A stretch of DNA of 64,000 bases. Origin: Cladopsammia gracilis. Lineage: Eukaryota > Cnidaria > Anthozoa > Scleractinia > Dendrophylliidae. The stretch is taken from contig JAJGOT010000257.1 of assembly GCA_022457155.1 (NCBI GenBank), positions 499,001 through 563,000 of the forward strand. The letters are read 5' to 3'. Under the pieces are notes generated by a model that did not search any database, was not told the DNA's origin, and worked only from the letters and a program-made list of their open reading frames with translations. Positions 1 to 64,000 of this stretch are shown here, one piece after another. Position numbers and translations under genes: made by a program. Within the stretch, counting starts at the first letter, position 1. Every line of letters starts with the position of its first letter.

Positions 1-620
1 ACCGATAGGTTTTACATAAAAATAGACATCGTCAAGGCATAAACGAAACTCGCGTTGTTTAAAATTTTTCATCATTTTTCATCATTTTTGCCAAAAAAAA
101 ATCCATAACAATAGCAGACAATCAACTAATCGATTTCAATGAAAACGAATTTCGTCAAACTAGATTAAGCTTAAGTTTTAATCAATTAGAGATGACCGAA
201 GACCGTAAGACCAATGCACTAAACGTATAAAAGAAAGCAGCAAAAAAATAAAACCACGCTTTCGGCAACTGAAGTTTCGGGGAATCTTTCTAAAACACAA
301 TCCAAATTATTTCCGTTGGAGCAAATTTTGAGAAACGAAAGCTGGTGCCACGAAAAACTGAAAGAAAGTGTATCCTAAGTTCTGGAATTATGTTCAATAA
401 GTCTTGTTTTCTAAGTTGAATTGGGCACTTTAACTGAATGAATTTATTTGTTTCTCCACTTCTTCGAAACTTTTTGAGCTACTTTGGAATTGGCGATCTT
501 TTGTTTCCCTTGTAATAGTTGATCATAGTTCGCTTTTTTGGTTAACATTATTCATTCTGCTGTGTTTAGATGAGCAGTGCAAGTGCATCTTTTAGTGTCG
601 GTGTCGGGCGGGGGGGGAAG
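1..620. other. no gene recognised
   Basis: AT-rich stretch with frequent stops on both strands and short A/T runs. I see no conserved coding pattern, RNA gene or clear repeat boundary here. Confidence 0.5.
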
Positions 621-626
621 AATCAC

Positions 627-2200
627 ACTCCGCGAACGGGAGGCGCCATGGCGAGGTGTGTATCCTTGAAGTTATTAAATTTGTGATTTTTTTGTTGGTC
701 GACACCGAGTCAGCCCTTCCCTCGCCGCAGCGACACTACTGTATGCTTACCTCAGTTCTTTTGAAGACATGTCATAATGACGACTTATTGGGCCTAGTTA
801 CATTTTTTTTTTTTCAAGAAATGAAAACTATTGAAGTGTTTTGCTTATTTATCTAAAAATAAGTGTCTGAAACGCTGAATGATGCTGCTCGTGGAGATAG
901 TTCATGGCAATCTTGTGCAATGCGGCGGTAATTCTTTCTGCTTGCTTAGTCTTTAGGCGAGGAAACGAATCTTTCCATTTCAGTAATGCTTCACATAAGA
1001 ACTATAGTAAGCGTCATTGTTCTGCGGCAATGGTTCTTTCCCACATAGAATATCTTTGATTTTAAGAATAGAGGAGGAGCTGATGGTTCATAATTATATT
1101 TCATTATAAAAATGCAGTAAATCCATTTGCGTCAAATATATTATAGGAAATGTTCGTGCTTAACCAATCAGAAGAGTAGAAGACAGTAGCTACTAATTTT
1201 GCTTCGTTGATGAAGTTCCCGAAATACAATATCTTTTGAAAATTGCATGTTGTGCGATTGGGTCTCAAAATAGTTGAAACCTTAAAAAATTTAGACTTTA
1301 TGCACCTTGAACGGTAACTTTTTAGCGGTTTTTGAGTCTAGGCCGATGAGATCACTAGTTGTTACAATGAAAAAAGTTGACATTTCATCGTGCATTGCCG
1401 TTCAGCACTATCCTTCTTATGCGGATCATTACTTAATTATAACAAAAAAATGCACCGCGAAGCAGTTGTCTTTGCACCAGCATCCTCCATTGCTATAGCG
1501 CTTTGATGCATATTCACACGTTATGCATTCCATTAAATGCTGTTGTATCTTATAAGATGAAATGGGTGAAAAATTTGCTTCTCATTTAAGCCATCCAATA
1601 GTACTATTTGTAGCAGAAGAAATAATTGCTTCGTTTTTTTTGTGTGCAGACATTAGAGGGGCAATGGAACAAGCTGAAGGAGGTAAAGGATTCAAAATAG
1701 TGAAGCTTGATTCTAAGCTGATATGCGCTTACTACTGATTTGTTGCTAATGTTGGAACGACTAATTGAGCGTTTTTTTTTTTTCATTTTAGATGACGACA
1801 TGGGGGATTTCGCCCCTCCTCCTCCCCCTCCCCCTGCTGCAGGGCCAGGTAAATATTTTAAATTTTTCGTAAGCAAATCCATAGCGCAAAACATGTAGTG
1901 AAACACTTGTACAATTTTTAAGTGTTTAAAAAATTAAGTGTCTATCGGACGAAGAACTTAGATGGGTTCCAATTCAATGTACAAAAGAATGGACAGAAAA
2001 CCGAATCCCTGATTTTTAATTTGCATCTAATTCATTAAAATATCACAATGAATAAATCTCTTTCTCCCTTGCATTGATGGGTAAAAGAAATTGACGATCA
2101 GCACAAAAGATAATGAAGAATATTTTTGTGATAGTTTTGTTGTAAACCAAATTAATTTGATAGTTGCATGTATGGTTATTGTACAAGTTTTATGTTATAT
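627..2200 (+). repeat. duplicated gene segment, copy 1
   Basis: First of four related segments in the left flank (others start near 18818, 22953 and 25666). Shared landmarks are the 'cactccgcgaacg' start, the 'gtcgacaccgagtcagccc' block, the 'gacatgtcataatgac' block and two small exons with splice sites. This copy continues into further exons downstream to 4192. Boundaries are approximate because they come from eye alignment between copies. Confidence 0.65.
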
Positions 2201-4192
2201 TTGCATGCATTCCAAGTAATTCAGCACCATTATTGTGCTTACTGTTTGCCTTACGTTGATTAGCAAGCAGCTAGTCGTCCAAACACTACATGCACGGATT
2301 TTGTCTTGACATGCCAAAACTTACTATATTTAAATACCGGTGGTTCATCAACTTCTAAGTCAGCATATCAGCATATCTTGCATGACTACTACCCATCAAG
2401 TATTAGGTTCGCAAGATCTAAACCATTTTGACCACGGGTGAAGGAGAATATGGGCGTGAGGTCTTGACAGTGCTAGGTCTGTACACCAAAGACCAAGGGC
2501 CAATATTCTCCCAGTACAGTCCCGAGTAAGCACGGTTAATGAGATATTTATTTTACAATTCCTGCCTATGGAAGGAACGCACATGTTTATTTGGGACAAT
2601 GCCTGGTCCGATACTTAGAGAATATCAGATTGACAAATACAGCATTTTGATTGGTTGGTTTTAGTAATTGGCCCCCTGACGGTCTCAGTCGTGTATTAAA
2701 TATTGTTATATGATTTAAGAGTAGCCTTTATAAAAAAAGAACATCCATTATTTCCTGACCTAGCCATTTATCTAAGATAATAAATGGTTCCTTGCAACAC
2801 ACGAGTTTGAACACTATATAATTTGTTTTCCACTTGTTATCTATTAATTGGTTTTTTCCCTCTTGTTTTCAGGACTACATCCCTTTGGTAAGTTGGTTAT
2901 ATTTATATTAAATTGTACTACATGGTAGCAATAGTGTCTATGATTCAATATTATAGTAGCATTGCTATTTCAATTTTTTTTTCTTTTTTGTTGTTAAATT
3001 GTAGCCTCTGTCATACCACCAGTTCCTGGCCTAGCCATTTCCCTAAGACAATGAATAGTTCCATACAATTGCCTTTATAAATATACGTGCCTCCCCAATG
3101 GCCTCTCAAATGCTCCACGCATCTACAAAACTACTTAGGCCAGTTTATTCAACATTGCACAACAAGGGCCATATAAGCATGGGTTATATTGATGACTCCT
3201 ATTTGCAAGGTGATACCAGGGAAGAATACAGGCTAAACATTATTAGCACTGAAAAATTATTCACTGAATAAGGCTTTTATATCCATCCCAACAAATCAGT
3301 ATTCATCCCTACACAAACTGTGGTTTTACTTTGCTTTATCCTTGACTCAGTCAATATGACAGTCTCGCCTACACCAGAAAAGATAGAAGACTGTCAAAGC
3401 TTGTCGCCAGATTATACAGAAGGCAGCAACCCATATTTTAGATGTAGCCAGGGTTATTGGTCTAATCGTTTCATTGTTCCCAGGGGCAGAGTATGGACCT
3501 CTCCACTATAGGGTACTCGAACATGATAAAACAAATGCACTTGCAACTCATGCAGGGAATTTTAATATGCCAATGAAATTGTCAGGGGTATCAATCCAGG
3601 AGCTACACTGGTGGATTACATATGCACCACAGGCCAAGAAGCACATATTATGCTACCCTACACCCTCAATAATTATACAGTCAGATGCTTCAAAAAAGGG
3701 GTGGGGAGCAGTATTTGATGAAAAGAAGATTGGTGGAAGGTGGAACTGTTCCATTGTGGGGTGAGTTGGGGCTCTTCCCTTCTCACACCCACTTCTTTGA
3801 AGAATGATCTTGCGTGTGCGCTATGCTATCTCATGTGATCTCCTCACTCTGTCCATCATGTGATATTATCTCAATCAAACTTCAACTTAGAGGTAAGTCG
3901 CGTTTAATTATCCACTTAAATTACACCACATGGTAGTGTCTATGATTTAATAGTTTTGCAGTATGGATATTTTAATGATTTTTCTTTCTTTTTTGTTGTT
4001 AAGTTGCAGCCCCTGTCATGCAACCAGTTCCTGGTAAGTTCCTGACCTAGCCATTTCCCTAAGATAATGAATAGTTCCTTGCAACACACCACAGTTGGAC
4101 CAATTTTTCTTAATGTTTTTCACTGGTAACCTGAATTGATTTTAATTTTTCTTTCTGTCTGTCTTTAACAGGAAGAGACAGACAAAGACAGA
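1650..4192 (+). CDS. chain of six small phase-1 exons of a proline-rich protein (partial gene)
   Basis: Six short stretches have an acceptor AG before them, and five have a GT donor after them: 1650-1682, 1792-1848, 2873-2887, 3005-3028, 4010-4033 and 4172-4192. Each length is a multiple of three (33, 57, 15, 24, 24, 21). Read in phase 1 every one is open, and the split codon at each join is usually Gly. The second exon encodes a run of seven prolines after an acidic DDDMGDF stretch. The exon at 3005 has lost the GTAAGT donor that its sister at 4010 keeps. A DIRS fragment sits in the intron between those two. I see no first or last exon here, and the protein family is not recognised. Expression would have to be shown; this could be a decayed copy of a gene elsewhere. 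Confidence 0.45.
3085..3780 (+). pseudogene. DIRS-type retrotransposon reverse transcriptase / RNase H fragment
   Basis: Conceptual translation gives an RT palm stretch with LPNGLSNAPRIYTKLL, then GYIDDSYLQG (the YIDD catalytic box as in DIRS and related YR-retrotransposons), and further on an RNase H start, IIQSDASKKGWGAVFD. The reading is broken by a stop after the YIDD region (near 3270) and by frame changes. No tyrosine recombinase or terminal repeats are visible, so this is a fragment lodged in an intron of the proline-rich gene. Confidence 0.7.
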
Positions 4193-4342
4193 GTAAGTTA
4201 CGTTTTGTTTAGAATATTGGTCGTTTATGAAACAGTTCAAAATTAGTAAGATTTTCCCAAAAAATGGGAATGCCTTAAGAGTAGTGAAATGGCAAAAGGA
4301 AGATTTGATTTATCAGAGTCCAAATGCACTTAATGTTTACAT

Positions 4343-4846
4343 TCAGTATATGTTAACAATATTTAAGTTAACAAATGGCAAATCCCTTTTGGGTACACGG
4401 CCGATAGGGTGAACACAACAGGGTTTAGTGTGAACCATCGAGATGTGGCCCAAGGCGAGTTCCTTTGAGAATAAATGATCCAATTCCGGTTTAAAGTCGG
4501 GGCACGTAGCACTAGAATAATTTTCAGTTTCGTAGTTGTTGATGCAAGATGGGTCAGATTCATGAATGAGCTTAAAACCATAACGCAAACCATCGAGAAT
4601 AAAGGCTCTATCCGGGTCGTTAGCAAGTTCGATGTTCCAAGCGTGAAAACGTAAGGGGCAATCCTCAAGCTGGGGAATACTATAGTCAATAGGGGTAGAA
4701 TGATCAATGGGTGATGGAAGCAAATTGACCTCATGCGGGGCCTGTTTCGAATAATCGTTTAATTTCTTGCTGGCGGCAATGCTACAATCGTGGTCAAAAC
4801 TGTTGAAACATACGCACGTTTTTCGGGAAATTTTAGACTTTCGCAA
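4343..4846 (-). pseudogene. DIRS-type RT N-terminal fragment
   Basis: The minus-strand frame reads PLRFHAWNIELANDPDRAF, then ILDGLRYGFKL, and ends with VHPIGRVPK. This matches the usual lead-in to the RT domain of DIRS/Ngaro elements (helical region, hydrophobic core, then the IPK box). The frame stops before the palm motifs. Together with the SAM-like fragment just upstream on the same strand (5038-5455) it makes a second, oppositely oriented DIRS remnant. Confidence 0.6.
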
Positions 4847-5037
4847 ACCGACTGCTAAAATTGCAAGTCCCCCCTCCCGTTTACCAATGTTGTTTTACCC
4901 TGCAAATTCCTGTAATGCAACGACACTCTTCCGGAGCAACATTGAACAGGGGGAGGGGGATGGGGGCGATTTTTATAGTTTCTAGAAAAAATAATATATG
5001 TTAGACATTCGATTTTTATTAAAAGTGTTCGCATGTT

Positions 5038-5455
5038 TCAACTAATTTTGACCACGATTGTAGCAAAAGAAGTTGTAGCAGCATTGGCCGTCTGGAAATC
5101 CTGAGTCGGAATTGGGGAGGAGAACTCCACTTCTAGTTTTGAAAGATCTTCCTCCAAATTCAGTCCCAGGAGAAGATCACTTTCCTTTGGAGTAACAGCG
5201 GCTTTGTCCTCTTGGGGATTTTCCCCTTCTTGCCGAAGGCGGGAAATCACGCGGCGAAGGTGGATTTTGTGGCCTACAACGAAGCCCATGTCAGCCAAAT
5301 CCTGGTCCATTATGGCGGCGAAAAACGACTTGGATAGGATCTGGTTCTGACGCAGGACGTCCATAACATCTTCAGGAATGTCGATTAGAGAGCCAAGTAC
5401 TGTCAGGGGCGGATTGCTTGTTCACTTTCTCGGCGCTTTTCCCTTTAGGAGGCAT
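5038..5455 (-). pseudogene. SAM-like domain gag fragment of a DIRS-type element
   Basis: An ATG at 5455 opens a basic N-terminus (MPPKGKSAEKVNK). After a frame change near 5390 a second frame carries VLRQNQILSKSFFAAIMDQ and then DMGFVVGHKIHLRRVISRL, the pattern of a sterile alpha motif: helix, 'L...GF..GH...L...I..L'. SAM-like domains occur in ORF1 proteins of some YR retrotransposons. The frameshift and loss of downstream ORFs mark it as a relic. Confidence 0.45.
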
Positions 5456-5633
5456 AGTAGAAAATGCGAAAGCGAAACAGTAAAATAAATAAAGGCTAAA
5501 TGTCACAGGGCTAAGATCTGCTAAGTTATGATACATGATACGATATCTTAGACCTAAGGAAAACACGTGTCACGCACAGATAATGACTATTCATCACTTG
5601 CTACGTATTATATTCCCATTGGATAGAATCCAA

Positions 5634-6087
5634 TACTGTACCATTGAACTGCTGACTATGTTTTATACGATAACATTACCTATTTAATTTTTTTGGGTTG
5701 TTAGATGACATTGGAGCTCTTCAACTAGCCTCAGTTAGTGGTATTTTTGCGTCTTTTAAACATCGGAATGATAGTTATCCGAGGCACACACTACTAATAT
5801 TTCACGTAGATTTGCATCACACGAGTATGAAAAAATTTTTATTTTTGAAGACTTAATGACAGCTGCAAGTGCTGCCAATTTTCAGCGTTTAGTGGAACAT
5901 CGTTTTAGTGATTTGCAGCAAAATCAATTCTATAGTTGAGCTTTTCTTTTGGCATAGTTATTTTCGAATATGGTATAATATGGTACATTACGTTTCGCCT
6001 TTTTATATATACGTATTTCATTGTAGTAGTTTCATTTTATTATACCTTTCTGCATCGAGGACGATGCTTAATCTAAGTGGGGAGGAA
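5634..6087 (+). pseudogene. Gypsy-family 3' internal fragment, copy 1
   Basis: This stretch parallels 12725-13870, 6990-7888 and 20690-21503: the 'actatgttttatacgataacatta' block, the 'caactagcctcagttagtgg' block and a terminal purine tract 'gtggggaggaa' directly before the LTR. Large internal deletions removed the RING ORF found in better copies. Confidence 0.65.
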
Positions 6088-6707
6088 TGTTGTGAAGTGT
6101 TTATTCATCCGATAACGATGTATAGATGTTTCTACATGCTTAAGGTTTCTCTTATGTTTAGGGTTTCTTTATAATTCGCGTTCATAGTCCAAGGTTATTG
6201 AAGGTTTAACCCACACTGGTAGTTCTTAGGTTTTTGAGTAGTATAGTCTACTTTATGAATTTGTTAAACTCGAATGTCGGTTTTTGAAGTAGGCATGCTT
6301 GGGAACTAAAGCTGACCTTGGGTTTTACCTACACTAAGGTTCCTGTCTTGGTGTCTAGTCCAACTGTACAGTTTTACCTCTAGTGATTCCATTGGTTCCT
6401 TAGTACCTGTTATCGACAACTGTGTAGGTGTTTCATTTACTCGCTTTGTAAGGCCACAGGATGTGCATTAAAAGTTCCCACGCTCAGAAGCCAAAATAGG
6501 TCTACAGGACACAGGATGTGCAGTACAAGTCCCATGGTCAGCAAACCCAAATATGTTTAAAATTAGGGTATATAAGTTGCTTGTAGTCGAGATGAAAGTC
6601 ACCAGAAGTGGAAGTGCTGACGCTGGGCCAATAAAGGAGTAAAGGAGTAGAGTCTTGGTACCTCTCGTGGTTTGCTGTGCAATTTAGCTGCGCTTTAGCC
6701 CTCAACA
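6088..6707 (+). repeat. Gypsy-family LTR, copy 1
   Basis: Starts TGTTGTGAAG after the polypurine tract and ends CCTCAACA, so it has TG...CA ends and a length of 620 bp. It contains a TATATAAG box near 6568 and an AATAAA near 6630. It is not followed by the primer-binding-site leader seen after the other three LTRs, so this one is a 3' LTR. Confidence 0.75.
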
Positions 6708-6989
6708 CTATAATAAAAAAAATAACTTTCAACCCGTTCAATTTTGTGCATTTTTATTGATTATTTGAAATAGCGTGACAAATTGCATGACACATTTAAA
6801 AACTTGTAACACTGGTATCTACATACCATGATAGAAACAGCTTTGTAGGATGTGAAGTTTAGATGTTTTTAAATTTGTATGACGTCATGTGCAAGCCAAG
6901 AATCCTTGTTGTTCATGAGACACAACAAGATGGCCGGTTTTTCTCGGCTTGTTTATGCAGAATATTTTTCGTTGTGGCTGTTACTGTTA
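6708..6989. other. no gene recognised
   Basis: AT-rich DNA between the first LTR and the next Gypsy internal fragment. Nothing supported on either strand. Confidence 0.4.
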
Positions 6990-7001
6990 TTGCTGCTTGA
7001 G

Positions 7002-7462
7002 AGTTATTCAACTAGCCTCAGTTAGTGGTCTTTTTGCGTCTTTAAAGCATCAGAATGATATACGTTATCCAAGGCACACACCACTTATATTTCACGTAGA
7101 TCGCCCTTTCTCATGGCAGTCTATGGATTTGTTTTTAGGTTTGTTTTCTGGATTTAGTCGCAACTTATTTTGGGAGGTCGACAATATTGTTGAATTTATA
7201 CAAATTTATGGTGAACGAACGATTTGTCAACGATATATTTCGTGCAACTTTCCCGCCAAATTATTGTCATTCATTTCGTGAAAACCATTTATGTGAAGTG
7301 TTGTTTGCCTTGAAGTCATCAAGTTACCTTTACTTGGCACGAGACCTTATGTATTTTGCGTCACACGAGTATGAAGAAATTTTCATTTTTGAAGATTTAA
7401 TGACAGCTACAAGTGCTTCCAATTTTCAGCGTTTAGTGGAACGTCGTTTTAGTGATTTGTAG
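7002..7462 (+). pseudogene. Gypsy accessory ORF upstream of RING ORF, copy 2
   Basis: Two overlapping frames carry IQLASVSGLFASLKHQND and FHVDRPFSWQSMDLFLG, then (7187-7462) FRENHLCEVLFALKSSSYL and FEDLMTATSASNFQRLVERR. The same peptide sequence recurs in the copies at 5.7, 12.8 and 20.7 kb, so it was a real coding region of the ancestor. Here it is split by a frame change near 7200. Function is not recognised. Confidence 0.5.
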
Positions 7463-7534
7463 CAAAATCGATTCTACAGTGGAGATTTCTTTTGTCATAG
7501 TTATTTTCGTTATTCTTGCTTATTTTTTGGAGTT

Positions 7535-7790
7535 ATGGATTATGCACGCCATATCCACCAACTCGCTAAGTGGATCTGTATCTTCTGCTATAAAAGGAAG
7601 TGCAGCCTAGTCCCCGACTGGACAGTTCTCCGATGTGACCATTTGATTTGAATGAATTGTTTTCGAGAAAGAAAAGAACAGCTTAAATCACTGTTCACAT
7701 GTCAATGTGGGGAAGAATTCCCGGAAAACACCTACGATTATATGACAACTTACACTTTCACCGGTCGTCGGAAGTGGGACTGTAATCTCG
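7535..7790 (+). pseudogene. Gypsy-associated RING-finger ORF, copy 2 (broken)
   Basis: Same start and layout as the intact copy at 20989 (MDYARHIHQLAKW, then CIFC). A TGA interrupts it after the RCDHLI block, and the second half reads MNCFRERKEQLKSLFTCQCG. Cysteine spacing is kept on both sides of the stop, so it decayed recently from a functional RING ORF. Confidence 0.6.
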
Positions 7791-7888
7791 TCGAAGGTTT
7801 TTTGGGGGGTTTTGTTTTTCATTGTAGTAGTTCCATTTTATTGTTCCTTACCGCATTGAGGACGATGCCTAATCTAAGTGGGAAGGAA

Positions 7889-8492
7889 TGTTGTGAAGTA
7901 TTTAGTCATTCAAAATGTCATGCTTATGGTTTTTCTTATGTTTAGGGTTTTTTTATGATTCGCATTCATAGTCAAGGTTATTGAAGGTTTAGAAAACACT
8001 GACAGTTCTTAGGGTCTTTGAGTAGTACTGTCTACCTTTATGAATTTTAAACTTGAATGTCGGTTTTCGAAGTACGCATGCTTGGGAACTAAAGTTGACC
8101 TTGGGTTTTACCTACACTAAGGTTCCTGTTTTGGTGTCTAGTCCAACTTTACAGTTTTACCTCCAGTGATTCCATTGGTTCCTTAGTACTTGTTATCGAC
8201 AACCATGTAGGTGTTTCTTTTACTCACTTTGTAAGGCCACAGGATGTGCATTAAAAGGTCCCACGCTCAGAAGCCAAAATAGGTCTACAGGACTCGGGAT
8301 ATGCAGTAAAATATCCCACGGTCAGCAAACCCAAATATGTCTAAAGTTAGGGTATACAAGTTGCTTGTAGTCAAGTTGAAAGTCAGTAGAAGTAGAAGTG
8401 CTGACGCTGGGCCAATAAAGAAGTTAAAGGAGTAGAGTCTTGGTACCTCTCGTGGTTTGCTGTGAGAGTTAGCTGCGCTTTAGCCCTCAACA
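7889..8492 (+). repeat. Gypsy-family LTR, copy 2
   Basis: 604 bp, TGTTGTGAAG to CCTCAACA. A purine tract (agtgggaaggaa) precedes it and the family leader TACTTGGTGGAGAACTCAAG (8493-8512) follows it. It is therefore flanked by internal sequence on both sides, as in a tandem or solo-recombined array. Confidence 0.8.
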
Positions 8493-8616
8493 TACTTGGT
8501 GGAGAACTCAAGATTGCCTATAGATGTGAGTGGAACTGTTTATTTACATCCTTTCCATTGCAAGCTAGATTTCTTAATATATTTCGTTAGTCACGGTACA
8601 GGCACGCATTGTAAGT
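8493..8616 (+). promoter_or_regulatory. primer-binding site region and 5' leader of the Gypsy family
   Basis: The 20-nt stretch right after the LTR (TACTTGGTGGAGAACTCAAG) is identical at 18042 and 22091. It starts with a TGG a few bases in, as tRNA primer-binding sites do. The matching tRNA is not identified. The leader breaks off near 8616 where the Crypton-bearing insert begins. Confidence 0.5.
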
Positions 8617-8803
8617 TTTTTTTAGAATCGCATAGGTCAGGGAATTCTCGTGCTCTGATTGGCTAGAGAACAGGGGGTATTCAACGTGGAATTGCGACTT
8701 GAGAGCGAGGCTGCGCGATATTGCACCGTAGCAACGACCATAGCAACGCTGTCGCTTCAATAAAAAATTTCGGAAACAATATAGAAACAATGCATTTTTA
8801 ATA

Positions 8804-10369
8804 ATGTTTTCCACTCCATTATCACCTAGTACAAAAGCAAACGAAAAGAAAAATCTGTTTCAAGTCAATAGCGTTGAAGATTATCCTTGTTTCAGTTTAA
8901 ACTTCGACTTTTTGGAGCGTGTTAAAAAGCCGCTTTCTCTAGCGAGTACAAGAAAGCGACGAAGCAACGCAGAGGAAATGGCCACAACTAGCCAAGAAAA
9001 AGATGCAAGTACAAGTTCAAACGCCGACGAAGAAGCAGTGTCAGTTGTCACATACACAGAAGAAGAACTGGCTGCTTTTAAAGAAAACATGGCCTCAGAA
9101 AATACTAAGAAAAGTACAAGTACATCCGTTCGTCGCTTGCAATCATGGTACGTGGAAAAACACAAAACTGAACTTGACTTAAACAAAATCTCTGCAGCAG
9201 AAGCTCCTCAACTTCTGAAGCATTTCTTCATTGAAATACGCCAAACAAAGAAGGATAGCAAGGGCAAAGAATATGAGCCTGGTTCACTACAGACCTACCG
9301 TAATGGTCTCCGAAGATATTTCCTTGAACGGCAGTGTCCGCCGGCTCCCCACAATTTTGACATCGAGAAGTTTGAGGAAGTTTCCACCATGCTCTCCGTG
9401 AAGAAAAAAGATTTGAAGAAGAAAGGGTTCGGAAACAAACCAAACGCAGCCCAGCCACTTGAAGATGCTGAAGTCGAGAAGTTGTGGTCATCCGGAGGGA
9501 TTGGTCTTCACAATCCCCGTTCGCTTTTCCATCTAGTTTGGTGGAGCAATGTAACGCACCTCGGAATGAGAGCTTTCAAGGAGCAGTACGATTGTCAGCT
9601 GGAAGATTTTACAATCACTGAACAGTATATTGAATACAAAGAACGGTAAACAAAGAACCGCCAAGGAGACGAAGGAAGCGCGGCCAAACGAGCAAGAAAG
9701 TACAACAACAAGATTTGGCAAACGGATGGAGGAGAACGAGACCCATATCGAGCATTCAGAGAGTATGTCGCACACCGTCCTAAAGGTGACAAAGTTCCTC
9801 GTAATTTCTTCCTGACTCCAGTCGATAATCCAACATCAGACGTGTGGTATAAGATGGTTCCAGTCGGCCGAAATAAACTTGCAAAGCAGATGCAGGAAAT
9901 CGCCTCTTTTGCATCATTGGATGGAAAGTTCACAAATTCAAGCGGTCGCAAAACTGTCATCCAAAGCTTGCGAGATGAATTCCATCCTCTGGAAATTTCA
10001 GAGCTTACAGGACACGCCGACCCTGGTTCCATTTCAAGTTACAGCCACAACCCGTTGAAAAAACAGCGACAGATGTCTAACAAGTTGGCTGGTTTTTCGT
10101 CTGCTACCACAACTTCCAACGCCAACAGCGCTTCGTCGCCTGGTTCGTCAACACAGGTTCGCGCACAGGTTTTACGCGAGGTTAACAGTTCTGCCTTGCA
10201 TACCACCCAGGAAAACAGCACAGCATCTGTAAATAACGATGGCAGCAACCCTGCAGCGTTAACAGCTAGTGCTCTTGGCGGACTGTTTACCGGGGTAACG
10301 TTCAACAACTCCCCACTAAATATTTCCATCAGCTTTCAGTCAAATGTTAATCCCAGCAGCTCTCTTTAA
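8804..10369 (+). pseudogene. Crypton-type tyrosine recombinase (DUF3504-like), one in-frame stop
   Basis: One reading frame of about 521 codons runs through, interrupted only by TAA at 9647-9649. The first part is acidic, then carries a SAM-like core-binding region (VRRLQSWYVEKHKTELDL, LQTYRNGLRRYFLERQCPP) and WWSNVTHLGMRA. The second part has NSSGRKTVIQSLRDEF, LTGHADPGSISSYSH, matching the SGRK...R, GH and terminal Tyr of DUF3504/Crypton recombinases. The tail is Ser/Asn rich. The insert interrupts a Gypsy leader (breaks near 8616 and 11050). Known role of the family: DNA cut-and-rejoin by tyrosine recombination. The lone stop makes this copy inactive unless read through. Confidence 0.8.
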
Positions 10370-10894
10370 AGTGAATATTCGGTAAACTTGTGATGAGCTG
10401 AAACGTAATGTTGACTTTTTAGTAATGCTTCGTTTTGTTTCGAAGAAGTTGAACTTTGAAAAACATTGGACATGATATTGAACCGCCGAATTATTTAATT
10501 GTAAGCGGTTGTTAGATTTAGATTTGGAGTACTTACCACTGTTTTGTTGTTTGACGTACTTTCACTCCGAGTGCGTGATTCTTTCATTCAGTGGAGATGT
10601 CGTCCTGATCCATCTTGAGCTCATTTTGTCAAAACTTGAATCTGATCTTATTGTAAAGACGGCTTGATTTGAAATATAGAAGGCTATTTAGTGTTAAAAA
10701 GCTCGTGTGAAGAATTAGAAAACGAAAGTTTGTAATCCACGAGGTTGTTTGTGATTTTTCACTTGATTCCTATTGGCTCGCTCCGACCATTTTGACAGTT
10801 GATTTAGAGCTGTTGAAAATGGCTCTCCTCCCCCTGCGCGCTAAAATTCGCAACATTTACCAAATTTTCATTATTGTAAAGGCTATGCGATTCA

Positions 10895-10944
10895 AGGAAA
10901 ATCCATTACCTGACTCGTGAATTCCACGTTAAATTTCACTCCAA

Positions 10945-10991
<47 letters not shown>

Positions 10992-11042
10992 TTTCTCGTG
11001 AAATTTAACGTGGAATTCCCTCGTCAGGTAATGGATTTTCCT
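10895..11042. repeat. 148-bp foldback (near-perfect hairpin)
   Basis: The left arm begins 'aaggaaaatccattacctga' and the right arm ends 'tcaggtaatggattttcct'. Middle arms 'ccgatatcgca' / 'tgcgatatcgg' close around a short GC loop (catcgcttcgcgattcg). The arms pair over about 65 bp. This looks like a small non-autonomous foldback element at the 3' side of the Crypton insert. Confidence 0.7.
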
Positions 11043-11159
11043 ATAATATTTACCTGATTTAGTTGATTGCGGCCTTATGCGCAACCGAGCGCGAAGAAGG
11101 AAGGTAAGTTAAGGTAACCTGATTTAGTTAGTGTTGTCTTAAGACTTTGTAATGGTGGG

Positions 11160-11700
11160 TCAATTTCACAATTGGATTATCTGTTAGTGCTTGGTCTTCC
11201 CCTGTTGTTTTAGTCAAGAAGAAAGATGGCTCAATGAGATTTTGTGTTGATTTTCGAAGAATTAATAAAATCACGGGAAAGGATAGTTTCCCTATGCCCT
11301 TAGTATCAGAAACATTAGATTCGTTATGTGGTACCCAATTTTTCACGACTTTGGATTTAAAAAGTGGTTACTGGCAAATCGAACTCCACCCTTCAGCTCG
11401 CATCTGTTACGCATAATGGTCTTTACGAATTTTTAGTTAGGCCTTTCGGTCTTACTAATTCAGGTGCAAGTTTTCAGAGACTTATGGGTCATATTCTGAG
11501 AGGTCTAGAATATCGTTTTGCTTTGATTTATATAGAAGATGTGATTATATTTTCTAAGTCAATTCAATAACATTTGTCCCATCTCGAGGAAGTGTTCAGA
11601 AGGCTTCAACAGGCTAATGTCAAATTGAATCCGAAGAAATGTAATTTTGCAAAACAGAAGGTAGAGTACCTTGGCCATGTAGTTACCACACGGATCAAAA
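11160..11700 (+). pseudogene. Ty3/Gypsy reverse transcriptase fragment
   Basis: Reads [33 protein letters not shown], then after a frame change GLYEFLVRPFGLTNSGASF and ALIYIEDVIIFSKS, then CNFAKQKVEYLGHVV. These are RT blocks of Gypsy pol in order. The catalytic YxDD box reads YIED, a damaged second Asp. There are at least two frame breaks. RNase H and integrase are missing; the sequence jumps straight to the envelope-like ORF. Confidence 0.8.
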
Positions 11701-11719
11701 CAACTTTTGTGTAGATCAC

Positions 11720-12592
11720 TTGACATCACTTAAGTTTAACATATCGGGTAAGTGTTTTACAGGGCTTGTTCAGCATACAAACCTTGCTTTAATTACTTGT
11801 CCAAATTCGAAGCAGATAGTGTCTTTAGAAGCGTTACCTAGATGTTTTAGCAGTGAAATAGGTTTTCTCTGTCCTAAGAATGTATTAAGAACAATGACAA
11901 GCTTGCAATGGTTGGGTTTTGCTTGGAATCCGGAGTTGAAGCTTTCTTTCCCGAGGAATCATCAACCTGCTCCAAACTGTGAACACATCCATCCGTTAGT
12001 TCATCTTGGAGGCAGATATTTTCTTTCTACAACTTCTGGAACGATAGCCTTGAACAGCGGCGAGTTGAATACTTCTCTATTGGCAGTGTACAATTTCCCA
12101 TGCAATGTCAGCTTTGTTGAAATGAAGGATAGCTTGACCGTCTGTCCCCAATACCTTATCGTGTCGCTACCACTGTTTTCAACCTTTACGATTACGTATG
12201 TTCAGTGGGATCGAAAGTCAAATGATCTAACTCCTTTACACCTACATCACAAGTCTCTGACCATCCCACCGCCTATTAAAATTAACCGTACAGTGATTAA
12301 TAACTTTGATGAGTTGTTTCAGCTCTATGATAGCAAGCTTAGTGCCACGATAAAGAAAGCAGACAGTCTGATCGACCAGATAGAAGAAACAACAGAAACC
12401 ACCTATATTGAGTATATTGCTTTCACTGCACTTGGACTTTCAATAGTGAATTTCATCGTGTTCAGTGTTATTTGTCGCTGTGTCCTCAGGATCTTGGGCC
12501 GTCGTTCTACCGATAAGCCTCCGCCGCCGTTACCAGCTCCAATACTCCCCACCATCACCACGAGGTGTGCAATCATTGCTCCAAGCCAATAA
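11720..12592 (+). CDS. envelope-like glycoprotein ORF of the Gypsy element (partial)
   Basis: 290-codon ORF with paired cysteines, several N-x-S/T sites (for example near residues 8, 116 and 126), a heptad-like stretch (FDELFQLYDSKLSATIKKAD) about 60 residues before a hydrophobic segment (IEYIAFTALGLSIVNFIVF, residues about 226-250), and a basic proline-rich tail. This layout (ectodomain, stalk, one membrane span, short tail) fits a retroelement Env transmembrane unit. It lies where env lies in errantivirus-like Gypsy elements, after pol and before the 3' purine tract. The start is not an ATG, and the 5' part was lost in the deletion that joins it to RT. A host membrane-protein origin cannot be excluded. 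Confidence 0.5.
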   Translation: MTSLKFNISGKCFTGLVQHTNLALITCPNSKQIVSLEALPRCFSSEIGFLCPKNVLRTMTSLQWLGFAWNPELKLSFPRNHQPAPNCEHIHPLVHLGGRYFLSTTSGTIALNSGELNTSLLAVYNFPCNVSFVEMKDSLTVCPQYLIVSLPLFSTFTITYVQWDRKSNDLTPLHLHHKSLTIPPPIKINRTVINNFDELFQLYDSKLSATIKKADSLIDQIEETTETTYIEYIAFTALGLSIVNFIVFSVICRCVLRILGRRSTDKPPPPLPAPILPTITTRCAIIAPSQ

Positions 12593-12784
12593 AGAAGCAT
12601 CGCCGCCAGAGAACACTCAAAGGAAATTGTCAAGAATTGCAACAAGTTTGATTGAAAGAACATTTAGAAGACTTGTCTGTCTCGGGACAGTCAAGAGAAC
12701 TGAACTGAACTTTGCAGAACTGAACTTCATTGAACTGCTCACTATGTTTTATACGATAACATTAACTCTACTTAATTTTTCTAG

Positions 12785-13280
12785 GTTGTTAGATGAGATT
12801 GGAGCTATTCAACTAGCCTCAGTTAGTGGTCTTTTTGCGTCTTTTAAGCATCAGAATGATATACGTTATCCAAGGCACACCACTAAAATTTCATGTAGAT
12901 CGCCCTTTCTCATGGCAGTCTATGGATTTGTTTTTAGGTTTGTTTCCTGGATTTGGTCGCAACTTAGTTTGGGAGGTCGACAATATCTTTGAATTTATAC
13001 AAATTTGTAGTCACTTCATGGTGAACGAATGATTTGTCAACGATATATTCCGTGCAACTTTCCCGCCAAATTATAGTCATTCATTTCGTGAAAACCAATT
13101 TTGTGAAGTGTTGCTTGCCTTGAAGTCATCAAGTTACCTTCACTTGGCATGAGACCTTGTGTATTTTGCGTCACACGAGTATGAAGATATTTTTATTTTT
13201 GAAGATTTATTGACAGCCACAAGTGCTGCCAATTTTCAGCGTTTAGTGGAACGTCGTTTTAGTGATTTGTAGCAAAATCG
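12785..13280 (+). pseudogene. Gypsy accessory ORF, copy 3
   Basis: Same peptides as the 7.0-7.5 kb copy (ASVSGLFASFKHQND, RPFSWQSMDLFLG, then CRATFPPNY-like and VERRFSDL blocks) but with frame changes and a stop after the VNE block near 13032. A pyrimidine-rich 'aatttttctag' before 12785 may be the acceptor of a spliced subgenomic message. Confidence 0.45.
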
Positions 13281-13343
13281 ATTCTACAGTTGAGCTTTCT
13301 TTTGTCATAGTCATTTTCGTTATTTTTGCTTATTTTTAGGAGT

Positions 13344-13603
13344 TATGGATTATGCACACCATATCCACCAACTCGCTTCGTGGATTTGTATCTTCTGTTT
13401 TAAATTAAAAGAAAGTGCAGCCTTGTCAAAGACTGGACGGTTCTCCGATGCGACTATTTAATTTGTATGGACTGTTTTAGAGAAAGAAAAGAACAGCTGA
13501 AAACTCCATTCACATATCAATGCGAGCAACAGTTCTTTGAAAGCACCTATGACTACATTACAATTAACACTTCCACCGGTCGTGCAGAAGTGGGACTATA
13601 ACC
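13344..13603 (+). pseudogene. Gypsy-associated RING ORF, copy 3 (broken)
   Basis: Begins MDYAHHIHQLASWICIFC, then suffers frame damage inside the first loop and loses Cys/His spacing. It recovers MDCFRERKEQLKTP later. It is the most decayed of the three RING copies. Confidence 0.5.
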
Positions 13604-14147
13604 TCATCGAACGTTTTGTTTGGATTAATTTCTTATGATTAAACATGAAGTATTTACGAAACCTTTCAAACTAGCCCAAGCTGACTATTTTAGTTCTGCA
13701 ACGTTTGTTTTTTGTAAGTCTTCTCCAAACCTTTTTTACTCTTAATGTTTGACTATGGTATACTAGTACACTGTGTTTCTTCTTTTTATACATGTACATA
13801 CATAATGTATTTCATTGTAGTATTTCCAATTTATTGTTCCTTTCCGCATCGAGGATGATGCCCAATCTAAGGCCCCGTCCACACGTTACCGGATATTTTT
13901 GAATCCGCAAATTTTTCTTTCCGGATTCAAAAAAATCCCCGTCCACACGTAGCGTATTCAAATCGAATTCACCCGTCCACACGCATCCGATGGTATCCGG
14001 ATAACTCTGGATTTACTCTAGTGTCCAGGGCCCCTCTGCAATACAATGTCTTCAGAGCATGCGCGAGCATGCGCCATAGAGCGCGCGTTGAGGCGTGAAA
14101 TCGCTTCGTGCTTTTCAGTGCATTTCCACTTAAAAATCAACTTTAAA

Positions 14148-14955
14148 ATGTCGAAATCGAAACAAAATCCGAAGAAAGCCGACAAGAAAGCTGTTGATTC
14201 CTTTGTTTGGACCGATGATGAAGTTGAATTGCTGCTCAAGGTCACAATGGAGTACAAAACTTCCAAGAGCAATCGAGAATGTCGACTGGGAGTCTTGTCA
14301 AAGCAAGTATGGCGACATATTCCAACTCTTTATCGATCAATATCCTACACCGGAGAACGCAGTGGCCATTGAAAAGGATTTTCCACATAAAAAGGAACAA
14401 ATTGTCCAGTCGAGTTTGACATCCAAGCTCAAAATGATTCGCAAAAAGTTCAGGCAAGCGGTAGACTCTGGACGGAAAAGCGGACATGGCCGCGTTGTGC
14501 TGCTCTATTTTGAGTTATGCGAAGAGATATGGGGCGGTTCTCCTGCAACAACAACGATAGCAGACGGGATAGAGACAACTGATGTGGACTTGGAAAACTG
14601 TGATAGTCCCAACAGTCCAGTGTCGACACAAACAGCCATATCTGACAGCCCTGAATTAGAGAGTGTGGATAGTCCTGAAAGTGATGCTGGCATAACAGAT
14701 AAGTATTCGACCCCAGGCCCTTCATCTTCCAATGGGACAGTAAAGGAAAGGAGAGATCTCCTCAATGCTAGATTAACAGGTCACAAGAGGGAGAAACTGA
14801 AAAGGAAACTACCTGTGGACACTCAACTTTTGAGTGTTTCTCAAGAAGAGCTTGAGATCAAAAAACAACTGCTAGAAAAAATGGAAAATATGGATAAGGC
14901 CTACTCCAATCACATGGACAAACTAACCTCCAACATGGAGAAACTAACCGAGTAA
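14148..14955 (+). pseudogene. Harbinger Myb/SANT-like DNA-binding protein, one frameshift
   Basis: ATG at 14148 starts a lysine-rich N-terminus, then FVWTDDEVELLLKVTMEYK as in Myb/trihelix repeat 1. A one-base frame change near 14275 leads into NVDWESCQSKYGDIFQLF and LTSKLKMIRKKFRQAVDSG. The middle is acidic and Ser/Pro rich, and the C-terminus is a coiled coil (residues about 225-265). In the family this partner carries the transposase to the nucleus and to the ends. The frameshift suggests the copy no longer makes a full partner. Confidence 0.75.
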
Positions 14956-15534
14956 ATATCAGATGGGTTTGCACTGATGCGACAGATCATGTGTCCTGTG
15001 CCAGACATGATGCAGTCACGTTACATGGTACCACAACCACAGGCAAACTACATGGTTCCACATACAGCACCTGCAAATACTCCACCAACTGGTGGTACTG
15101 TAAATAATGGACATTTTTCATTTACACAGTCGTTGTACTCAAATGACAAATACTAACATTTTTTAATCTGAGGCAATGCCATGGATAATGTAACACTAAA
15201 GCCAATGTTGCATGATTGTAGTGAGCGATTGCATAATTGTGATTACAGTGTAGTTTGTTTTGTCATTTCTTCTTAAGAGTACAGTTGTGCTGGTTACCTC
15301 TCAAATCCAAACAGGATAGTAAAATAAAACAGTTTTTTCACACTTCAAAAAATATGTTTCTGATCATCGGGCTATGGCTCTTCCTGAGTGTAGCTTCTTC
15401 TCTGTCTTCGAGGAAAGCCAGGATCATGTCATGCCGGCCATATCAACATTTATTTTATTTTTTTTCAAGTGGCCCCCCTTTTTCCCTCATTTTTTTCGGT
15501 AGCCCCCCTTTGAGGCCAATATTTTTTGGGTGAC

Positions 15535-15580
15535 CCCCCCCCCCCCCTAAATTCCACCAGCCCCCCCTACCTCTTAAAAA
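15535..15580. repeat. C-rich simple repeat
   Basis: Runs of C (14 in a row near 15535-15548) and 'ccccc' blocks on a T-rich background in the non-coding gap between the two Harbinger genes. No other feature is visible in 14960-15890. Confidence 0.6.
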
Positions 15581-15893
15581 ATGAACGGTCCCTGATTGGA
15601 TAAAATATTACTCATAAATTGCTTTCACAACAGTGATGCAAAGTTTAAACATGTCATGTAACTCTAAGCAATGCTTTGGAACATTAATTGTAACCCATGT
15701 AAGAACCATATTTGGAGAACAGTCTACCATTTTTTTCGTAGAACATGCATGCTGATGTAGCAGATCAATGGCAATGTTTTCCAAATATGGTACCTATTTG
15801 GGTCATGAACAGTTCAAAGCAAAGCGCTTAATAAGTAATCTATGTTTGTTACATATTTCAACTGTTTCTGGTGACACAGGTGCATTAATCAAT

Positions 15894-17183
15894 CTAGGGG
15901 TCAAAATAGTTGGTGAGAACTCTTCTAACTTTCTTCCCTTCAGCTTCATTACAGCTGGTTCTGTAGTTGAAGGAATCCACTACAGGCTGGAAGTGTCTGT
16001 CATAGTTAACGGCTGAAGAAACTTTGTCATCTCCTAATGTCTCATTGTGAAGTTCACAAAAGTTGTGTAGTACAAAACACGCATATATTACACTTGCAAT
16101 GTCATTAATGTTGATGTCCATCGCTCTTTTCAATGCACCAAACCTTGCTTTTAGTCTGCCAAATGCACACTCGATCACCATCCGTGACTGGCAAAGAGTC
16201 AACCCAAAATACTGCTCATGGACTGTAGCTCCTCCATTTGCATACTCCTTCATGAGATAGGGCATAAGGGGATATGCTGGGTCTCCGAGGAGAAATACTC
16301 CAACAGGATCCTCGTCAGGTAGGATGTGTCGACTGCAGGGTGGTATTTTTCCACTCTTTAGGAACTCGTTCAATTTTGAGTTGGAAAATACTCTTGCGTC
16401 ATGCACACTTCCTGGCCACTTAACCACCACGTCCATAAAACAATACTTATAATCGCAAGTGGCCTGAACATTCAAAGTATGCCGTCCTTTTCTGTTAACA
16501 TAATCTGTGGAATTCAATCTTGGCTGTTTAATTTCAATGTGAGTTCCATCAATTGCTCCAAGGCATTGAGGGAAACCATGTGATCGATTATAATTTCTTA
16601 CATGATCCTTGACCTCTTCTTCTGTGAAAGGCAGCTTGATGTATCTGGTTCCTAGTTGTAAGGTGATAGCTTTGCATACTTTCCGGATTATTTTAGACAC
16701 AACATGACGGGATAGCCCGAAAGCGTTTGCCGTTTTTCGCAAGCGACCCTCGTCACTTAAGTAATAAAGGGTGACTGCGACCTGTTTGACGACATCAACT
16801 GGAGCCCGCATTACTGTAGTCGTGCCATCGATGTATGGCCTCAGCTGGTCAGCTAGTTTGTACAGTGAACTACGGCTCATGCGGAAATTTTCGCGCCACT
16901 CTTCTGTGATTACAATCTCACCAACAAAATTGTCCCACCACGCACTGGTTCGTCCTGGTCGAACCCAGAATCGTCGGGGACGGGGTTGCCTTCCCAGTCG
17001 TTTCAACTGCCTTTGGCGTCCGATTCGTCCATTAGACAACGAGAGAAGCTTGAAAATGTTGGCTGTCTCTTTCACATGGTTTAAGTGTACAGTTAACATA
17101 GCAAAATTTACCTGTACACAGGCTATAAGACTTGAAATAAGTCCAAGAAGAAGACAAACTAGATTTACACGTTGTGCCGCCAT
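15894..17183 (-). CDS. Harbinger transposase (DDE_Tnp_4 / HARBI1-like)
   Basis: 429 codons, intact. N-terminal part (to about residue 150) has a helix-turn-helix type region, [19 protein letters not shown]. The catalytic core shows [10 protein letters not shown] (first Asp), [14 protein letters not shown] (second Asp) and [15 protein letters not shown] (Glu), the DDE triad of the superfamily. The C-terminus [11 protein letters not shown] is also typical. It catalyses cut-and-paste insertion at TWA sites, which fits the TAA duplication. It is transcribed toward its Myb-like partner. Being open end to end, it could supply transposase for other family copies. Confidence 0.93.
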
Positions 17184-17440
17184 ATTGGTTTATTGCGCGG
17201 TAAGAGTCTGGGGACGATTTTGCACGTCATCGGATTCGAAAATATTCGGATTCCACCGTCCACACGTTATCGGATTCGTTGCGAATTTATTTTTTTCCGC
17301 TTTGGAGAGCGGATTCAAAAATATCCGAATTCGCTGCCGAATTCGCCGGATGCGTGTGGACGGAAGCCGTATCCGGAAAGAAAAATTTGCGGATTCAAAA
17401 ATATCCGGATACGTGTGGACGGGGCCTAAGTGGGGAGGTA

Positions 17441-18041
17441 TGTTGTGAAGTATTTAGTCGTAATGTTATGCCTAGGGTTTCTCTTATGTTTAGGGTTTCT
17501 TTATAATTCGCGTTCATAGTCCAAGGTTATTGAAGGTTTAACCCACACTGGTAGTTAGGGTTTTTGAGTAGTACTGTCTACCTTTATGAATTTGTTATAC
17601 TTGAATGTCGGTTCTTAAAGTAGGCATGCTTGGGAACTAAAGCTTACCTTGGGTTTTAACTACACTAAGGTTCCTGTTTTGTTGTCTAGTCTAACTTTAC
17701 AGTTTTATCCCTAGCTTTAACTTTTAACCTAGCGATTCCATTGATTCTCTAGTACTTGTTATGAACAACCGTGTAGGTATTTCTTTTACTCGCTCTGTTA
17801 GGCCACAGGTTATGCATTAAAAGTTCCCACGCTCACAAGCCAAAATAGGTCTACAGGACACGGGATGTGCAGTAGAAGTTCCCACGGTCAGTAAACCCAA
17901 ATATGTCTAAGATTAGGGTATATAAGTTGCTTGCAATCGAGTTGTAAGTCAGTAGAAGTAGAGGCGCTGTCGCTGAATAAACAAGAGTCCCGATACCTCT
18001 CCTGGTTGCTGTGCGAGTTAGCTGCGCTTTAGTCCGCTACA
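17441..18041 (+). repeat. Gypsy-family LTR, copy 3
   Basis: 601 bp, TGTTGTGAAG to CCGCTACA, with TATATAAG near 17919 and AATAAA near 17976. Followed by the family leader TACTTGGTGGAGAACTCAAG. The Harbinger element sits just 14 bp upstream, in the purine tract. Confidence 0.8.
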
Positions 18042-18346
18042 TACTTGGTGGAGAACTCAAGATTGCCTATAGTTGTAAGTGGAACTGTTTGTTTACATCC
18101 TTTCCATTGCAAGCTAGATTTCTTGATATGTTTCGTTAGTCGCGGTACAGGCGCGTGTTGTCAACGTCTTATTTAGTATTTATCAAATTTAGTTAGTGTT
18201 GTCTTAAGACTTCATTATGATGGGTCAATTTCACAATTGGATTTTCTGTTAGTGCTTTGCACTGATTTTAACAATAGTAGTTCGTAATCCTGATTACTAG
18301 ACAAAGAGCTCGAGCCCTCGCCGAACAGGCCGCCGACCAGGAAAGT

Positions 18347-18817
18347 TTGGCTGCGTCTTTAGATTCCTCCGTTAGGACTCCTAGGACCGAGGCTCAGGCA
18401 CAAGCGTTAGATGTAATTCCAACTCCGAGTGAGGATTTTGTAATTTCTTGGTGCGCTAGTAGTCATAGCTCGGATTCTGAAGAGGAAGCAGTGGTTTATG
18501 AGGACGTAGAACCTAGAGAAAGTCAGTCTAGTCGTGAATCTCTAAGTGAAGATTCAATTGAGGAGAATCGTTCTTCGTCACCAGATAATCACACTGTTTT
18601 GGAATCGAATGATATTTCTCTCACGCCGGCTCACGCTGGGATGGAGAATCGAGTCAGTCAGTTGTGCGAATGGGTCGATCGAATGCAAGCGTCTCCAAAT
18701 TCGGCGCAGGTTGGAAATGTCGGTGTAAAATCGTCGGTAACTTTTCCAGTGTTTAGGGCAGATGAACGCGAAGACGTGCACGAGTTTATTAGGAATTATA
18801 AGAGGGCCGTCGATTAA
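18347..18817 (+). pseudogene. Gypsy gag N-terminal fragment, copy 1
   Basis: The open frame extends upstream to about 18276 without an ATG (RQRARALAEQAADQESLAAS), then SVRTPRTEAQAQALDVIPTP, an acidic Ser/Glu stretch, a coiled-coil (MENRVSQLCEWVDRMQ) and VTFPVFRADEREDVHEFIRN, the start of a retrotransposon gag capsid fold. It ends abruptly at a junction with duplicated segment copy 2. Compared with the 22414 copy it lacks a ~75-bp proline-rich stretch. Confidence 0.65.
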
Positions 18818-19816
18818 ATGAGTCAGCCCTTGCCTCGCTGCAGTGACACTACTGCATGCTTACTTCACTTCTTCTGAAGACATGTCATAATGACCACTTA
18901 TTGGGACTAGTTACATTTTTTTCAAGAAATGAAAACTATTAAATATGGTGGAAGGGGCAACAAAATTAAGCTTAAAGAGTTATGCTTATTTATCTCTAAT
19001 AAGTGTCTGAAATGCTAGCATGGCAATCATGCCAATCTTGCAATCATGCCAATTCATGGCAATCTTGTGCAATGCGGCGGTAATTTTTTTATGCTCACTC
19101 AGTCTTAACGCGAGAAAAAGAACCTGTTTAATTATAACAAAAAACTGCACCAAGAAGCAGTTATATCTGCAATAGCATCCTCCCTTGCTATGGCGCTTGG
19201 ATGCATCTTATAAGATGAATTGGGTGAAAAATTTGCTTCTTTACTACTTTTTTGCAGCAGTAGAATTAATTAATTCATTTTCTTGCAAGTGCAGACATTG
19301 GAGGGGCGATGGAAATCCCTCTAGGAGGTAAAGTAAAGCTTGATTCTAAGATGACATGCGCTTACTACTGATTTGTTTCACAATGTTGGAACGACTAACT
19401 AAGCATGCTTTTTTCTTTTATTTTTAGATGATGACATGGGGATTTCGCCCCTCCTCCTTAACCTCCCGCTGCTGCTAGGCCAGGTGAAAATTTCAAATTT
19501 TTGGGACAGGTGCCTTTTTTATTTTTAAGAACTGAGAATTTTTGTTCCTCCTTGTTATTCGTAAGCAAAGCCATAGCGCAAAACGTGAAGTGAAAAACTT
19601 GTGCATTTTTTAAAAAGTGTTTAAAAAATTCAGTGTCCATCAGACGAAGAGCTTAGATAGGTGCCAATTTGATGTGGAAAAGAATGGATAGAAAACAAAA
19701 TCCCTGATTTTCAATTTCAATTTGCATCTAATTCATCTTTCTCCCTTAACATTGCATTGATGGGTAAAAGAAACTGACGATCAGCACAAAAGATAATGAA
19801 GAACATTTATTTGATA

Positions 19817-19901
19817 GTTGCATGTATGCCGCCGCCGCCTCCTCCTCCTCCTCGCGATGGTATGCCACGCAGTGGCCGAGGGGCACATAATTTTACAAGC
19901 A
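19817..19901 (+). CDS. proline-rich exon of the duplicated gene
   Basis: Encodes eight prolines and then RDGMPRSGRGAHNFTS, ending at a donor (AGCA|GTAAGT) in phase 1 like the other exons of this gene. The acceptor is uncertain; AG at 19815-19816 is the nearest. Confidence 0.35.
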
Positions 19902-20146
19902 GTAAGTTCTGTTTTTGTTTCCGTATGTTTTCTCGGGGAGAATTAAGATGCTGGCATTATAACAGCAATTCAAATCAAAGTTTGTTTCTTGCAGTCGTTA
20001 AAGACTACTGACCCCTTAATTTGTTCATTGTTGAAAGTTAACTAATCTTTGTAGGGTTCAAAGTGCTGTATAAAATTTATTAAAATGAATAGTACAATTA
20101 GTTTTAATTGCAGCTAATTTTCTTTTTTATCTGTTTTTATTTGCAG

Positions 20147-20313
20147 AGAAGTGTTTCAATTGTGGAGGACGAATTCACCTTAGAGGGATTGCCACTCCCT
20201 CCTCCAGCCTCCTCAAAGGAGGCATACCAAGTACAGAAGAGTGGGTGGAAGGGGAAGGGGGAATCCCTTCCGATGGGGCCAAACAAAAACCCTTCAGTTT
20301 TTTTAAACTTTGA
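20147..20313 (+). CDS. terminal exon with Cys-x2-Cys of the duplicated gene
   Basis: Follows a good acceptor (tttatttgcag). Read in phase 1 it is open for 55 codons to TGA and begins KKCFNCGGRIHLRG, which resembles the first half of a zinc knuckle. It then has Ser/Gly-rich PSSSLLKGGIPSTEEW. The phase agrees with all upstream exons. Copy 3 has lost this exon by deletion. Protein identity is not recognised. Confidence 0.35.
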
Positions 20314-20670
20314 GTTTCAAATTTTTCTTATAACTGTTCACCATTTTGAAGTGTGCTGCTCTTTGTCTAAAATTTGTGGTCAATTTATGTCAATGTAAGA
20401 TTATTACTATTGTTTATACTCTTGATATCACGCTTTCAGTGATTTGATGTTATCAGGTCTATTTAGGCCTATTGTGTTATCTGTGTGTCTGTCATGGACT
20501 ATAGTGTTGATAGACCCTTCTCCGACATGTTGACCAAATTTTAAAATCAATCTGTACCTTCTGTATGATAAATTCACCGCATAGAAAAGCTTGGCAAATT
20601 ATAAACAAGAAAAAATCAAGGCATTACACCAAAAATTATTCGAAAAATCACGATCTAAAAATTCCTTAAT

Positions 20671-20853
20671 TTGCAGTCGTTTGTTCAGTTATTCCGTGCA
20701 ACTTTCCCGCCAAATTATTTTCATTCATTTCGTGAAAACCAATTTTGTGAATTGTTGTTTGCCTTGAAGTCATCAAGTTACCTTTGCTTGGCACGAGACC
20801 TTATGTATTTTGCGTCACACGAGTATGAAGAAATTTTTATTTTTGAATATTAA
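20671..20853 (+). pseudogene. Gypsy accessory ORF fragment, copy 4
   Basis: Reads FRATFPPNYFHSFRENQF, ALKSSSYLCLARDLMYF, ending FIFEY. The conserved end (LVERRFSDL) continues in frame after a TAA. The join to segment copy 2 is at about 20690. Confidence 0.5.
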
Positions 20854-20988
20854 ATGACAGCTACAAGTGCTGCCAATTTTCAGCGTTTAGTGGAACGTCG
20901 TTTTAGTGATTTGTAGCAAAATCGATTCTACAGTTGAGCTTTCTTTTGTCATAGTTATTTTCGTTATTATTGCTTATATTCAGGAGTT

Positions 20989-21240
20989 ATGGATTATGCA
21001 CGCCATATCCACCAACTCGCTAAGTGGATTTGTATCTTCTGTTTTAAAAGAAAGTGCAGCCTTGTCCCAGACTGGACGGTCCTCCGATGCGACCATTTAA
21101 TTTGTATGGACTGTTTTAGAGAAAGAAAAGAACAGCTGAAAACTCTATTCACATGTCAATGCGGGCAACAGTTCCCTGAAGGCGCCTATGACTACATTAC
21201 AATTTACACTTCCACCGGTCGTGCAGAAGTGGGACTATAA
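20989..21240 (+). CDS. Gypsy-associated RING-finger protein (best copy)
   Basis: 83 codons, ATG to TAA, undamaged. Cys/His order: CIFC (first pair, residues 15-18), RCDHLICMDC (C-x-H-x2-C-x2-C, residues 39-46), then FTCQCG (residues 58-61), a compact C3HC4-like RING in a retroelement 3' ORF. RING proteins of this kind usually act as E3 ubiquitin ligases. In the element it lies between the accessory ORF and the 3' LTR, where small accessory genes of complex retroelements sit. Three copies in the window keep the domain to different degrees. I infer that it was part of the mobile unit rather than host sequence. Confidence 0.6.
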   Translation: MDYARHIHQLAKWICIFCFKRKCSLVPDWTVLRCDHLICMDCFRERKEQLKTLFTCQCGQQFPEGAYDYITIYTSTGRAEVGL

Positions 21241-21503
21241 CCTCATCGAACGTTTTGTTTGGATTAATTTCTTATGATTAAACATGAAGTATTTACGAAA
21301 CCTTTCAAACTAGCCCAAGCTGACTATTTTAGTTCTGTAAGTCTTCTCCAAACCTTTTTTACTCTTAGTGTTTGACTATGGTATACTAGTACACTGTTTC
21401 TTTTTTTTTATACATGTATATACATAATGTATTTCATCATAGTATTTCCATTTTATTGTTCCTTTCCGCATTGAGGATGATGCCCAATCTAAGTGGGGAG
21501 GAA

Positions 21504-22090
21504 TGTTGTGAAGTATTTAGTCGCAATGTTATACCTAAGGTTTCTCTTATTGTTAGGGTTTCTTTATAATTCCCGTTCATAGTCCAAGGATATTGAAGGT
21601 TTAGCCCACACTGGTAGTTCTTAGGATTTTTGAGTAGTACTGTCTACCTTTATGAATTTGTTAAACTTGAATGTCGGTTGTTGAAGTAGGCATGCTTGGG
21701 AACTAAAGCTGACCTTGGGTTTTACCTACACTAAGGTTCCTGTTTGGGTGTCTAATCTAACTTTACAGTTTTACCCCTAGCGATTCCATTGATTATCTAG
21801 TACTTGTTATGAACAACCGTGTAGGTATTTCTTTTACTCGCTCTGTTAGGCCACAGGTTATGCATTAAAAGTTACCACGCTCAGAAGCCAAAATAGGTCT
21901 ACAGGACACGGGATGTGCAGTAGAAGTTCCCACGGTCAGCAAACCCAAATGTCTAAGATTAGGGAATACAAGTTGCTTGCAATCGAGTTGTAAGTCAGTA
22001 GAAGAAGTAGAGGTGCTGTCGCTGAATAAACAAGAGTCCTGATACCTCTCCTGGTTGCTGTGCGAGTTAGCTGCGTTTTAGCCTGCTACA
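21504..22090 (+). repeat. Gypsy-family LTR, copy 4
   Basis: 587 bp, TGTTGTGAAG to CTGCTACA. Preceded by the purine tract aagtggggaggaa and followed by the family leader. Confidence 0.8.
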
Positions 22091-22413
22091 TACTTGGTGG
22101 AGAACTCAAGATTGCCTATAGTTGTGAGTAGAACTGTTTGTTTACATCCTTTCCATTGCAAGCTAGATTTCTTGATGTTTCGTTAGTCGCGGTACAAGCG
22201 CGTGTTGTAAACGTCTTATTTGGTATTTATCAAATTTAGTTAGTGTTGTCTTAAGACTTCATAATGATGGGTCAATTTCACAATTGGATTTTCTGTTAGT
22301 GCTTTGCAGCATTTCGCCCTTATGAATGCTTATTTTAACAATAGTAGTTCGTAATCCTGATTACTAGACAAAGAACTCCAGCCCTGGCCGAACAGGCCTC
22401 CGACCAGGAAAGG

Positions 22414-22953
22414 TTGGCTGCGTCTTTAGATTTGAGTGAGTGGCCAGCCCCTCCACCTCCAGCTCCACAAACTAGCAGGTCATTGTTTCGTTCTTTTCTA
22501 AGATCGGTTAGGACTCCTAGGACCGAGGCTCAGGCACAAGCGTTGGATGTAATTCCAACTCCGAGTGAGGATTCTGTAATTTCTTGGTGCGCTAGTAGTC
22601 ATAGCTCGGATTCTGAAGAGGAAGCAGGGGTTTATGAGGATGTAGAACCTAGAGAAAATCAGTCTAGTCGTGAATCTCTAAGTGAAGATTCAATTGAGGA
22701 GAATCGTTCTTCGTCACCAGATAATTTCACTGTTTTGGAATCTAGTGATATTTCTCTCGCGCCGGCTCACGCTGAGATGGAGAATCGAGTCAGTCAGTTG
22801 TGCGAAGCGGTCGATCGAATGCAAGCGTCTCCTAATTCGGCGCAGTTTGGAAATGTCTGTGTGAAATCGTCCGTAACTTTCCCAGTGTTTAGGGGAGATG
22901 AATGCGAAGACGTGCACGCATTTATTAGGAATTATAAAAGGGCCGTCGATTAA
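22414..22953 (+). pseudogene. Gypsy gag N-terminal fragment, copy 2
   Basis: Same frame and motifs as 18347-18817 but longer: includes LSEWPAPPPPAPQTSRSLF near the start. It ends with VTFPVFRGDECEDVHAFIRN at the same junction into duplicated segment copy 3. No capsid C-terminal domain, nucleocapsid or pol follows. Confidence 0.65.
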
Positions 22954-23995
22954 ATGAGTCACCCTTGCCTCACCACAGTGACACTACTGCATGCTTACTT
23001 GAGTACTTCACTTCTTCTGAAGACATGTCATAATGACCACTTATTGGGCCTAGTTACATTTTTTTCAAGAAATGAAAACTATTAAATATGGTGGAAGGGG
23101 CAACAAAATTAAGCTTAAAGAGTTATGCTTATTTATCTCTAATAAGTGTCTGAAATGATGGCATGGCAATCATGCCAATTTATGGCAATCTTGTGCAATG
23201 CGGCGGTAATTTTTTTCTGCTCACTCAGTCAAGGCGAGAAAAAGAATCTGTTTAATTATAACAAAAAACTGCACCACGCAGCAGTTATCTCTGCAGCAGT
23301 TATCTCTGCAACAGCATCCTCCCTTGCTATGGCGCTTTGATGCATCTTATTAGATGAAATGGGTAAAAAATTTGCTTCTCATTTCAGCCATCCAATAGTA
23401 ATTTTTTGCAGCAGTAGAATTAATTCATTTTTTTGCGTGTGCAGACACATTGGAGGGGCGATGAAAATCCCTCTAGGAGGTAAAGTAAAGTTTGATTCTA
23501 AGATTACATGCACTTACTACTGATTTGTTGCAAAATGTTGGAACGACTAACTAAGCGTGTTTTTGTATCTTTTCTTTTTAGATGACGACATGGGGATTTC
23601 GCCCCTCCTCCTTCCCCTCCCGCTGCTGCAAGGCAGATTTTTCTTAGAACTGTTTACCATTTTGAAGTGTGCTGCTCTTTGTCTAAAATTTGTGGTCAAT
23701 TTATGTCAATGTAAGATTATTACTATTGTTTATACTCTTGATATCACGCTTTCAGTGATTTCATGTTATCAGGTCTATTTAGGCCTATTGTGTTATATGT
23801 GTGTCAACCATGGACTATAGTGTTGGTAGACCCTTCTCCGACATGATGACCAAATTTTAAGGTCAATCTGTACCTTCTGTAGGATAAATTCACCGCATAG
23901 AAAAGCTTGGCAAATTATAAACAAGAAAAAATCAAGGCATTACACCAAACATTATTCGAAAATTCACGATCTAAAAATAACTTAATTTGCAGTCG
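22954..23995 (+). repeat. duplicated gene segment, copy 3
   Basis: Contains the 33-nt exon near 23446-23478 and the proline-coding exon near 23582, which has lost one G (GGGG for GGGGG) and its donor. A deletion then joins it to the 3' untranslated part shared with copy 2 (near 23640). This is the most decayed copy. Confidence 0.65.
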
Positions 23996-25074
23996 TTTGT
24001 GCGACTGTCTGGCAGGGGATGTGGTGTATACCCCCAGTCATTCAAGCGTCTGCATGTACTTCTGTCAATTTTCAACTTGCATTTTTACGGGTGAAATAAC
24101 ACATGACTTTATGATTTTTCAAAACAATACCACAGTAAGGGGGCTCTTTCTACTTAGTATATTTCTACAAGTATCCATTTTTCCACTTAGACAAGGGTCT
24201 ATTTATAATAGGCGGCAGGTACGTACTGAGTGCAAACAGAGTCTTTCCTTTCACGTGCCCTCTTCCCATCCACTTTCTATCCAGAAACAGTGACTTCTGA
24301 AAAGGGGTAGGGCTGAAAGAAAGGGCAAAAACGTGTAATGACCATTTCACTTAGACAATGGTTTTACTGACTCTGCCAAATACCTATTGGAAACATAACA
24401 GATTCGAAATCATTCATGCAAATTCATGTTCTCATATTTGTAGAATGGATGATGTTTGTGTTACTTCCGTTAAGACCATAAAATTCCATTGCCTTTGAAC
24501 CGCAGTACAAACCATTTAACAAAAAAGACTTTTCCTGCCAATTTAATATATACTGACTTTTTATGTAAAAGCTTATGTAAAGTATCATAAAAAGCCAGAC
24601 ATAATGCATCTGCTTGTTCAAATTAAAGGCGTTGCTGTTTTAGTGTTTCTATATGGCAATCGATTGTGTTTTGCTTACTAGTAGTGTTGACCTGCACGTA
24701 CGCTCTATACTTAGACTATTATTAAGGCTCTTATTTTAAACAGGGCTCGCATCAACAAGTTTAATGTCTGCTATCTATATATCAATTAAAGAGTTATGTT
24801 TCTTTTGATAAAGTGAGGTAGCATTTGTTTTAGAGGAGACGAATATTAGTATATATTTTATACCAAGTGCTACGACTCTCACATTTTGTACTCGGGATTT
24901 TCCTTAGTGGGTAACTTAATACTTTCTGCAGTCCATCAGTGTACGAGAAAATTTTGTCGGGCCCCCGAATGAAACTCATGATGTCATGTTTATTCGTCAT
25001 AACTTTTAGCTGAACATGGGCTTTTAAAATGTTACGAATATCTTCAGTAAATCGAGATCAGTATTTTCAGGGCT
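23996..25074. other. no gene recognised
   Basis: AT-rich, with stops in all frames at short intervals. I see no repeat match to the rest of the window. Confidence 0.45.
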
Positions 25075-25340
25075 GGTTCCCACTAGTGACATAATCGGAA
25101 GCAGAGTCGGAGTCGTAAGGAGCCTTACGTTCTAGTGGAAATCAAAAAACGGAGTCGCAATCGCAATCAGAAGCGCGACGGAATCGGAGTCAGAGGGATC
25201 AGAAGGTTTCCATTTTTCTTTCGATTCCGCTTCTGCTTCCGTCGCTTCTGTCGTTTTGATTTCCACTAGATCGAAAGGTTCTTGCGATTCCGATTCCGCT
25301 TACGATTCCGCTTATCTAGCTTACGTCACTAGTGGGAACC
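25075..25340. repeat. 266-bp inverted-repeat (MITE-like) element
   Basis: Ends are GGTTCCCACTAGTGAC and GTCACTAGTGGGAACC. The interior has further complementary tracts built from 'tcggagtcg' and 'cgattccgctt' words. It is non-coding. A target duplication is not clear. Confidence 0.7.
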
Positions 25341-25665
25341 AAGCTTAAAAAGTCAAAACCATCAAACTACAAACTCCGATACAATTGTTGGGACAGTTGT
25401 CCCTCTCTCCCCTTCAATGTTGGAAAAATCTGGAAAAACCATGACTCGTTGATTGCCCGTGCAATAAGAACTATATTTAACGCAACATTGAGGGGGGAAA
25501 GAACACACGCATGATTGAACATCTAAACGTGAACGTGTCCCAATTAATTGTGACGTGATGAAATTTGTAGATGAAATTTACTCACTTGAGGTTTAAAAGA
25601 AGTATGAGGAACGATTACTTCAACTTATCTCATCTTAATTTTGCAGTATCTACCCGGACGATTGT
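25341..25665. other. no gene recognised
   Basis: Short unassigned gap between the MITE-like element and duplicated segment copy 4. Confidence 0.4.
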
Positions 25666-26850
25666 CCCACTCCGCGAACGAGAGGCGTATCCTTGAAGTT
25701 ACAAAATTTGTATTTTTTTTGTTGGTCGACACTGAGTCAGCCCTTGCCTCGCCACAGTGACACGACTGCATGCTTACTTCACTTCTTCTGAAGACATGTC
25801 ATAATGACCACTTATTGGGCCTACCGGTAGTTACATTTTTTTTCAAGAAATGAAAACTATTAAACATGGTGGAAGGGGCAACAAAATTAAGCTTAAAGAG
25901 TTATGCTTATTTTTCTCTAATAAGTGTCTGAAATGCTGGCATGGCAATCATGCCAATCTTGCAATCATGCCAATTCATGGCAATCTTGTGCAATGCGGCA
26001 GTAATTTTTTTATGCTCACTCAGTCTTAAGGTGAGAAAAAGAATCTGTTTAATTATAACAAAAAACTGCACCACAAAGCAGTTATCTCTGCAACAGCATC
26101 CTCCCTTGCTTTGGCACTTTGATGCATCTTATAAGATGAAATGGGTGAAAACTTTGCTTCTCATTTCAGCCATCCAATAGTACTTTTTTGCAGCAGTAGA
26201 ATTAATTTTTTTGCGTGTGCAGATATTGGAGGGACGATGGAAATCCCTCTAGGAGGTAAAGTAAAGTAAAGTAAAGTAAAGCTTGATTCTAAGATGACAT
26301 GCGCTTACTACTGATTTGTTGCAAATGTTACAAAGCGTGTTTTTTTTCTTTTCTTTTTAGAAGACGACATGGGGGATTTCGCCCCTCTTCCTTCTCCTCC
26401 CGCTGCTGCAAGGCCAGGTGAGAATTTCAAATTTAATGGACATGTGCTTTTTTTATTTTTGTTATTTTTGCTCCTCCTTGTTATACGTTAGCAAAGCCAT
26501 AGTGCAAAACGTGAAGTGAAAAACTTGTGCATTTTTTGAAAAATGTTTAAAAAAATTCAGTGTCTATCAGACGAAGAACTTAGATAGGTGCCAATTTGAT
26601 GTGGAAAACAATGGATAGAAAACAAAATCCCTGATTTTCAATTTCAATTTGCATCTAATTCATATTTCTCCCTTAACATTGCATTGATGGGTAAAAGAAA
26701 TTGACGATCACCACAAAAGATAATGAAGATTATTTTTGTGATAATTTTGTTGTAAACCAAATAAATTGATAGTTGCATGTATGGTTATTGTACATGGCGA
26801 GGAAGAACTGCTGCCGGCCGCCGCCGCCGCCTCCGCCTCCGCCCTCCGCG
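25666..26850 (+). repeat. duplicated gene segment, copy 4
   Basis: Starts 'cactccgcgaacg' like copy 1. It holds the 33-nt exon near 26222 and a 57-nt proline-coding exon at about 26361-26417 that is still in frame, unlike copies 2 and 3. A (gtaaa)n run lies between them near 26260. A GC-rich proline-type stretch (ccgccgccgcc) near 26818 ends it at the Copia 5' LTR. Confidence 0.65.
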
Positions 26851-26856
26851 TGTAAT

Positions 26857-26978
26857 CCCTCGGGGATTACACGTGTTCCTCGATTGCATCATTCTATGAT
26901 TTAATTTTTCGGCTTCAGCTTATGTTATTCAGTTCAAGTTGTAACCTTTCGGTTCGTATTAAAGCTAGATTTCAATCA
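26857..26978 (+). repeat. Copia 5' LTR, 5'-truncated
   Basis: Matches the last ~120 bp of the 3' LTR (from 'ctcggggat' to 'tttcaatca'). The first ~60 bp are replaced by unrelated GC-rich sequence. Confidence 0.8.
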
Positions 26979-27105
26979 GGTTATGGGCCCAGAATAACGC
27001 CCAGGATAGTGCGTAGGATAACGAATAGAAGAACGAAGAAAATAATTCTCGGGACGAGAGGAGACTTGAGGAATGGCGGTATAAAAATATCACGTTCGCA
27101 TTCGT

Positions 27106-27828
27106 TTGTTCAAAATGGCGGAAATCACAAAAATCGAGCGCTTGGATGGAAAGAATTATCAATCGTGGAAATACAATTTTAAGCTTGTGTTGATGGAACA
27201 CGGTTTATGGGGATTTGTTGAAGGAACAGAAACCGCTCCAGGTGCTAGTGCGACAACTTCAGTGCAAAATGCGTACCGTCTTCGTTCGGACAACGCTTAT
27301 TCTTTGATTGCTCTCAGTGTTGACAAGAGTTTGCAAGTTCATATTTCCTCGACGACCGATCCTCGTGCAGCTTGGGAAACTTTACAGAAACAGTTTGAAT
27401 GTGTTTCGATTGCTCAAATTGTTCGACTCAACCGTAGGTTTTATGCCGCCACAATGAAAGAAGGAACTGATCTCATGGAGCATTTGACATACATGACTTC
27501 GTTGGCCGAGCAGTTGCGTGAATTAAAGGAAGAAATTTCTCCGCAAAGGTTTGCAACCGTAATTCTTGGAAGCCTTCCAGAGTCGTATGATAACTTCATC
27601 AGTAGTCTAAGCGCTACAAAAATGGATGAATTAAATTGGGACAACATCAAAGGTTTATCGAAGAATACAAGAAACGAGAAGAAAAAGAAGACAAGGAATG
27701 CAACGATACTTCTCGTGGAAATGAAGCATTGTTTTCTAACAGAGGCAATTTTGCATCTTCCAGAGGCAGAAACACTCGACGTGGTGGACGGAATTTTGGA
27801 AATTCATAAAATTTCAGGCAAGGTTTGA
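27106..27828 (+). pseudogene. Copia gag
   Basis: Begins MFKMAEITKIERLDGKNYQSW, the standard 'L.G.NY..W' opening of Copia gag, with AWETLQKQFE and EQLRELKEEISPQRF in the usual order. A frame break near 27650-27830 separates it from the zinc knuckle, which reads KCQQVGHFARNC and has lost its first Cys. The gene is inactive as read. Confidence 0.85.
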
Positions 27829-27899
27829 AATACTACAAATGTCAACAAGTCGGTCACTTCGCTAGGAACTGCCCACTCAATCAAAGACTCGAGCATTGC

Positions 27900-28317
27900 A
27901 AAACATGATCGTGAGCAGCAAGATGACGGTATAGCCTTGAATTCTAGTACGACTGGTCAAAAGAAAGATATTCGCTGGTACATTGACAGTGGCGCTACAA
28001 AGCACATGACCTTCAAGAAAGATTTATTTGTTGATTTCTACGAGTATGAGCAGCCCTAAATGATCTACCTTGGTGATAATACAGCAATTGAAGCTTTTGG
28101 AGAAGGAAAGGTGAACCTTTGGTGCTATGATGAATCAAATGCAGTTGAATTAACTTTGAACAAAGAACTGTATGTGCCCAATTTGTCAAAGAATTTGTTG
28201 TCCGTTCCTGCTATGACTCAAATGGGAGCAGAAGTTTTATTTGATGAAGGAAAATGTATCATATCTAAGAATGAAAGAAAAGTCACCATTGGATATTTGG
28301 TGGACAGTTAACTCTAC
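27900..28317 (+). pseudogene. Copia protease region
   Basis: IRWYIDSGATKHMTFK holds the DSG aspartic-protease catalytic triplet. A TGA at 28060 region (before MIYLGDN) and another stop near 28310 break the frame, but the downstream strand residues (LYVPNLSKNLLSVPAM) are typical of Copia. Confidence 0.8.
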
Positions 28318-29160
28318 ATGGTAAATACAGATGGAGAGGCTCACATCGCCAGTACAACATCACAACTGCTAGAGCAATGGCATTGCAGATTTGGTCATTT
28401 GAATTACTCCTATATTAATCGCTTGATAAAAGGGAAGCTTGTTGAAGGCATGAGCTGTTCAAGTGTTGAAGTGAACAGAGAGTGTGAAGCATGCGCTCAA
28501 GGGAAGATGCACAGAATCCCTTTTCCCAAGAAAAGTGAAAAGGAAACACATCAGCCCCTCCAACTTGTCCACAGTTACCTCTGTGGCCCAATGAACGTTG
28601 ATTCCATCGGTGGAAACAAGTATGTCCTTACGTTCACAGATGATTACACCAGATATGTCACAGCTTATTTCATCAAGAGCAAGTCTGAAGTGTTATCAAA
28701 GTTCGTGGATTATGTGGCAATGATGGAAAATGAAACCGATTTGCGAGTACGAGCCATCAGATCTGACAATGGTGGAGAGTACACATCCCAGAACTTTAAA
28801 AGGTTCTGTGCTAACAAGGGGATTGCACATCAGCTCACCAACCCGTACACACCAGAGCAGAATGGCGTTTCAGAAAGATTGAACCGCACACTAGTTGAGT
28901 CTGCAAGATCCATGCTCATTCATGCAAAGATGTCATTGAAGTTATGGGCAGAAGCTGTGAACACTGCTGTATATCTACACAACCGGAGCCCTACAAGCGC
29001 ACTAAAGGACAAAACTCCATTCGAGAGTTGGTTTGGGAAGAAACCAAATGTGTCCAATTTGAAAGTTTTTGAAAGTGTCTGTTTTGTCCACACTCCAGAT
29101 CACCTACGAAAGAAGCTTGATCCAAAATGCCGCAATGCAATCTTTGTCGGATATCCATTG
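28318..29160 (+). pseudogene. Copia integrase
   Basis: HCRFGHLNYSYI...CEACAQGK gives the HHCC zinc site. The catalytic core shows IRSDNGGEYTSQNF and PEQNGVSERLNRTL (second Asp and Glu). The first catalytic Asp of the usual 'H.D.CGPM' box is replaced: the sequence reads HSYLCGPM. A run of A near 29160 shifts the frame at the end. Confidence 0.85.
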
Positions 29161-30791
29161 GAAAAAAAAAAGGCTACAAAGTGTATGAAGTGGATGCTAA
29201 ACGTTTCACAAGATCCAGAGATGTCGTTTTTCACGAGAACAAGTTTCATACATTTGACGAAGTTACCAACTGCACATCCTTCTACAGAGACAATGTGGAT
29301 GACGAGGCGCAACCCGATGATGTCAGAGATGTGCTAGAAATTCCAGCTCCCACTCCAGCCATTCCCACTACATCCACAGAGTCTCCAGAGAATTTACCTT
29401 CAGTGGGAGCAACCTTTGAAGATACTTTTATGCAACAAGTGAGAAGCCTTGGTCCAACCAGACAGAGAAAAGCACCAGAAAGATTTCATCCAGAAGAATG
29501 TTTCATGTCAGAATCTCTGACTGCTGAGAATGAAGAACCACAATCTTTGAAAGAAGCCTTGGGTGGCAACAACTCAAAAAAGTGGAAAGAAGCCTTGGAC
29601 GCTGAATACAGTTCATTAATCAGTAATGAAACATGGGAATTAGTACCACCACCAAAGGATGCTAACATAGTTGGATCAAAATGGGTCCTAAAGGTTAAAC
29701 GAGATGCTGATGGCAACATTAACCGATACAAGGCAAGACTTGTCGCACAGGGATATTCACAGACACAAGGAGTAGATTATGAAGAAGTTTTCTCCCCTGT
29801 TGCCAGATACTCAAGTATCAGAACATTGCTAGCCTTAGCAAATGCACATGATTTAGAAGTTCACCAAATGGATGTGAAGACAGCATTCCTGAATGGAACA
29901 GTCGACCATGACATTAACATGTCTCAACCTGAAGGATTCATTGATCCAGATCATCCTGACTATGCGTGCAAGCTGAAGAAAAGCTTGTATGGTCTCAAGC
30001 AGTCCGCTAGATGTTGGAATCAAACACTCGACGATTTCTTGGTAACAAATGACTATCGGAGAAGCCCCGCAGATGACTGCATTTATGTGAAAACAGTCAA
30101 GAGAGATGGATTCATCAGTTTTGTCATCTTGGCAGTCTATGTCGATGACATCATCCCTGTATCCAATGATGTTAAAATGCTCAAAGCAGAGAAAGAATCC
30201 TTATGCAAAGAATTTGAAATGGTTGATCTCGGAGAAATTCACTTCATCCTTGGAATGTCAATCAAAAGAGACCGGGCTACTAGGACACTGACCATTAGTC
30301 AAGAGAAATACCTTGAAGATTTGCTCAAACGGTTTGGAATGGAAGAGTGCAAGCCTATGCCAACTCCACTAGAATCAGGAAATAAGTTTCACAAGCGAAC
30401 AGATGAAGAAGAACGATGTGACAAAAGCATCTACCAACAAGCTATAGGGTGCCTCACCTACATATCAATTACTACAAGACCAGACATCGCTGCAGCTGTT
30501 GTATCTTTATCACAGTTTATGTCTGATCCAAGTAAGGATCATTGGATGGGAGTGAAACGAATGCTCAGATACATCAAAGGAACACTAAGCTATGGTCTAA
30601 AATTTTCAGTGAATGATGATGAGTGTGATTTGCATGGTTTTTCCGATGCTGATTGGGCAGGGGATGTAGACAATCGACGGTCTACTTCCGGGTATGTTTT
30701 CAAAGTCGCTAATTCCAGTCAGTTGGTGCAGCAAGAAGCAGGCTACAGTCGCCAAATCCACTACAGAGGCAGAATATGTTGCCTTAAGTAA
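29127..30791 (+). pseudogene. Copia reverse transcriptase
   Basis: 554 open codons: NETWELVPPPKDANIVGSKW (RT opening), VHQMDVKTAFLNG, LKKSLYGLKQSARCWN, and AVYVDDIIPVS (YVDD catalytic box intact). It continues into SDADWAGDVDNRRSTSGYVF, the RNase H opening, then shifts frame near 30720. This is the best preserved part of the element. Confidence 0.9.
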
Positions 30792-31095
30792 AGCAACACA
30801 GGAAGCAATCTACCTTCGGAAGCTATTGGCTGATCTTGGTTGCAGAGCTGACTCACCCACAGCGTTGAAGGAAGACAATCAAGGTGCCATAGAGTTATCA
30901 AGGAACTCAAGATTCCATAACAGAACAAAGCACATTGATGTCGCATTTCACTTTATTCGTGAAAGAATAGCCTCAAATGAAGTTAAAGTAGTTTATTGTC
31001 CTTCAAGTGACATGTTGGCAGACATCATGACAAAGGGACTTGCTAGAGTTCGATTTCAAAAACTCAGAAACTTGTTGAACATTTATGCGTGCTAG
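30694..31095 (+). pseudogene. Copia RNase H C-terminal part
   Basis: Reads SWCSKKQATVAKSTTEAEY, RTKHIDVAFHFIRERI and DIMTKGLARVRFQKLR, the C-terminal RNase H blocks of Copia, one frame away from the RT frame. Confidence 0.85.
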
Positions 31096-31167
31096 AACAT
31101 TGATTGTTATTTTTTGTTATTTACATTTATATCTTAGAATATTCATTACATGCTTATCAAGTGGGAG

Positions 31168-31346
31168 TGTTGGAGAAATTAATAATCATGTAATGTGATT
31201 CGTAGATTAAGATCATGTGACACTCTCTCGGGGATAACACATGTTCCTCGATTGCATCATTCTGTGATTTAACTTTTCGGCTTCAGCTTATGTTATTCAG
31301 TTCAAGTTGTAACCTTTCGGTTCGTATTAAAGCTAGATTTCAATCA
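31168..31346 (+). repeat. Copia 3' LTR
   Basis: 179 bp, TGTTGGAGAAATT to TTTCAATCA, preceded by the purine tract aagtgggag. Confidence 0.8.
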
Positions 31347-32367
31347 CTGCCCACAGGGATTTGTTGACTGTGAAGACAGTAGCGGACTCCTTCAGCAAGG
31401 GGAATGGAGAAATATTGTCGCAGGAGACATGGGTGCATTTCAACCTATGGGAACCCCGCCGGGACGACCTTAGATCGATGCAGCCCTCACTAGACAAGCC
31501 TTGACAAGCAACGTCTTAAGCGACCAAGGAAGTCTTCCCTGGCAGTGGCAACACGTCAGAAGTACTGAGCCTGTCCAGACACATTGAACGGCTTAGTTTC
31601 CTCCTTTTCAAATACCTTACATAGACTGAGGAACTTGAGCGTAATTGTTGTATTTAAAACTGTGAACTCCAGTTTAGGACAATTCTTGTGTTAATGTTTC
31701 AATGTAATTAGGATGTGGCCAATTCGAAGGTATCAAACCATCGTACATATGTGCACAAATAGCCTGATTCATGGAATATGTTATGTTAACTGCAGTTAAA
31801 ACTTTATTCAGACGAATGTGTACAAATATAATTTCAACAATAACTGTGAGAAACATCATTTGAATGACCATTCTTTATCTTAGATGAGATGTGATAAACG
31901 AAAGGATATTAAATAAAATTGTTAAGTTCTTTTTTTGGAAACCTGGATGAAATGTTTTTTAAATATTAGTAACAAACATGAACTAAAGCAACTATTTTTT
32001 TGCTTTAAAAATGGATCTATTTGTGATCAGGGGGAAGGTAGATTTCTAACACAAAATTTCTTGTTGCTTCATGCTGTTCGTCTCTAATGCTACTACATAC
32101 TTGGGTCTAGGGTTTGTCTTGGTCATGCCCCAAATCTGTATTATTGAATTTTTTAACATAAACACAATGACCAGTTCTTGTTTTCTCATGACCTGTTTGT
32201 CTTACCTTATGTGTTTGAAAGTTGTTATGAATTAACATGCAGGCTTATTTATATTGCAAGACCAGAACCTTAACTAGCTAGACAAAATAAACACTGGTTT
32301 GTTGTTATAAAACTCGACGATGGAAATATTTTTCCTACTAAAAAAAGTTAACCAGTGTAGTAGCAGA
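31347..32367. other. no gene recognised
   Basis: No supported coding region or repeat. It contains the probable 3' untranslated side of the minus-strand MADF/BESS gene. Confidence 0.4.
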
Positions 32368-33271
32368 CTAGTAGCCGCCACTAAGATCTTGCATAAAAGA
32401 AGGATGCTGTTGGACAGATGCAAATGGTGAAGATGCTGGGCCCTCATCTGGGATCATAGTTTGAAAGATTAAGTTGTTTATGTGATATTTTGCCCTTGCT
32501 TTTTGTGTTTGATTCGTACATTTTAACTGCGAGGCAACAAAAGCACCAAACAAATCATCTTCATCCTTGTGCTCCTTTGCAGTTTGTGGTTGGTGCTGCA
32601 TATTATCACACATGCTCTTCAAGCTTTCCCCAACAGCTCTGATCATTTCAAATTGACTTTGTTCAATGCTGCTCTGCTTGCTTTTGCGTGTAAATGTTTC
32701 TTTTGTTGGTTTGGACTGCTTTGATGAAGACTGTGCACTCTTATTTTCGCGCATTACTTGCCTCAAGCTATCTTCTTCTGTAGTTGTGTCACTTGCTGCA
32801 TCTTCCCTCGGACTGACTGCACTGAGGTCCATGGCTGCCTCCCTGTTATCGCTGACTGCATCCTCCACGTCTCCATCTTAATCCTGACTACCTTCTTGTG
32901 TCAATGAATCGTCAAAAGGCATCAAATTGCTTCTTGTTGCTCTAGGTGAAATGTACTTATCTAAGAAGTGCAAGTAGGGAAATGTGTCACTTGTCTCACG
33001 AACAGCATCATGCACTTCCGCAGAAGACGTTCCCGATCTCTTGGTTCCTTCTGCATGTACCGGAACACATATTACGTAAAACAAAAAGAACAACAACAAC
33101 GACAGTAATACAAATGCAAATCAAGACCAAAAATACAATACCCCACAAACAATAGAAGACCATGGGTACCGGTACATGCAGAAAGACCCGATCTCTTGGC
33201 TTTTTTGATCCGTTTCTTCTCCCTGCTGTACCTGGCTCTAAGATTGTCGAATTTCTGTTCTGCCACATCAC
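32368..33271 (-). pseudogene. MADF/BESS-domain protein gene, partial, one in-frame stop
   Basis: Exon at 33188-33271 follows an acceptor AG and encodes EQKFDNLRARYSREKKRIKK, the C-terminal helix of a MADF domain. After a 137-nt intron (33187 down to 33051) the next exon continues with EVHDAVRETSDTFPYLHFL. TAA at 32878-32880 interrupts the frame, which then runs on with an acidic Ser-rich linker to LFGAFVASQLK...AKYHINNLIFQ, a BESS-like motif, and a stop near 32368. MADF/BESS proteins bind DNA and often accompany or descend from Harbinger-type elements. The first exon was not found. The stop may be real inactivation or an assembly error. Confidence 0.6.
33045..33186 (-). mobile_element. 142-bp inverted-repeat element acting as an intron (introner-like candidate)
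   Basis: Ends carry inverted repeats built on TTCTGCATGTACCGG and its complement. It is flanked by a perfect 13-bp direct repeat CCCGATCTCTTGG (33032-33044 and 33187-33199). On the gene strand the donor GT uses the last G of one repeat, and the acceptor CAG lies in the other inverted repeat, so the element is almost exactly the intron and splicing keeps the MADF frame open. Confidence 0.6.
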
Positions 33272-34662
33272 CTTACGTTAAAAAAAATAATCCAAGAATA
33301 TCATCAAGCTAAGATTAAGTTAGTCTAACAACGATCGAAGTTTCTCTTTGCTGTATAAGCATATAAGTTTACTACTTAATCTCAAAACCCATTTTTTATA
33401 CTACTTGGTTCCAAGCATTTTTCTTTTTAGTTTTATCTTTAAAGTCTGTCAGACTTATTGTATAAAATTAGCAAACCTACCAACAAAGATAAAGCACGTC
33501 CCAGTTGTCAGTTAAAAGACTTGAAGAATCAAGATTGATGACGGAAGGCTTCTTTTCTGGAGCAACAATTGGCAAGTTTGAAGGATTTACCTTCTAATTC
33601 AGCTCTGAGTTCAGCAGATGGAGAAACCTCGTGGCCAGCCGACAGAAAGAAATGAATGGCGATCATCAGCGATGATTGACTCTGATTAATAAAAGGGCAC
33701 TGTTTCCCGTTGTCAGTCTTTCCAAAAAGTTTCTAAATACGGCATACATTTTTGTGAAGATACGATTTTGAGTTCATTTTGTTGTTTAAAACGTGAGAAA
33801 ATGAGACGCACTACGCAAATATTGAATGACTTGAAGTCAAGAACTTTCATTCAGGTGATTTTCCCATATATGGAGCCATGCACAAAACCATGATATGAAT
33901 TTGAATGGCTATTTCACAGTTCATTGATTTCGAACCGATTTTCGCTGCATTTTCATTTTCTGAAAGGAAACATCAGATAAAGACCGCTGATTAAGGCGTG
34001 AACGATGTAAGTGTGTAACATTTACTGAGACTTGATGCTAAGGCGAAAATTGCCAATGCAATGTTTTGATTTTGTTTTCCAAGGTCTCTAAACCTGGCTA
34101 TGGGCTATGGAGGCAAACACACATAATAGGAATGAATTTAGGATGTCGACAATGTTTGTGGATGGTAATAAGGAAATCGATAGATGAACGAAAATGACCT
34201 TGCCAGACATTGTATGTAACTAAGTTATTAGTTTTGCTTGTTCCTGTAAGTTATAAATTCAAAGTCCGTTGCAAGTGAAATGGTGCGCACGTACCAGTTA
34301 CAGTTAAAAAACCTGACGTTTTCTTCTAACATCAACATCTATACTTCTAACTATACAAATGGCCAAGTGAATTGCTATATTTTAACGGTGTTCACTTTCT
34401 TTTCTACAATTATTTAATTCAAGCCACTTTCTTTGTAGGGAAATACTCGCAGATTGCAATATCAACTGGCAAAAAACACACGTGTGCTTCTTTTTGCCAG
34501 GAAAAGTAAACCAAACTACAAAGGCACCGAAAACATAAAAAAAAAAAACATGTAAACAGAAAGAGGTTGCCAGAGCAATGGAAATGGATCGGAGGACCAA
34601 ATATTGGCATTTGAAAGGTTAAGATAAAAGAGGGACTATCACCTCAATTATTACGTCTTGGC
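33272..34662. other. no gene recognised
   Basis: AT-rich. Any upstream exon of the minus-strand MADF gene should lie here, but I could not identify it. Ends at the left terminus of the integrated element. Confidence 0.4.
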
Positions 34663-35074
34663 AGTAGTATAGCTCGCTCACGACCTAGGGAGCCAATCAG
34701 GAGCGAGTACATATAATTAGCATCTCATTTGCATCTCATTAAGAGCCGGTCAGCCAATCAGAGGCCGAGTTGAAAAGGATGACATCATGGTTTGGCATGA
34801 GAGTGAGGCAAAAAAAATTGGGGGGAGGGGTGGGGGGGCTTATAGTGACCGGAAGTGACCTTAAAGGTGACTTAAAGGTTCTTAAAGGTCGTAATGATGG
34901 TGCAATTGGTTGTCTCAAACAACCAGATCCCAGATCCCGCTCGGGATCCCTCGGGATGGTTCGGGAATCGCTCGGGATCTTGCTCGCTGGGTCGGTCCCA
35001 GATCCCGCTCGGCCAGGGAGACAAAAATAACAGAAAATAACACAAAAAATGCCTTTTTAATAGTCACACAACGA
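34663..35074 (+). repeat. left terminal inverted repeat
   Basis: The outer 200 bp (34663-34862) match the right end almost base for base. Similarity resumes with gaps through 'ggtcccagatcccgctcggcc' (near 34995) to 'tagtcacacaacga' (35074). It includes a CCAAT-type and 'gatgacatcat' CRE-like words that could serve as enhancer sites. Confidence 0.93.
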
Positions 35075-35227
35075 AAAAAAAAACTAGTTTTACAAGCGGG
35101 GACATGGGTTCATCCCCGACTGGGAGAACGCCCCTTTGTTAGTAGTCACATAACGAAAACAACAACAAAAGCTAGTTAACAAGCGGGGACATGGGTTCCA
35201 TCCCCGAATGGGAGAACGCCCCTAGTT
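35061..35227 (+). repeat. two ~80-bp direct repeats inside the left terminus
   Basis: 35061-35140 and 35143-35227 share 'tagtcaca.aacga', 'caagcggggacatgggtt' and 'gggagaacgccccT'. Only the first few bases are also present at the right end. Confidence 0.75.
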
Positions 35228-35294
35228 CGTCGGCTCAAAAGTCACGTTGCCCTGGGTTCGTGTCCGGGTTTTTCTTCGCGGTCGCCCCTTTTAA

Positions 35295-38200
35295 TTAAAC
35301 GGTGAGATCTTCGTCGGGTCGAAGCCAACTGAAACCGTAAGGGAGAGTCTTGAACGTGAATTCGTCGCCGATGACGCGTTTGTCGTACACCACCCCCCAG
35401 AGTTTATCCCTGCGAACGGTAGTCAATGTCTTGGTGCGCTTGTCTCTCTTGATGAAGTGGGGGTTGGGTACGTTAACCGTGCGCGGTTTGGGGAGAGGCG
35501 ATTGCAGTTCGAGGAACAGCGTTTGTTTCATGGATTCAAAATGAAGGTGTTGTTGTCCGCGCACGTTGAGGGTGAACCCGCGAATTTTCTCTTCCGTCTT
35601 TCCCAAACGCGTCTTGTAGGCGTAATTTTTGGGACCGCAGGATACGAATTCCACGATGACGTCACGGTTTCCTTTCTTGTCGTCCAATTCGTCCGTCATC
35701 TCGCCGAGGAAATTGCCCAGAGGGATCTCGGGTTCGCCGGGTTTCCATTTGTAGACCACCGAATCCGTGTCGAAATACAGGGCATTGTCTCCCACGCGAT
35801 CCAGGTGATGGTAGAGACGTAACCGGGCCCAACAGGTGGTGAAGGCGGCCACGAAGACGTTGGTGGTTTGACCGCCGGGGACGTCGTCGTCGATTTTGTC
35901 GTAGGCGATCTCGAGGCACTCGTCGTTCAGGATGCGGAGATCGTGGATGACGATCGTCTCGTCTTTCATGAATTCGTACAGGGAGGCGAGCGCGGTGATT
36001 TGTTGGATTTTCCGCTTGTTTTCCCGCTCGCCGAATTTTCCCCAGAAGGAATTGAGGGCCAGCTTGCTGGTGGCTTTCTTCCCCTTGTTCGATTGCATGT
36101 TGTCCCGATTGAGTCGGATCCTTTCCCGTCCCCAATAATCATTCAGGAAGAACGTTTGCTGCTCCGGTGTTTTGAGACTGCCGTCGGCGTTCGGCGGCCA
36201 CCCGGAGGCTTCCGTTTTTCCTTTTAGCCACACGTTGACGTAGTCCTCGAACAGCCCGGTACGTCGCTGCGCGGGGGGAAAGTGGTACACTTCGTGAATT
36301 TGGAGAAGCCGGTACCCCTTCTCCACGGCTTTGACGAGCTCGGGGGTGCACCACGTCCCTCGGATGCTCCGTTGACTCGCCGTGTGTTCGCACACCCAGG
36401 TTCGTTCGGTCATCCGTTTGGGGATCTCTTCTTCCACGCAGGCTCGACACAGGGGAAACGTGATTTTGCCATGGCAACGGTACGGCAGCACGGGATGAAA
36501 CAACCCCTCGGGCGGTAAGACGGTGCAATCGGCGATGCCAAAGTATTGGGCAATGTCTTGCACCGGCTGGGTGACGACGACGGGGTGTCCGACGGGGTAT
36601 TGGTCGTACTTGTTGACGGTGGGGTACAGTGACGTCACATCCACGTACCGAATTTCTTCCCCTTGCGTTTCGTCGATCTCGTCCCATAACCGCACGGCAT
36701 TGGTGCGGCCCCCGAAGAAGGCGTCGCGTGGGTTCAGCGAAGGGACGGTGAACGGGCGCGACTCGAGAAAGGCGGCGACGTCGGGTCGTTGACGCAACTG
36801 CTCCCACTGACATTCCCAGACCACGACCACGCGGTACCCGCCGGCTTCCAATTGCCGCTGTTTTTGCATCGTGGCTTCGTACGTTTCCCACTTGGTGCGA
36901 TCGGGGTGGAGACGGGTGGTCTTGGTCATACTCCCCTGGAAACAGACGGGACATCCGTGCCACAAGCACCCGTGAAATTCGTACACGGTACGGGTCGTCT
37001 CGTTGAACCCGTCCACTTGATACCGACGGCCCCCGACTTGGAGAGTGCGTTCGCCCCCGTTGAACGCGTGCGCAATGACACCTTGAGTTTGTTGGGAATT
37101 CTGCCATTCCAACCACTGGTAGGCTTTCAGGGATTGGTGCCCTCTTTTCCCATTCCATCCGCAGGGGGGTTCCAAGGCCAGGGTGCGGGGACGTAAATGT
37201 TTCTTGCGGTAATACCGCATGCAGGCCGCGGCGATGGTCACGCATTTCTCCATGGGATTGAAATCTGCTTTGGCGGCAAATTCCCGTTGAAAGATTTCGC
37301 AGCCGGCTTTGAGCACTTGCACGTCCGATCGACAGTAGGCCAGCATTTCCTCGTGCAAATTGAACTCGAGATGTTGCACGGTCTTGTACCATTTGTCAAA
37401 GTCTTTTCGCACGCCCGGTTTCATGCCCTCGGGGTCGTAATAGCGCGCCTCGGGCCAAGGTCCCACGTAGTCTTGATGGGCCTCGGTGTTGAAAAAATGC
37501 GGGAAGAAACCTTTCTTGCTTTCCGTCAGATTGAACGTGGCGGCAAAGTCGGAGAGGGGATAGGGGAGGAAACACAGACTGTCCTTGAACGTCAACCGTC
37601 CGGCTCTCAGGCTCAAGATTTTCGATCCCACGCAAATTTGATCTTTGACCTCGATGCGATGGTCGTAGAGGTACTGGAGGATGAACATCCCATCGTAACC
37701 TTTGAAATTGTGAAAGATCACGATGACTTCCCGCGGTTCGCCCAGCACCTCCGTTTTGGTCAGCAGCCAATCGTAAAATTGCCCGGTGCAATCGCGACCG
37801 TAAAACACCAGGGCGGGCACGGTGTCGAGGTGATCCTCCCCTTTGGCGCAGATGAGGATGGGCACGTGCAATTGGTCGTCCTGCGTGCATTCGTAGTCCG
37901 CATACACGAAATAGGGCGGTAATCGGGGCCGAGTCTCCTCTTCCTCGTCTTCGTCTTCCCCCGACTCGGGCTCGTTGGCGGCTAGGAAACGGACGGCGTG
38001 GGCGGCGTGACGCGGGGCAGGTCTGGCGCGTTTGGCGGGAGGCGGTCCTGCTGCTGCTGCTTCCACCTCCTCCGGGTTTGGATCGTGCACCGGCTCGATG
38101 TAACAACGGTGGGTGGTGACATCCGCATAATCCTTGCAGGTCTTGCAAAAATATTCCTCGCACTTGTGGGGACGTTGACGTTTGCGCCGATTTTTCCACC

Positions 38201-39452
38201 AGTCGAGGGATTTGCAGCAATCCTCGCACGTTTGGAAATTGGCGCAGACGGAGTGTTCTGGGGTGTCGGCCCCTTGTCCGTTGGGCGAAAACACCCGGTG
38301 ATTCTCGTAGCAACGGTCTCCGTAAAAGTAGCGTCGACAGTCCGGGCACGGGCGTTGCGTCGGTCGCAGGGGTTTGCTATTGCCCGGGAGGAGTGCCAGG
38401 TAATCGCGGCAGTCTTTCTGTTTGCAGGCCACGCAACGTCGTTTCACGCAGGGATGATTCGCAAAATCCTCGTGGTCGTACCCCTTGTCGCACAAGTGGC
38501 AATAGTAGCTGCGTCCGAGAATGGCGGGGATGGAAGTCAAGCCGTAATAATGATCGTCGTGTTTCAAGAGAAACAGGTAACGTTGGTCGGCGCGTTTCTC
38601 GCCTCGTCCAAAGATGACTTGGTAACCCACATCGGCGCTGAGGACTTTGATGTAATAGTCCGGCAACACGATTTGGAATTGATGGAGGGCTCCCAACCCG
38701 CAAGGCCCTTCGGGAACGCGAGCCAAAGCGTGCAAAGCCTTGGCCAATCGGGTTTGACCTGGGCCACCTTGTTTCAAGGATGCGTAGCCAAGCTCCGGCG
38801 TCCGTCGACGCGGGGGAAGTTCGTCGGCCCACGCTTGCATGGTGACGAGAGCCCGAGCGCAGCACAACTCGTCCCGATTTTTGATTTTGACGACGCACCT
38901 TTTCTTTTCGAGAAAGGTCAGGATGGGTACGTTGCCCGGGATGGCTTCCTTTCGACGACCGCTGCCCCGTCCGGGATCCTTCACGGTGGTGATTTGCACT
39001 TTCAAGCGATCGTCCGCTTTGAATTGTTCGTTCGAGTTCAATTTCTCCGCCATTTTTTGCAAGAGGAGGGTCACCCGTTGACTCTGTTCGCGCCATTCCC
39101 GCACCGGCACGTGAAACGATTGAAAGGCGTGCAGAAAGCTGGGATGTTGCATGGTGAACAACACGTGATCGTCGTCGGTTAACTGTTCCTCCTCCAATTG
39201 GCGATCGATGGCCCGACGCAACGCCTGTTCGAGTTCGTAACCCACATCGTATTGTGGGGGTTGTAAGAGTTCCGTGCGAGCGTGGAGGGTGGCATCGAAC
39301 ACGCGACGACGTAACCCAAACCTTTGCACGCGTCGATCCGTGCCCGGGGTGAGTCGAAACTCGAAGAGGTGGCCCCGGTTGCTCTCTTCCGCGGCTTCCA
39401 TGGCCTCCAACAAGACGTCGTCGTCCAATTCTTCCTCCTCGAGGTCGGCCAT
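35295..39452 (-). CDS. polB: protein-primed family B DNA polymerase
   Basis: About 1385 codons from the ATG at 39452 (MADLEEEEL; an in-frame ATG six codons earlier overlaps the preceding gene). The N-terminal ~500 residues are cysteine rich, with a C2H2-like YYCHLCDKGYDHEDF and several C-x2-C pairs, and end in an acidic linker. The 3'-5' exonuclease boxes are YADYEC (about residue 520), FHNFKGYDGMF (about 585) and YCRSDVQVL (about 710). An endonuclease-like insert, FHGCLWHGCPVCF...VVVVWECQW (about 830-890), precedes the polymerase boxes DVTSLYP (about 945), KLALNSFWGKFGE (about 1135) and YFDTDSVVY (about 1230). It replicates the linear genome using a terminal protein primer. It is fully open and is the last gene of the leftward pair started at 39691. 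Confidence 0.96.
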   Translation of the reverse strand: MADLEEEELDDDVLLEAMEAAEESNRGHLFEFRLTPGTDRRVQRFGLRRRVFDATLHARTELLQPPQYDVGYELEQALRRAIDRQLEEEQLTDDDHVLFTMQHPSFLHAFQSFHVPVREWREQSQRVTLLLQKMAEKLNSNEQFKADDRLKVQITTVKDPGRGSGRRKEAIPGNVPILTFLEKKRCVVKIKNRDELCCARALVTMQAWADELPPRRRTPELGYASLKQGGPGQTRLAKALHALARVPEGPCGLGALHQFQIVLPDYYIKVLSADVGYQVIFGRGEKRADQRYLFLLKHDDHYYGLTSIPAILGRSYYCHLCDKGYDHEDFANHPCVKRRCVACKQKDCRDYLALLPGNSKPLRPTQRPCPDCRRYFYGDRCYENHRVFSPNGQGADTPEHSVCANFQTCEDCCKSLDWWKNRRKRQRPHKCEEYFCKTCKDYADVTTHRCYIEPVHDPNPEEVEAAAAGPPPAKRARPAPRHAAHAVRFLAANEPESGEDEDEEEETRPRLPPYFVYADYECTQDDQLHVPILICAKGEDHLDTVPALVFYGRDCTGQFYDWLLTKTEVLGEPREVIVIFHNFKGYDGMFILQYLYDHRIEVKDQICVGSKILSLRAGRLTFKDSLCFLPYPLSDFAATFNLTESKKGFFPHFFNTEAHQDYVGPWPEARYYDPEGMKPGVRKDFDKWYKTVQHLEFNLHEEMLAYCRSDVQVLKAGCEIFQREFAAKADFNPMEKCVTIAAACMRYYRKKHLRPRTLALEPPCGWNGKRGHQSLKAYQWLEWQNSQQTQGVIAHAFNGGERTLQVGGRRYQVDGFNETTRTVYEFHGCLWHGCPVCFQGSMTKTTRLHPDRTKWETYEATMQKQRQLEAGGYRVVVVWECQWEQLRQRPDVAAFLESRPFTVPSLNPRDAFFGGRTNAVRLWDEIDETQGEEIRYVDVTSLYPTVNKYDQYPVGHPVVVTQPVQDIAQYFGIADCTVLPPEGLFHPVLPYRCHGKITFPLCRACVEEEIPKRMTERTWVCEHTASQRSIRGTWCTPELVKAVEKGYRLLQIHEVYHFPPAQRRTGLFEDYVNVWLKGKTEASGWPPNADGSLKTPEQQTFFLNDYWGRERIRLNRDNMQSNKGKKATSKLALNSFWGKFGERENKRKIQQITALASLYEFMKDETIVIHDLRILNDECLEIAYDKIDDDVPGGQTTNVFVAAFTTCWARLRLYHHLDRVGDNALYFDTDSVVYKWKPGEPEIPLGNFLGEMTDELDDKKGNRDVIVEFVSCGPKNYAYKTRLGKTEEKIRGFTLNVRGQQHLHFESMKQTLFLELQSPLPKPRTVNVPNPHFIKRDKRTKTLTTVRRDKLWGVVYDKRVIGDEFTFKTLPYGFSWLRPDEDLTV

Positions 39453-39463
39453 TTTGAAGGGTT

Positions 39464-39691
39464 TTAACACTCGACGAAGAGGACTAGGAAAAACAACTTG
39501 TCCCGATCGGCGAGGTTGAACAGCGTTCTACAGCACCGACACAAATGGAGTTGCCGCGAGTTAAACCGTCGGCGTTTGGCTTCCTTGACGTCACGCACGA
39601 ATAGGGTGATGGTTTCCCCTCGATAGGTCTGCAATAGGGTCAATGGATCTCGGCCCCTGATGCGAGAGATGCGACAGTGAAAGCACTCCAT
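39464..39691 (-). CDS. small zinc-binding protein preceding PolB
   Basis: 75 codons from ATG at 39691. I chose this start because a TATAATAA box lies 36-43 nt upstream; the longer frame to 39760 would begin upstream of that box. Two pairs CFHC (residues 3-6) and CRCC (about 52-55) suggest one zinc site, separated by a basic stretch KEAKRRRFNSRQ. It ends just before the PolB ATG (stop at 39464, ATG at 39452; 7-nt overlap if the earlier polymerase Met is used). Being first in the polymerase message suggests an early regulatory or replication role. Family not recognised. Confidence 0.65.
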   Translation of the reverse strand: MECFHCRISRIRGRDPLTLLQTYRGETITLFVRDVKEAKRRRFNSRQLHLCRCCRTLFNLADRDKLFFLVLFVEC

Positions 39692-39723
39692 GCGAAAAAG
39701 GTCGTCGTCGAGCGGTACCCGCC

Positions 39724-39820
39724 CTCTTATTATACTCTCGAGGAAAAAATGACAATGCATGCTGGGGAAGGAACGAGGTACCCATGGGGGGGTATGGGTC
39801 TTGATTTTTCACTCGCCCCA
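39724..39820 (-). promoter_or_regulatory. left copy of the ~95-bp promoter module
   Basis: On the minus strand it reads 'gcgagtgaaaaatcaa', 'acccatacccccccatgggt', 'cgttccttcc', 'gcatgca' and 'TATAATAAGAG' in that order. The plus-strand stretch 54000-54092 is nearly identical in the same order. It drives the PolB unit leftward; a second TATA box on its far side faces right. Confidence 0.8.
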
Positions 39821-39848
39821 GACCCCGGCCGGGAGGTGCGCGGGGATC

Positions 39849-39856
39849 TATATAAA
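39849..39856 (+). promoter_or_regulatory. TATA box of the RING gene
   Basis: TATATAAA, 50 nt before the ATG at 39899. Confidence 0.75.
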
Positions 39857-39898
39857 GGTCGAGGGCTTGGCTTCAAACTCACACCAAAAACTGTCAAG

Positions 39899-40264
39899 AT
39901 GAATGCTGTCGATGAGCATGTGACCATTTTTCCTATCGAGATGAATGAAGAAGAGAGGAGAAGAAATGAGTGGGAAAAGAAGAAGAAGGAAGAGAAGGAG
40001 GAAGATCGAAAGTGTGTAATCTGTTTGGAAGAAAGAAAGTTGACCGTGCGAGAGTTTAGAAAGAGAGACGGGACGCTGGCCAGGCAGTTTGTCCGTGTGC
40101 GGGCCAACAAATTGTTTTGCTGCAGTGGCTGGTGCCACGACGCGTGTTTGATTCGCTGGGTGCAAGAGAATGGTCGCCTGATGCTTTTATTCAAGTGTCC
40201 CCACTGCAGATCACTGGGGTGTGATTTCGAGGAAATGGCAGCCTTCCGTGACGGTGAACTTTAA
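39899..40264 (+). CDS. RING-type zinc-finger protein
   Basis: 121 codons. The ATG at 39899 is preferred to an upstream in-frame start because the TATA box lies between them. The N-terminal 35 residues are a charged helix (Glu/Lys/Arg). The ring residues are C39 and C42 (CVICLEE), C74/C75, C79-H80 and C83 (CCSGWCHDACLIRWV), then C100 and C103 (FKCPHC), a C3HC4-like order with the IRW spacing of E3 ligases. Likely a ubiquitin ligase acting on host or viral targets, by analogy to small RING proteins of DNA viruses. Divergent from the PolB unit and sharing its promoter region, so probably early. Confidence 0.8.
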   Translation: MNAVDEHVTIFPIEMNEEERRRNEWEKKKKEEKEEDRKCVICLEERKLTVREFRKRDGTLARQFVRVRANKLFCCSGWCHDACLIRWVQENGRLMLLFKCPHCRSLGCDFEEMAAFRDGEL

Positions 40265-40457
40265 AAAAACAACAAAGACACTCAAAGAAACAGTTATTAA
40301 AAAAAGGAACATTTATTTTCAAGAAACATTTATTTTACAAAGAACATTTTAATTATTTTGTGAATCAAAAATAAACAAAGTTGTGGTTCAAACTGTCATT
40401 TGCAGTGTTCTCATTGTCTCATGGGGTGGGCGTCAATCGAAAATAATAATCAAAGTG
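40265..40457. terminator. convergent poly(A) region
   Basis: Plus-strand AATAAA at 40370-40375 serves the RING gene. TTTATT at 40312-40317 and 40329-40334 are AATAAA on the minus strand for the gene ending at 40458. AT-rich, unlike the coding parts. Confidence 0.7.
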
Positions 40458-41057
40458 TCAATGCAGTGATTGTAGACACCCCACGGTGCGTTCGAATAAT
40501 CCGGCGAGGGCCTCTTTCCATCGGGGGTAATTGTCCACATAGCGGGAACCCACAATGGCACTCTGGGTGTGTAAGAGCGGGAAATTGCCGTTCCCCATCG
40601 CGTGAAAAGTGCCGGTGCCATAGTTGTACTTGTACCATCGCGATTTCTCCAGGTCGTAGGCAAAGATCTGCCGATGCAATTGCTTGGCATATTCCACGGT
40701 CCACCCCGTCCCTCCTTTCATCTGTTTATGGTTGAAGGTAAAGAACCCAAACGCGTAGACGCTGCCGGCCCGTGCCGCAATGTGAAAGTTGCGTTTCAAA
40801 TATTCGGCCGTGATGGCGTTGGAAACCCCTTTTCCCAATCGAGTCTGCGCCGTGATAAAGTAACTGTCGGCTCGGTTCAATTCTTCTTCCGTCAAGGGCG
40901 TGATGGTTTGACGGCGAGGGTGATGGGGACCAATCACCACGTCCAAACGAGTCCCGAAATGGAGGGCTTGACGTTCCGCCTCGGCGTCCACGCCCGGTGC
41001 TCCACCCGTGATGATGGTGTAGTCGTTCAAAACGGGAATGTCCATGGCCATCGACAT
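40458..41057 (-). CDS. SLOG/DprA-like Rossmann-fold protein
   Basis: 199 codons from ATG at 41057; the long upstream extension overlaps the neighbouring gene and is not needed. Near the N-terminus YTIITGGAPGVDAEAER (about residues 13-29) follows a short strand, the 'GG..G.D..A' phosphate/nucleotide loop of SLOG proteins (DprA, LOG, DUF2493). It is followed by VVIGPHHPRR and a helix (PLTEEELNRADSYF). The C-terminal third is aromatic rich. SLOG domains bind nucleotide-derived ligands or nucleic acid; the role in a Polinton is unknown. The match rests on one motif and predicted order, so the family call is moderate. A TATA-like TAAATAAAAAG lies at 41121-41131. Confidence 0.5.
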   Translation of the reverse strand: MSMAMDIPVLNDYTIITGGAPGVDAEAERQALHFGTRLDVVIGPHHPRRQTITPLTEEELNRADSYFITAQTRLGKGVSNAITAEYLKRNFHIAARAGSVYAFGFFTFNHKQMKGGTGWTVEYAKQLHRQIFAYDLEKSRWYKYNYGTGTFHAMGNGNFPLLHTQSAIVGSRYVDNYPRWKEALAGLFERTVGCLQSLH

Positions 41058-41120
41058 GATGAGGAGCGCTCGTGAAAAGAAATCAACGCAAAAATGAGTC
41101 CGAGCCGGAGCAAGCGGGGT

Positions 41121-41131
41121 CTTTTTATTTA
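41121..41131 (-). promoter_or_regulatory. TATA-like box for the SLOG-like gene
   Basis: TAAATAAAAAG on the minus strand, about 65-74 nt before the ATG at 41057. It lies outside the upstream coding end (41129) by two bases of overlap, so stop and promoter coincide. Confidence 0.5.
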
Positions 41132-41716
41132 GACCGTCGTCGACTTTGTCCACACGGGACGGTTGGCGGACCAATGGAATCTGTACGTGGACTGATACGT
41201 CATCCCGCATTGTCGTCGCATCCAATCCACGAAATGATGGCATTCGACTTGCGGGCAATGATGACGTAGGGGGTCGGCGTGAAAACCGCAACCTTCCACG
41301 CGATCCAAGCGTTTCATTTTACGAAACGGGGGACACCCGTAAGTTTCGAGATCGAGGTGGGGGATGCCGAGTCGATCCAAGAGATCTTGTTCCACGTGCC
41401 CCCCTTTGAAGGCCACCGTATCTCGTTCGTCGGTGCGGAATCGTTCGTACAGAGCTCGAATTTGCACGTCCAAGAGCCGGTGGGGGTAAGGCGCGGCGGC
41501 GGGGGGTGGTTGAAAGTGGAGTCCGTGAATGTTACGCATGACCCAACGGGCGGTGATCTTTTCCTTGTCCGACAACTGAGCGTACTCGACGGGGAGATGG
41601 TAATGCACAACGCCCGAATGCTGTCGCGTCCAATCGCAGTACCCCATTTCGCGGCATAGAAAACATCCCTGGATTTGGAACCCTTCCAGGTCGATGCAAA
41701 CGCATACCTTCTCCAT
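41129..41716 (-). CDS. DEDD-exonuclease-like protein
   Basis: 195 codons, ATG at 41716. The N-terminus VCIDLEGFQIQGCFLCREMG has the Asp-x-Glu of an RNase H-fold motif I. Next come LYERFRTDERDTVAFKGG and DLLDRLGIPHLDLETYG, which fit motif II (Asp). A Cys/His-rich end (CGFHADPLRHHCP, ECHHFVDW) could supply motif III His/Asp or a zinc site. By family analogy a 3'-5' exonuclease or nuclease-fold protein; catalytic competence cannot be judged by eye. TATAAAAAA at 41764-41772 lies 48-56 nt upstream. Another view is a structural zinc protein. Confidence 0.5.
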   Translation of the reverse strand: MEKVCVCIDLEGFQIQGCFLCREMGYCDWTRQHSGVVHYHLPVEYAQLSDKEKITARWVMRNIHGLHFQPPPAAAPYPHRLLDVQIRALYERFRTDERDTVAFKGGHVEQDLLDRLGIPHLDLETYGCPPFRKMKRLDRVEGCGFHADPLRHHCPQVECHHFVDWMRRQCGMTYQSTYRFHWSANRPVWTKSTTV

Positions 41717-41763
41717 GTTGCTTGTTTTGTTCGTTTGAATAAGTGCGAGGGAAGGGGGTGTGG

Positions 41764-41772
41764 TTTTTTATA
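41764..41772 (-). promoter_or_regulatory. TATA box of the exonuclease-like gene
   Basis: TATAAAAAA on the minus strand, about 50 nt before the ATG. It faces away from the promoter of the GRF-finger gene. Confidence 0.7.
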
Positions 41773-41961
41773 GAGACTGGCAGGTGGGGTGGTGGTGGGA
41801 TTATGTTTTAGCCAATCAAACGAGGCCACGTCACGAGGACGTCCGCCAATCGGATACGACCACGTCACGCTACAGGGGGTCGTGGACTTGGCATTTAAGG
41901 CGTGACGCATTCTCTCTCGCCCTCTTTTTCGTTCCGGTTACTGTTGTCGAGAAGAAAAAAG

Positions 41962-43305
41962 ATGAGTATGAGTCGAGTACCCACGCAACCGACTCCTGTC
42001 GCTGCACCTAAAAAACGCAAAAACCCCACCGACTCCAATGCCAACCCAAAGAGGAAGAAAGTGAACAAGGAGAAACGTTTGAGCAAGAAAGAAATGGCGG
42101 CCTTGAATCTTCCCGTGGAGGTCTTACCACCACCGTTCCCCTCTGAAGAACAAGAAGACGATACTGTCACCATAACGGTACCACAATCCAAAGAGCTCGA
42201 GTCAGCCATGGAAGCCATCTTTGGGATTCAACCTACGAATGGTGACACTTCCACCGGGGAAATGGTCCTCAAGAGTATGGCCAAAATAAAGGCACTGGAG
42301 GATAGACTGAATGGGGGCCCCGAAAAGCAACCTCTCCAAGATCCCCCAGTTCCCGATTCGCCTCCCTTGTTGACCAAGGAAGAAGAGAACGAAGCGGATG
42401 CGTTTCTGGCGAGCCTTTGCAAAGACCCGGCTCTTTCCACCCTGGTGGACGCGGCCACGCAGACGGACCCTCCACCTCAGTCCCCTGTCGTCGTCACCGA
42501 TTTGTCGTGCCCCATTCACGAGTGGGAACCCTTGTGCCCGGGCAGTTGCGGGGATTTCTCTTACGAACGTTGCGGTCACGAGGGATGTCTGGTGTTCATT
42601 CCCACCCGGCATCTGGACACGATGTTGAAAGAATTGAAAGACCATCTTCACCCCGCCCTGAAAGCCCAGTGGTCTTCCTTGCGTTGCGACTGCGGGTTGA
42701 GACCGAGAATGAAACTGAGTTTGTCCCCCAAGAATTACCAAAAGGTGTTCCTGACCTGCGGCGTCAACCAGAAAGGCGTGGAACAGTTTGGTAAAGAACG
42801 CTGTGGGTATTTCCAGTGGATACATTGGAAACCCCGCGTCAGGAAAGAGGAGTACCACCCCGTGCGGTGGACCTCTTGGGAACCGCCCCAGGTCGACAAA
42901 GAAAGAGAGCCAGAAAGAGAGCCAGAGATTCCCCGGTGGAACAAGTTTTGGCGAGGAGGGTTCGTGGTGGCGGGAACGAAGAACACCATTGCCTATCCCG
43001 AAGAATTCAGAAATTTGAGTTCTCGCCCTTACTTGAAGGAGGCGTACGAGATGATGAAACAGTTTCCCCCCAAAATGAAAAAGATAATTTACGTGCAGGC
43101 CTTGTGGCGGTACCTGAAAGAGGAAGACCCTTCGTTGGAGATGTTGAGGGACGTGCAGTGGTTGAAAGACAAGTACGTGCCCGACGATTCTACCCCCACC
43201 TTTGACTATTGGATGCGTCGAGCTGCCGAGAGGTTGGCCAGAGCCGCGGAAGAGTCACCCCGTGGCAAGTACAAATACGTGTCAGACGGGATTGGATCGT
43301 TTTGA
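41962..43305 (+). CDS. GRF zinc-finger protein
   Basis: 447 codons. The ATG at 41962 (MSMSRVP) is preferred over an earlier in-frame codon because a TATA-like 'catttaagg' sits at about 41890. The first 50 residues are basic and Pro/Lys rich (nuclear-signal type); residues 50-180 are acidic and low complexity. A Cys/His cluster CPIHEWEPLCPGSCG...CGHEGC (about 182-210) is followed by LRCDCGLRPRMKLS...FLTCG...ERCGYFQWIHW (about 240-290), the zf-GRF pattern that binds single-stranded DNA or RNA in repair proteins. The C-terminal 150 residues are helical with no known domain. Possibly a replication or genome-coating factor. Poly(A)-like ATTAAA follows near 43348. Confidence 0.75.
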   Translation: MSMSRVPTQPTPVAAPKKRKNPTDSNANPKRKKVNKEKRLSKKEMAALNLPVEVLPPPFPSEEQEDDTVTITVPQSKELESAMEAIFGIQPTNGDTSTGEMVLKSMAKIKALEDRLNGGPEKQPLQDPPVPDSPPLLTKEEENEADAFLASLCKDPALSTLVDAATQTDPPPQSPVVVTDLSCPIHEWEPLCPGSCGDFSYERCGHEGCLVFIPTRHLDTMLKELKDHLHPALKAQWSSLRCDCGLRPRMKLSLSPKNYQKVFLTCGVNQKGVEQFGKERCGYFQWIHWKPRVRKEEYHPVRWTSWEPPQVDKEREPEREPEIPRWNKFWRGGFVVAGTKNTIAYPEEFRNLSSRPYLKEAYEMMKQFPPKMKKIIYVQALWRYLKEEDPSLEMLRDVQWLKDKYVPDDSTPTFDYWMRRAAERLARAAEESPRGKYKYVSDGIGSF

Positions 43306-43466
43306 ACATTGCTTTTTCTACATGTAAAAATATTATCTTGTTTGGTTGATTAAAAAAACATGTTGTTGTCTCGAACATTCACGGTGTGGCTGTCGTTTGT
43401 TAACGATAAAAGTCCCCTTCCCTCCCTCTTTTGTTACGAGTGCCTCGGATCCCATCGGCGAACGAC

Positions 43467-44549
43467 ATGGCCCCGCGTGCCAAATCCCAAACAAAGCGAA
43501 CCTCGGTCAGTTGGGGAGAGGTTTACGAATCCCCCGAGAAAAAAGGCAGTTTGGGGGGCGTGCAACGATTTGCCCAGCAGACGGGATTGCCTCTGGCACG
43601 GGCCAAACGCGTCTTGGAAGGGCTCTTGAGTTATACCCTGCACAAACCGCGTCGGAAACGATTTCCCACTACCCCCGTGATCGTGTTTGCCCGCGACGAA
43701 CAATGGGTGGCCGATTTGGTGGACGTGTCGGCCTTGAAGAAATGGAATAAGGGGTACCGCTACATTTTGACCGTCATCGACGTCTTGTCCAAGTACGCGT
43801 GGGCGGTGCCTTTGAAGAACAAGACCGGTAAAGCCGTGACGGAAGCCTTTGCCTCGATTTTGCGAGGCAGCAAAGGACGACAACCCTTGCGGTTGCAAAC
43901 GGACGACGGGACAGAATTTTACAACCGGACCTTCCAAACGTTTCTGAAAGAGCGAGGAATTGCGCTCTTTTCCACGCGCGGGGATAGCAAAGCCGCCGTG
44001 GTAGAACGATGGAATCGCACGTTGAAGGAACGCATGTACCGCATGTTCACCGCCCTGAATACGCTCCGGTACGAGGATCGGTTGCCGCTGTTGGTCCGAG
44101 GGTACAACGCCACCCCGCATCGAAGTATTGGCCTGCCCCCGAACCAAGTGACCCGCGCCAACGAACGCACCGTGTGGGATCGCTTGTACGAGAAACGGCT
44201 TCGACGGCGGAAACGCCCGACATTGAAGGTGGGGGATCGCGTTCGACTCAACAAGAAACATCGTCCTTTCCAAAAGGGGTATTTGCCCGGATGGACGGAA
44301 GAAGTGTTCATCGTGCAACGCGCCCGAGGAGGCCCCGTGCCCACTTACAAGATCCAAGAATGGGACGGGACGCCCGTGGAAGGGACTTTTTACAAAGAAG
44401 ACGTGCAAAAAGTCCAGGTGCCGGACGATGCCGTGTTTCGGGTGGAAAAAGTGCTTCGACGACGAGGACGGAACGTGTTGGTGCGTTGGAAGGGGTGGCC
44501 CAGCAAATACGATAGTTGGATCCCCAAACGCCATATGACCTCGCTATAA
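43467..44549 (+). CDS. int: retroviral-type integrase with C-terminal chromodomain
   Basis: 360 codons from ATG at 43467. An N-terminal helical region is followed by the rve core: WVADLVDVS (Asp about 86), LQTDDGTEF (Asp about 146) and AAVVERWNRTLKERM (Glu about 180), an intact D,D,E triad. An SH3-like GDRVRLNKKH follows, and residues about 323-353 form a chromodomain (VEKVLRRRGRNVLVRWKGW, DSWIP). It inserts element DNA into the host genome; chromodomains direct related integrases to histone-marked chromatin. The stop TAA (44547-44549) lies inside the TATAAA that precedes the next gene. Fully open, so the copy may be competent. Confidence 0.95.
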   Translation: MAPRAKSQTKRTSVSWGEVYESPEKKGSLGGVQRFAQQTGLPLARAKRVLEGLLSYTLHKPRRKRFPTTPVIVFARDEQWVADLVDVSALKKWNKGYRYILTVIDVLSKYAWAVPLKNKTGKAVTEAFASILRGSKGRQPLRLQTDDGTEFYNRTFQTFLKERGIALFSTRGDSKAAVVERWNRTLKERMYRMFTALNTLRYEDRLPLLVRGYNATPHRSIGLPPNQVTRANERTVWDRLYEKRLRRRKRPTLKVGDRVRLNKKHRPFQKGYLPGWTEEVFIVQRARGGPVPTYKIQEWDGTPVEGTFYKEDVQKVQVPDDAVFRVEKVLRRRGRNVLVRWKGWPSKYDSWIPKRHMTSL

Positions 44550-44550
44550 A
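44545..44550 (+). promoter_or_regulatory. TATA box overlapping the integrase stop
   Basis: CTATAAAG, whose TAA is the integrase stop codon; 62 nt before the ATG at 44607. Confidence 0.65.
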
Positions 44551-44606
44551 GAGGGGCATCGCACACCCAGACTGGCTACGAAGTCGTTGTCGTCGTCGTC
44601 GACGTC

Positions 44607-45630
44607 ATGAATCGCGTGGTGCTCCTGAGCGATGTCTCCCCGGAATTTCCCAACAACACCCCGGATGCGTTCAAGGTACGATTGGCGGAACCGCTGGCGT
44701 TGGATGGGGATTGGGAAGTGGGGTTGCTGTCCCTCTCCACCCCCGATAGCGGACGGGCATTGACGCACGTCGCCGGGCTCGAGAAGGATGTCATGTTTGT
44801 GCTGGCTTACACCCTGGTGGATACCCTCGATCAACCGACCCTTCACAGTTACATGATCAATGGCGATCGTTTGCAAGACGAGCAATTCATCAAGAATGGG
44901 GTGGACATGATGGCCTCCATGATTCGACTCTTTGAGCGGGAAGCCTTTGCCCAAACGCAAGCACTGGGACGTCGTTTGGAGAAGGTCCGTCGACCCACCT
45001 TTCGTTGGGAAGGCCCGTCCTTGGTCGTGGAACATAAACTGTTGGAGCACATCAAACCCGTTCCCAGCAACCCCGTACCCGGCATTCGATTGATGGTGAA
45101 TAAAAAGTTGGCGGTGGGTATGGGGTGGTTGAACGCCGAGGGGACGGCACTGGGGGAAAATCTTCACTATTCCCTCCCGTTTCAAGAATCCAAGCAGTCC
45201 TTCTTTTTTATCAAGGACACGGAACTGGGCACGACCAAGATAGACGAGACAACGGAAACGCCCATCCTCTGGCACGCGAACCGAGGGTACCTGTCTCTCT
45301 CGCTGACCGTGAATTGGCACTTTGTGAATCTTAACGATGCCTTTGCCGAGTACGTGGGGAGTACGGGACGACGCTTCTTCGTGTACACGGATCTGGTGGA
45401 AAGCAATCGGATGGGCGGTCAACTCCACCCCTTGATTCGAGAAGCGCATTTTCCCAAAAGCGGAGAAGGGGGTGCAGTTCTTTGAACCCTTGCACATCCA
45501 ATGGGTCCCCTTACGACGCCCCTGGATCGATATCGTCGAAGTGCAACTGGCCGACCCGACCGGGACCTTGGCAAAAATGAAAAAAGGCCAAACCGTCGCC
45601 ACCTTCTCGTTCCGCAAGGTGACGGTATAA
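44607..45630 (+). pseudogene. minor capsid (penton-like) candidate, one frameshift
   Basis: The first frame runs 44607-45485 (292 codons): opening VVLLSDVSPEFPNNTPDAF and LDGDWEVGLLSLS, a strand-rich body, no low complexity. Just after a run of five G (about 45468-45472) the homologous C-terminus continues one base over, FFEPLHIQWVPLRRPW...VATFSFRKVTV, to TAA at 45628-45630. The opening pattern and the place next to the major capsid gene fit the minor jelly-roll capsid protein of Polintons, but that is inference. The extra G may be a true mutation, a sequencing error or a frameshift site. The stop overlaps the next TATA box. Confidence 0.5.
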
Positions 45631-45632
45631 AA
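45626..45632 (+). promoter_or_regulatory. TATA box overlapping the minor-capsid stop
   Basis: TATAAAA, 51 nt before the ATG at 45677; its TAA is the stop of the upstream gene. Confidence 0.75.
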
Positions 45633-45676
45633 AAGCCAGCCCTCCCTCCCTCCCTCGTCGATCCTCGAGTGTCGTC

Positions 45677-45961
45677 ATGTTGGGTGGCAGTTTAACGCGT
45701 TATCATCCCCCCTCGACGAGAACGGGGACGGGGCAAGGCGGAGGTGCCTTCATGCAAGATTTGATCAAATTGGCCACTCCGTTGCTCGCGTCGTCGTTGC
45801 GCGAAGGAAAAGCGTCGCTGGACCGAGGTCAATCGTGGAAACAGGCGGGAAAAGCGGTGTTTGGCGCCTTGGGACGAGGGGTGAAACGAAAAGCCCTGAC
45901 GAGCAAGCAAGGGATCTATAAAAAAGCGGCGAAACGAGCCCGAGACATTTTCGGCGAGTGA
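45677..45961 (+). CDS. small basic virion-type protein (pVI/pX-like) with QGGG site
   Basis: 94 codons. Short N-terminus, then GTGQGGGAFMQDLIKLATPL: a Gln-Gly-Gly site followed by an amphipathic helix (residues about 24-40) as in adenovirus pVI-like lytic peptides. The C-terminal half is Lys/Arg rich (GRGVKRKALTSK, KKAAKRARD), suited to DNA or nuclear binding. Likely a virion core or membrane-active protein matured by the element protease; inferred from context and composition, not from a recognised family. Confidence 0.5.
   Translation: MLGGSLTRYHPPSTRTGTGQGGGAFMQDLIKLATPLLASSLREGKASLDRGQSWKQAGKAVFGALGRGVKRKALTSKQGIYKKAAKRARDIFGE
45917..45925 (+). promoter_or_regulatory. TATA-like box inside the upstream gene
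   Basis: TATAAAAAA in the 3' coding part of the 45677 gene, 87 nt before the ATG at 46004. Confidence 0.4.
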
Positions 45962-46003
45962 AGACAGAAACATTAAAGAAAACAAAACACTAGCAGCACC
46001 ACC

Positions 46004-46258
46004 ATGGTCCACCCCCTGGTCGTGCAATCGCGACCCCGGCATCTGACGGGAAGGGGACGGTATAAAAGTCCCGTCCAACGCGGGGGTTGGATCTCGTCGG
46101 ACGTGGCACCTCCCCCGGGATATTGGTTCACTCGACGACTACGTCAACGCGGAGGTTGGATCTCGTCGGACGTGGCGCCTCCACCGGGGTATCGGCTCGC
46201 CAGATACATAAAAAGGGTCCACGCGCGTCCACGGCAACGCAAACGTCCACGTCCCTGA
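46004..46258 (+). CDS. small Arg-rich protein with a duplicated GG-site peptide
   Basis: 84 codons from an ATG in strong context (caccATGG). The peptide RGGWISSDVAPPPGY occurs twice (residues about 26-40 and 49-63), each time preceded by Gln-Arg to give QRGGW. The C-terminus is poly-Arg/Lys. The repeated DNA 'gggttggatctcgtcggacgtgg' shows a recent ~69-bp internal duplication. Two protease-type sites in one small basic protein recall the multiple cleavages of adenovirus pX/mu. Function inferred only. Confidence 0.55.
   Translation: MVHPLVVQSRPRHLTGRGRYKSPVQRGGWISSDVAPPPGYWFTRRLRQRGGWISSDVAPPPGYRLARYIKRVHARPRQRKRPRP
46207..46215 (+). promoter_or_regulatory. TATA-like box of the major capsid gene
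   Basis: ACATAAAAAG, about 58 nt before the ATG at 46267. A stronger TATAAAAG lies at 46061-46068 but is 206 nt away. Confidence 0.5.
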
Positions 46259-46266
46259 ACGCAACC

Positions 46267-47643
46267 ATGTCGTTGGAATTGTTTACGATTCCCACGGCCG
46301 ACATTGCTCGGCAGGGGTATCGGATGGTCAAGTACAGTCCGTCCACCACGGGCATCCGACCCATCACCTTCACGGTGCAAGCATTGGACGATTTTTGCGA
46401 TTTGGATCGAAGTTATTTGGAACTGGAACTGCGTTTGCCTTCGGCTTCCACCAACGGTCTGGCGGCGGACGCGAATGCCGCCTCGGACGCCGAAAACACC
46501 CGATTCGTGTACGCGGTCAACAACATTGCGCATTCCATCTTCAAACAAATGAACCTGCGCTTCAACGGAGCCCTCATGAGCGAACAGACGGATACGTACG
46601 CGTACAAGGCATTCCTAGAAACCATCTTGAATTTTAATAGAGAGGAAGGAGAGACCTTGCTGGCCGCGCAAGGGTGGGTGAATCAATTGGATGTCGTCCC
46701 TCGGATCCAAGCCACCGGTCAAAACGACGACCTACCTACCACGGCCGGATGGTTGCACGATTCGGTGCAACCCCTGAAAACGGCCTCCGTGCGATTTCGC
46801 GGTAACCAGACCGTGACGTTCCTGATCAAGCCGCACCTGGAAGCCTTTCACACGGGACGTCTTCTCACCCCGGGCGTAGAAATGGTCTTGGAACTGTTTT
46901 GCCATGCCCCCGATTTTTTCACGTTTGGCACCAAGACGAGTGGCACGGGGGCTAAACGGATGGTGACGTTGAACCACGAGGATCTGAAAGTGACCCTGCA
47001 TCTGTGCCGAGTGAGTTTGAATCCCACGGTGTACAGCGCGTTGCAAACCGATCGAAAAAGCAAGAGACAGACGGCCAAGTACCCGGTGGTGAGAAGCGAG
47101 ATCCGGTCCTTTTCGTTTGACGGACGGACCACCAAATTCACGGAAGATAACGTGTTTGTGGGAAAAGTGCCCGATCGGATGATCGTGGCGTTGGTGGACA
47201 GTCGAGCGTTTAACGGCGATGTGGAATGGTATCCGTTTGCTTTTCAAAAATTTGGGGTGACCCGCATCAAGCAAGTGGTGGATGGCGAAGAATACCCGTA
47301 CCCCACCCTGGAATTGAATGGAAACGATAATTTGAAAGATTTGAAAGGCTACCGTCGGTTCCTGGAAGCGTGTGGACGGTTGCAGCACCACGGTTCCTCC
47401 ATGGTGAGACCGGAGGATTGGGGGCAAGATGGACAATGCACGTTGTTCGCGTTCAACAATGTCCCCTCGGGCGTGGCGGACGACCCCGAGTACCGAAACC
47501 CGAAACAAGCTGGCAATTTGCGCGTGGAAATTGATTTCCAGGTTGCTCTGGATACCAATATCACCGTGTTGGTCTGGGGCGAGTTTGAAAATCTATTTGA
47601 AGTGGATGGCAACGGCGCTGTCTTGTATAACCTGCACCGTTAG
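46267..47643 (+). CDS. major capsid protein candidate (hexon-type double jelly roll)
   Basis: 458 codons from ATG at 46267. Opening SLELFTIPTADIARQGYRMV, then LDRSYLELELRLP, NIAHSIFKQMNLRFNG and TYAYKAFLETILNFNREEG. This order is that of the widespread Polinton capsid family seen in animal genomes (F54H12.2-type), whose length of 450-600 residues suits two fused jelly rolls. Many beta-strand blocks; the C-terminus NITVLVWGEFENLFEVD is also typical. Builds the icosahedral shell. Fully open. The jelly-roll assignment rests on family recognition and needs structure prediction to confirm. Confidence 0.72.
   Translation: MSLELFTIPTADIARQGYRMVKYSPSTTGIRPITFTVQALDDFCDLDRSYLELELRLPSASTNGLAADANAASDAENTRFVYAVNNIAHSIFKQMNLRFNGALMSEQTDTYAYKAFLETILNFNREEGETLLAAQGWVNQLDVVPRIQATGQNDDLPTTAGWLHDSVQPLKTASVRFRGNQTVTFLIKPHLEAFHTGRLLTPGVEMVLELFCHAPDFFTFGTKTSGTGAKRMVTLNHEDLKVTLHLCRVSLNPTVYSALQTDRKSKRQTAKYPVVRSEIRSFSFDGRTTKFTEDNVFVGKVPDRMIVALVDSRAFNGDVEWYPFAFQKFGVTRIKQVVDGEEYPYPTLELNGNDNLKDLKGYRRFLEACGRLQHHGSSMVRPEDWGQDGQCTLFAFNNVPSGVADDPEYRNPKQAGNLRVEIDFQVALDTNITVLVWGEFENLFEVDGNGAVLYNLHR
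47626..47630 (+). promoter_or_regulatory. TATA box of the protease gene
   Basis: TATAA within the last codons of the capsid gene, 54 nt before the ATG at 47680. Confidence 0.55.
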
Positions 47644-47679
47644 CTGAAGAAAACAAGAAAAGAAAGAAGAAGAAGAAGC

Positions 47680-48243
47680 ATGGAATTTGTAGCGCTGAGC
47701 GATACCGTGTTACGCTACCTGGCCAGGGACGACGACGCCTTGAAACGCGTGTTTTGGGACGTGGTCCCGTCGGACGGATTGCCGCAACCTCCCACCGTGA
47801 CGACCCGGGCAGGCTACATCGTGAACACGGACCCGACGGGGGAACCGGGCAAACATTGGCTGGCCGTGTGGACCGAACCGGGACGAGGTTGCGAAGTCTT
47901 TGACAGTTACGGGTTGCCCTTGACCACGTACCCGGCCCCGGGCATGCACGAATGGTTGGCGCAATGGCCCACGGTATTTCGAAGCGGTATGACCCTACAA
48001 GCCCTCCGGAGTCAAACCTGTGGACATTACGCCTTGTTGTTTCTCAAAGCGCGAGTACGAGGGGTCTCGTTCGAAGAGTTTTTGGCCGACTTTTCGCCGC
48101 ACGACCTGGTATCCAACGACGCCAAAGTGGCGCAACGAGTCAAAGCCTTGATCCAGGAAGAACTGAGCGAAGTGGACAATGCCGTCCCCAATCGTCAATG
48201 CAGCGTGAGCTTTCAAGAGAACAAGGAACATTTCCACGTGTAA
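47680..48243 (+). CDS. adenovirus-type cysteine protease (adenain-like)
   Basis: 187 codons. Catalytic pattern: His59 in GKHWLAVW, Asp75 in VFDSYGLP, Gln112 and Cys114 in SQTCGHYALLFL. Order and spacing match the C5/C48 (adenain/Ulp1) fold, about the same length as adenovirus protease (~200). It matures virion proteins, cutting after Gly-Gly in the adenovirus case; several small proteins nearby carry Q-x-G-G sites. The C-terminal extension (about 150-187) is charged. AATAAA at 48305-48310 provides a poly(A) signal. Confidence 0.92.
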   Translation: MEFVALSDTVLRYLARDDDALKRVFWDVVPSDGLPQPPTVTTRAGYIVNTDPTGEPGKHWLAVWTEPGRGCEVFDSYGLPLTTYPAPGMHEWLAQWPTVFRSGMTLQALRSQTCGHYALLFLKARVRGVSFEEFLADFSPHDLVSNDAKVAQRVKALIQEELSEVDNAVPNRQCSVSFQENKEHFHV

Positions 48244-48304
48244 AACAGAGGAAAGACAAAAAGAAAACAGTTGTTGTTATTATTGTTATGGTTGTTGTTA
48301 AAAA

Positions 48305-48310
48305 ATAAAA
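48305..48310 (+). terminator. poly(A) signal after the protease gene
   Basis: AATAAA about 62 nt after the protease stop, in an A/T-rich gap. Confidence 0.65.
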
Positions 48311-48391
48311 CAAGTGGTTGAAAAAAAAGTGTTTCCGGTGCATTTTTTAATAATTTAAATAATTAAAAAACAGACCCATTTGACAGCCAAT

Positions 48392-48463
48392 GCTTTGATG
48401 GTCTAGTGGTAAAGACGCTGCGTTGTGGCCGCAGAGACCCAGGTTCGAATCCTGGTCATTGCA
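48392..48463 (+). tRNA. tRNA-His (anticodon GTG) within the integrated element
   Basis: 72 nt. D arm GTCT/AGAC, anticodon arm CTGCG-TTGTGGC-CGCAG with anticodon GTG, four-base variable loop, T arm CCAGG-TTCGAAT-CCTGG. The acceptor GCTTTGA pairs with TCATTGC at five of seven positions (two T-T mismatches), discriminator A. The internal promoter boxes are in place: A box TGGTCTAGTGG and B box GGTTCGAATCC. A T-rich Pol III stop (cttttttttttc) follows at about 48470-48480. No intron. Confidence 0.85.
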
Positions 48464-48465
48464 TC

Positions 48466-48481
48466 TCTTTCTTTTTTTTTC
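48466..48481 (+). terminator. Pol III T-run terminator after the tRNA
   Basis: 'tctttctttttttttt' directly downstream of the tRNA 3' end. Confidence 0.7.
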
Positions 48482-48483
48482 AT

Positions 48484-48490
48484 CATAAAA
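48484..48490 (+). promoter_or_regulatory. TATA-like box of the 48531 gene
   Basis: CATAAAAAG, about 47 nt before the ATG at 48531. Confidence 0.6.
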
Positions 48491-48530
48491 AGAGCCATCC
48501 CTGGCTGGGGAGGGACTCATTCTAGACGAC

Positions 48531-48821
48531 ATGCCGCAAGGGAATCGAGCCAAACGACAAAGACGACGACGACGACGCACCACCCGAGGATTCACGGGCA
48601 AATCGGGACCCAATCCCTCCTTTTTGACGGTGTTGGGAAAACGCGGGCAGATGGGCGAGACCTTGCGACGTAAACGAGAGCAGACGGGCGGGATCTTCAC
48701 CGTATTAGCCTCGGCGGCCAAACTGGGGTACCAACTGGGAAAAATGAACTCTTACAAAAGGATGGGCGTGACGGGAGCCGCGGGTCATTATCGCGGTCGA
48801 CGCAAACCGTGGGAAGTGTGA
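48531..48821 (+). CDS. small basic virion-type protein with QTGGI site
   Basis: 96 codons. Arg-rich N-terminus (RAKRQRRRRRRTTRG), then RKREQTGGIFTVLASAAKLGYQL: a Gln-Thr-Gly-Gly site before a short hydrophobic helix, and a basic tail ending RGRRKPWEV. Same plan as the proteins at 50643, 50982 and 51318: basic head, Q-x-GG, helix. Likely DNA-condensing core protein cleaved on maturation. Confidence 0.55.
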   Translation: MPQGNRAKRQRRRRRRTTRGFTGKSGPNPSFLTVLGKRGQMGETLRRKREQTGGIFTVLASAAKLGYQLGKMNSYKRMGVTGAAGHYRGRRKPWEV

Positions 48822-48835
48822 AAAAAAAACCAACC

Positions 48836-49102
48836 ATGATCACCAGACAAGATGCGCAACACGTGATTCAATGCCTGAGAGAATTGGAATGGGGAGAAAT
48901 TCTACGCCATCCCGAGGATGTCTTGTGGAATCGATGGGATTATCGTCAGTATCGTCGATTGCGTGTACTGGCCGAACGAGGTGACTGGGATGCCCTGGTG
49001 ACCGCGCTTCAAACTTGCGGGGAAACCCGCGTCAGGGAATGCGTGGCAACCTCGATAAAACAACGCACCCCTCGATGGTACGATCACTACCTAGCACGAT
49101 GA
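48836..49102 (+). CDS. small protein upstream of the packaging ATPase
   Basis: 88 codons from ATG at 48836 (accATG). Helical, charged, with VIQCLRELEWGEIL and WDALVTALQTCGETRVRE; no recognised domain. Its stop TGA (49100-49102) overlaps the ATG of the ATPase (49099), so the two are probably co-expressed. Role unknown; could be a packaging partner. Confidence 0.55.
   Translation: MITRQDAQHVIQCLRELEWGEILRHPEDVLWNRWDYRQYRRLRVLAERGDWDALVTALQTCGETRVRECVATSIKQRTPRWYDHYLAR
49054..49060 (+). promoter_or_regulatory. TATA-like box of the ATPase gene
   Basis: GATAAAA, 45 nt before the ATG at 49099, inside the 3' end of the preceding small gene. Confidence 0.45.
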
Positions 49103-49731
49103 TTCGTATGCCGAGTAGCGTCATGGTCGGCGGCCCCTCGGGATGCGGCAAAACCCAATTGTTGGACGACCTGTTGACGGAACAACGCGCGTTTCAACGG
49201 ACCCCGGCTCGGATCGTGTACTGTTACGGGGTGTGGCAACCCCGCTTTACTGACATGAAGAAGAAAGGCGTTCGATTTCATCAAGGCATCCCGACCCCCT
49301 CTCACTTGGGACAATGGTTCGAGGGTCGAGGGGGCGATATTCTGGTGTTGGACGATCTCATGGAAGAAGGGGGCAACGACAAGCGCGTGTTGGATTTATT
49401 CACCAAAGATTCCCATCATCGCAACATCACGGTGTTTTATTTGACGCAAGATTTGTTTCCGCCCGGTAAATTTGCCAAGACTATCAACCGAAATGCGCAT
49501 TATGTCATCGCCTTCAAGAATCCGCGCGATCGCACGGGCATGCGAAATTTGGCGTTGCAAGCGTTCCCGGACCAATGGCAGGGGGTGATGGACGTGTTCA
49601 ACCTCTGCACGCAGAATCCCTTTGGCTATTTAATGTTGGATCTCCACCCGGCGTCCGACGATCGGTTTCGGTTGTGGACGAATCTGCGCGAACGAGAAGC
49701 GCCTCCGGTGGTCTTTGAAGAAACAAGATGA
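49099..49731 (+). CDS. genome-packaging ATPase (FtsK/HerA, A32-like)
   Basis: 210 codons from the ATGA overlap at 49099. Walker A GGPSGCGKT (residues 11-19), Walker B DILVLDDLMEE (Asp 85-86), then sensor-type ITVFYLTQDLFP (about 111-122), and RDRTGMRNLALQAF. This order and length fit Polinton/A32 packaging ATPases, which push genome DNA into the capsid. The stop overlaps the ATG of the next gene (ATGA at 49728). Fully open. Confidence 0.93.
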   Translation: MIRMPSSVMVGGPSGCGKTQLLDDLLTEQRAFQRTPARIVYCYGVWQPRFTDMKKKGVRFHQGIPTPSHLGQWFEGRGGDILVLDDLMEEGGNDKRVLDLFTKDSHHRNITVFYLTQDLFPPGKFAKTINRNAHYVIAFKNPRDRTGMRNLALQAFPDQWQGVMDVFNLCTQNPFGYLMLDLHPASDDRFRLWTNLREREAPPVVFEETR

Positions 49732-50579
49732 GTCGTGAAAGTTCACCCTCCCCGCAACTCATTCGCGATGCGCGGGAGAGCGACGACGCCCTGCTGGATC
49801 CGGAATACCTGGAACAGATGGAACGAGTTTTGGCCACGCTGTCGCCGGCCGGAGTAGGCACGAGCCCCCAACCCGCTGCCACGGCGCGTCCGGCGGGAGT
49901 GGGGGTGTCGACCTCCTTTTCGTCCCCTCGAGATCTGAACCCGACCGAGTTGTTGCAAGAATTGGGATTGGCAGTATCCCCGCCACGTCGTGCCGCCTCC
50001 TCCTCCTCCTCTTCCTCGTTTCGGTCTCCATCGCCGTCCCTGCCACCCACCCCGTCCGGAGCCGTCTCTGGCACGAGAAGGAATTTGGCCATGCATCGGA
50101 TCCTCAACGCTCCCATGACGAAAGAGGAAGAAACGCGATTGCGGCAACAATACCGTATCACGGACGACGATTTGGAGAGGTACATGGCCACCCTCCCCGC
50201 GTACGACGACGCAGGCTCCCCCGCGTCACCTGCCACCGCCCCACCCATGACCGTCTCGGCCACCACCAGGACGGCAGCAGGCGCTCCCGGCGGACCGGGA
50301 GGGTCCCCTTCCTCCTCGTCGTCATCGCCCTCTCCGCCTCGTTCCCCTCGCGGACGTGGCAGACGACCCAGAGGACGTCGGGGTCCCGGCCCGACCAATC
50401 GACGCAATCAAGAGGAGATGCGTCGACAAATGGATCTGTTGGCGGAAGATGCCAGACAGCAAGCTCGCAACCGTCGCATACGCAATATCACGCATACCAA
50501 TACCGTGACCACGGTGTACGAAGACAACGGCGAAGCGCCCACCGTACGACGGACCTCCTCCCGCATCACCAATCCATAA
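49728..50579 (+). CDS. low-complexity Ser/Pro/Arg protein of unknown function
   Basis: 283 codons. The N-terminal 55 residues are acidic; the rest is Ser/Pro/Ala rich with one folded-looking island (TKEEETRLRQQYRITDDDLE, about 131-150), an Arg/Gly segment (GRGRRPRGRRGPGP), a helix, and a conserved-looking end THTNTVTTVYEDNGEAP. It is translated from an ATGA overlap with the ATPase gene. It could be a virion scaffold or cement protein; that is a guess from place and composition. The stop TAA lies in CCATAAAAAAAG, a TATA-like box for the next gene. Confidence 0.65.
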   Translation: MSRESSPSPQLIRDARESDDALLDPEYLEQMERVLATLSPAGVGTSPQPAATARPAGVGVSTSFSSPRDLNPTELLQELGLAVSPPRRAASSSSSSSFRSPSPSLPPTPSGAVSGTRRNLAMHRILNAPMTKEEETRLRQQYRITDDDLERYMATLPAYDDAGSPASPATAPPMTVSATTRTAAGAPGGPGGSPSSSSSSPSPPRSPRGRGRRPRGRRGPGPTNRRNQEEMRRQMDLLAEDARQQARNRRIRNITHTNTVTTVYEDNGEAPTVRRTSSRITNP

Positions 50580-50584
50580 AAAAA
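50576..50584 (+). promoter_or_regulatory. TATA-like box overlapping a stop codon
   Basis: CATAAAAAAA; the TAA at 50577-50579 ends the upstream gene; 67 nt before the ATG at 50643. Confidence 0.5.
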
Positions 50585-50642
50585 GAGGGAGAGAGAAAAA
50601 ACAAAGACACACACCCACACTTTGGTGCAGACAGTGATCGCC

Positions 50643-50936
50643 ATGGTTCGAGGCAACGGGATGCGTCGACGCACGACTCCCCGCATCCGACGACGACGGC
50701 GTGGAAGGTCCCAACAGCAACGGGGAGGAAATCTCCTTCCCGTGTTATTTCGCGACTTGCAACGGACCTTTGGGAAAAAAACCGTGGGCACTTTGGCCAA
50801 AGGCGCCTCTAAAGAAGCGCAAGCCTTGGCGTTGGCCAAAGGCAGTGTCGCCGTGGGCAAACAGATGAAACGAGCCTATCAACGGGCAAAACAACGCATT
50901 CCGCCGGAACTACGTCGACAGATGCTCTTCCTATAA
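50643..50936 (+). CDS. small basic virion-type protein with QRGGN site
   Basis: 97 codons. Arg-rich head (MRRRTTPRIRRRRRGRSQ), Gln-Arg-Gly-Gly-Asn at residues about 25-29, then NLLPVLFRDLQRTFGKK and an Ala/Lys-rich helix (VGTLAKGASKEAQALALAKG). The same order occurs at 50982. Resembles adenovirus pVII/pX-type core proteins by layout only. Stop TAA is part of the next TATA box. Confidence 0.6.
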   Translation: MVRGNGMRRRTTPRIRRRRRGRSQQQRGGNLLPVLFRDLQRTFGKKTVGTLAKGASKEAQALALAKGSVAVGKQMKRAYQRAKQRIPPELRRQMLFL

Positions 50937-50940
50937 AAAA
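50932..50940 (+). promoter_or_regulatory. TATA box overlapping a stop codon
   Basis: TATAAAAAA; the TAA at 50934-50936 is the stop of the 50643 gene; exactly 50 nt before the ATG at 50982. Confidence 0.8.
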
Positions 50941-50981
50941 ACGGAAAGGGGAACTTGCCCACGTCATTGTGGGACGACAGG

Positions 50982-51272
50982 ATGCCAAAACGACGGGCCG
51001 TGAAAAGACGTCGACGGCGGCAGACCAGGAAGCTTCAACGCGGGGGTGGTTTGGAACAACTGATTCCCCCCATCCTGCGTGCGGTGAAATCGCTCATGGG
51101 AGGTCAATCCGTGGGAGCCTTGGCGAAAAAAGCCGCGAAAGAATTGGCCAAAGAAACCGTCAAGAGTGGGGCGCGAGGGGTGGCTCGGAAAATGTCCAGT
51201 ACCGTGCGAGGTATCAAACGGAAAGCCACGCGAGCCGCGCAACGCGTTAAACGACGTCTGCCGGGACTATAA
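50982..51272 (+). CDS. small basic virion-type protein with QRGGG site (paralogue of 50643)
   Basis: 96 codons. Basic head (KRRRRRQTRK), LQRGGGLEQLIPPILRAV with the Gly-Gly site, then VGALAKKAAKELAKE, which parallels VGTLAKGASKEAQAL of the preceding protein, and a basic tail. Adjacent tandem paralogues of a core-protein type. Stop TAA lies in the next TATA box. Confidence 0.6.
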   Translation: MPKRRAVKRRRRRQTRKLQRGGGLEQLIPPILRAVKSLMGGQSVGALAKKAAKELAKETVKSGARGVARKMSSTVRGIKRKATRAAQRVKRRLPGL

Positions 51273-51276
51273 AAAA
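51268..51276 (+). promoter_or_regulatory. TATA box overlapping a stop codon
   Basis: TATAAAAAAA; TAA at 51270-51272 is the stop of the 50982 gene; exactly 50 nt before the ATG at 51318. Confidence 0.8.
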
Positions 51277-51317
51277 ACGACCGAGAGGGCTTGCCGTCGA
51301 CACTTGGGACCTGGATC

Positions 51318-51542
51318 ATGCCGAAAGGAAAACGACGACAACGTGCCCTGCGTCGATACGGAGTCAAAACACGACGACGACGACCCCGTAGTCGTCAACA
51401 AGGAGGCGTGTTTCCTTTACTGGCCTTGGCCGTGCCCGCCTTGATCGCCGCGGGTAAAGCGGCCGCCTTGGGTGCGGCGGGAGGCGCGGCGGGGTTCGGG
51501 GCCAAAAAAGCCTTGGAAGCCGCAACGCGTAAACGGAGGTGA
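51318..51542 (+). CDS. small virion-type protein with QQGGV site and hydrophobic segment
   Basis: 74 codons. Arg-rich head (residues 1-27), QQGGV at about 27-31, then FPLLALAVPALIAAGKAAAL and a Gly/Ala stretch, a plausible membrane-active or membrane-spanning segment, with a basic end. The plan matches adenovirus pX/mu (basic, processed at Gly-Gly), and a lytic role is possible. Confidence 0.6.
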   Translation: MPKGKRRQRALRRYGVKTRRRRPRSRQQGGVFPLLALAVPALIAAGKAAALGAAGGAAGFGAKKALEAATRKRR

Positions 51543-51582
51543 AAAACAAGAGAAGAGAGAAAAAAAAAAACCCGTCGTCGAG

Positions 51583-51589
51583 TATAAAG
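51583..51589 (+). promoter_or_regulatory. TATA box of the 51633 gene
   Basis: TATAAAG, exactly 50 nt before the ATG at 51633. A nearer ATG at 51598 lies only 15 nt from the box, so upstream of the expected start of transcription. Confidence 0.75.
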
Positions 51590-51632
51590 CGAGCACGATG
51601 TCTACGGACGGCGGTCGAACCGAGTGTGCGTC

Positions 51633-51956
51633 ATGCGTCGCATCCATCGTCAATTGCCCTTCTTGAAAAGTGTCTTGAAGGAAGCCGATCAGCATCGACG
51701 ACAAGAACGATTGCAATTAGCCAATGCGGATCAAATCAATGCCATCAGCGAATTGGCGATGAACACGTTACGGGGCACGGTCCCCCTGTCCCGCGCCAAT
51801 TATCGAGTGCTACTTCCCCACCGCCAGGCCTTGCGCGAGATGGCGAAAAAAAAGAATTCGATAAAAAGACGTCGAGAGACCATGCAATCGCAAACGGGGG
51901 CGGGTCTCTGGCGCGGGTTGAATTGCGTCTGCGAAAGAGCCCTCAAGTCGCGATGA
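51633..51956 (+). CDS. conserved-looking helical Polinton protein with QTGAG site
   Basis: 107 codons. FLKSVLKEADQHRRQERLQL, then INAISELAMNTLRGTVPLS and MAKKKNSIKRRRETMQSQ, followed by QTGAGLW near the end. This pattern (helical region, 'LRG.IPLS', basic stretch, Gly site) recurs in Polinton-type genomes. QTGAG fits the second adenain consensus (x-x-G-x before G). Likely a virion component. Its TGA overlaps the next ATG (ATGA at 51953). Confidence 0.6.
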   Translation: MRRIHRQLPFLKSVLKEADQHRRQERLQLANADQINAISELAMNTLRGTVPLSRANYRVLLPHRQALREMAKKKNSIKRRRETMQSQTGAGLWRGLNCVCERALKSR

Positions 51957-52225
51957 ATCGCGTGTCGCACCTTATAAGAAGAACGGAACGACGGGAACAA
52001 GAACGTCAGGCCACCTTACAACGCGTGGTGGAGACCTTGCAAAGTCGAAATCGAGACGTGGAGAGGCTCGAAAAAGAACTCGACACGCTTCGCGAGCGAT
52101 TGAGGCAAAAAGAGGACCACGTGGAGGTATTGTGTCAACATTTGCTGAATCTACGCGATCATCAACTCTGCCGCTACTGTCGAGTCTACGCCGACGTGTT
52201 GGGAGACGGAAGCGGCAAAGAATGA
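51953..52225 (+). CDS. coiled-coil protein with terminal Cys-x2-Cys
   Basis: 90 codons, started at an ATGA overlap. Residues about 10-65 form a long charged coiled coil (VVETLQSRNRDVERLEKELD); the end LCRYCRVYADVLG has one C-x2-C and may bind zinc in a dimer. Stop overlaps the next start (ATGA at 52222). Function unknown. Confidence 0.6.
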   Translation: MNRVSHLIRRTERREQERQATLQRVVETLQSRNRDVERLEKELDTLRERLRQKEDHVEVLCQHLLNLRDHQLCRYCRVYADVLGDGSGKE

Positions 52226-52893
52226 GCATGAGCGCGTTCCAGGCCCAAGCCGTCACCGACCCTCGACGGTTTCTCCAATTGCAAGAACAGTACAAGCAAC
52301 GGTTGATGGAAGACAGTCGATTGAATAAGGCGGCGACCTTGGCGGCCGAAGAAGACGTGTTGCTCAACTCCGACCTGGACCCGGGGCTCAAAGTCGCGTT
52401 GGCCAAACCCTTGGCGCGTCAAGTGCGCGTGTGGACCAAACGCGTCCGACAACCGGGCATGACGGCCCCGGGCACGGGCGTGGGGGCAACGGCGGCGGAG
52501 GAGGAGGATCTGGCCGAGGCGCCCATCTCCACCTTCCTCAAACACATGATAAAAGGACGCACCCCGTCGACACCCGCGCCAGGTCCAAAACCGGCCAAAC
52601 CGACGGGAACCCCGAAAAAGGTCAGCGTCAAGAAACTCACGACCCCGTCGGGCATTCCGAGACCCATCCGTCCGAGGCAACTTCCTTTTGACACGCCGGC
52701 GTCGGCACCCGGTCCGTCGACGTCCTCCTCCTCGTCTCTCAGCGGGACGTTGAAGAAACGAGCCAAACAGACGATAGGGAGTGTCGCGAAAAAGACCCAA
52801 CAAGTGATCCGAGACAAAGCCAAGGCGGCCCTCGAAAAAAGAGCGAGAAGGGAATTGGAGAAACTCAAGACGAGTTGGTTGGATTGGAAGTAA
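52222..52893 (+). CDS. Lys/Pro-rich protein of unknown function
   Basis: 223 codons. N-terminal helical part (RRFLQLQEQYKQRLMEDS; DLDPGLKVALAKPLARQV), a Pro/Thr/Lys linker in the middle, and a C-terminal basic helix (KAALEKRARRELEKLKTSW). Coupled to the gene before (ATGA) and to the PLA2 gene after (TAATG). Place and composition suggest a virion-internal protein. Confidence 0.6.
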   Translation: MSMSAFQAQAVTDPRRFLQLQEQYKQRLMEDSRLNKAATLAAEEDVLLNSDLDPGLKVALAKPLARQVRVWTKRVRQPGMTAPGTGVGATAAEEEDLAEAPISTFLKHMIKGRTPSTPAPGPKPAKPTGTPKKVSVKKLTTPSGIPRPIRPRQLPFDTPASAPGPSTSSSSSLSGTLKKRAKQTIGSVAKKTQQVIRDKAKAALEKRARRELEKLKTSWLDWK

Positions 52894-53267
52894 TGGGACG
52901 CGGTCAAACACCCAAACGAAAAAGGCAACGGGCTCCCCGCCGGCAAAGAGCCATTCGCGGAGGAAGTTTCGACCTTCAAAAGTTACTGGCCAAAACGGGG
53001 ATCGAATTTCATTGGCCGGGGTATCAATACATGGGCCCCGGAACGCATCTCGCCAAACGCCTGAAACGAGGGGATCCCGGCAAAAATCGATTGGATCGAT
53101 TGGCCAAGCAACACGACATCGATTACGGTCGTGCCAAGACGTTGCAGGACAAGTGGAAAGCGGACGAAAAAATGATCCGAGGGATTGCCAACCTGCCGGG
53201 AAAACACACCCTGACGGAGAAGATTGTGAAAAAAATCATGCAAGTCAAGAAACGTTTAAAATTGTGA
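52893..53267 (+). CDS. parvovirus-type phospholipase A2 domain protein
   Basis: 124 codons from the TAATG overlap. Basic head, then RAIRGGSFDLQK (residues about 19-30), an Ile-Arg-Gly-Gly-Ser site that matches the adenain consensus. The PLA2 core has PGYQYMGPGT (calcium loop, about 42-51) and RLDRLAKQHDIDYGRA with the catalytic His74-Asp75 and Tyr78. This is the VP1u-type phospholipase that parvoviruses use to breach endosomes, so an entry role is likely. Released from its basic head by the protease if the site is used. AATAAA follows at 53311-53316. Confidence 0.85.
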   Translation: MGRGQTPKRKRQRAPRRQRAIRGGSFDLQKLLAKTGIEFHWPGYQYMGPGTHLAKRLKRGDPGKNRLDRLAKQHDIDYGRAKTLQDKWKADEKMIRGIANLPGKHTLTEKIVKKIMQVKKRLKL

Positions 53268-53347
53268 AAGAACACTTTATTGTAAAAATCCAACGTTGCG
53301 TTTAAAGTTTAATAAAATCAACCACTTGTAAAATAAGTGTTTTTGTG
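53268..53347. terminator. convergent poly(A) region
   Basis: AATAAA at 53311-53316 on the plus strand and at 53281-53276 on the minus strand serve the convergent PLA2 and coiled-coil genes. Confidence 0.75.
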
Positions 53348-53926
53348 TCAGTTCACCAACTGTTTTTCGAGGGCTTGTAAGCGGGGATCCTTCTCGAAAT
53401 ACTCGGGGATAACAAATTCGCCCGCGTGCTTGTCCATCCCAGCCCGCAAATTGTATTTGGCCAATTTACAGGATCCCTCGCAACAGTTGGGTTCCCAGTC
53501 GTAACCGTGTCCCGTGTGGTAGGCGGCATCTTTCTCCTCTTCGCACTCCCTGCACAAAATTTGGTCCAACAAGAGATCGCAGCGCACTTGCCATTGCAGA
53601 CCCCGACGACGTTCCTCTTTCGTCTCTTTCAAGCACTGCGTTTTCTCCCGTTGCAACGTCTCGACTCGAGCGCGGGCCTCTTTCATATCTGTCGACCACT
53701 GCATTTTGTCCCGTTGGTAGGTCTCGATTCGAGCGCGGAGGGACGAGTTGTCGGTCTTCAAGGCCTCGACGCAACTCGGAATCTGGCTCCAGGGTACCCC
53801 ACTGAGTTGACACGTGACATCCGCCATGGCCTTTCGCAGGAACAGATTTTCTTTTTTCACTTCGTTCAATTCCTTGGTCAATAACACGTTTTTCACGGAC
53901 AACGGATCCATCGCGTACCCCAACAT
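53348..53926 (-). CDS. coiled-coil / Cys-rich protein, divergent from the variable-tail gene
   Basis: 192 codons (or from the second Met at 53911). The N-terminal 120 residues are coiled coil (KELNEVKKENLFLRKAMAD; ARARVETLQREKTQCLKE, in which a ~30-residue unit with 'R.ET.QR.K.QW/C' appears twice). Then CRECEEEKD and NCCEGSCKLAKY, a cysteine cluster that may bind zinc. A TATA-like CTATTTAATTC lies at about 53970-53980. Shares its promoter region with the 54159 gene, mirroring the RING gene at the left end. Family not recognised. Confidence 0.6.
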   Translation of the reverse strand: MLGYAMDPLSVKNVLLTKELNEVKKENLFLRKAMADVTCQLSGVPWSQIPSCVEALKTDNSSLRARIETYQRDKMQWSTDMKEARARVETLQREKTQCLKETKEERRRGLQWQVRCDLLLDQILCRECEEEKDAAYHTGHGYDWEPNCCEGSCKLAKYNLRAGMDKHAGEFVIPEYFEKDPRLQALEKQLVN

Positions 53927-53999
53927 CGTGCCCGTCCTTCTTTTCTCTCTATCTCTCGAGGCGAATTAAATAGAACGGGGTGGGGTGGCGAGAGACCCT

Positions 54000-54092
54000 G
54001 GGACGAGTGAAGAAATCAATACCCATACCCCCCCATGGGTACCCCGTTCCTTCCCGGCATGCATCGTCCTCCTTCCCGAGGGTATAATAAGA
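54000..54092 (+). promoter_or_regulatory. right copy of the ~95-bp promoter module
   Basis: Nearly identical to 39724-39820 on the opposite strand, with the same words in the same order: 'gacgagtgaagaaatcaa', 'acccatacccccccatgggtacc', 'cgttccttcc', 'ggcatgcat', then TATAATAAGAG (54083-54093). It drives the variable-tail gene. Confidence 0.8.
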
Positions 54093-54158
54093 GCAAGGGG
54101 TTCCCACCGTTTTTTTCACCCTTCACTCAGTTGTTACGAGCTCTAGTGAAAAACAAAC

Positions 54159-54404
54159 ATGGCGTCCAACAAAGTGGTCACACCCTCGGTGGTGGAAGTC
54201 ATGCGTGCCAAGCGAAAACGTGTCATGGATGAGAAGGAGACCCGGGCCGCCAAACGCGTGAAAGTGGAACCGGAGGGAGAGAATCCATCCCACACTGCAT
54301 CGCTTCCCCATGGAGAGTCTTATTGGGATTATTTACCCATCATCCTCCAAGAACGCATCCTGGATTTGGCGGCCAGGCAATTGCACCGCGAACGCATGGC
54401 ACGG
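54159..54404 (+). CDS. common first exon of a variable-tail gene (F-box-like end)
   Basis: 82 codons, ending exactly on a codon boundary at CGG|GTATGT, a strong splice donor. Basic nuclear-signal-like stretch (RAKRKRVMDEKETRAAKRVK, residues about 15-34), then YWDYLPIILQERILDLA followed by a basic helix (HRERMAR). The 'LP..LQ..IL..A' pattern is F-box-like, which would link the protein to a Cullin ubiquitin ligase; weak evidence. The TATA box is 76 nt upstream in the promoter module shared with the polymerase unit, so it is probably early. If the donor is not used, translation runs into module 0. Confidence 0.75.
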
Positions 54405-54638
54405 GTATGTTTCGACCTTGTATTTCATCGTGTTTGCCAATTTCATAAATGGGTCAAATATTCAGTCAGATGTGTCGGTTGCAACCATTGCTCCCGTCGA
54501 CGGCGTTACGGGGCCATCGATCAATTATTAACCAAAGTGCGTTCCATCCAAAACCCCCATTCAGCCCATTGGACCAATGGCTATTGCAATGACTGCCACG
54601 ACGATTTGATGCAATCCCGGAAACTTTGTAACCTTTAA
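54405..54638 (+). CDS. variable tail module 0 (read-through form)
   Basis: In frame with the first exon without splicing, stop at 54636-54638. Begins VCFDLVFHRVCQFHKWV (C-x4-W), then CVGCNHC and YGAIDQLL, and has an extra C-terminal YCNDCHDD. Same core as the six spliced modules, so the unspliced message also makes a family member. Confidence 0.7.
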   Translation, partial: VCFDLVFHRVCQFHKWVKYSVRCVGCNHCSRRRRYGAIDQLLTKVRSIQNPHSAHWTNGYCNDCHDDLMQSRKLCNL

Positions 54639-54663
54639 TTTTTTTTTCCTCTTTAACTACAAG

Positions 54664-54795
54664 GTGATGGTCGAAATCCGCACCTTGCTTCGCTGTCCTG
54701 TCACGCAATGGGTGCGACCCTCTCCCAGTCGACGATCGTTTATTGTGTGGGACCTCTCTTGCCTCTACTGCCGGCGACGTGTTGTTAATCTGTAA
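54664..54795 (+). CDS. variable tail module 1
   Basis: Follows acceptor 'ctttaactacaag'. Phase 0, 43 residues, stop TAA at 54793. RCPVTQW gives C-x4-W, then CLYCRRR and an early stop, the shortest tail. Confidence 0.7.
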   Translation: MMVEIRTLLRCPVTQWVRPSPSRRSFIVWDLSCLYCRRRVVNL

Positions 54796-54819
54796 TTTTT
54801 TTTCACCCCACAAACACAG

Positions 54820-54981
54820 ATCACGGCACAGTTACGGGACTTGTACCTCTGCCCACGCTCGCTATGGTTGAACACCGAAAAACATACGAACAATCCTACG
54901 GTGTGCCAACATTGTAGCCGTAAAGTCTTCAAGGGCAAAATTGATCGTTTGATTAAAAGAAGGAAACGCGGAGATCACTAA
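54820..54981 (+). CDS. variable tail module 2
   Basis: Follows acceptor 'caaacacag' after a pyrimidine tract. Phase 0, 53 residues, stop TAA. LCPRSLW gives C-x4-W, then VCQHCSRK and GKIDRL with a basic end. Confidence 0.75.
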   Translation: MTAQLRDLYLCPRSLWLNTEKHTNNPTVCQHCSRKVFKGKIDRLIKRRKRGDH

Positions 54982-55010
54982 TTTTCATTTTTTTATTTCA
55001 CACTGTACAG

Positions 55011-55151
55011 TTGATTTTAGAAATACAAGACTTGCCCGTTTGCGCCGTTTCTATTTGGGGCGATCCCACTCCGTCATCGTATTGTCAACATTGTTTGCGA
55101 CGATGGACAGACGGGGACATTGACGATCGTTTTCTTCTCCGTTTCTTTTAG
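55011..55151 (+). CDS. variable tail module 3
   Basis: Follows acceptor 'cacactgtacag'. Phase 0, 46 residues. VCAVSIW gives C-x4-W, then YCQHCLRR and GDIDDRF. Its stop TAG (55149-55151) is also the AG acceptor of module 4, so the two share bases. Confidence 0.75.
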   Translation: MILEIQDLPVCAVSIWGDPTPSSYCQHCLRRWTDGDIDDRFLLRFF

Positions 55152-55397
55152 TTGATGCAAGAACTCGGGCAATCCGTCGTGTGTCCGTGCACCAAATGGG
55201 TCACCAATCCCGCGTTGCCTTATTGTCAACATTGTCGACGCATAGAACTGTTTGGGCGACTCGATTTTCTCGTCGTCCATTCCCTCGATTGGGCTCACGA
55301 CGACTTTATGGACAGACACGACGCCGTTTACAACGATGATCACCTGATTGCTTTTGCGGACAAACGTTTAAATTTACGTTTTTATCAACACGTGTAA
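55152..55397 (+). CDS. variable tail module 4
   Basis: Starts right after the TAG that ends module 3 (pyrimidine-rich 'ctccgtttcttttag'). Phase 0, 81 residues, the longest tail. VCPCTKW gives C-x4-W, then YCQHCRRI and GRLDFL, plus an acidic extension. AATAAA lies at about 55421. Confidence 0.75.
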   Translation: MMQELGQSVVCPCTKWVTNPALPYCQHCRRIELFGRLDFLVVHSLDWAHDDFMDRHDAVYNDDHLIAFADKRLNLRFYQHV

Positions 55398-55446
55398 TTA
55401 TTTTTTAAAAAACAATCGTGAATAAATTTTGTTGTTGTTTTTTCAG

Positions 55447-55608
55447 ATTCTGGATCAATTGCTGTCTTTTCGCGTTTGCCCCTTGTACCTATGGTCCACG
55501 CGATCCTTCTTTCTTTCCTATCCATGCTGCCATTGCGTGCGGGGACTGGGCCTGGGAACCATTGACGATTGGTTGAAATACAAAAAGCGACAAAACCACT
55601 CAACGTGA
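55447..55608 (+). CDS. variable tail module 5
   Basis: Follows acceptor 'gttgttttttcag'. Phase 0, 53 residues, stop TGA. VCPLYLW gives C-x4-W, then CCHCVRG and GTIDDWL. Confidence 0.78.
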   Translation: MLDQLLSFRVCPLYLWSTRSFFLSYPCCHCVRGLGLGTIDDWLKYKKRQNHST

Positions 55609-55623
55609 CTTCCCTTTTTTCAG

Positions 55624-55830
55624 GTCATGACGCAATTAAAATCCCTGATCGTGTGTGGCTTCCGACAATGGACCACCCGCAGTGCCGATCCCTGGATTCT
55701 ATGCAACCATTGCATTCGGTATTTTGCTCTCGGGTCCATTGACGACTGGCTCGCAAAGAACAAACCGCCGCCACCCAGAAGCTATTGGGGTGAAATCTAC
55801 AACACACGAACAAATCCATTCATGAATTGA
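55624..55830 (+). CDS. variable tail module 6
   Basis: Follows acceptor 'cccttttttcag', only 15 nt after module 5. Phase 0, 68 residues, stop TGA. VCGFRQW gives C-x4-W, then LCNHCIRY and GSIDDWL, plus a Pro-rich end. ATTAAA near 55873, inside the terminal repeat, may end the message. Confidence 0.78.
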   Translation, partial: VMTQLKSLIVCGFRQWTTRSADPWILCNHCIRYFALGSIDDWLAKNKPPPPRSYWGEIYNTRTNPFMN

Positions 55831-55856
55831 ACTCACGTTACCGCATGTAAATTCTT

Positions 55857-56312
55857 GTTTCGTTGTGTGACTATTAAAAAGGCATTTTTTGCGTTATTTT
55901 CGGATTTTTTTCTGTCTCTCTGGCCGAGCGGGATCTGGGACCCACCCCCGATGCCTGAGCTCGCGATCCCAAAAAAAGGTTATTTCCGGTCAGCGGTCTT
56001 TTCCTGAGCCCGCGATCCAAAAAAAATTATTTCCGGTCAGCGGTATCTGAGCCCGCGATCCAAACGGGGTTACTTCCGGTCAGCGGTCTCCCACCCTCAG
56101 GCAAGCGCCACCCAAGGTCACTTCCGGTCACTCTCAAACCCCCACCCCTCCCCCCAATTTTTTTTGCCTCACTCTCATGCCAAACCATGATGTCATCCTT
56201 TTCAACTCGGCCTCTGATTGGCTGACCGGCTCTTAATGAGATGCAAATGAGATGCTAATTATATGTACTCGCTCCTGATTGGCTCCCTAGGTCGTGAGCG
56301 AGCTATACTACT
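55857..56312 (-). repeat. right terminal inverted repeat
   Basis: The reverse complement matches the left end from AGTAGTATAGCTCG inward: 199 bp near identical (56114-56312), then a longer middle carrying tandem repeats, then matching inner blocks to about 55857 ('tcgttgtgtgactattaaaaagg'). Confidence 0.93.
55954..56090 (+). repeat. three ~45-bp tandem repeats in the right terminus
   Basis: Three units with 'ctgagc.cgcgatcc' and 'ttccggtcagcggt' at about 55954-56001, 56002-56046 and 56047-56090. The last block echoes the 'cacttccggtcac' of the outer repeat. The left terminus lacks this array. Confidence 0.8.
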
Positions 56313-57400
56313 CTCAGTGATGTTTATTTGTATTATTGATGAGCTATTGATGATTTACATTTCACAACTGTTAGTCTGTCACACATTTACAGATTAGTCG
56401 ATGATTTATTCCGCGAAATAACGCTTTTTAAAAGGCAGAAGAGAAAGAAAATTGAAAACCACGCGGTTCACGACATTGTTGTCTCCGACTGATCTTCCCG
56501 CAAAAAGTCAAACAAAACAGACGACTGGGAAGAGACTGGGACGAAACTGATAGCATGTTAGTTCTACAGTAAATAACTTCTGTCTTGGTATAACGGCCAA
56601 ACGGCCTTCGCGTTATTAATTAAGAAAAAGGTGAAGTCCAGACAACTGATATTAACTGAGAATAACTCGTTCAATCGATTAGCTATTTTTAGACCCCAAA
56701 ATATTTAAAACTCTTTCATTTTATTCCGGGACAGAAACGTCATCCCATTCCATTCCGATAATTCCTTGGGGATCATTTCACTTTGTGTTCAGTTCTATTA
56801 AGGGATCATTTGGCGTCGGGATCATACTTCCACCTCTCGACACTTTAAAGTTCCGTGTTTAACTTACCCTCTGAATGCCTTGAAACTTTTCTGACGTAGC
56901 TTTTATCTGGGCTGAGAATTAGCTGTCAATCTATGACAAAATCACATCAAACAGTAATAAAGGCTTACGTGAGCCTTAACGTGGTTGGTTGCAAATATGT
57001 TTGCAAGGATAAATTAACATAGAAACCTTCACGACGGATCGAGTTTTCTTTCTAAATTTAACTATAAAATCCAAAATGCTCAACCAAAAAACAACTGCGG
57101 AAGAAATATAAAAATTACATGGTGGAATTCTAACGACAAAGTTTGGCATTTACAGGGAAGATAAAAGTAAAAATGTTATTTAAAAGTCGCTACATGACGT
57201 AATTAAAGGCTCCTAAGAGCCACTCGTAAATACAAAACAACCTTTGGACCCTCCCCTCTCCTACGCGTCTTGCTCCACCTATCCCCTCTCCCCCTCAATC
57301 CAATGCCGCCTCCAATGGTAAGCCAGGTGACCATCACAAACATTATCGCATTTGGGACGTGAAAAATATATGCGGAAGCCTTATACACTGGTCAGCGGAA
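56313..57400. other. no gene recognised
   Basis: AT-rich host DNA right of the integrated element. No supported coding region. Confidence 0.45.
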
Positions 57401-58571
57401 TTAAGGTGTTTCCCTCCAGTTTCCATGTAGCCGCACCGACCATTTTTAAGCAGCCGTTTAACTAACTTTCCTTTATTGAATTAGTATGAAACTTACACAA
57501 AATATTGTGCTTAGTTTGAAGTTTATATGATTGTAACAACTTTGTAAATCGGATTTAAAATTGCGGAGATAAACGGGAAACATTGAAATCACTTGAGTCT
57601 AAATTCCCAGCGATTGCGATGGCATCTAGAAAAATCAAAACTATTACGATAAACTATGACATATGGCAAACAAAATATCTAAAAATTAGAAACTTTTGTC
57701 AAGCCGATTTTGAGTAAATCAGAAAAACATTTCGAACTTGTGATTTTGCATGTGTATGAGCACATCTACAAAATCCTCAATTAAGCTTATAAAAGTTTAA
57801 TTTCTCAATCTCAAATTTACGCCAAAATGTGTGTTTATAGTATGAGATGAAACTATGAAAGTTTGCAAGCGTTTCTCGTTTTATTTTTGGAGATTCTTTT
57901 TTCTATAGGAAACCATAACGTATCCATAGTTTTTTGACTGAGTCCTTGATATTGTAGTTTTAGCGCTTTTCTATATATTTCAAAAACCGCGAGATAGATT
58001 TTTTTTCAAACTTTTATAGTCGTTTCTTTATAATATGAACAGCATTATCTCGAAGTTTCATCTTGATTGAAACATTGCAACATGGTCAAATAAAATAATA
58101 AAGTTCACCCAAAACGCGATTGAGACTTTGTGTTTTGATTGCACGGTTGAAGGCGCGCAAAGACGCTTTAATTAATTAATTCAGGTGAAGCGCAACGCAT
58201 TTCTGCGTGACCATCATGTTTTGCGGAGTAATGTTTAGGGGCGCTGTGTTCCACGTTATTTTTATCATTCCCACGAATTTCAGTGGGACGTTTATTTGAA
58301 AGCAGTTGCTGGGAATTTAGACTCAAGTGATTTCAATGTTTCTCGTTTATCTCCGCAGTCGCTGGGAATTTAGACTCAAGTGATTTCAATGTTTCTCGTT
58401 TATCTCCGCAATTTTAAATCCGATTTACAAAATTGTTACAATCATATAAACTTCAAACTAAGCACAATACTTTGTGTAAGTTTCATACTAATTCAATAAA
58501 GGAAAGTTAGTTTAACGGCCGATTAAAAATAGTCGGTGCGGCTGCACGGAAACTGGAGGGAAACACCTTAA
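57401..58571. mobile_element. 1.17-kb TTAA-bounded element with long inverted repeats
   Basis: Ends TTAAGGTGTTTCCCTCCAG and its complement, with arms of about 220 bp. TTAA at both edges suggests a piggyBac-type target. The interior is AT-rich with no ORF. The right arm contains a ~50-bp direct duplication (58308-58412) built on 'cgctgggaatttagactcaa'. Confidence 0.75.
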
Positions 58572-58654
58572 GGAAGGAGGGACGGACGGACGGACGGAAG
58601 GAAGGAAGGAAGGAAGGAAGGAAGGAAGGAAGGAAGGAAGGAAGGAAGGAAGGA
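58572..58654 (+). repeat. (GGAC)n(GGAA)n microsatellite
   Basis: About four ggac units followed by about 15 ggaa units, adjoining the TTAA element. Confidence 0.95.
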
Positions 58655-59112
58655 AAATTTGTATATTTGTCCCCGTCTACTATAACTCCTTCAACACTTG
58701 GCTAATTCACGAGTTAAAAAGTACAAGATGTCAAGCTTCGTCATCATAAATGATTGGCCAAATAAATCTGAAAGGTTTTTCGCCTGTATCTCTGGCTCAA
58801 TTCACGAGATCTAACTCATTTGGGCACTTTTTGTGAGATTTTTTCATTTTGCATGAGTAAGTTACGAATGACATCTTTTGTCATTCAAAGGAATGACGGA
58901 CGTGAAGGTACGTGGTTCCGTCACGCGCGGTTTCTCGGCTGGCGTTTGAGATGTCATTCGGTTAAAGTTTTGTCTTGTTTTCTTTAAGCTATTTACACAA
59001 ATGCAACAATGGGGTAAGAGCTAAACTTGAAAGTAAGTTCTTTATCACAGTGTAAAGACATACGCGAGTACGCGATGTTAAGAAGAACATTCACCGGAAC
59101 GGTGAAATTCCT
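58655..59112. other. no gene recognised; 3' side of the transporter gene
   Basis: Non-coding. Likely holds the 3' untranslated region of the minus-strand transporter. Confidence 0.4.
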
Positions 59113-60441
59113 TTAACCAATAAATAAATTCATTCCTGAAAATATGGCTCCAAATATTAGCACAACAGCGCCAAAAAAAATCAGCAGCACATCGATACAA
59201 ACTTCATGTACTTTAAGTTGATTAAACTTTAACTTCAGGTGTAAAGCACATGGAAAAATATAGCTTAAAAATGCGCCAATTATACTTCCAGTAAACGAAA
59301 CAATTAGAGCAAATTTTGGTACCAGGATTGCTATCATAACGGTAGACAGAACCATAATGATGCGCATCAGTATTGAACCCAGTATCGGGATTTTCGTAAA
59401 CGTGTTCGTGATAACCTCTGTGTCCTCCAGGAAGACAAACACTGGGCGAAGAGGCAGGGCGTATGAAAGTATACAACTGAAAACAAAAATAAAACTTATA
59501 CTCATACGAAAGGGACCTGCCGGGAAATTGTTAATGATAACTTCATCTGTGCTGGATCCAAAGGAAAGGAATGAAACAGAGGCAAAACTAGCATTTATCA
59601 ACATGACTACGGGGTACGCTAAAGCAAGAGCCATGGGGAATTTGTGTTTTTCACGCATGCTGTCTTCAACGAAAGGTAAGATGGTAACCGCGCCATAACT
59701 TGAAATTATAATTGGAAGAGCGATAGTAACACCTTCAGTGTCCCAAAACAGGATACTGCCAAGATTCCACTCATCCACGTGCTCGGCACCGTACCAGAGA
59801 ACAGAGATCAAAACTGAGATTAACGCAACAACTTTAAGAGCGCTTAACCAGGCGATTTCCGATAAGGACGTCAGGAACGTTGATGGAAGAACCACGACTC
59901 CTGCAATGCATGTCCACTCAGTGACTGTGAGGGGTACTGATAGACCTGAGGGGAGGGCGTGACTCATCAGAGATCCGCAAAGAATTAGATACAAAACTGA
60001 AACCACAAACAAAGTAAGCTGTATTAAAGCTGTTGCAAGGTAGCCTCCGTAATTGGGCCAAAGAACTTCTCCTAGATCTTTGAATGTTGACCTCACTCTT
60101 ACTCGCCTTCCTTTTTCATCAGTATCATAAAGACACTCGATAAGAACTTTCCCTGTATACCAAAAGCAAATCGGTATTATTAAAAGAGCCACGATGGCAA
60201 CAATCCCTCCACGTTTGACTGCATATGGCAGAGCCAGAAAGCCAATACTTTCAATACTGTTAATGATGTTGGCCACTGTTTTACAAACTGAAGCGCTGTC
60301 AGTGGAAGGCAGGGGTTTTCTTTCGTGTACTGGTGTTGTGACGTCACTGTCAGTAGAATATTCAGCGTCACTGGACTGTAGCTCTGCGATGGATGTGCGT
60401 TCGAACTCTTCTTCAGAAAGGTCACTTGTATCCATATTCAA
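59113..60441 (-). CDS. vesicular inhibitory amino acid transporter-like (SLC32/AAAP family)
   Basis: 442 codons, intronless here. A hydrophilic acidic Ser-rich N-terminus (about 50 residues) is followed by about ten hydrophobic segments. The first span holds ANIINSIESIGFLALPYAV and the next FWYTGKVLIECLYD, close to the VIAAT/UNC-47 pattern. Later come SYGAVTILPFVEDSMREKHK and IVSFTGSIIGAFLSYIFPC. These transporters load GABA or glycine into vesicles by proton exchange; substrate here is unknown. Length is slightly below vertebrate VIAAT. No damage seen; a plain host gene. Could be a lineage-specific SLC32/36 member. Confidence 0.85.
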   Translation of the reverse strand: MNMDTSDLSEEEFERTSIAELQSSDAEYSTDSDVTTPVHERKPLPSTDSASVCKTVANIINSIESIGFLALPYAVKRGGIVAIVALLIIPICFWYTGKVLIECLYDTDEKGRRVRVRSTFKDLGEVLWPNYGGYLATALIQLTLFVVSVLYLILCGSLMSHALPSGLSVPLTVTEWTCIAGVVVLPSTFLTSLSEIAWLSALKVVALISVLISVLWYGAEHVDEWNLGSILFWDTEGVTIALPIIISSYGAVTILPFVEDSMREKHKFPMALALAYPVVMLINASFASVSFLSFGSSTDEVIINNFPAGPFRMSISFIFVFSCILSYALPLRPVFVFLEDTEVITNTFTKIPILGSILMRIIMVLSTVMIAILVPKFALIVSFTGSIIGAFLSYIFPCALHLKLKFNQLKVHEVCIDVLLIFFGAVVLIFGAIFSGMNLFIG

Positions 60442-61499
60442 CTAGTAGTTTGGGTGGCTGCTAAAACCGTTGAAAAAACCTGACAGAGGAGCTACAGATA
60501 TACTGGATTTTCTTCGGAGTTTGGTAAAGGTCTGTGGAGAAAGAAAAACTGACAGAATTAACACAAAAAGGTGTAAATTTACAAAATTATAATTATTGCG
60601 AAAATATATGGTTTCGATAAAGAGTTAGCAAGAACAATATTTCAGTAGCTGCCTATGAGATTTTGGTTTCACTTACTAATATTTTTGCAAGTCACTCATT
60701 CGATTTGCACCGGATATGCACGTAACAGCCGGAAAATGAAACAATTCGGATAGCGATCAACTTTGAACGCTATCCTAAAAATCGTCAAAAAAAAAATTCA
60801 CAAAACATTTCATTACCTTACATCCGTCTACAAACCTATGATGACATTTTTGGATTGATTGAAACATTAACGAGACAATTCGATCCATGCGTAAAAACTG
60901 ATCTCAAGCAGCCGAAAAATTGCATTCAGATATATTCCCCCTTTAGACGAATGTCAGGATCTCTCTATATAATCACGTCGTTGTAGAATTTTCGTTCAGA
61001 AAGAACGTTTTAGAGACATAACGAGTTTTCATAATAGTGGCTTGTGCCCATGTGAAGTTACTAGCCTGCGTCCATTCCCCTCCAGGCTAGAAAACGAGGC
61101 TTACCAGGAAAGCTAGCCTGGGAAAACCCCTTACACCCGGCTTTCTGGGTACTTTTTATGATATAAACCAGGCTTACCACGCTTTTCAGCTGATGTCCTA
61201 CCAGGCTTACCAGGAAAGCCTGGAAAAGCAGCTATACTATAAACCTGGCTTTCTTGGTACCATTAATGATACAAACCAGGTTCACCAGGAGTTTTGGGTT
61301 CAGGATTCTTGGACTAAACCTGGCTTACCAGGCTTAACGGGTGAATTTGAACCAGGGAAAACAGGAAAGCCTGCTAAAACCAAGCGAACCGGGCTTTCTA
61401 AGAGGGTCTGGATTTGGGGGTGCAAATGTCAGTTATCAATTATACTTTTTGCCATATGTCAGTTGTCAGTAAATTTTTGGGCCATTTGTCAGTTGTCAG
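60442..61499. other. no gene recognised; 'accaggctt' word repeats
   Basis: 61060-61400 is rich in 'taccaggctt' and 'ggaaagcctgg' words on both strands, giving small foldbacks. The rest probably holds the 5' side of the transporter gene. Confidence 0.45.
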
Positions 61500-62225
61500 T
61501 TAAGGTTACAGTGTACCTTCAGATCGAAAATTTATTGAAAATTTTTTTATGGCGTCAAAATAAAGTTTACAGAATGAACTTTCATTCAAAAAAAAATTAT
61601 CGAAAAATAGTGAAAATTGACGGAGAAATGAAAGTATAACTTTTGTGGGCGGAGTTTGTTTGTGAGGCGATATGTTTTTTTAAGCGCTGTTTTCTCAAAG
61701 TTAATTTTTCGCTTGTTGGGAACACTTTAAAGAGCTACAACTCAAAGGAAATTTGTTCGATTTTCCTCAAATTTGGACAGAAGTTAGGCTAACATATAAT
61801 CAACAAAAACGTGTCGGCGAATTTCTTATTTCCGAAAACTTTTTCGTCAAGAGCCATTTCCGTGCGATCATTCCAATTTTTTTCTCCCTTTTTCGAAAAT
61901 ATTCTGTAACTTTTCATTGCAATTGAAAACGGGAAATCGCCGACACGTTTTTTTAGCGCTTCGTGTCCGAAAACCCGAGAACAAATCAAATTAGCAAAAT
62001 ACAACAATCGCTTTGAGTTATAGCGTTTTAAAGCTGATTCGGACGTTCGAATTTAGACGTCGTAAAAAATTCGACAATTCACTTTATTACCAAATGGTTT
62101 CCATATTTAGATAGCCAGTTCTATAAGCTTTAATTTGATATCTGGGTTTAGGTATGTTAAGTGTAATCTTAAGACACTAGAGCTGTTATACTGGAGACAC
62201 CCCCGAAGGTACACTGTAACCTTAA
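61500..62225. mobile_element. 726-bp TTAA-bounded inverted-repeat element
   Basis: Ends TTAAGGTTACAGTGTACCTTC and its complement. An inner foldback (61805-61957) pairs 'aaaacgtgtcggcga' with 'tcgccgacacgtttt'. Non-coding. Confidence 0.7.
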
Positions 62226-62514
62226 ATGGCTGTTAATAATTAACTGTGAACCTTAAATATTCTTTGTTGACCCTTTTATAGCTAAAAAATACATTTTATT
62301 AAATACCAAACACTCATTTTCTGAAATTTGTTTGATTTCTAATGTTTTCATCACAACACACTTTGATTTCGCAACAAACAAAGCAAACTAGCAACTGCTT
62401 CCGTTGCTTAATTTTCATTCTGTTCATTAAATATGTCTACCAACGTACCTTACAAATCTAGACGAAAATTAGCACGTATTCTCCGTCCGGATGTAGATTA
62501 ACAATTTTACCACA

Positions 62515-62942
62515 ATTGCCGCTAAACTCGCAATCTGATTGGTCGACGTGAGTGGTAAATGAGAGTCCAGACAACGGTGCTGACGCTAACATCACGCGCG
62601 CTTGAAAACAACCAATCAGATTGCGAGAAAGTTATAGACAACGCTTGCTCTTTCTTTGCTGTCACGTTTTATAAATCGTGGTAAATAAGAGTCCACACCA
62701 CGGAAAACCGGTGTAAATTTGTTTTTTACAACAATATTTAGAAAAAAATACAAGGAAAAATCGAAGTCTTGTTACAAAACGTGACAGCAAAGAAAGAGCG
62801 AGCGTTGTTTACAACTTTCTCGCAATCTGATTGGTTTTTTTCGAGCGCGCGTGATGTTAGCGTCAGCACCGTTGTCTGGACTCTCATTTACCACTCACGT
62901 CGACCAATCAGATTGCGAGTTTAGCGGCAACTGTGGTAAAAA
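62515..62942. repeat. ~428-bp foldback (MITE-like) element
   Basis: Arms start ttttaccacaattgccgcta and end tagcggcaactgtggtaaaa; pairing extends about 190 bp through 'actcgcaatctgattggtcg' and 'tgctgacgctaacatcacgc'. AT-rich loop. It cuts into the minus-strand coding remnant. Confidence 0.8.
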
Positions 62943-63370
62943 ATGGTATAGCAGTTTGAGGTGGAATGTCCGCGTCCTCAATTTCGCAGATGTCGTCTTC
63001 TGATTCCGTCACGTGCTCATCTACCTGTAGAGATCGCGTATTACCAACAGCCACGGCAATTAGACAGTCATTCACGAATGTGACGTCTGACACATCTTGA
63101 GCTGGTACCTCAAATTCCTCTTCTTGGACTTCTCCGTCGCACCTTCCCGTTACTGATTCGTTCTCTTGGTCGGTCGTTAAGTTAATTCACTTTAGTGCAA
63201 TCTGCAGGTTTGTTTGCGTAAACTGCCGGCGGAAGGGCCCCTGCCTTGTCCTTTGCTGTTTCACTTCGGACAGTCCTTTGTCTAACAGGACGATAATTTA
63301 TATTCACCAATTCTTTCATGGCCGTTTCAGTCTCTGGGCGGGTCTCTACAGACGGAATAAGAGCCTCCAT
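62930..63370 (-). pseudogene. unrecognised coding remnant
   Basis: Two neighbouring minus-strand frames: one ends at 63182 (EALIPSVETRPETETAMKEL...), the next reads EVPAQDVSDVTFVNDCLIA and an acidic stretch before running into the foldback element. A frame change near 63180 separates them. Family not recognised; it might be the tail of a transposon gene. Confidence 0.3.
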
Positions 63371-64000
63371 GACTAAAGACTGGCAAACTCCATGCTGGTC
63401 TGCAGTACTGGGTAATAGGACTTGTCGAGCGTAAAAAACTTGACCCCCATTTTGTTATTCTCTTTAATGGTCCCAAAATCTTCCCGAGTCTTGAGAATAC
63501 TGCAGCGCGGTGAAAGTTTCATGCTTGAAATGGGATACCGCGTGTCGAAGATTCTCGACTACACTTGCACTTAGCACATTTTATCTATTTATCGGCGTGA
63601 TGGTAGTACTTTTGCCAGGTATAGATTAGACGTAAAATCGTAGATGTCTTTGGCACTTAAGCTTTTGCTTCGATCATTCAGTGCTATTGCAAATTTATTG
63701 AGAAATGACTGAATACGAGGAATAGCGTATTCTGAACTGAAGGGTTAAATATTCTGCCATGCATTATCATTACAGAATGATGTCAATGATATTTGCGCCA
63801 GCAACTAAATATTAGTATGCCGTTTATTTCGCTGCTTGTTTCCTCCGCCAGCATTGTTCAGTTGGTAACTCTAGACGCCACTGTCCATCGCCGGGTTGTT
63901 ATTGCAAAATCTTCGGTCTTTCCTCCGATTCCTTTCGACGTCTTATAGAGCTTTAAGTTCGAAATTACCAAGCCCAAACTTCGTTGCCAGTTCATTCAAG
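63371..64000. other. no gene recognised
   Basis: No supported feature in the last 630 bases. Confidence 0.4.

What the first reader, a model, noticed from the sequence alone, without database searches (positions are those of the whole stretch)
54159..55830. Viral gene with one first exon and seven interchangeable zinc-type tails
A common 82-codon exon ends on a codon boundary at CGG|GTATGT. Read-through gives tail 0. Six more segments follow, each preceded by a pyrimidine tract and AG, each open in phase 0 from the first base after AG, each with its own stop. All seven carry C-x4-W and then C-x2-C; most add G-x-[IL]-D. Chance cannot easily give seven correct phases plus the same motif. The layout predicts mutually exclusive terminal exons that give one protein many binding ends, a diversification scheme I do not know from Polintons or adintoviruses.
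Basis: partly seen in the sequence, partly recalled or inferred. Interest (0 to 1): 0.96.

Follow-up and report, generated by a model that had tools for sequence, protein, structure and literature searches.

The report
One viral gene, seven spliced tails
A virus-like element in what is likely a coral genome carries one gene start followed by seven related but very different gene endings, six of them behind a conserved splice-like signal, so it is predicted to make seven versions of one protein that would likely bind different targets.

Summary
Exon 1 (54159-54404) ends on a codon boundary at CGG|GTATGT; tail 0 is read-through; six more modules each follow a pyrimidine-rich stretch and AG and are open in phase 0. 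Leave-one-out profiles find 7 of 7 modules above all other window frames. The same genome holds tens of copies of this gene. AG precedes 400 of 404 aligned module copies and GTATGT follows exon 1 in 59 of 62. In the tails, variants private to one copy look neutral (N/S 321/115); variants shared by 4 or more copies are depleted of amino-acid changes (57/61, p=4e-7) and contain no stops; wrong frames show no such depletion. A second element lineage, about 39% identical in protein, has the same layout with eight modules, AG at the exact register and no AG in the 12 bases before it. So this is very likely one gene with nested alternative 3' splice sites giving alternative C-termini. Module number varies (seven or eight). 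No RNA evidence was available; zinc binding and the role (a nuclear, perhaps F-box-like adaptor with exchangeable target-binding ends) are inferred. The paper searches made here showed no report of it.

The parts
34663..34836 (.). Left terminal inverted repeat of the element (174 nt)
   Evidence: 100% complementary to 56139-56312
56139..56312 (.). Right terminal inverted repeat of the element
53998..54093 (+). Promoter-like region of the tail gene, ending in TATAATAAGAG (TATA-like at 54083)
   Evidence: 86% identical over 99 columns to the minus-strand region 39821-39724 that precedes a 75-aa frame and the PolB gene; a CATACCCCCCCATGGGTAC block and a TATA-like site also lie before exon 1 of the divergent copies L069 and L070 (read by eye in the output)
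54159..54404 (+). Shared first exon, 82 codons: basic NLS-like stretch and an F-box-like helix region (WDYLPxxLQxRILDLA)
   Evidence: open frame; relatives P0001 and P0002, 69% and 68% identical; relatives without modules L071-L076. NLS and F-box likeness are recalled resemblances
54405..54410 (+). Splice-donor-like GTATGT on the codon boundary
   Evidence: GTATGT in 59 of 62 aligned copies, window included; AAG|GTATGT in L069 and L070
54405..54638 (+). Tail 0 (read-through of the donor), 77 codons plus stop
   Evidence: conserved in P0001
54664..54795 (+). Tail 1, 43 codons plus stop, after a pyrimidine-rich stretch and AAG
54820..54981 (+). Tail 2, 53 codons plus stop, after CAG; no in-frame ATG
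55011..55151 (+). Tail 3, 46 codons plus stop, after CAG; no in-frame ATG; its TAG stop is also the acceptor TAG of tail 4
   Evidence: groups with module 3 of L069/L070, support 93/88
55152..55397 (+). Tail 4, 81 codons plus stop, after TAG
55447..55608 (+). Tail 5, 53 codons plus stop, after CAG; no in-frame ATG
55624..55830 (+). Tail 6, 68 codons plus stop, after CAG; 17 of 26 full arrays have an extra module (5b) just before it
55873..55878 (+). ATTAAA, candidate shared poly(A) signal after the last module (an AATAAA also lies at 55421, between tails 4 and 5)
   Evidence: function inferred

Best explanation
The locus is one accessory gene of a Polinton/adintovirus-type element in which a shared 82-codon first exon is followed by seven diverged, tandemly duplicated modules with a predicted zinc-binding motif, and alternative choice of the 3' splice site is predicted to join the exon to one module at a time. 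Shown: the anatomy, the homology and exact register of the modules, conservation of the donor and acceptor letters across copies and in a second element lineage, and depletion of amino-acid changes in the tails in their predicted frame only. Inferred: transcription from a promoter shared with the PolB side; splicing from 54404 to any of six AGs, with tail 0 made by read-through; a common poly(A) site near 55873. Each tail has its own stop, so only the module joined first would be translated. Inferred with less certainty: exon 1 supplies a nuclear signal and a helical, perhaps F-box-like, adaptor surface, and each tail supplies a different target-binding end, so that one viral gene would address several host or viral partners; tails are likely gained and lost by recombination between modules.
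For: Leave-one-out HMM recovery of 7 of 7 modules. Register fixed from the first codon after AG: C11 and W16 in all seven. AG at the exact register in 6 of 6 window acceptors and 14 of 14 downstream modules of L069/L070 (13 placed by the HMM, one found by a search that required AG), with no AG at any of the 12 preceding offsets. AG before 400 of 404 module copies, donor GTATGT in 59 of 62, window included in both; AG sites 97.3% identical to the window against 91.7% for spacer sites in a 67-copy alignment. Private variants N/S 321/115 (neutral expectation 2.59) against shared by 4 or more copies 57/61, Fisher p 3.8e-7; stops 29 private, 6 in 2-3 copies, 0 in 4 or more; frame +1 84/29 and frame +2 99/14 shared. 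Three of six downstream modules lack any ATG. Frame 0 is the best codon-usage frame in 6 of 7 tails. Tail 3's stop is the next acceptor; in L069/L070 modules 5 and 6 overlap by 4 nt. Tail-0 sequence stands directly after exon 1 in 60 of 60 copies that could be checked.
Against: No transcript evidence of any kind. Acceptor 54820 is weak by my score. Pairwise dN/dS in the two highest identity bands is high for tail 1 (0.85, 0.89) and tail 5 (0.77, 0.83), on few differences, and L069 against L070 gives N 49, S 28 over seven modules, only mildly below neutral. Many copies are decayed. Copies in one genome share ancestry and are not fully independent.
Confidence: 0.82

Rival explanations
1. The modules are separate small genes, each translated from its own ATG or after a trans-spliced leader.
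For: Tails 1, 4 and 6 have ATG as second codon; AG acceptors could serve a spliced leader.
Against: Tails 2, 3 and 5 have no in-frame ATG; no ATG at codon 2 in any downstream L070 module; spacers of 0-49 nt leave no room for promoters; homology starts at the AG, not at a start codon.
Confidence: 0.05
2. Silent cassettes: only tail 0 is expressed and the downstream modules are a store of sequence that enters the expressed site by recombination.
For: Module number varies and module 5b shares about 60 nt at its start with tail 6, a sign of recombination between modules.
Against: Each downstream module keeps an AG acceptor behind an AG-free stretch and its own stop, which a store would not need; tail-0 sequence, not another module, follows exon 1 in 60 of 60 copies checked.
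Confidence: 0.06
3. Decaying duplicates: tandem copies of an ancestral C-terminal domain with no function, open by chance or youth.
For: Many genomic copies carry stops or frameshifts; all eight segments are intact by my strict rule in 9 of 26 full arrays.
Against: Module cores are about 51% identical in nucleotides and still open; simulated neutral change of 0.3 per site leaves all six open in 0.1% of runs. Shared variants are depleted of amino-acid changes in frame 0 only. The layout persists in a lineage about 39% identical.
Confidence: 0.03
4. Splicing is real but only one or two acceptors are used at a useful level; the others are relics.
For: Acceptor scores differ (2 to 122 AGs as good or better) and module number varies.
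Against: N/S is lower for shared than for private variants in each of the seven downstream modules taken alone, though numbers per module are small.
Confidence: 0.15

Closest known systems
Drosophila lola and mod(mdg4) loci (passages of PMC11426971 read)
   Same: A common N-terminal part is joined to one of many alternative C-terminal ends, most of which carry a zinc-finger-type domain (17 of 20 lola isoforms; most of at least 30 mod(mdg4) isoforms have FLYWCH domains).
   Different: Host genes with a BTB domain and trans-splicing; here a 1.7-kb viral gene, no BTB match, spacers of 0-49 nt.
Polyomavirus T antigens (passages of PMC5292005 read)
   Same: A shared N-terminal 82 residues with different C-termini made by alternative splicing.
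   Different: No sequence tie was found; few tails, which to my knowledge are not a tandem family of paralogous modules; no J-domain match here.
Atadenovirus right-hand-end genes, including the F-box-related RH0 (passages of PMC7551158 read; Both 2002 seen only in its reference list)
   Same: Adenovirus relative with accessory genes at the right end, one with an F-box-type domain.
   Different: Separate ORFs there; here one shared first exon and many tails. F-box likeness here is not supported by Pfam.
Adintoviruses / Polintons of corals (Stylophora coral adintovirus named in passages of PMC11071308)
   Same: Element type: PolB, integrase, capsid.
   Different: The terms splic, intron, zinc and F-box do not occur in that paper's main text; the original adintovirus paper (PMC8502044) was not held.

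Membership tests
Polinton / adintovirus element | Terminal inverted repeats | tested here: met
   174 nt, 100%
Polinton / adintovirus element | Type B DNA polymerase | tested here: met
   PF03175 DNA_pol_B_2, 153.7 bits, cut-off 25.8; protein priming not tested
Polinton / adintovirus element | Retrovirus-like integrase | tested here: met
   PF00665 rve, 49.2 bits, cut-off 32.6
Polinton / adintovirus element | Major capsid protein | tested here: met
   46267-47643 is 56% identical to a Porites lobata protein that a source names Major capsid protein; no Pfam match
Polinton / adintovirus element | Adenovirus-type protease and packaging ATPase | tested here: inconclusive
   Peptidase_C5 16.0 bits (cut-off 21.3) and AAA families below cut-off
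Polinton / adintovirus element | Target-site duplication | tested here: not met
   No matching flanks seen by eye outside the inverted repeats
F-box protein | F-box profile match | tested here: not met
   None for exon 1 at E<=10; PRANC, 13.7 bits (cut-off 25.8), for the L069 protein only
lola/mod(mdg4)-type BTB locus | BTB domain in the shared part | tested here: not met
   No Pfam match
Polyomavirus T antigen | J domain in the shared part | tested here: not met
   No Pfam match
Alternative 3'-splice-site gene | Donor, pyrimidine-rich stretch, AG and AG-free zone at compatible phase | tested here: met
   acceptor 54820 has a weak pyrimidine score
Alternative 3'-splice-site gene | Splice-junction reads | not testable with these tools
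   No RNA data on hand

The most novel reading that the evidence does not exclude
A DNA virus has evolved an exon-cassette system: one adaptor exon and an expandable array of seven to eight interchangeable zinc-tipped terminal exons, gained and lost by recombination, so that a single 1.7-kb early gene yields a whole panel of adaptors, each steering the same N-terminal machinery to a different partner. It would be a viral counterpart of the lola and mod(mdg4) loci.
Probability: 0.45. Interest if true: 0.9.

Novelty: new variant of a known kind. Interest (0 to 1): 0.82.

Why it matters
Viruses are known to make a few proteins from one start by splicing; a tandem family of seven or eight paralogous terminal exons behind one viral start would be a much denser form of this. 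It gives a compact, testable case of how a virus could diversify the binding end of one protein without duplicating the whole gene, and of how splice sites stay intact while the coding sequence diverges widely. Tens of copies in one genome, with seven and eight modules, make gain and loss of exons directly observable.

Tried and rejected
Relatives in IMG/VR viral contigs with the tail gene, capsid, PolB, ATPase and two alignments and in prokaryote genomes: none confirmed. Protein search with the seven tails: none at E<=1 among 21 candidates. Pfam, PHROGs and PDB sequence searches: nothing above cut-off for the tail gene; the PDB profile hit to a filament protein named DpHF7 (E 2e-4, lost when more relatives were added) is taken as a helix-composition match. 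AlphaFold models are too poor to interpret; fold searches of the first had no match at E<=0.001; an F-box-named viral protein at E 3.6 is not counted as evidence. The second model was not searched.

Rejected: that equal phases alone prove splicing (duplication explains them); that the tails are mutually exclusive exons in the strict sense (no donor is needed after each tail). A capsid search in a 3-kb piece near L070 found none; a nearer piece did show other element genes. Rows dropped: alignments under 75% identity, codon columns with fewer than 10 copies and codons that differ from the commonest at more than one base; for the AG count, alignments not starting within the first four bases of a module; further dropped one 5b and two tail-6 alignments as doubtful (AG 402 of 406 before, 400 of 404 after; shared N/S 58/61 before, 57/61 after). 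In one search, 13 of the 80 fetched loci were left out (too divergent or fragments).

Full report
WHAT IS THERE. The window lies in an 878-Mb assembly. Named capsid homologues among the listed hits come from Porites and Montipora, so the host is likely a stony coral (inferred). Positions 34663-56312 are a Polinton/adintovirus-type element: 174-nt inverted repeats, 100% alike, PolB, integrase and a capsid protein with a homologue that a source names so. The tail gene is the last gene found before the right repeat.

THE OBSERVATION. Exon 1 (54159-54404, 82 codons) ends at CGG|GTATGT on a codon boundary. Read-through gives tail 0, and six further modules follow, each after a pyrimidine-rich stretch and AG, each open in phase 0, each with its own stop. 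Aligned from the first codon after AG, and for tail 0 from the first codon after the donor position, all seven have Cys at residue 11 and Trp at residue 16, then C-x2-C followed by x-Arg; 6 of 7 have G-x-[IL]-D. Leave-one-out profiles recover 7 of 7 (E 8.5e-4 to 1.1e-14) above every non-module frame among 1936; the best non-module frames have E about 0.3-0.6. The layout is very tight: spacers of 25, 24, 29, 0, 49 and 15 nt, and the stop codon of tail 3 is the TAG acceptor of tail 4.

NOT SEPARATE GENES. Tails 2, 3 and 5 contain no in-frame ATG; tails 1, 4 and 6 have one at codon 2. The homology begins at the AG in all of them.

COPIES IN THE SAME GENOME. A protein search gave 98 matches; I fetched 80 stretches. 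The tail profile finds seven or more distinct modules in 57 of the 80, five or six in 7, one to four in 8, and none in 8. Among 26 arrays (the window included) with exon 1 and tails 0-6 all at least 80% covered, 17 have an extra module, 5b, between tails 5 and 6, and 9, the window included, do not. About 60 bases at the start of 5b match those of tail 6, so loss or gain by recombination between modules is likely. AG precedes 400 of 404 aligned module copies and GTATGT follows exon 1 in 59 of 62. AG sites are 97.3% identical to the window, spacer sites 91.7%. Tail-0 sequence follows exon 1 directly in 60 of 60 copies that could be checked.

SELECTION. Genomic copies decay freely after insertion, so variants seen in a single copy should be near neutral, and variants shared by several copies arose mainly while the element was replicating (assumption). 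For tails 1-6 and 5b, private variants are N 321, S 115 (ratio 2.8; neutral expectation 2.59) with 29 stops. Variants in 2-3 copies are N 101, S 50 with 6 stops. Variants in 4 or more copies are N 57, S 61 with no stops; Fisher p = 3.8e-7 for private against shared. In the two wrong frames variants in 4 or more copies are 84/29 and 99/14, that is, no depletion; the second departs significantly the other way. Before the recount other thresholds gave: at least 2 copies 161/111, 3 86/75, 5 48/51, 8 38/35, 12 17/24. Each of the seven downstream modules taken alone has a lower ratio for shared variants, on small numbers. Results against: pairwise dN/dS is as high as 0.85-0.89 for tail 1 and 0.77-0.83 for tail 5 in the closest bands; shared ancestry means that variants are not fully independent.

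A SECOND LINEAGE. L069 and L070 are about 39% identical to the window protein where aligned; a search from the L070 side finds only these two and the window's family. They have an exon 1 ending AAAAAG|GTATGT on a codon boundary, a read-through tail, and seven further modules, each after a pyrimidine-rich stretch and AG, in phase 0 and in the same register. AG stands at the exact register in 14 of 14 (13 placed by the profile, three of them with E above 0.001 and the last of L070 with E 0.34; the last module of L069 was found by a search that required AG) and at none of the 12 preceding offsets; the same AG-free stretch precedes 6 of 6 window acceptors. In this lineage modules 5 and 6 overlap by 4 nt, so an acceptor lies inside the preceding coding end. 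Window tail 3 groups with module 3 of L069/L070 (support 93/88), so part of the array is likely older than the split; other groupings are weak and involve long branches. Flanks of L070 encode homologues of two other window genes (51%, E 8e-71; 42%, E 5e-32), and L069 and L070 a RING-like frame (E 9e-7 and 5e-6), so they belong to a related element. L069 against L070 gives N 49, S 28 over these modules, only mildly below neutral.

HOW IT LIKELY WORKS. The stretch 53998-54093 is 86% identical to the minus-strand one at 39821-39724 before a 75-aa frame and PolB, so the gene is likely expressed together with PolB, early (inferred). The transcript would carry exon 1, the donor and all modules, with a poly(A) signal near 55873. 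Left unspliced it encodes tail 0; spliced to one of six acceptors it would encode another tail; the stop of that tail makes the rest 3' untranslated. Exon 1 has a basic, NLS-like stretch and a helix region that recalls an F-box (recalled; Pfam does not support it; one sub-threshold match to PRANC in L069). Tails are likely small zinc-binding ends (Cys/His pattern; models too poor to tell). Relatives of exon 1 without modules exist (L071-L076), so a single protein with one C-terminal end is a plausible ancestor.

KNOWN OR NEW. Closest in layout: Drosophila lola and mod(mdg4) (passages) and polyomavirus T antigens with their shared 82 residues (passages); closest in virus kind: atadenovirus right-end genes (passages). 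Searches for adintovirus, Polinton with alternative splicing, adintoviridae with spliced, Polinton with spliced and capsid, mutually exclusive terminal exons in viruses, and coral Polintons (listings only), and passages of two related papers, showed no such gene; the original adintovirus paper was not held. I therefore call it a new variant of a known kind.

Noticed in passing
39724-39821 (-) and 53998-54093 (+): Two promoter-like stretches, 86% identical and in opposite orientation. In the divergent copy L070 the tail gene lies beside homologues of 39749 (RING-like) and 40461, i.e. at the end where the window has PolB, as if the interior had been inverted between these repeats.
   Followed up: partly
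39470-39694 (-): A 75-aa frame with Cys-rich pairs between the promoter-like stretch and PolB; no Pfam match at E<=0.01.
   Followed up: no
40461-41243 (-): DprA-like protein (PF02481, 33.6 bits, cut-off 29.6) in an animal Polinton.
   Followed up: no
48392-48463 (+): A tRNA gene inside the element (Rfam, 61.7 bits).
   Followed up: no
52893-53267 (+): Phospholipase A2-like domain (PF08398, 44.7 bits), of the kind known from parvovirus capsids (recalled).
   Followed up: no
54131: A strong acceptor-like site (pyrimidine tract and CAG) just upstream of exon 1; it may be a transcription start or the end of a leader intron.
   Followed up: no
L071-L076: Exon-1-domain relatives, four of them clear short frames with other Cys motifs, with no tail-profile hit.
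   Followed up: partly
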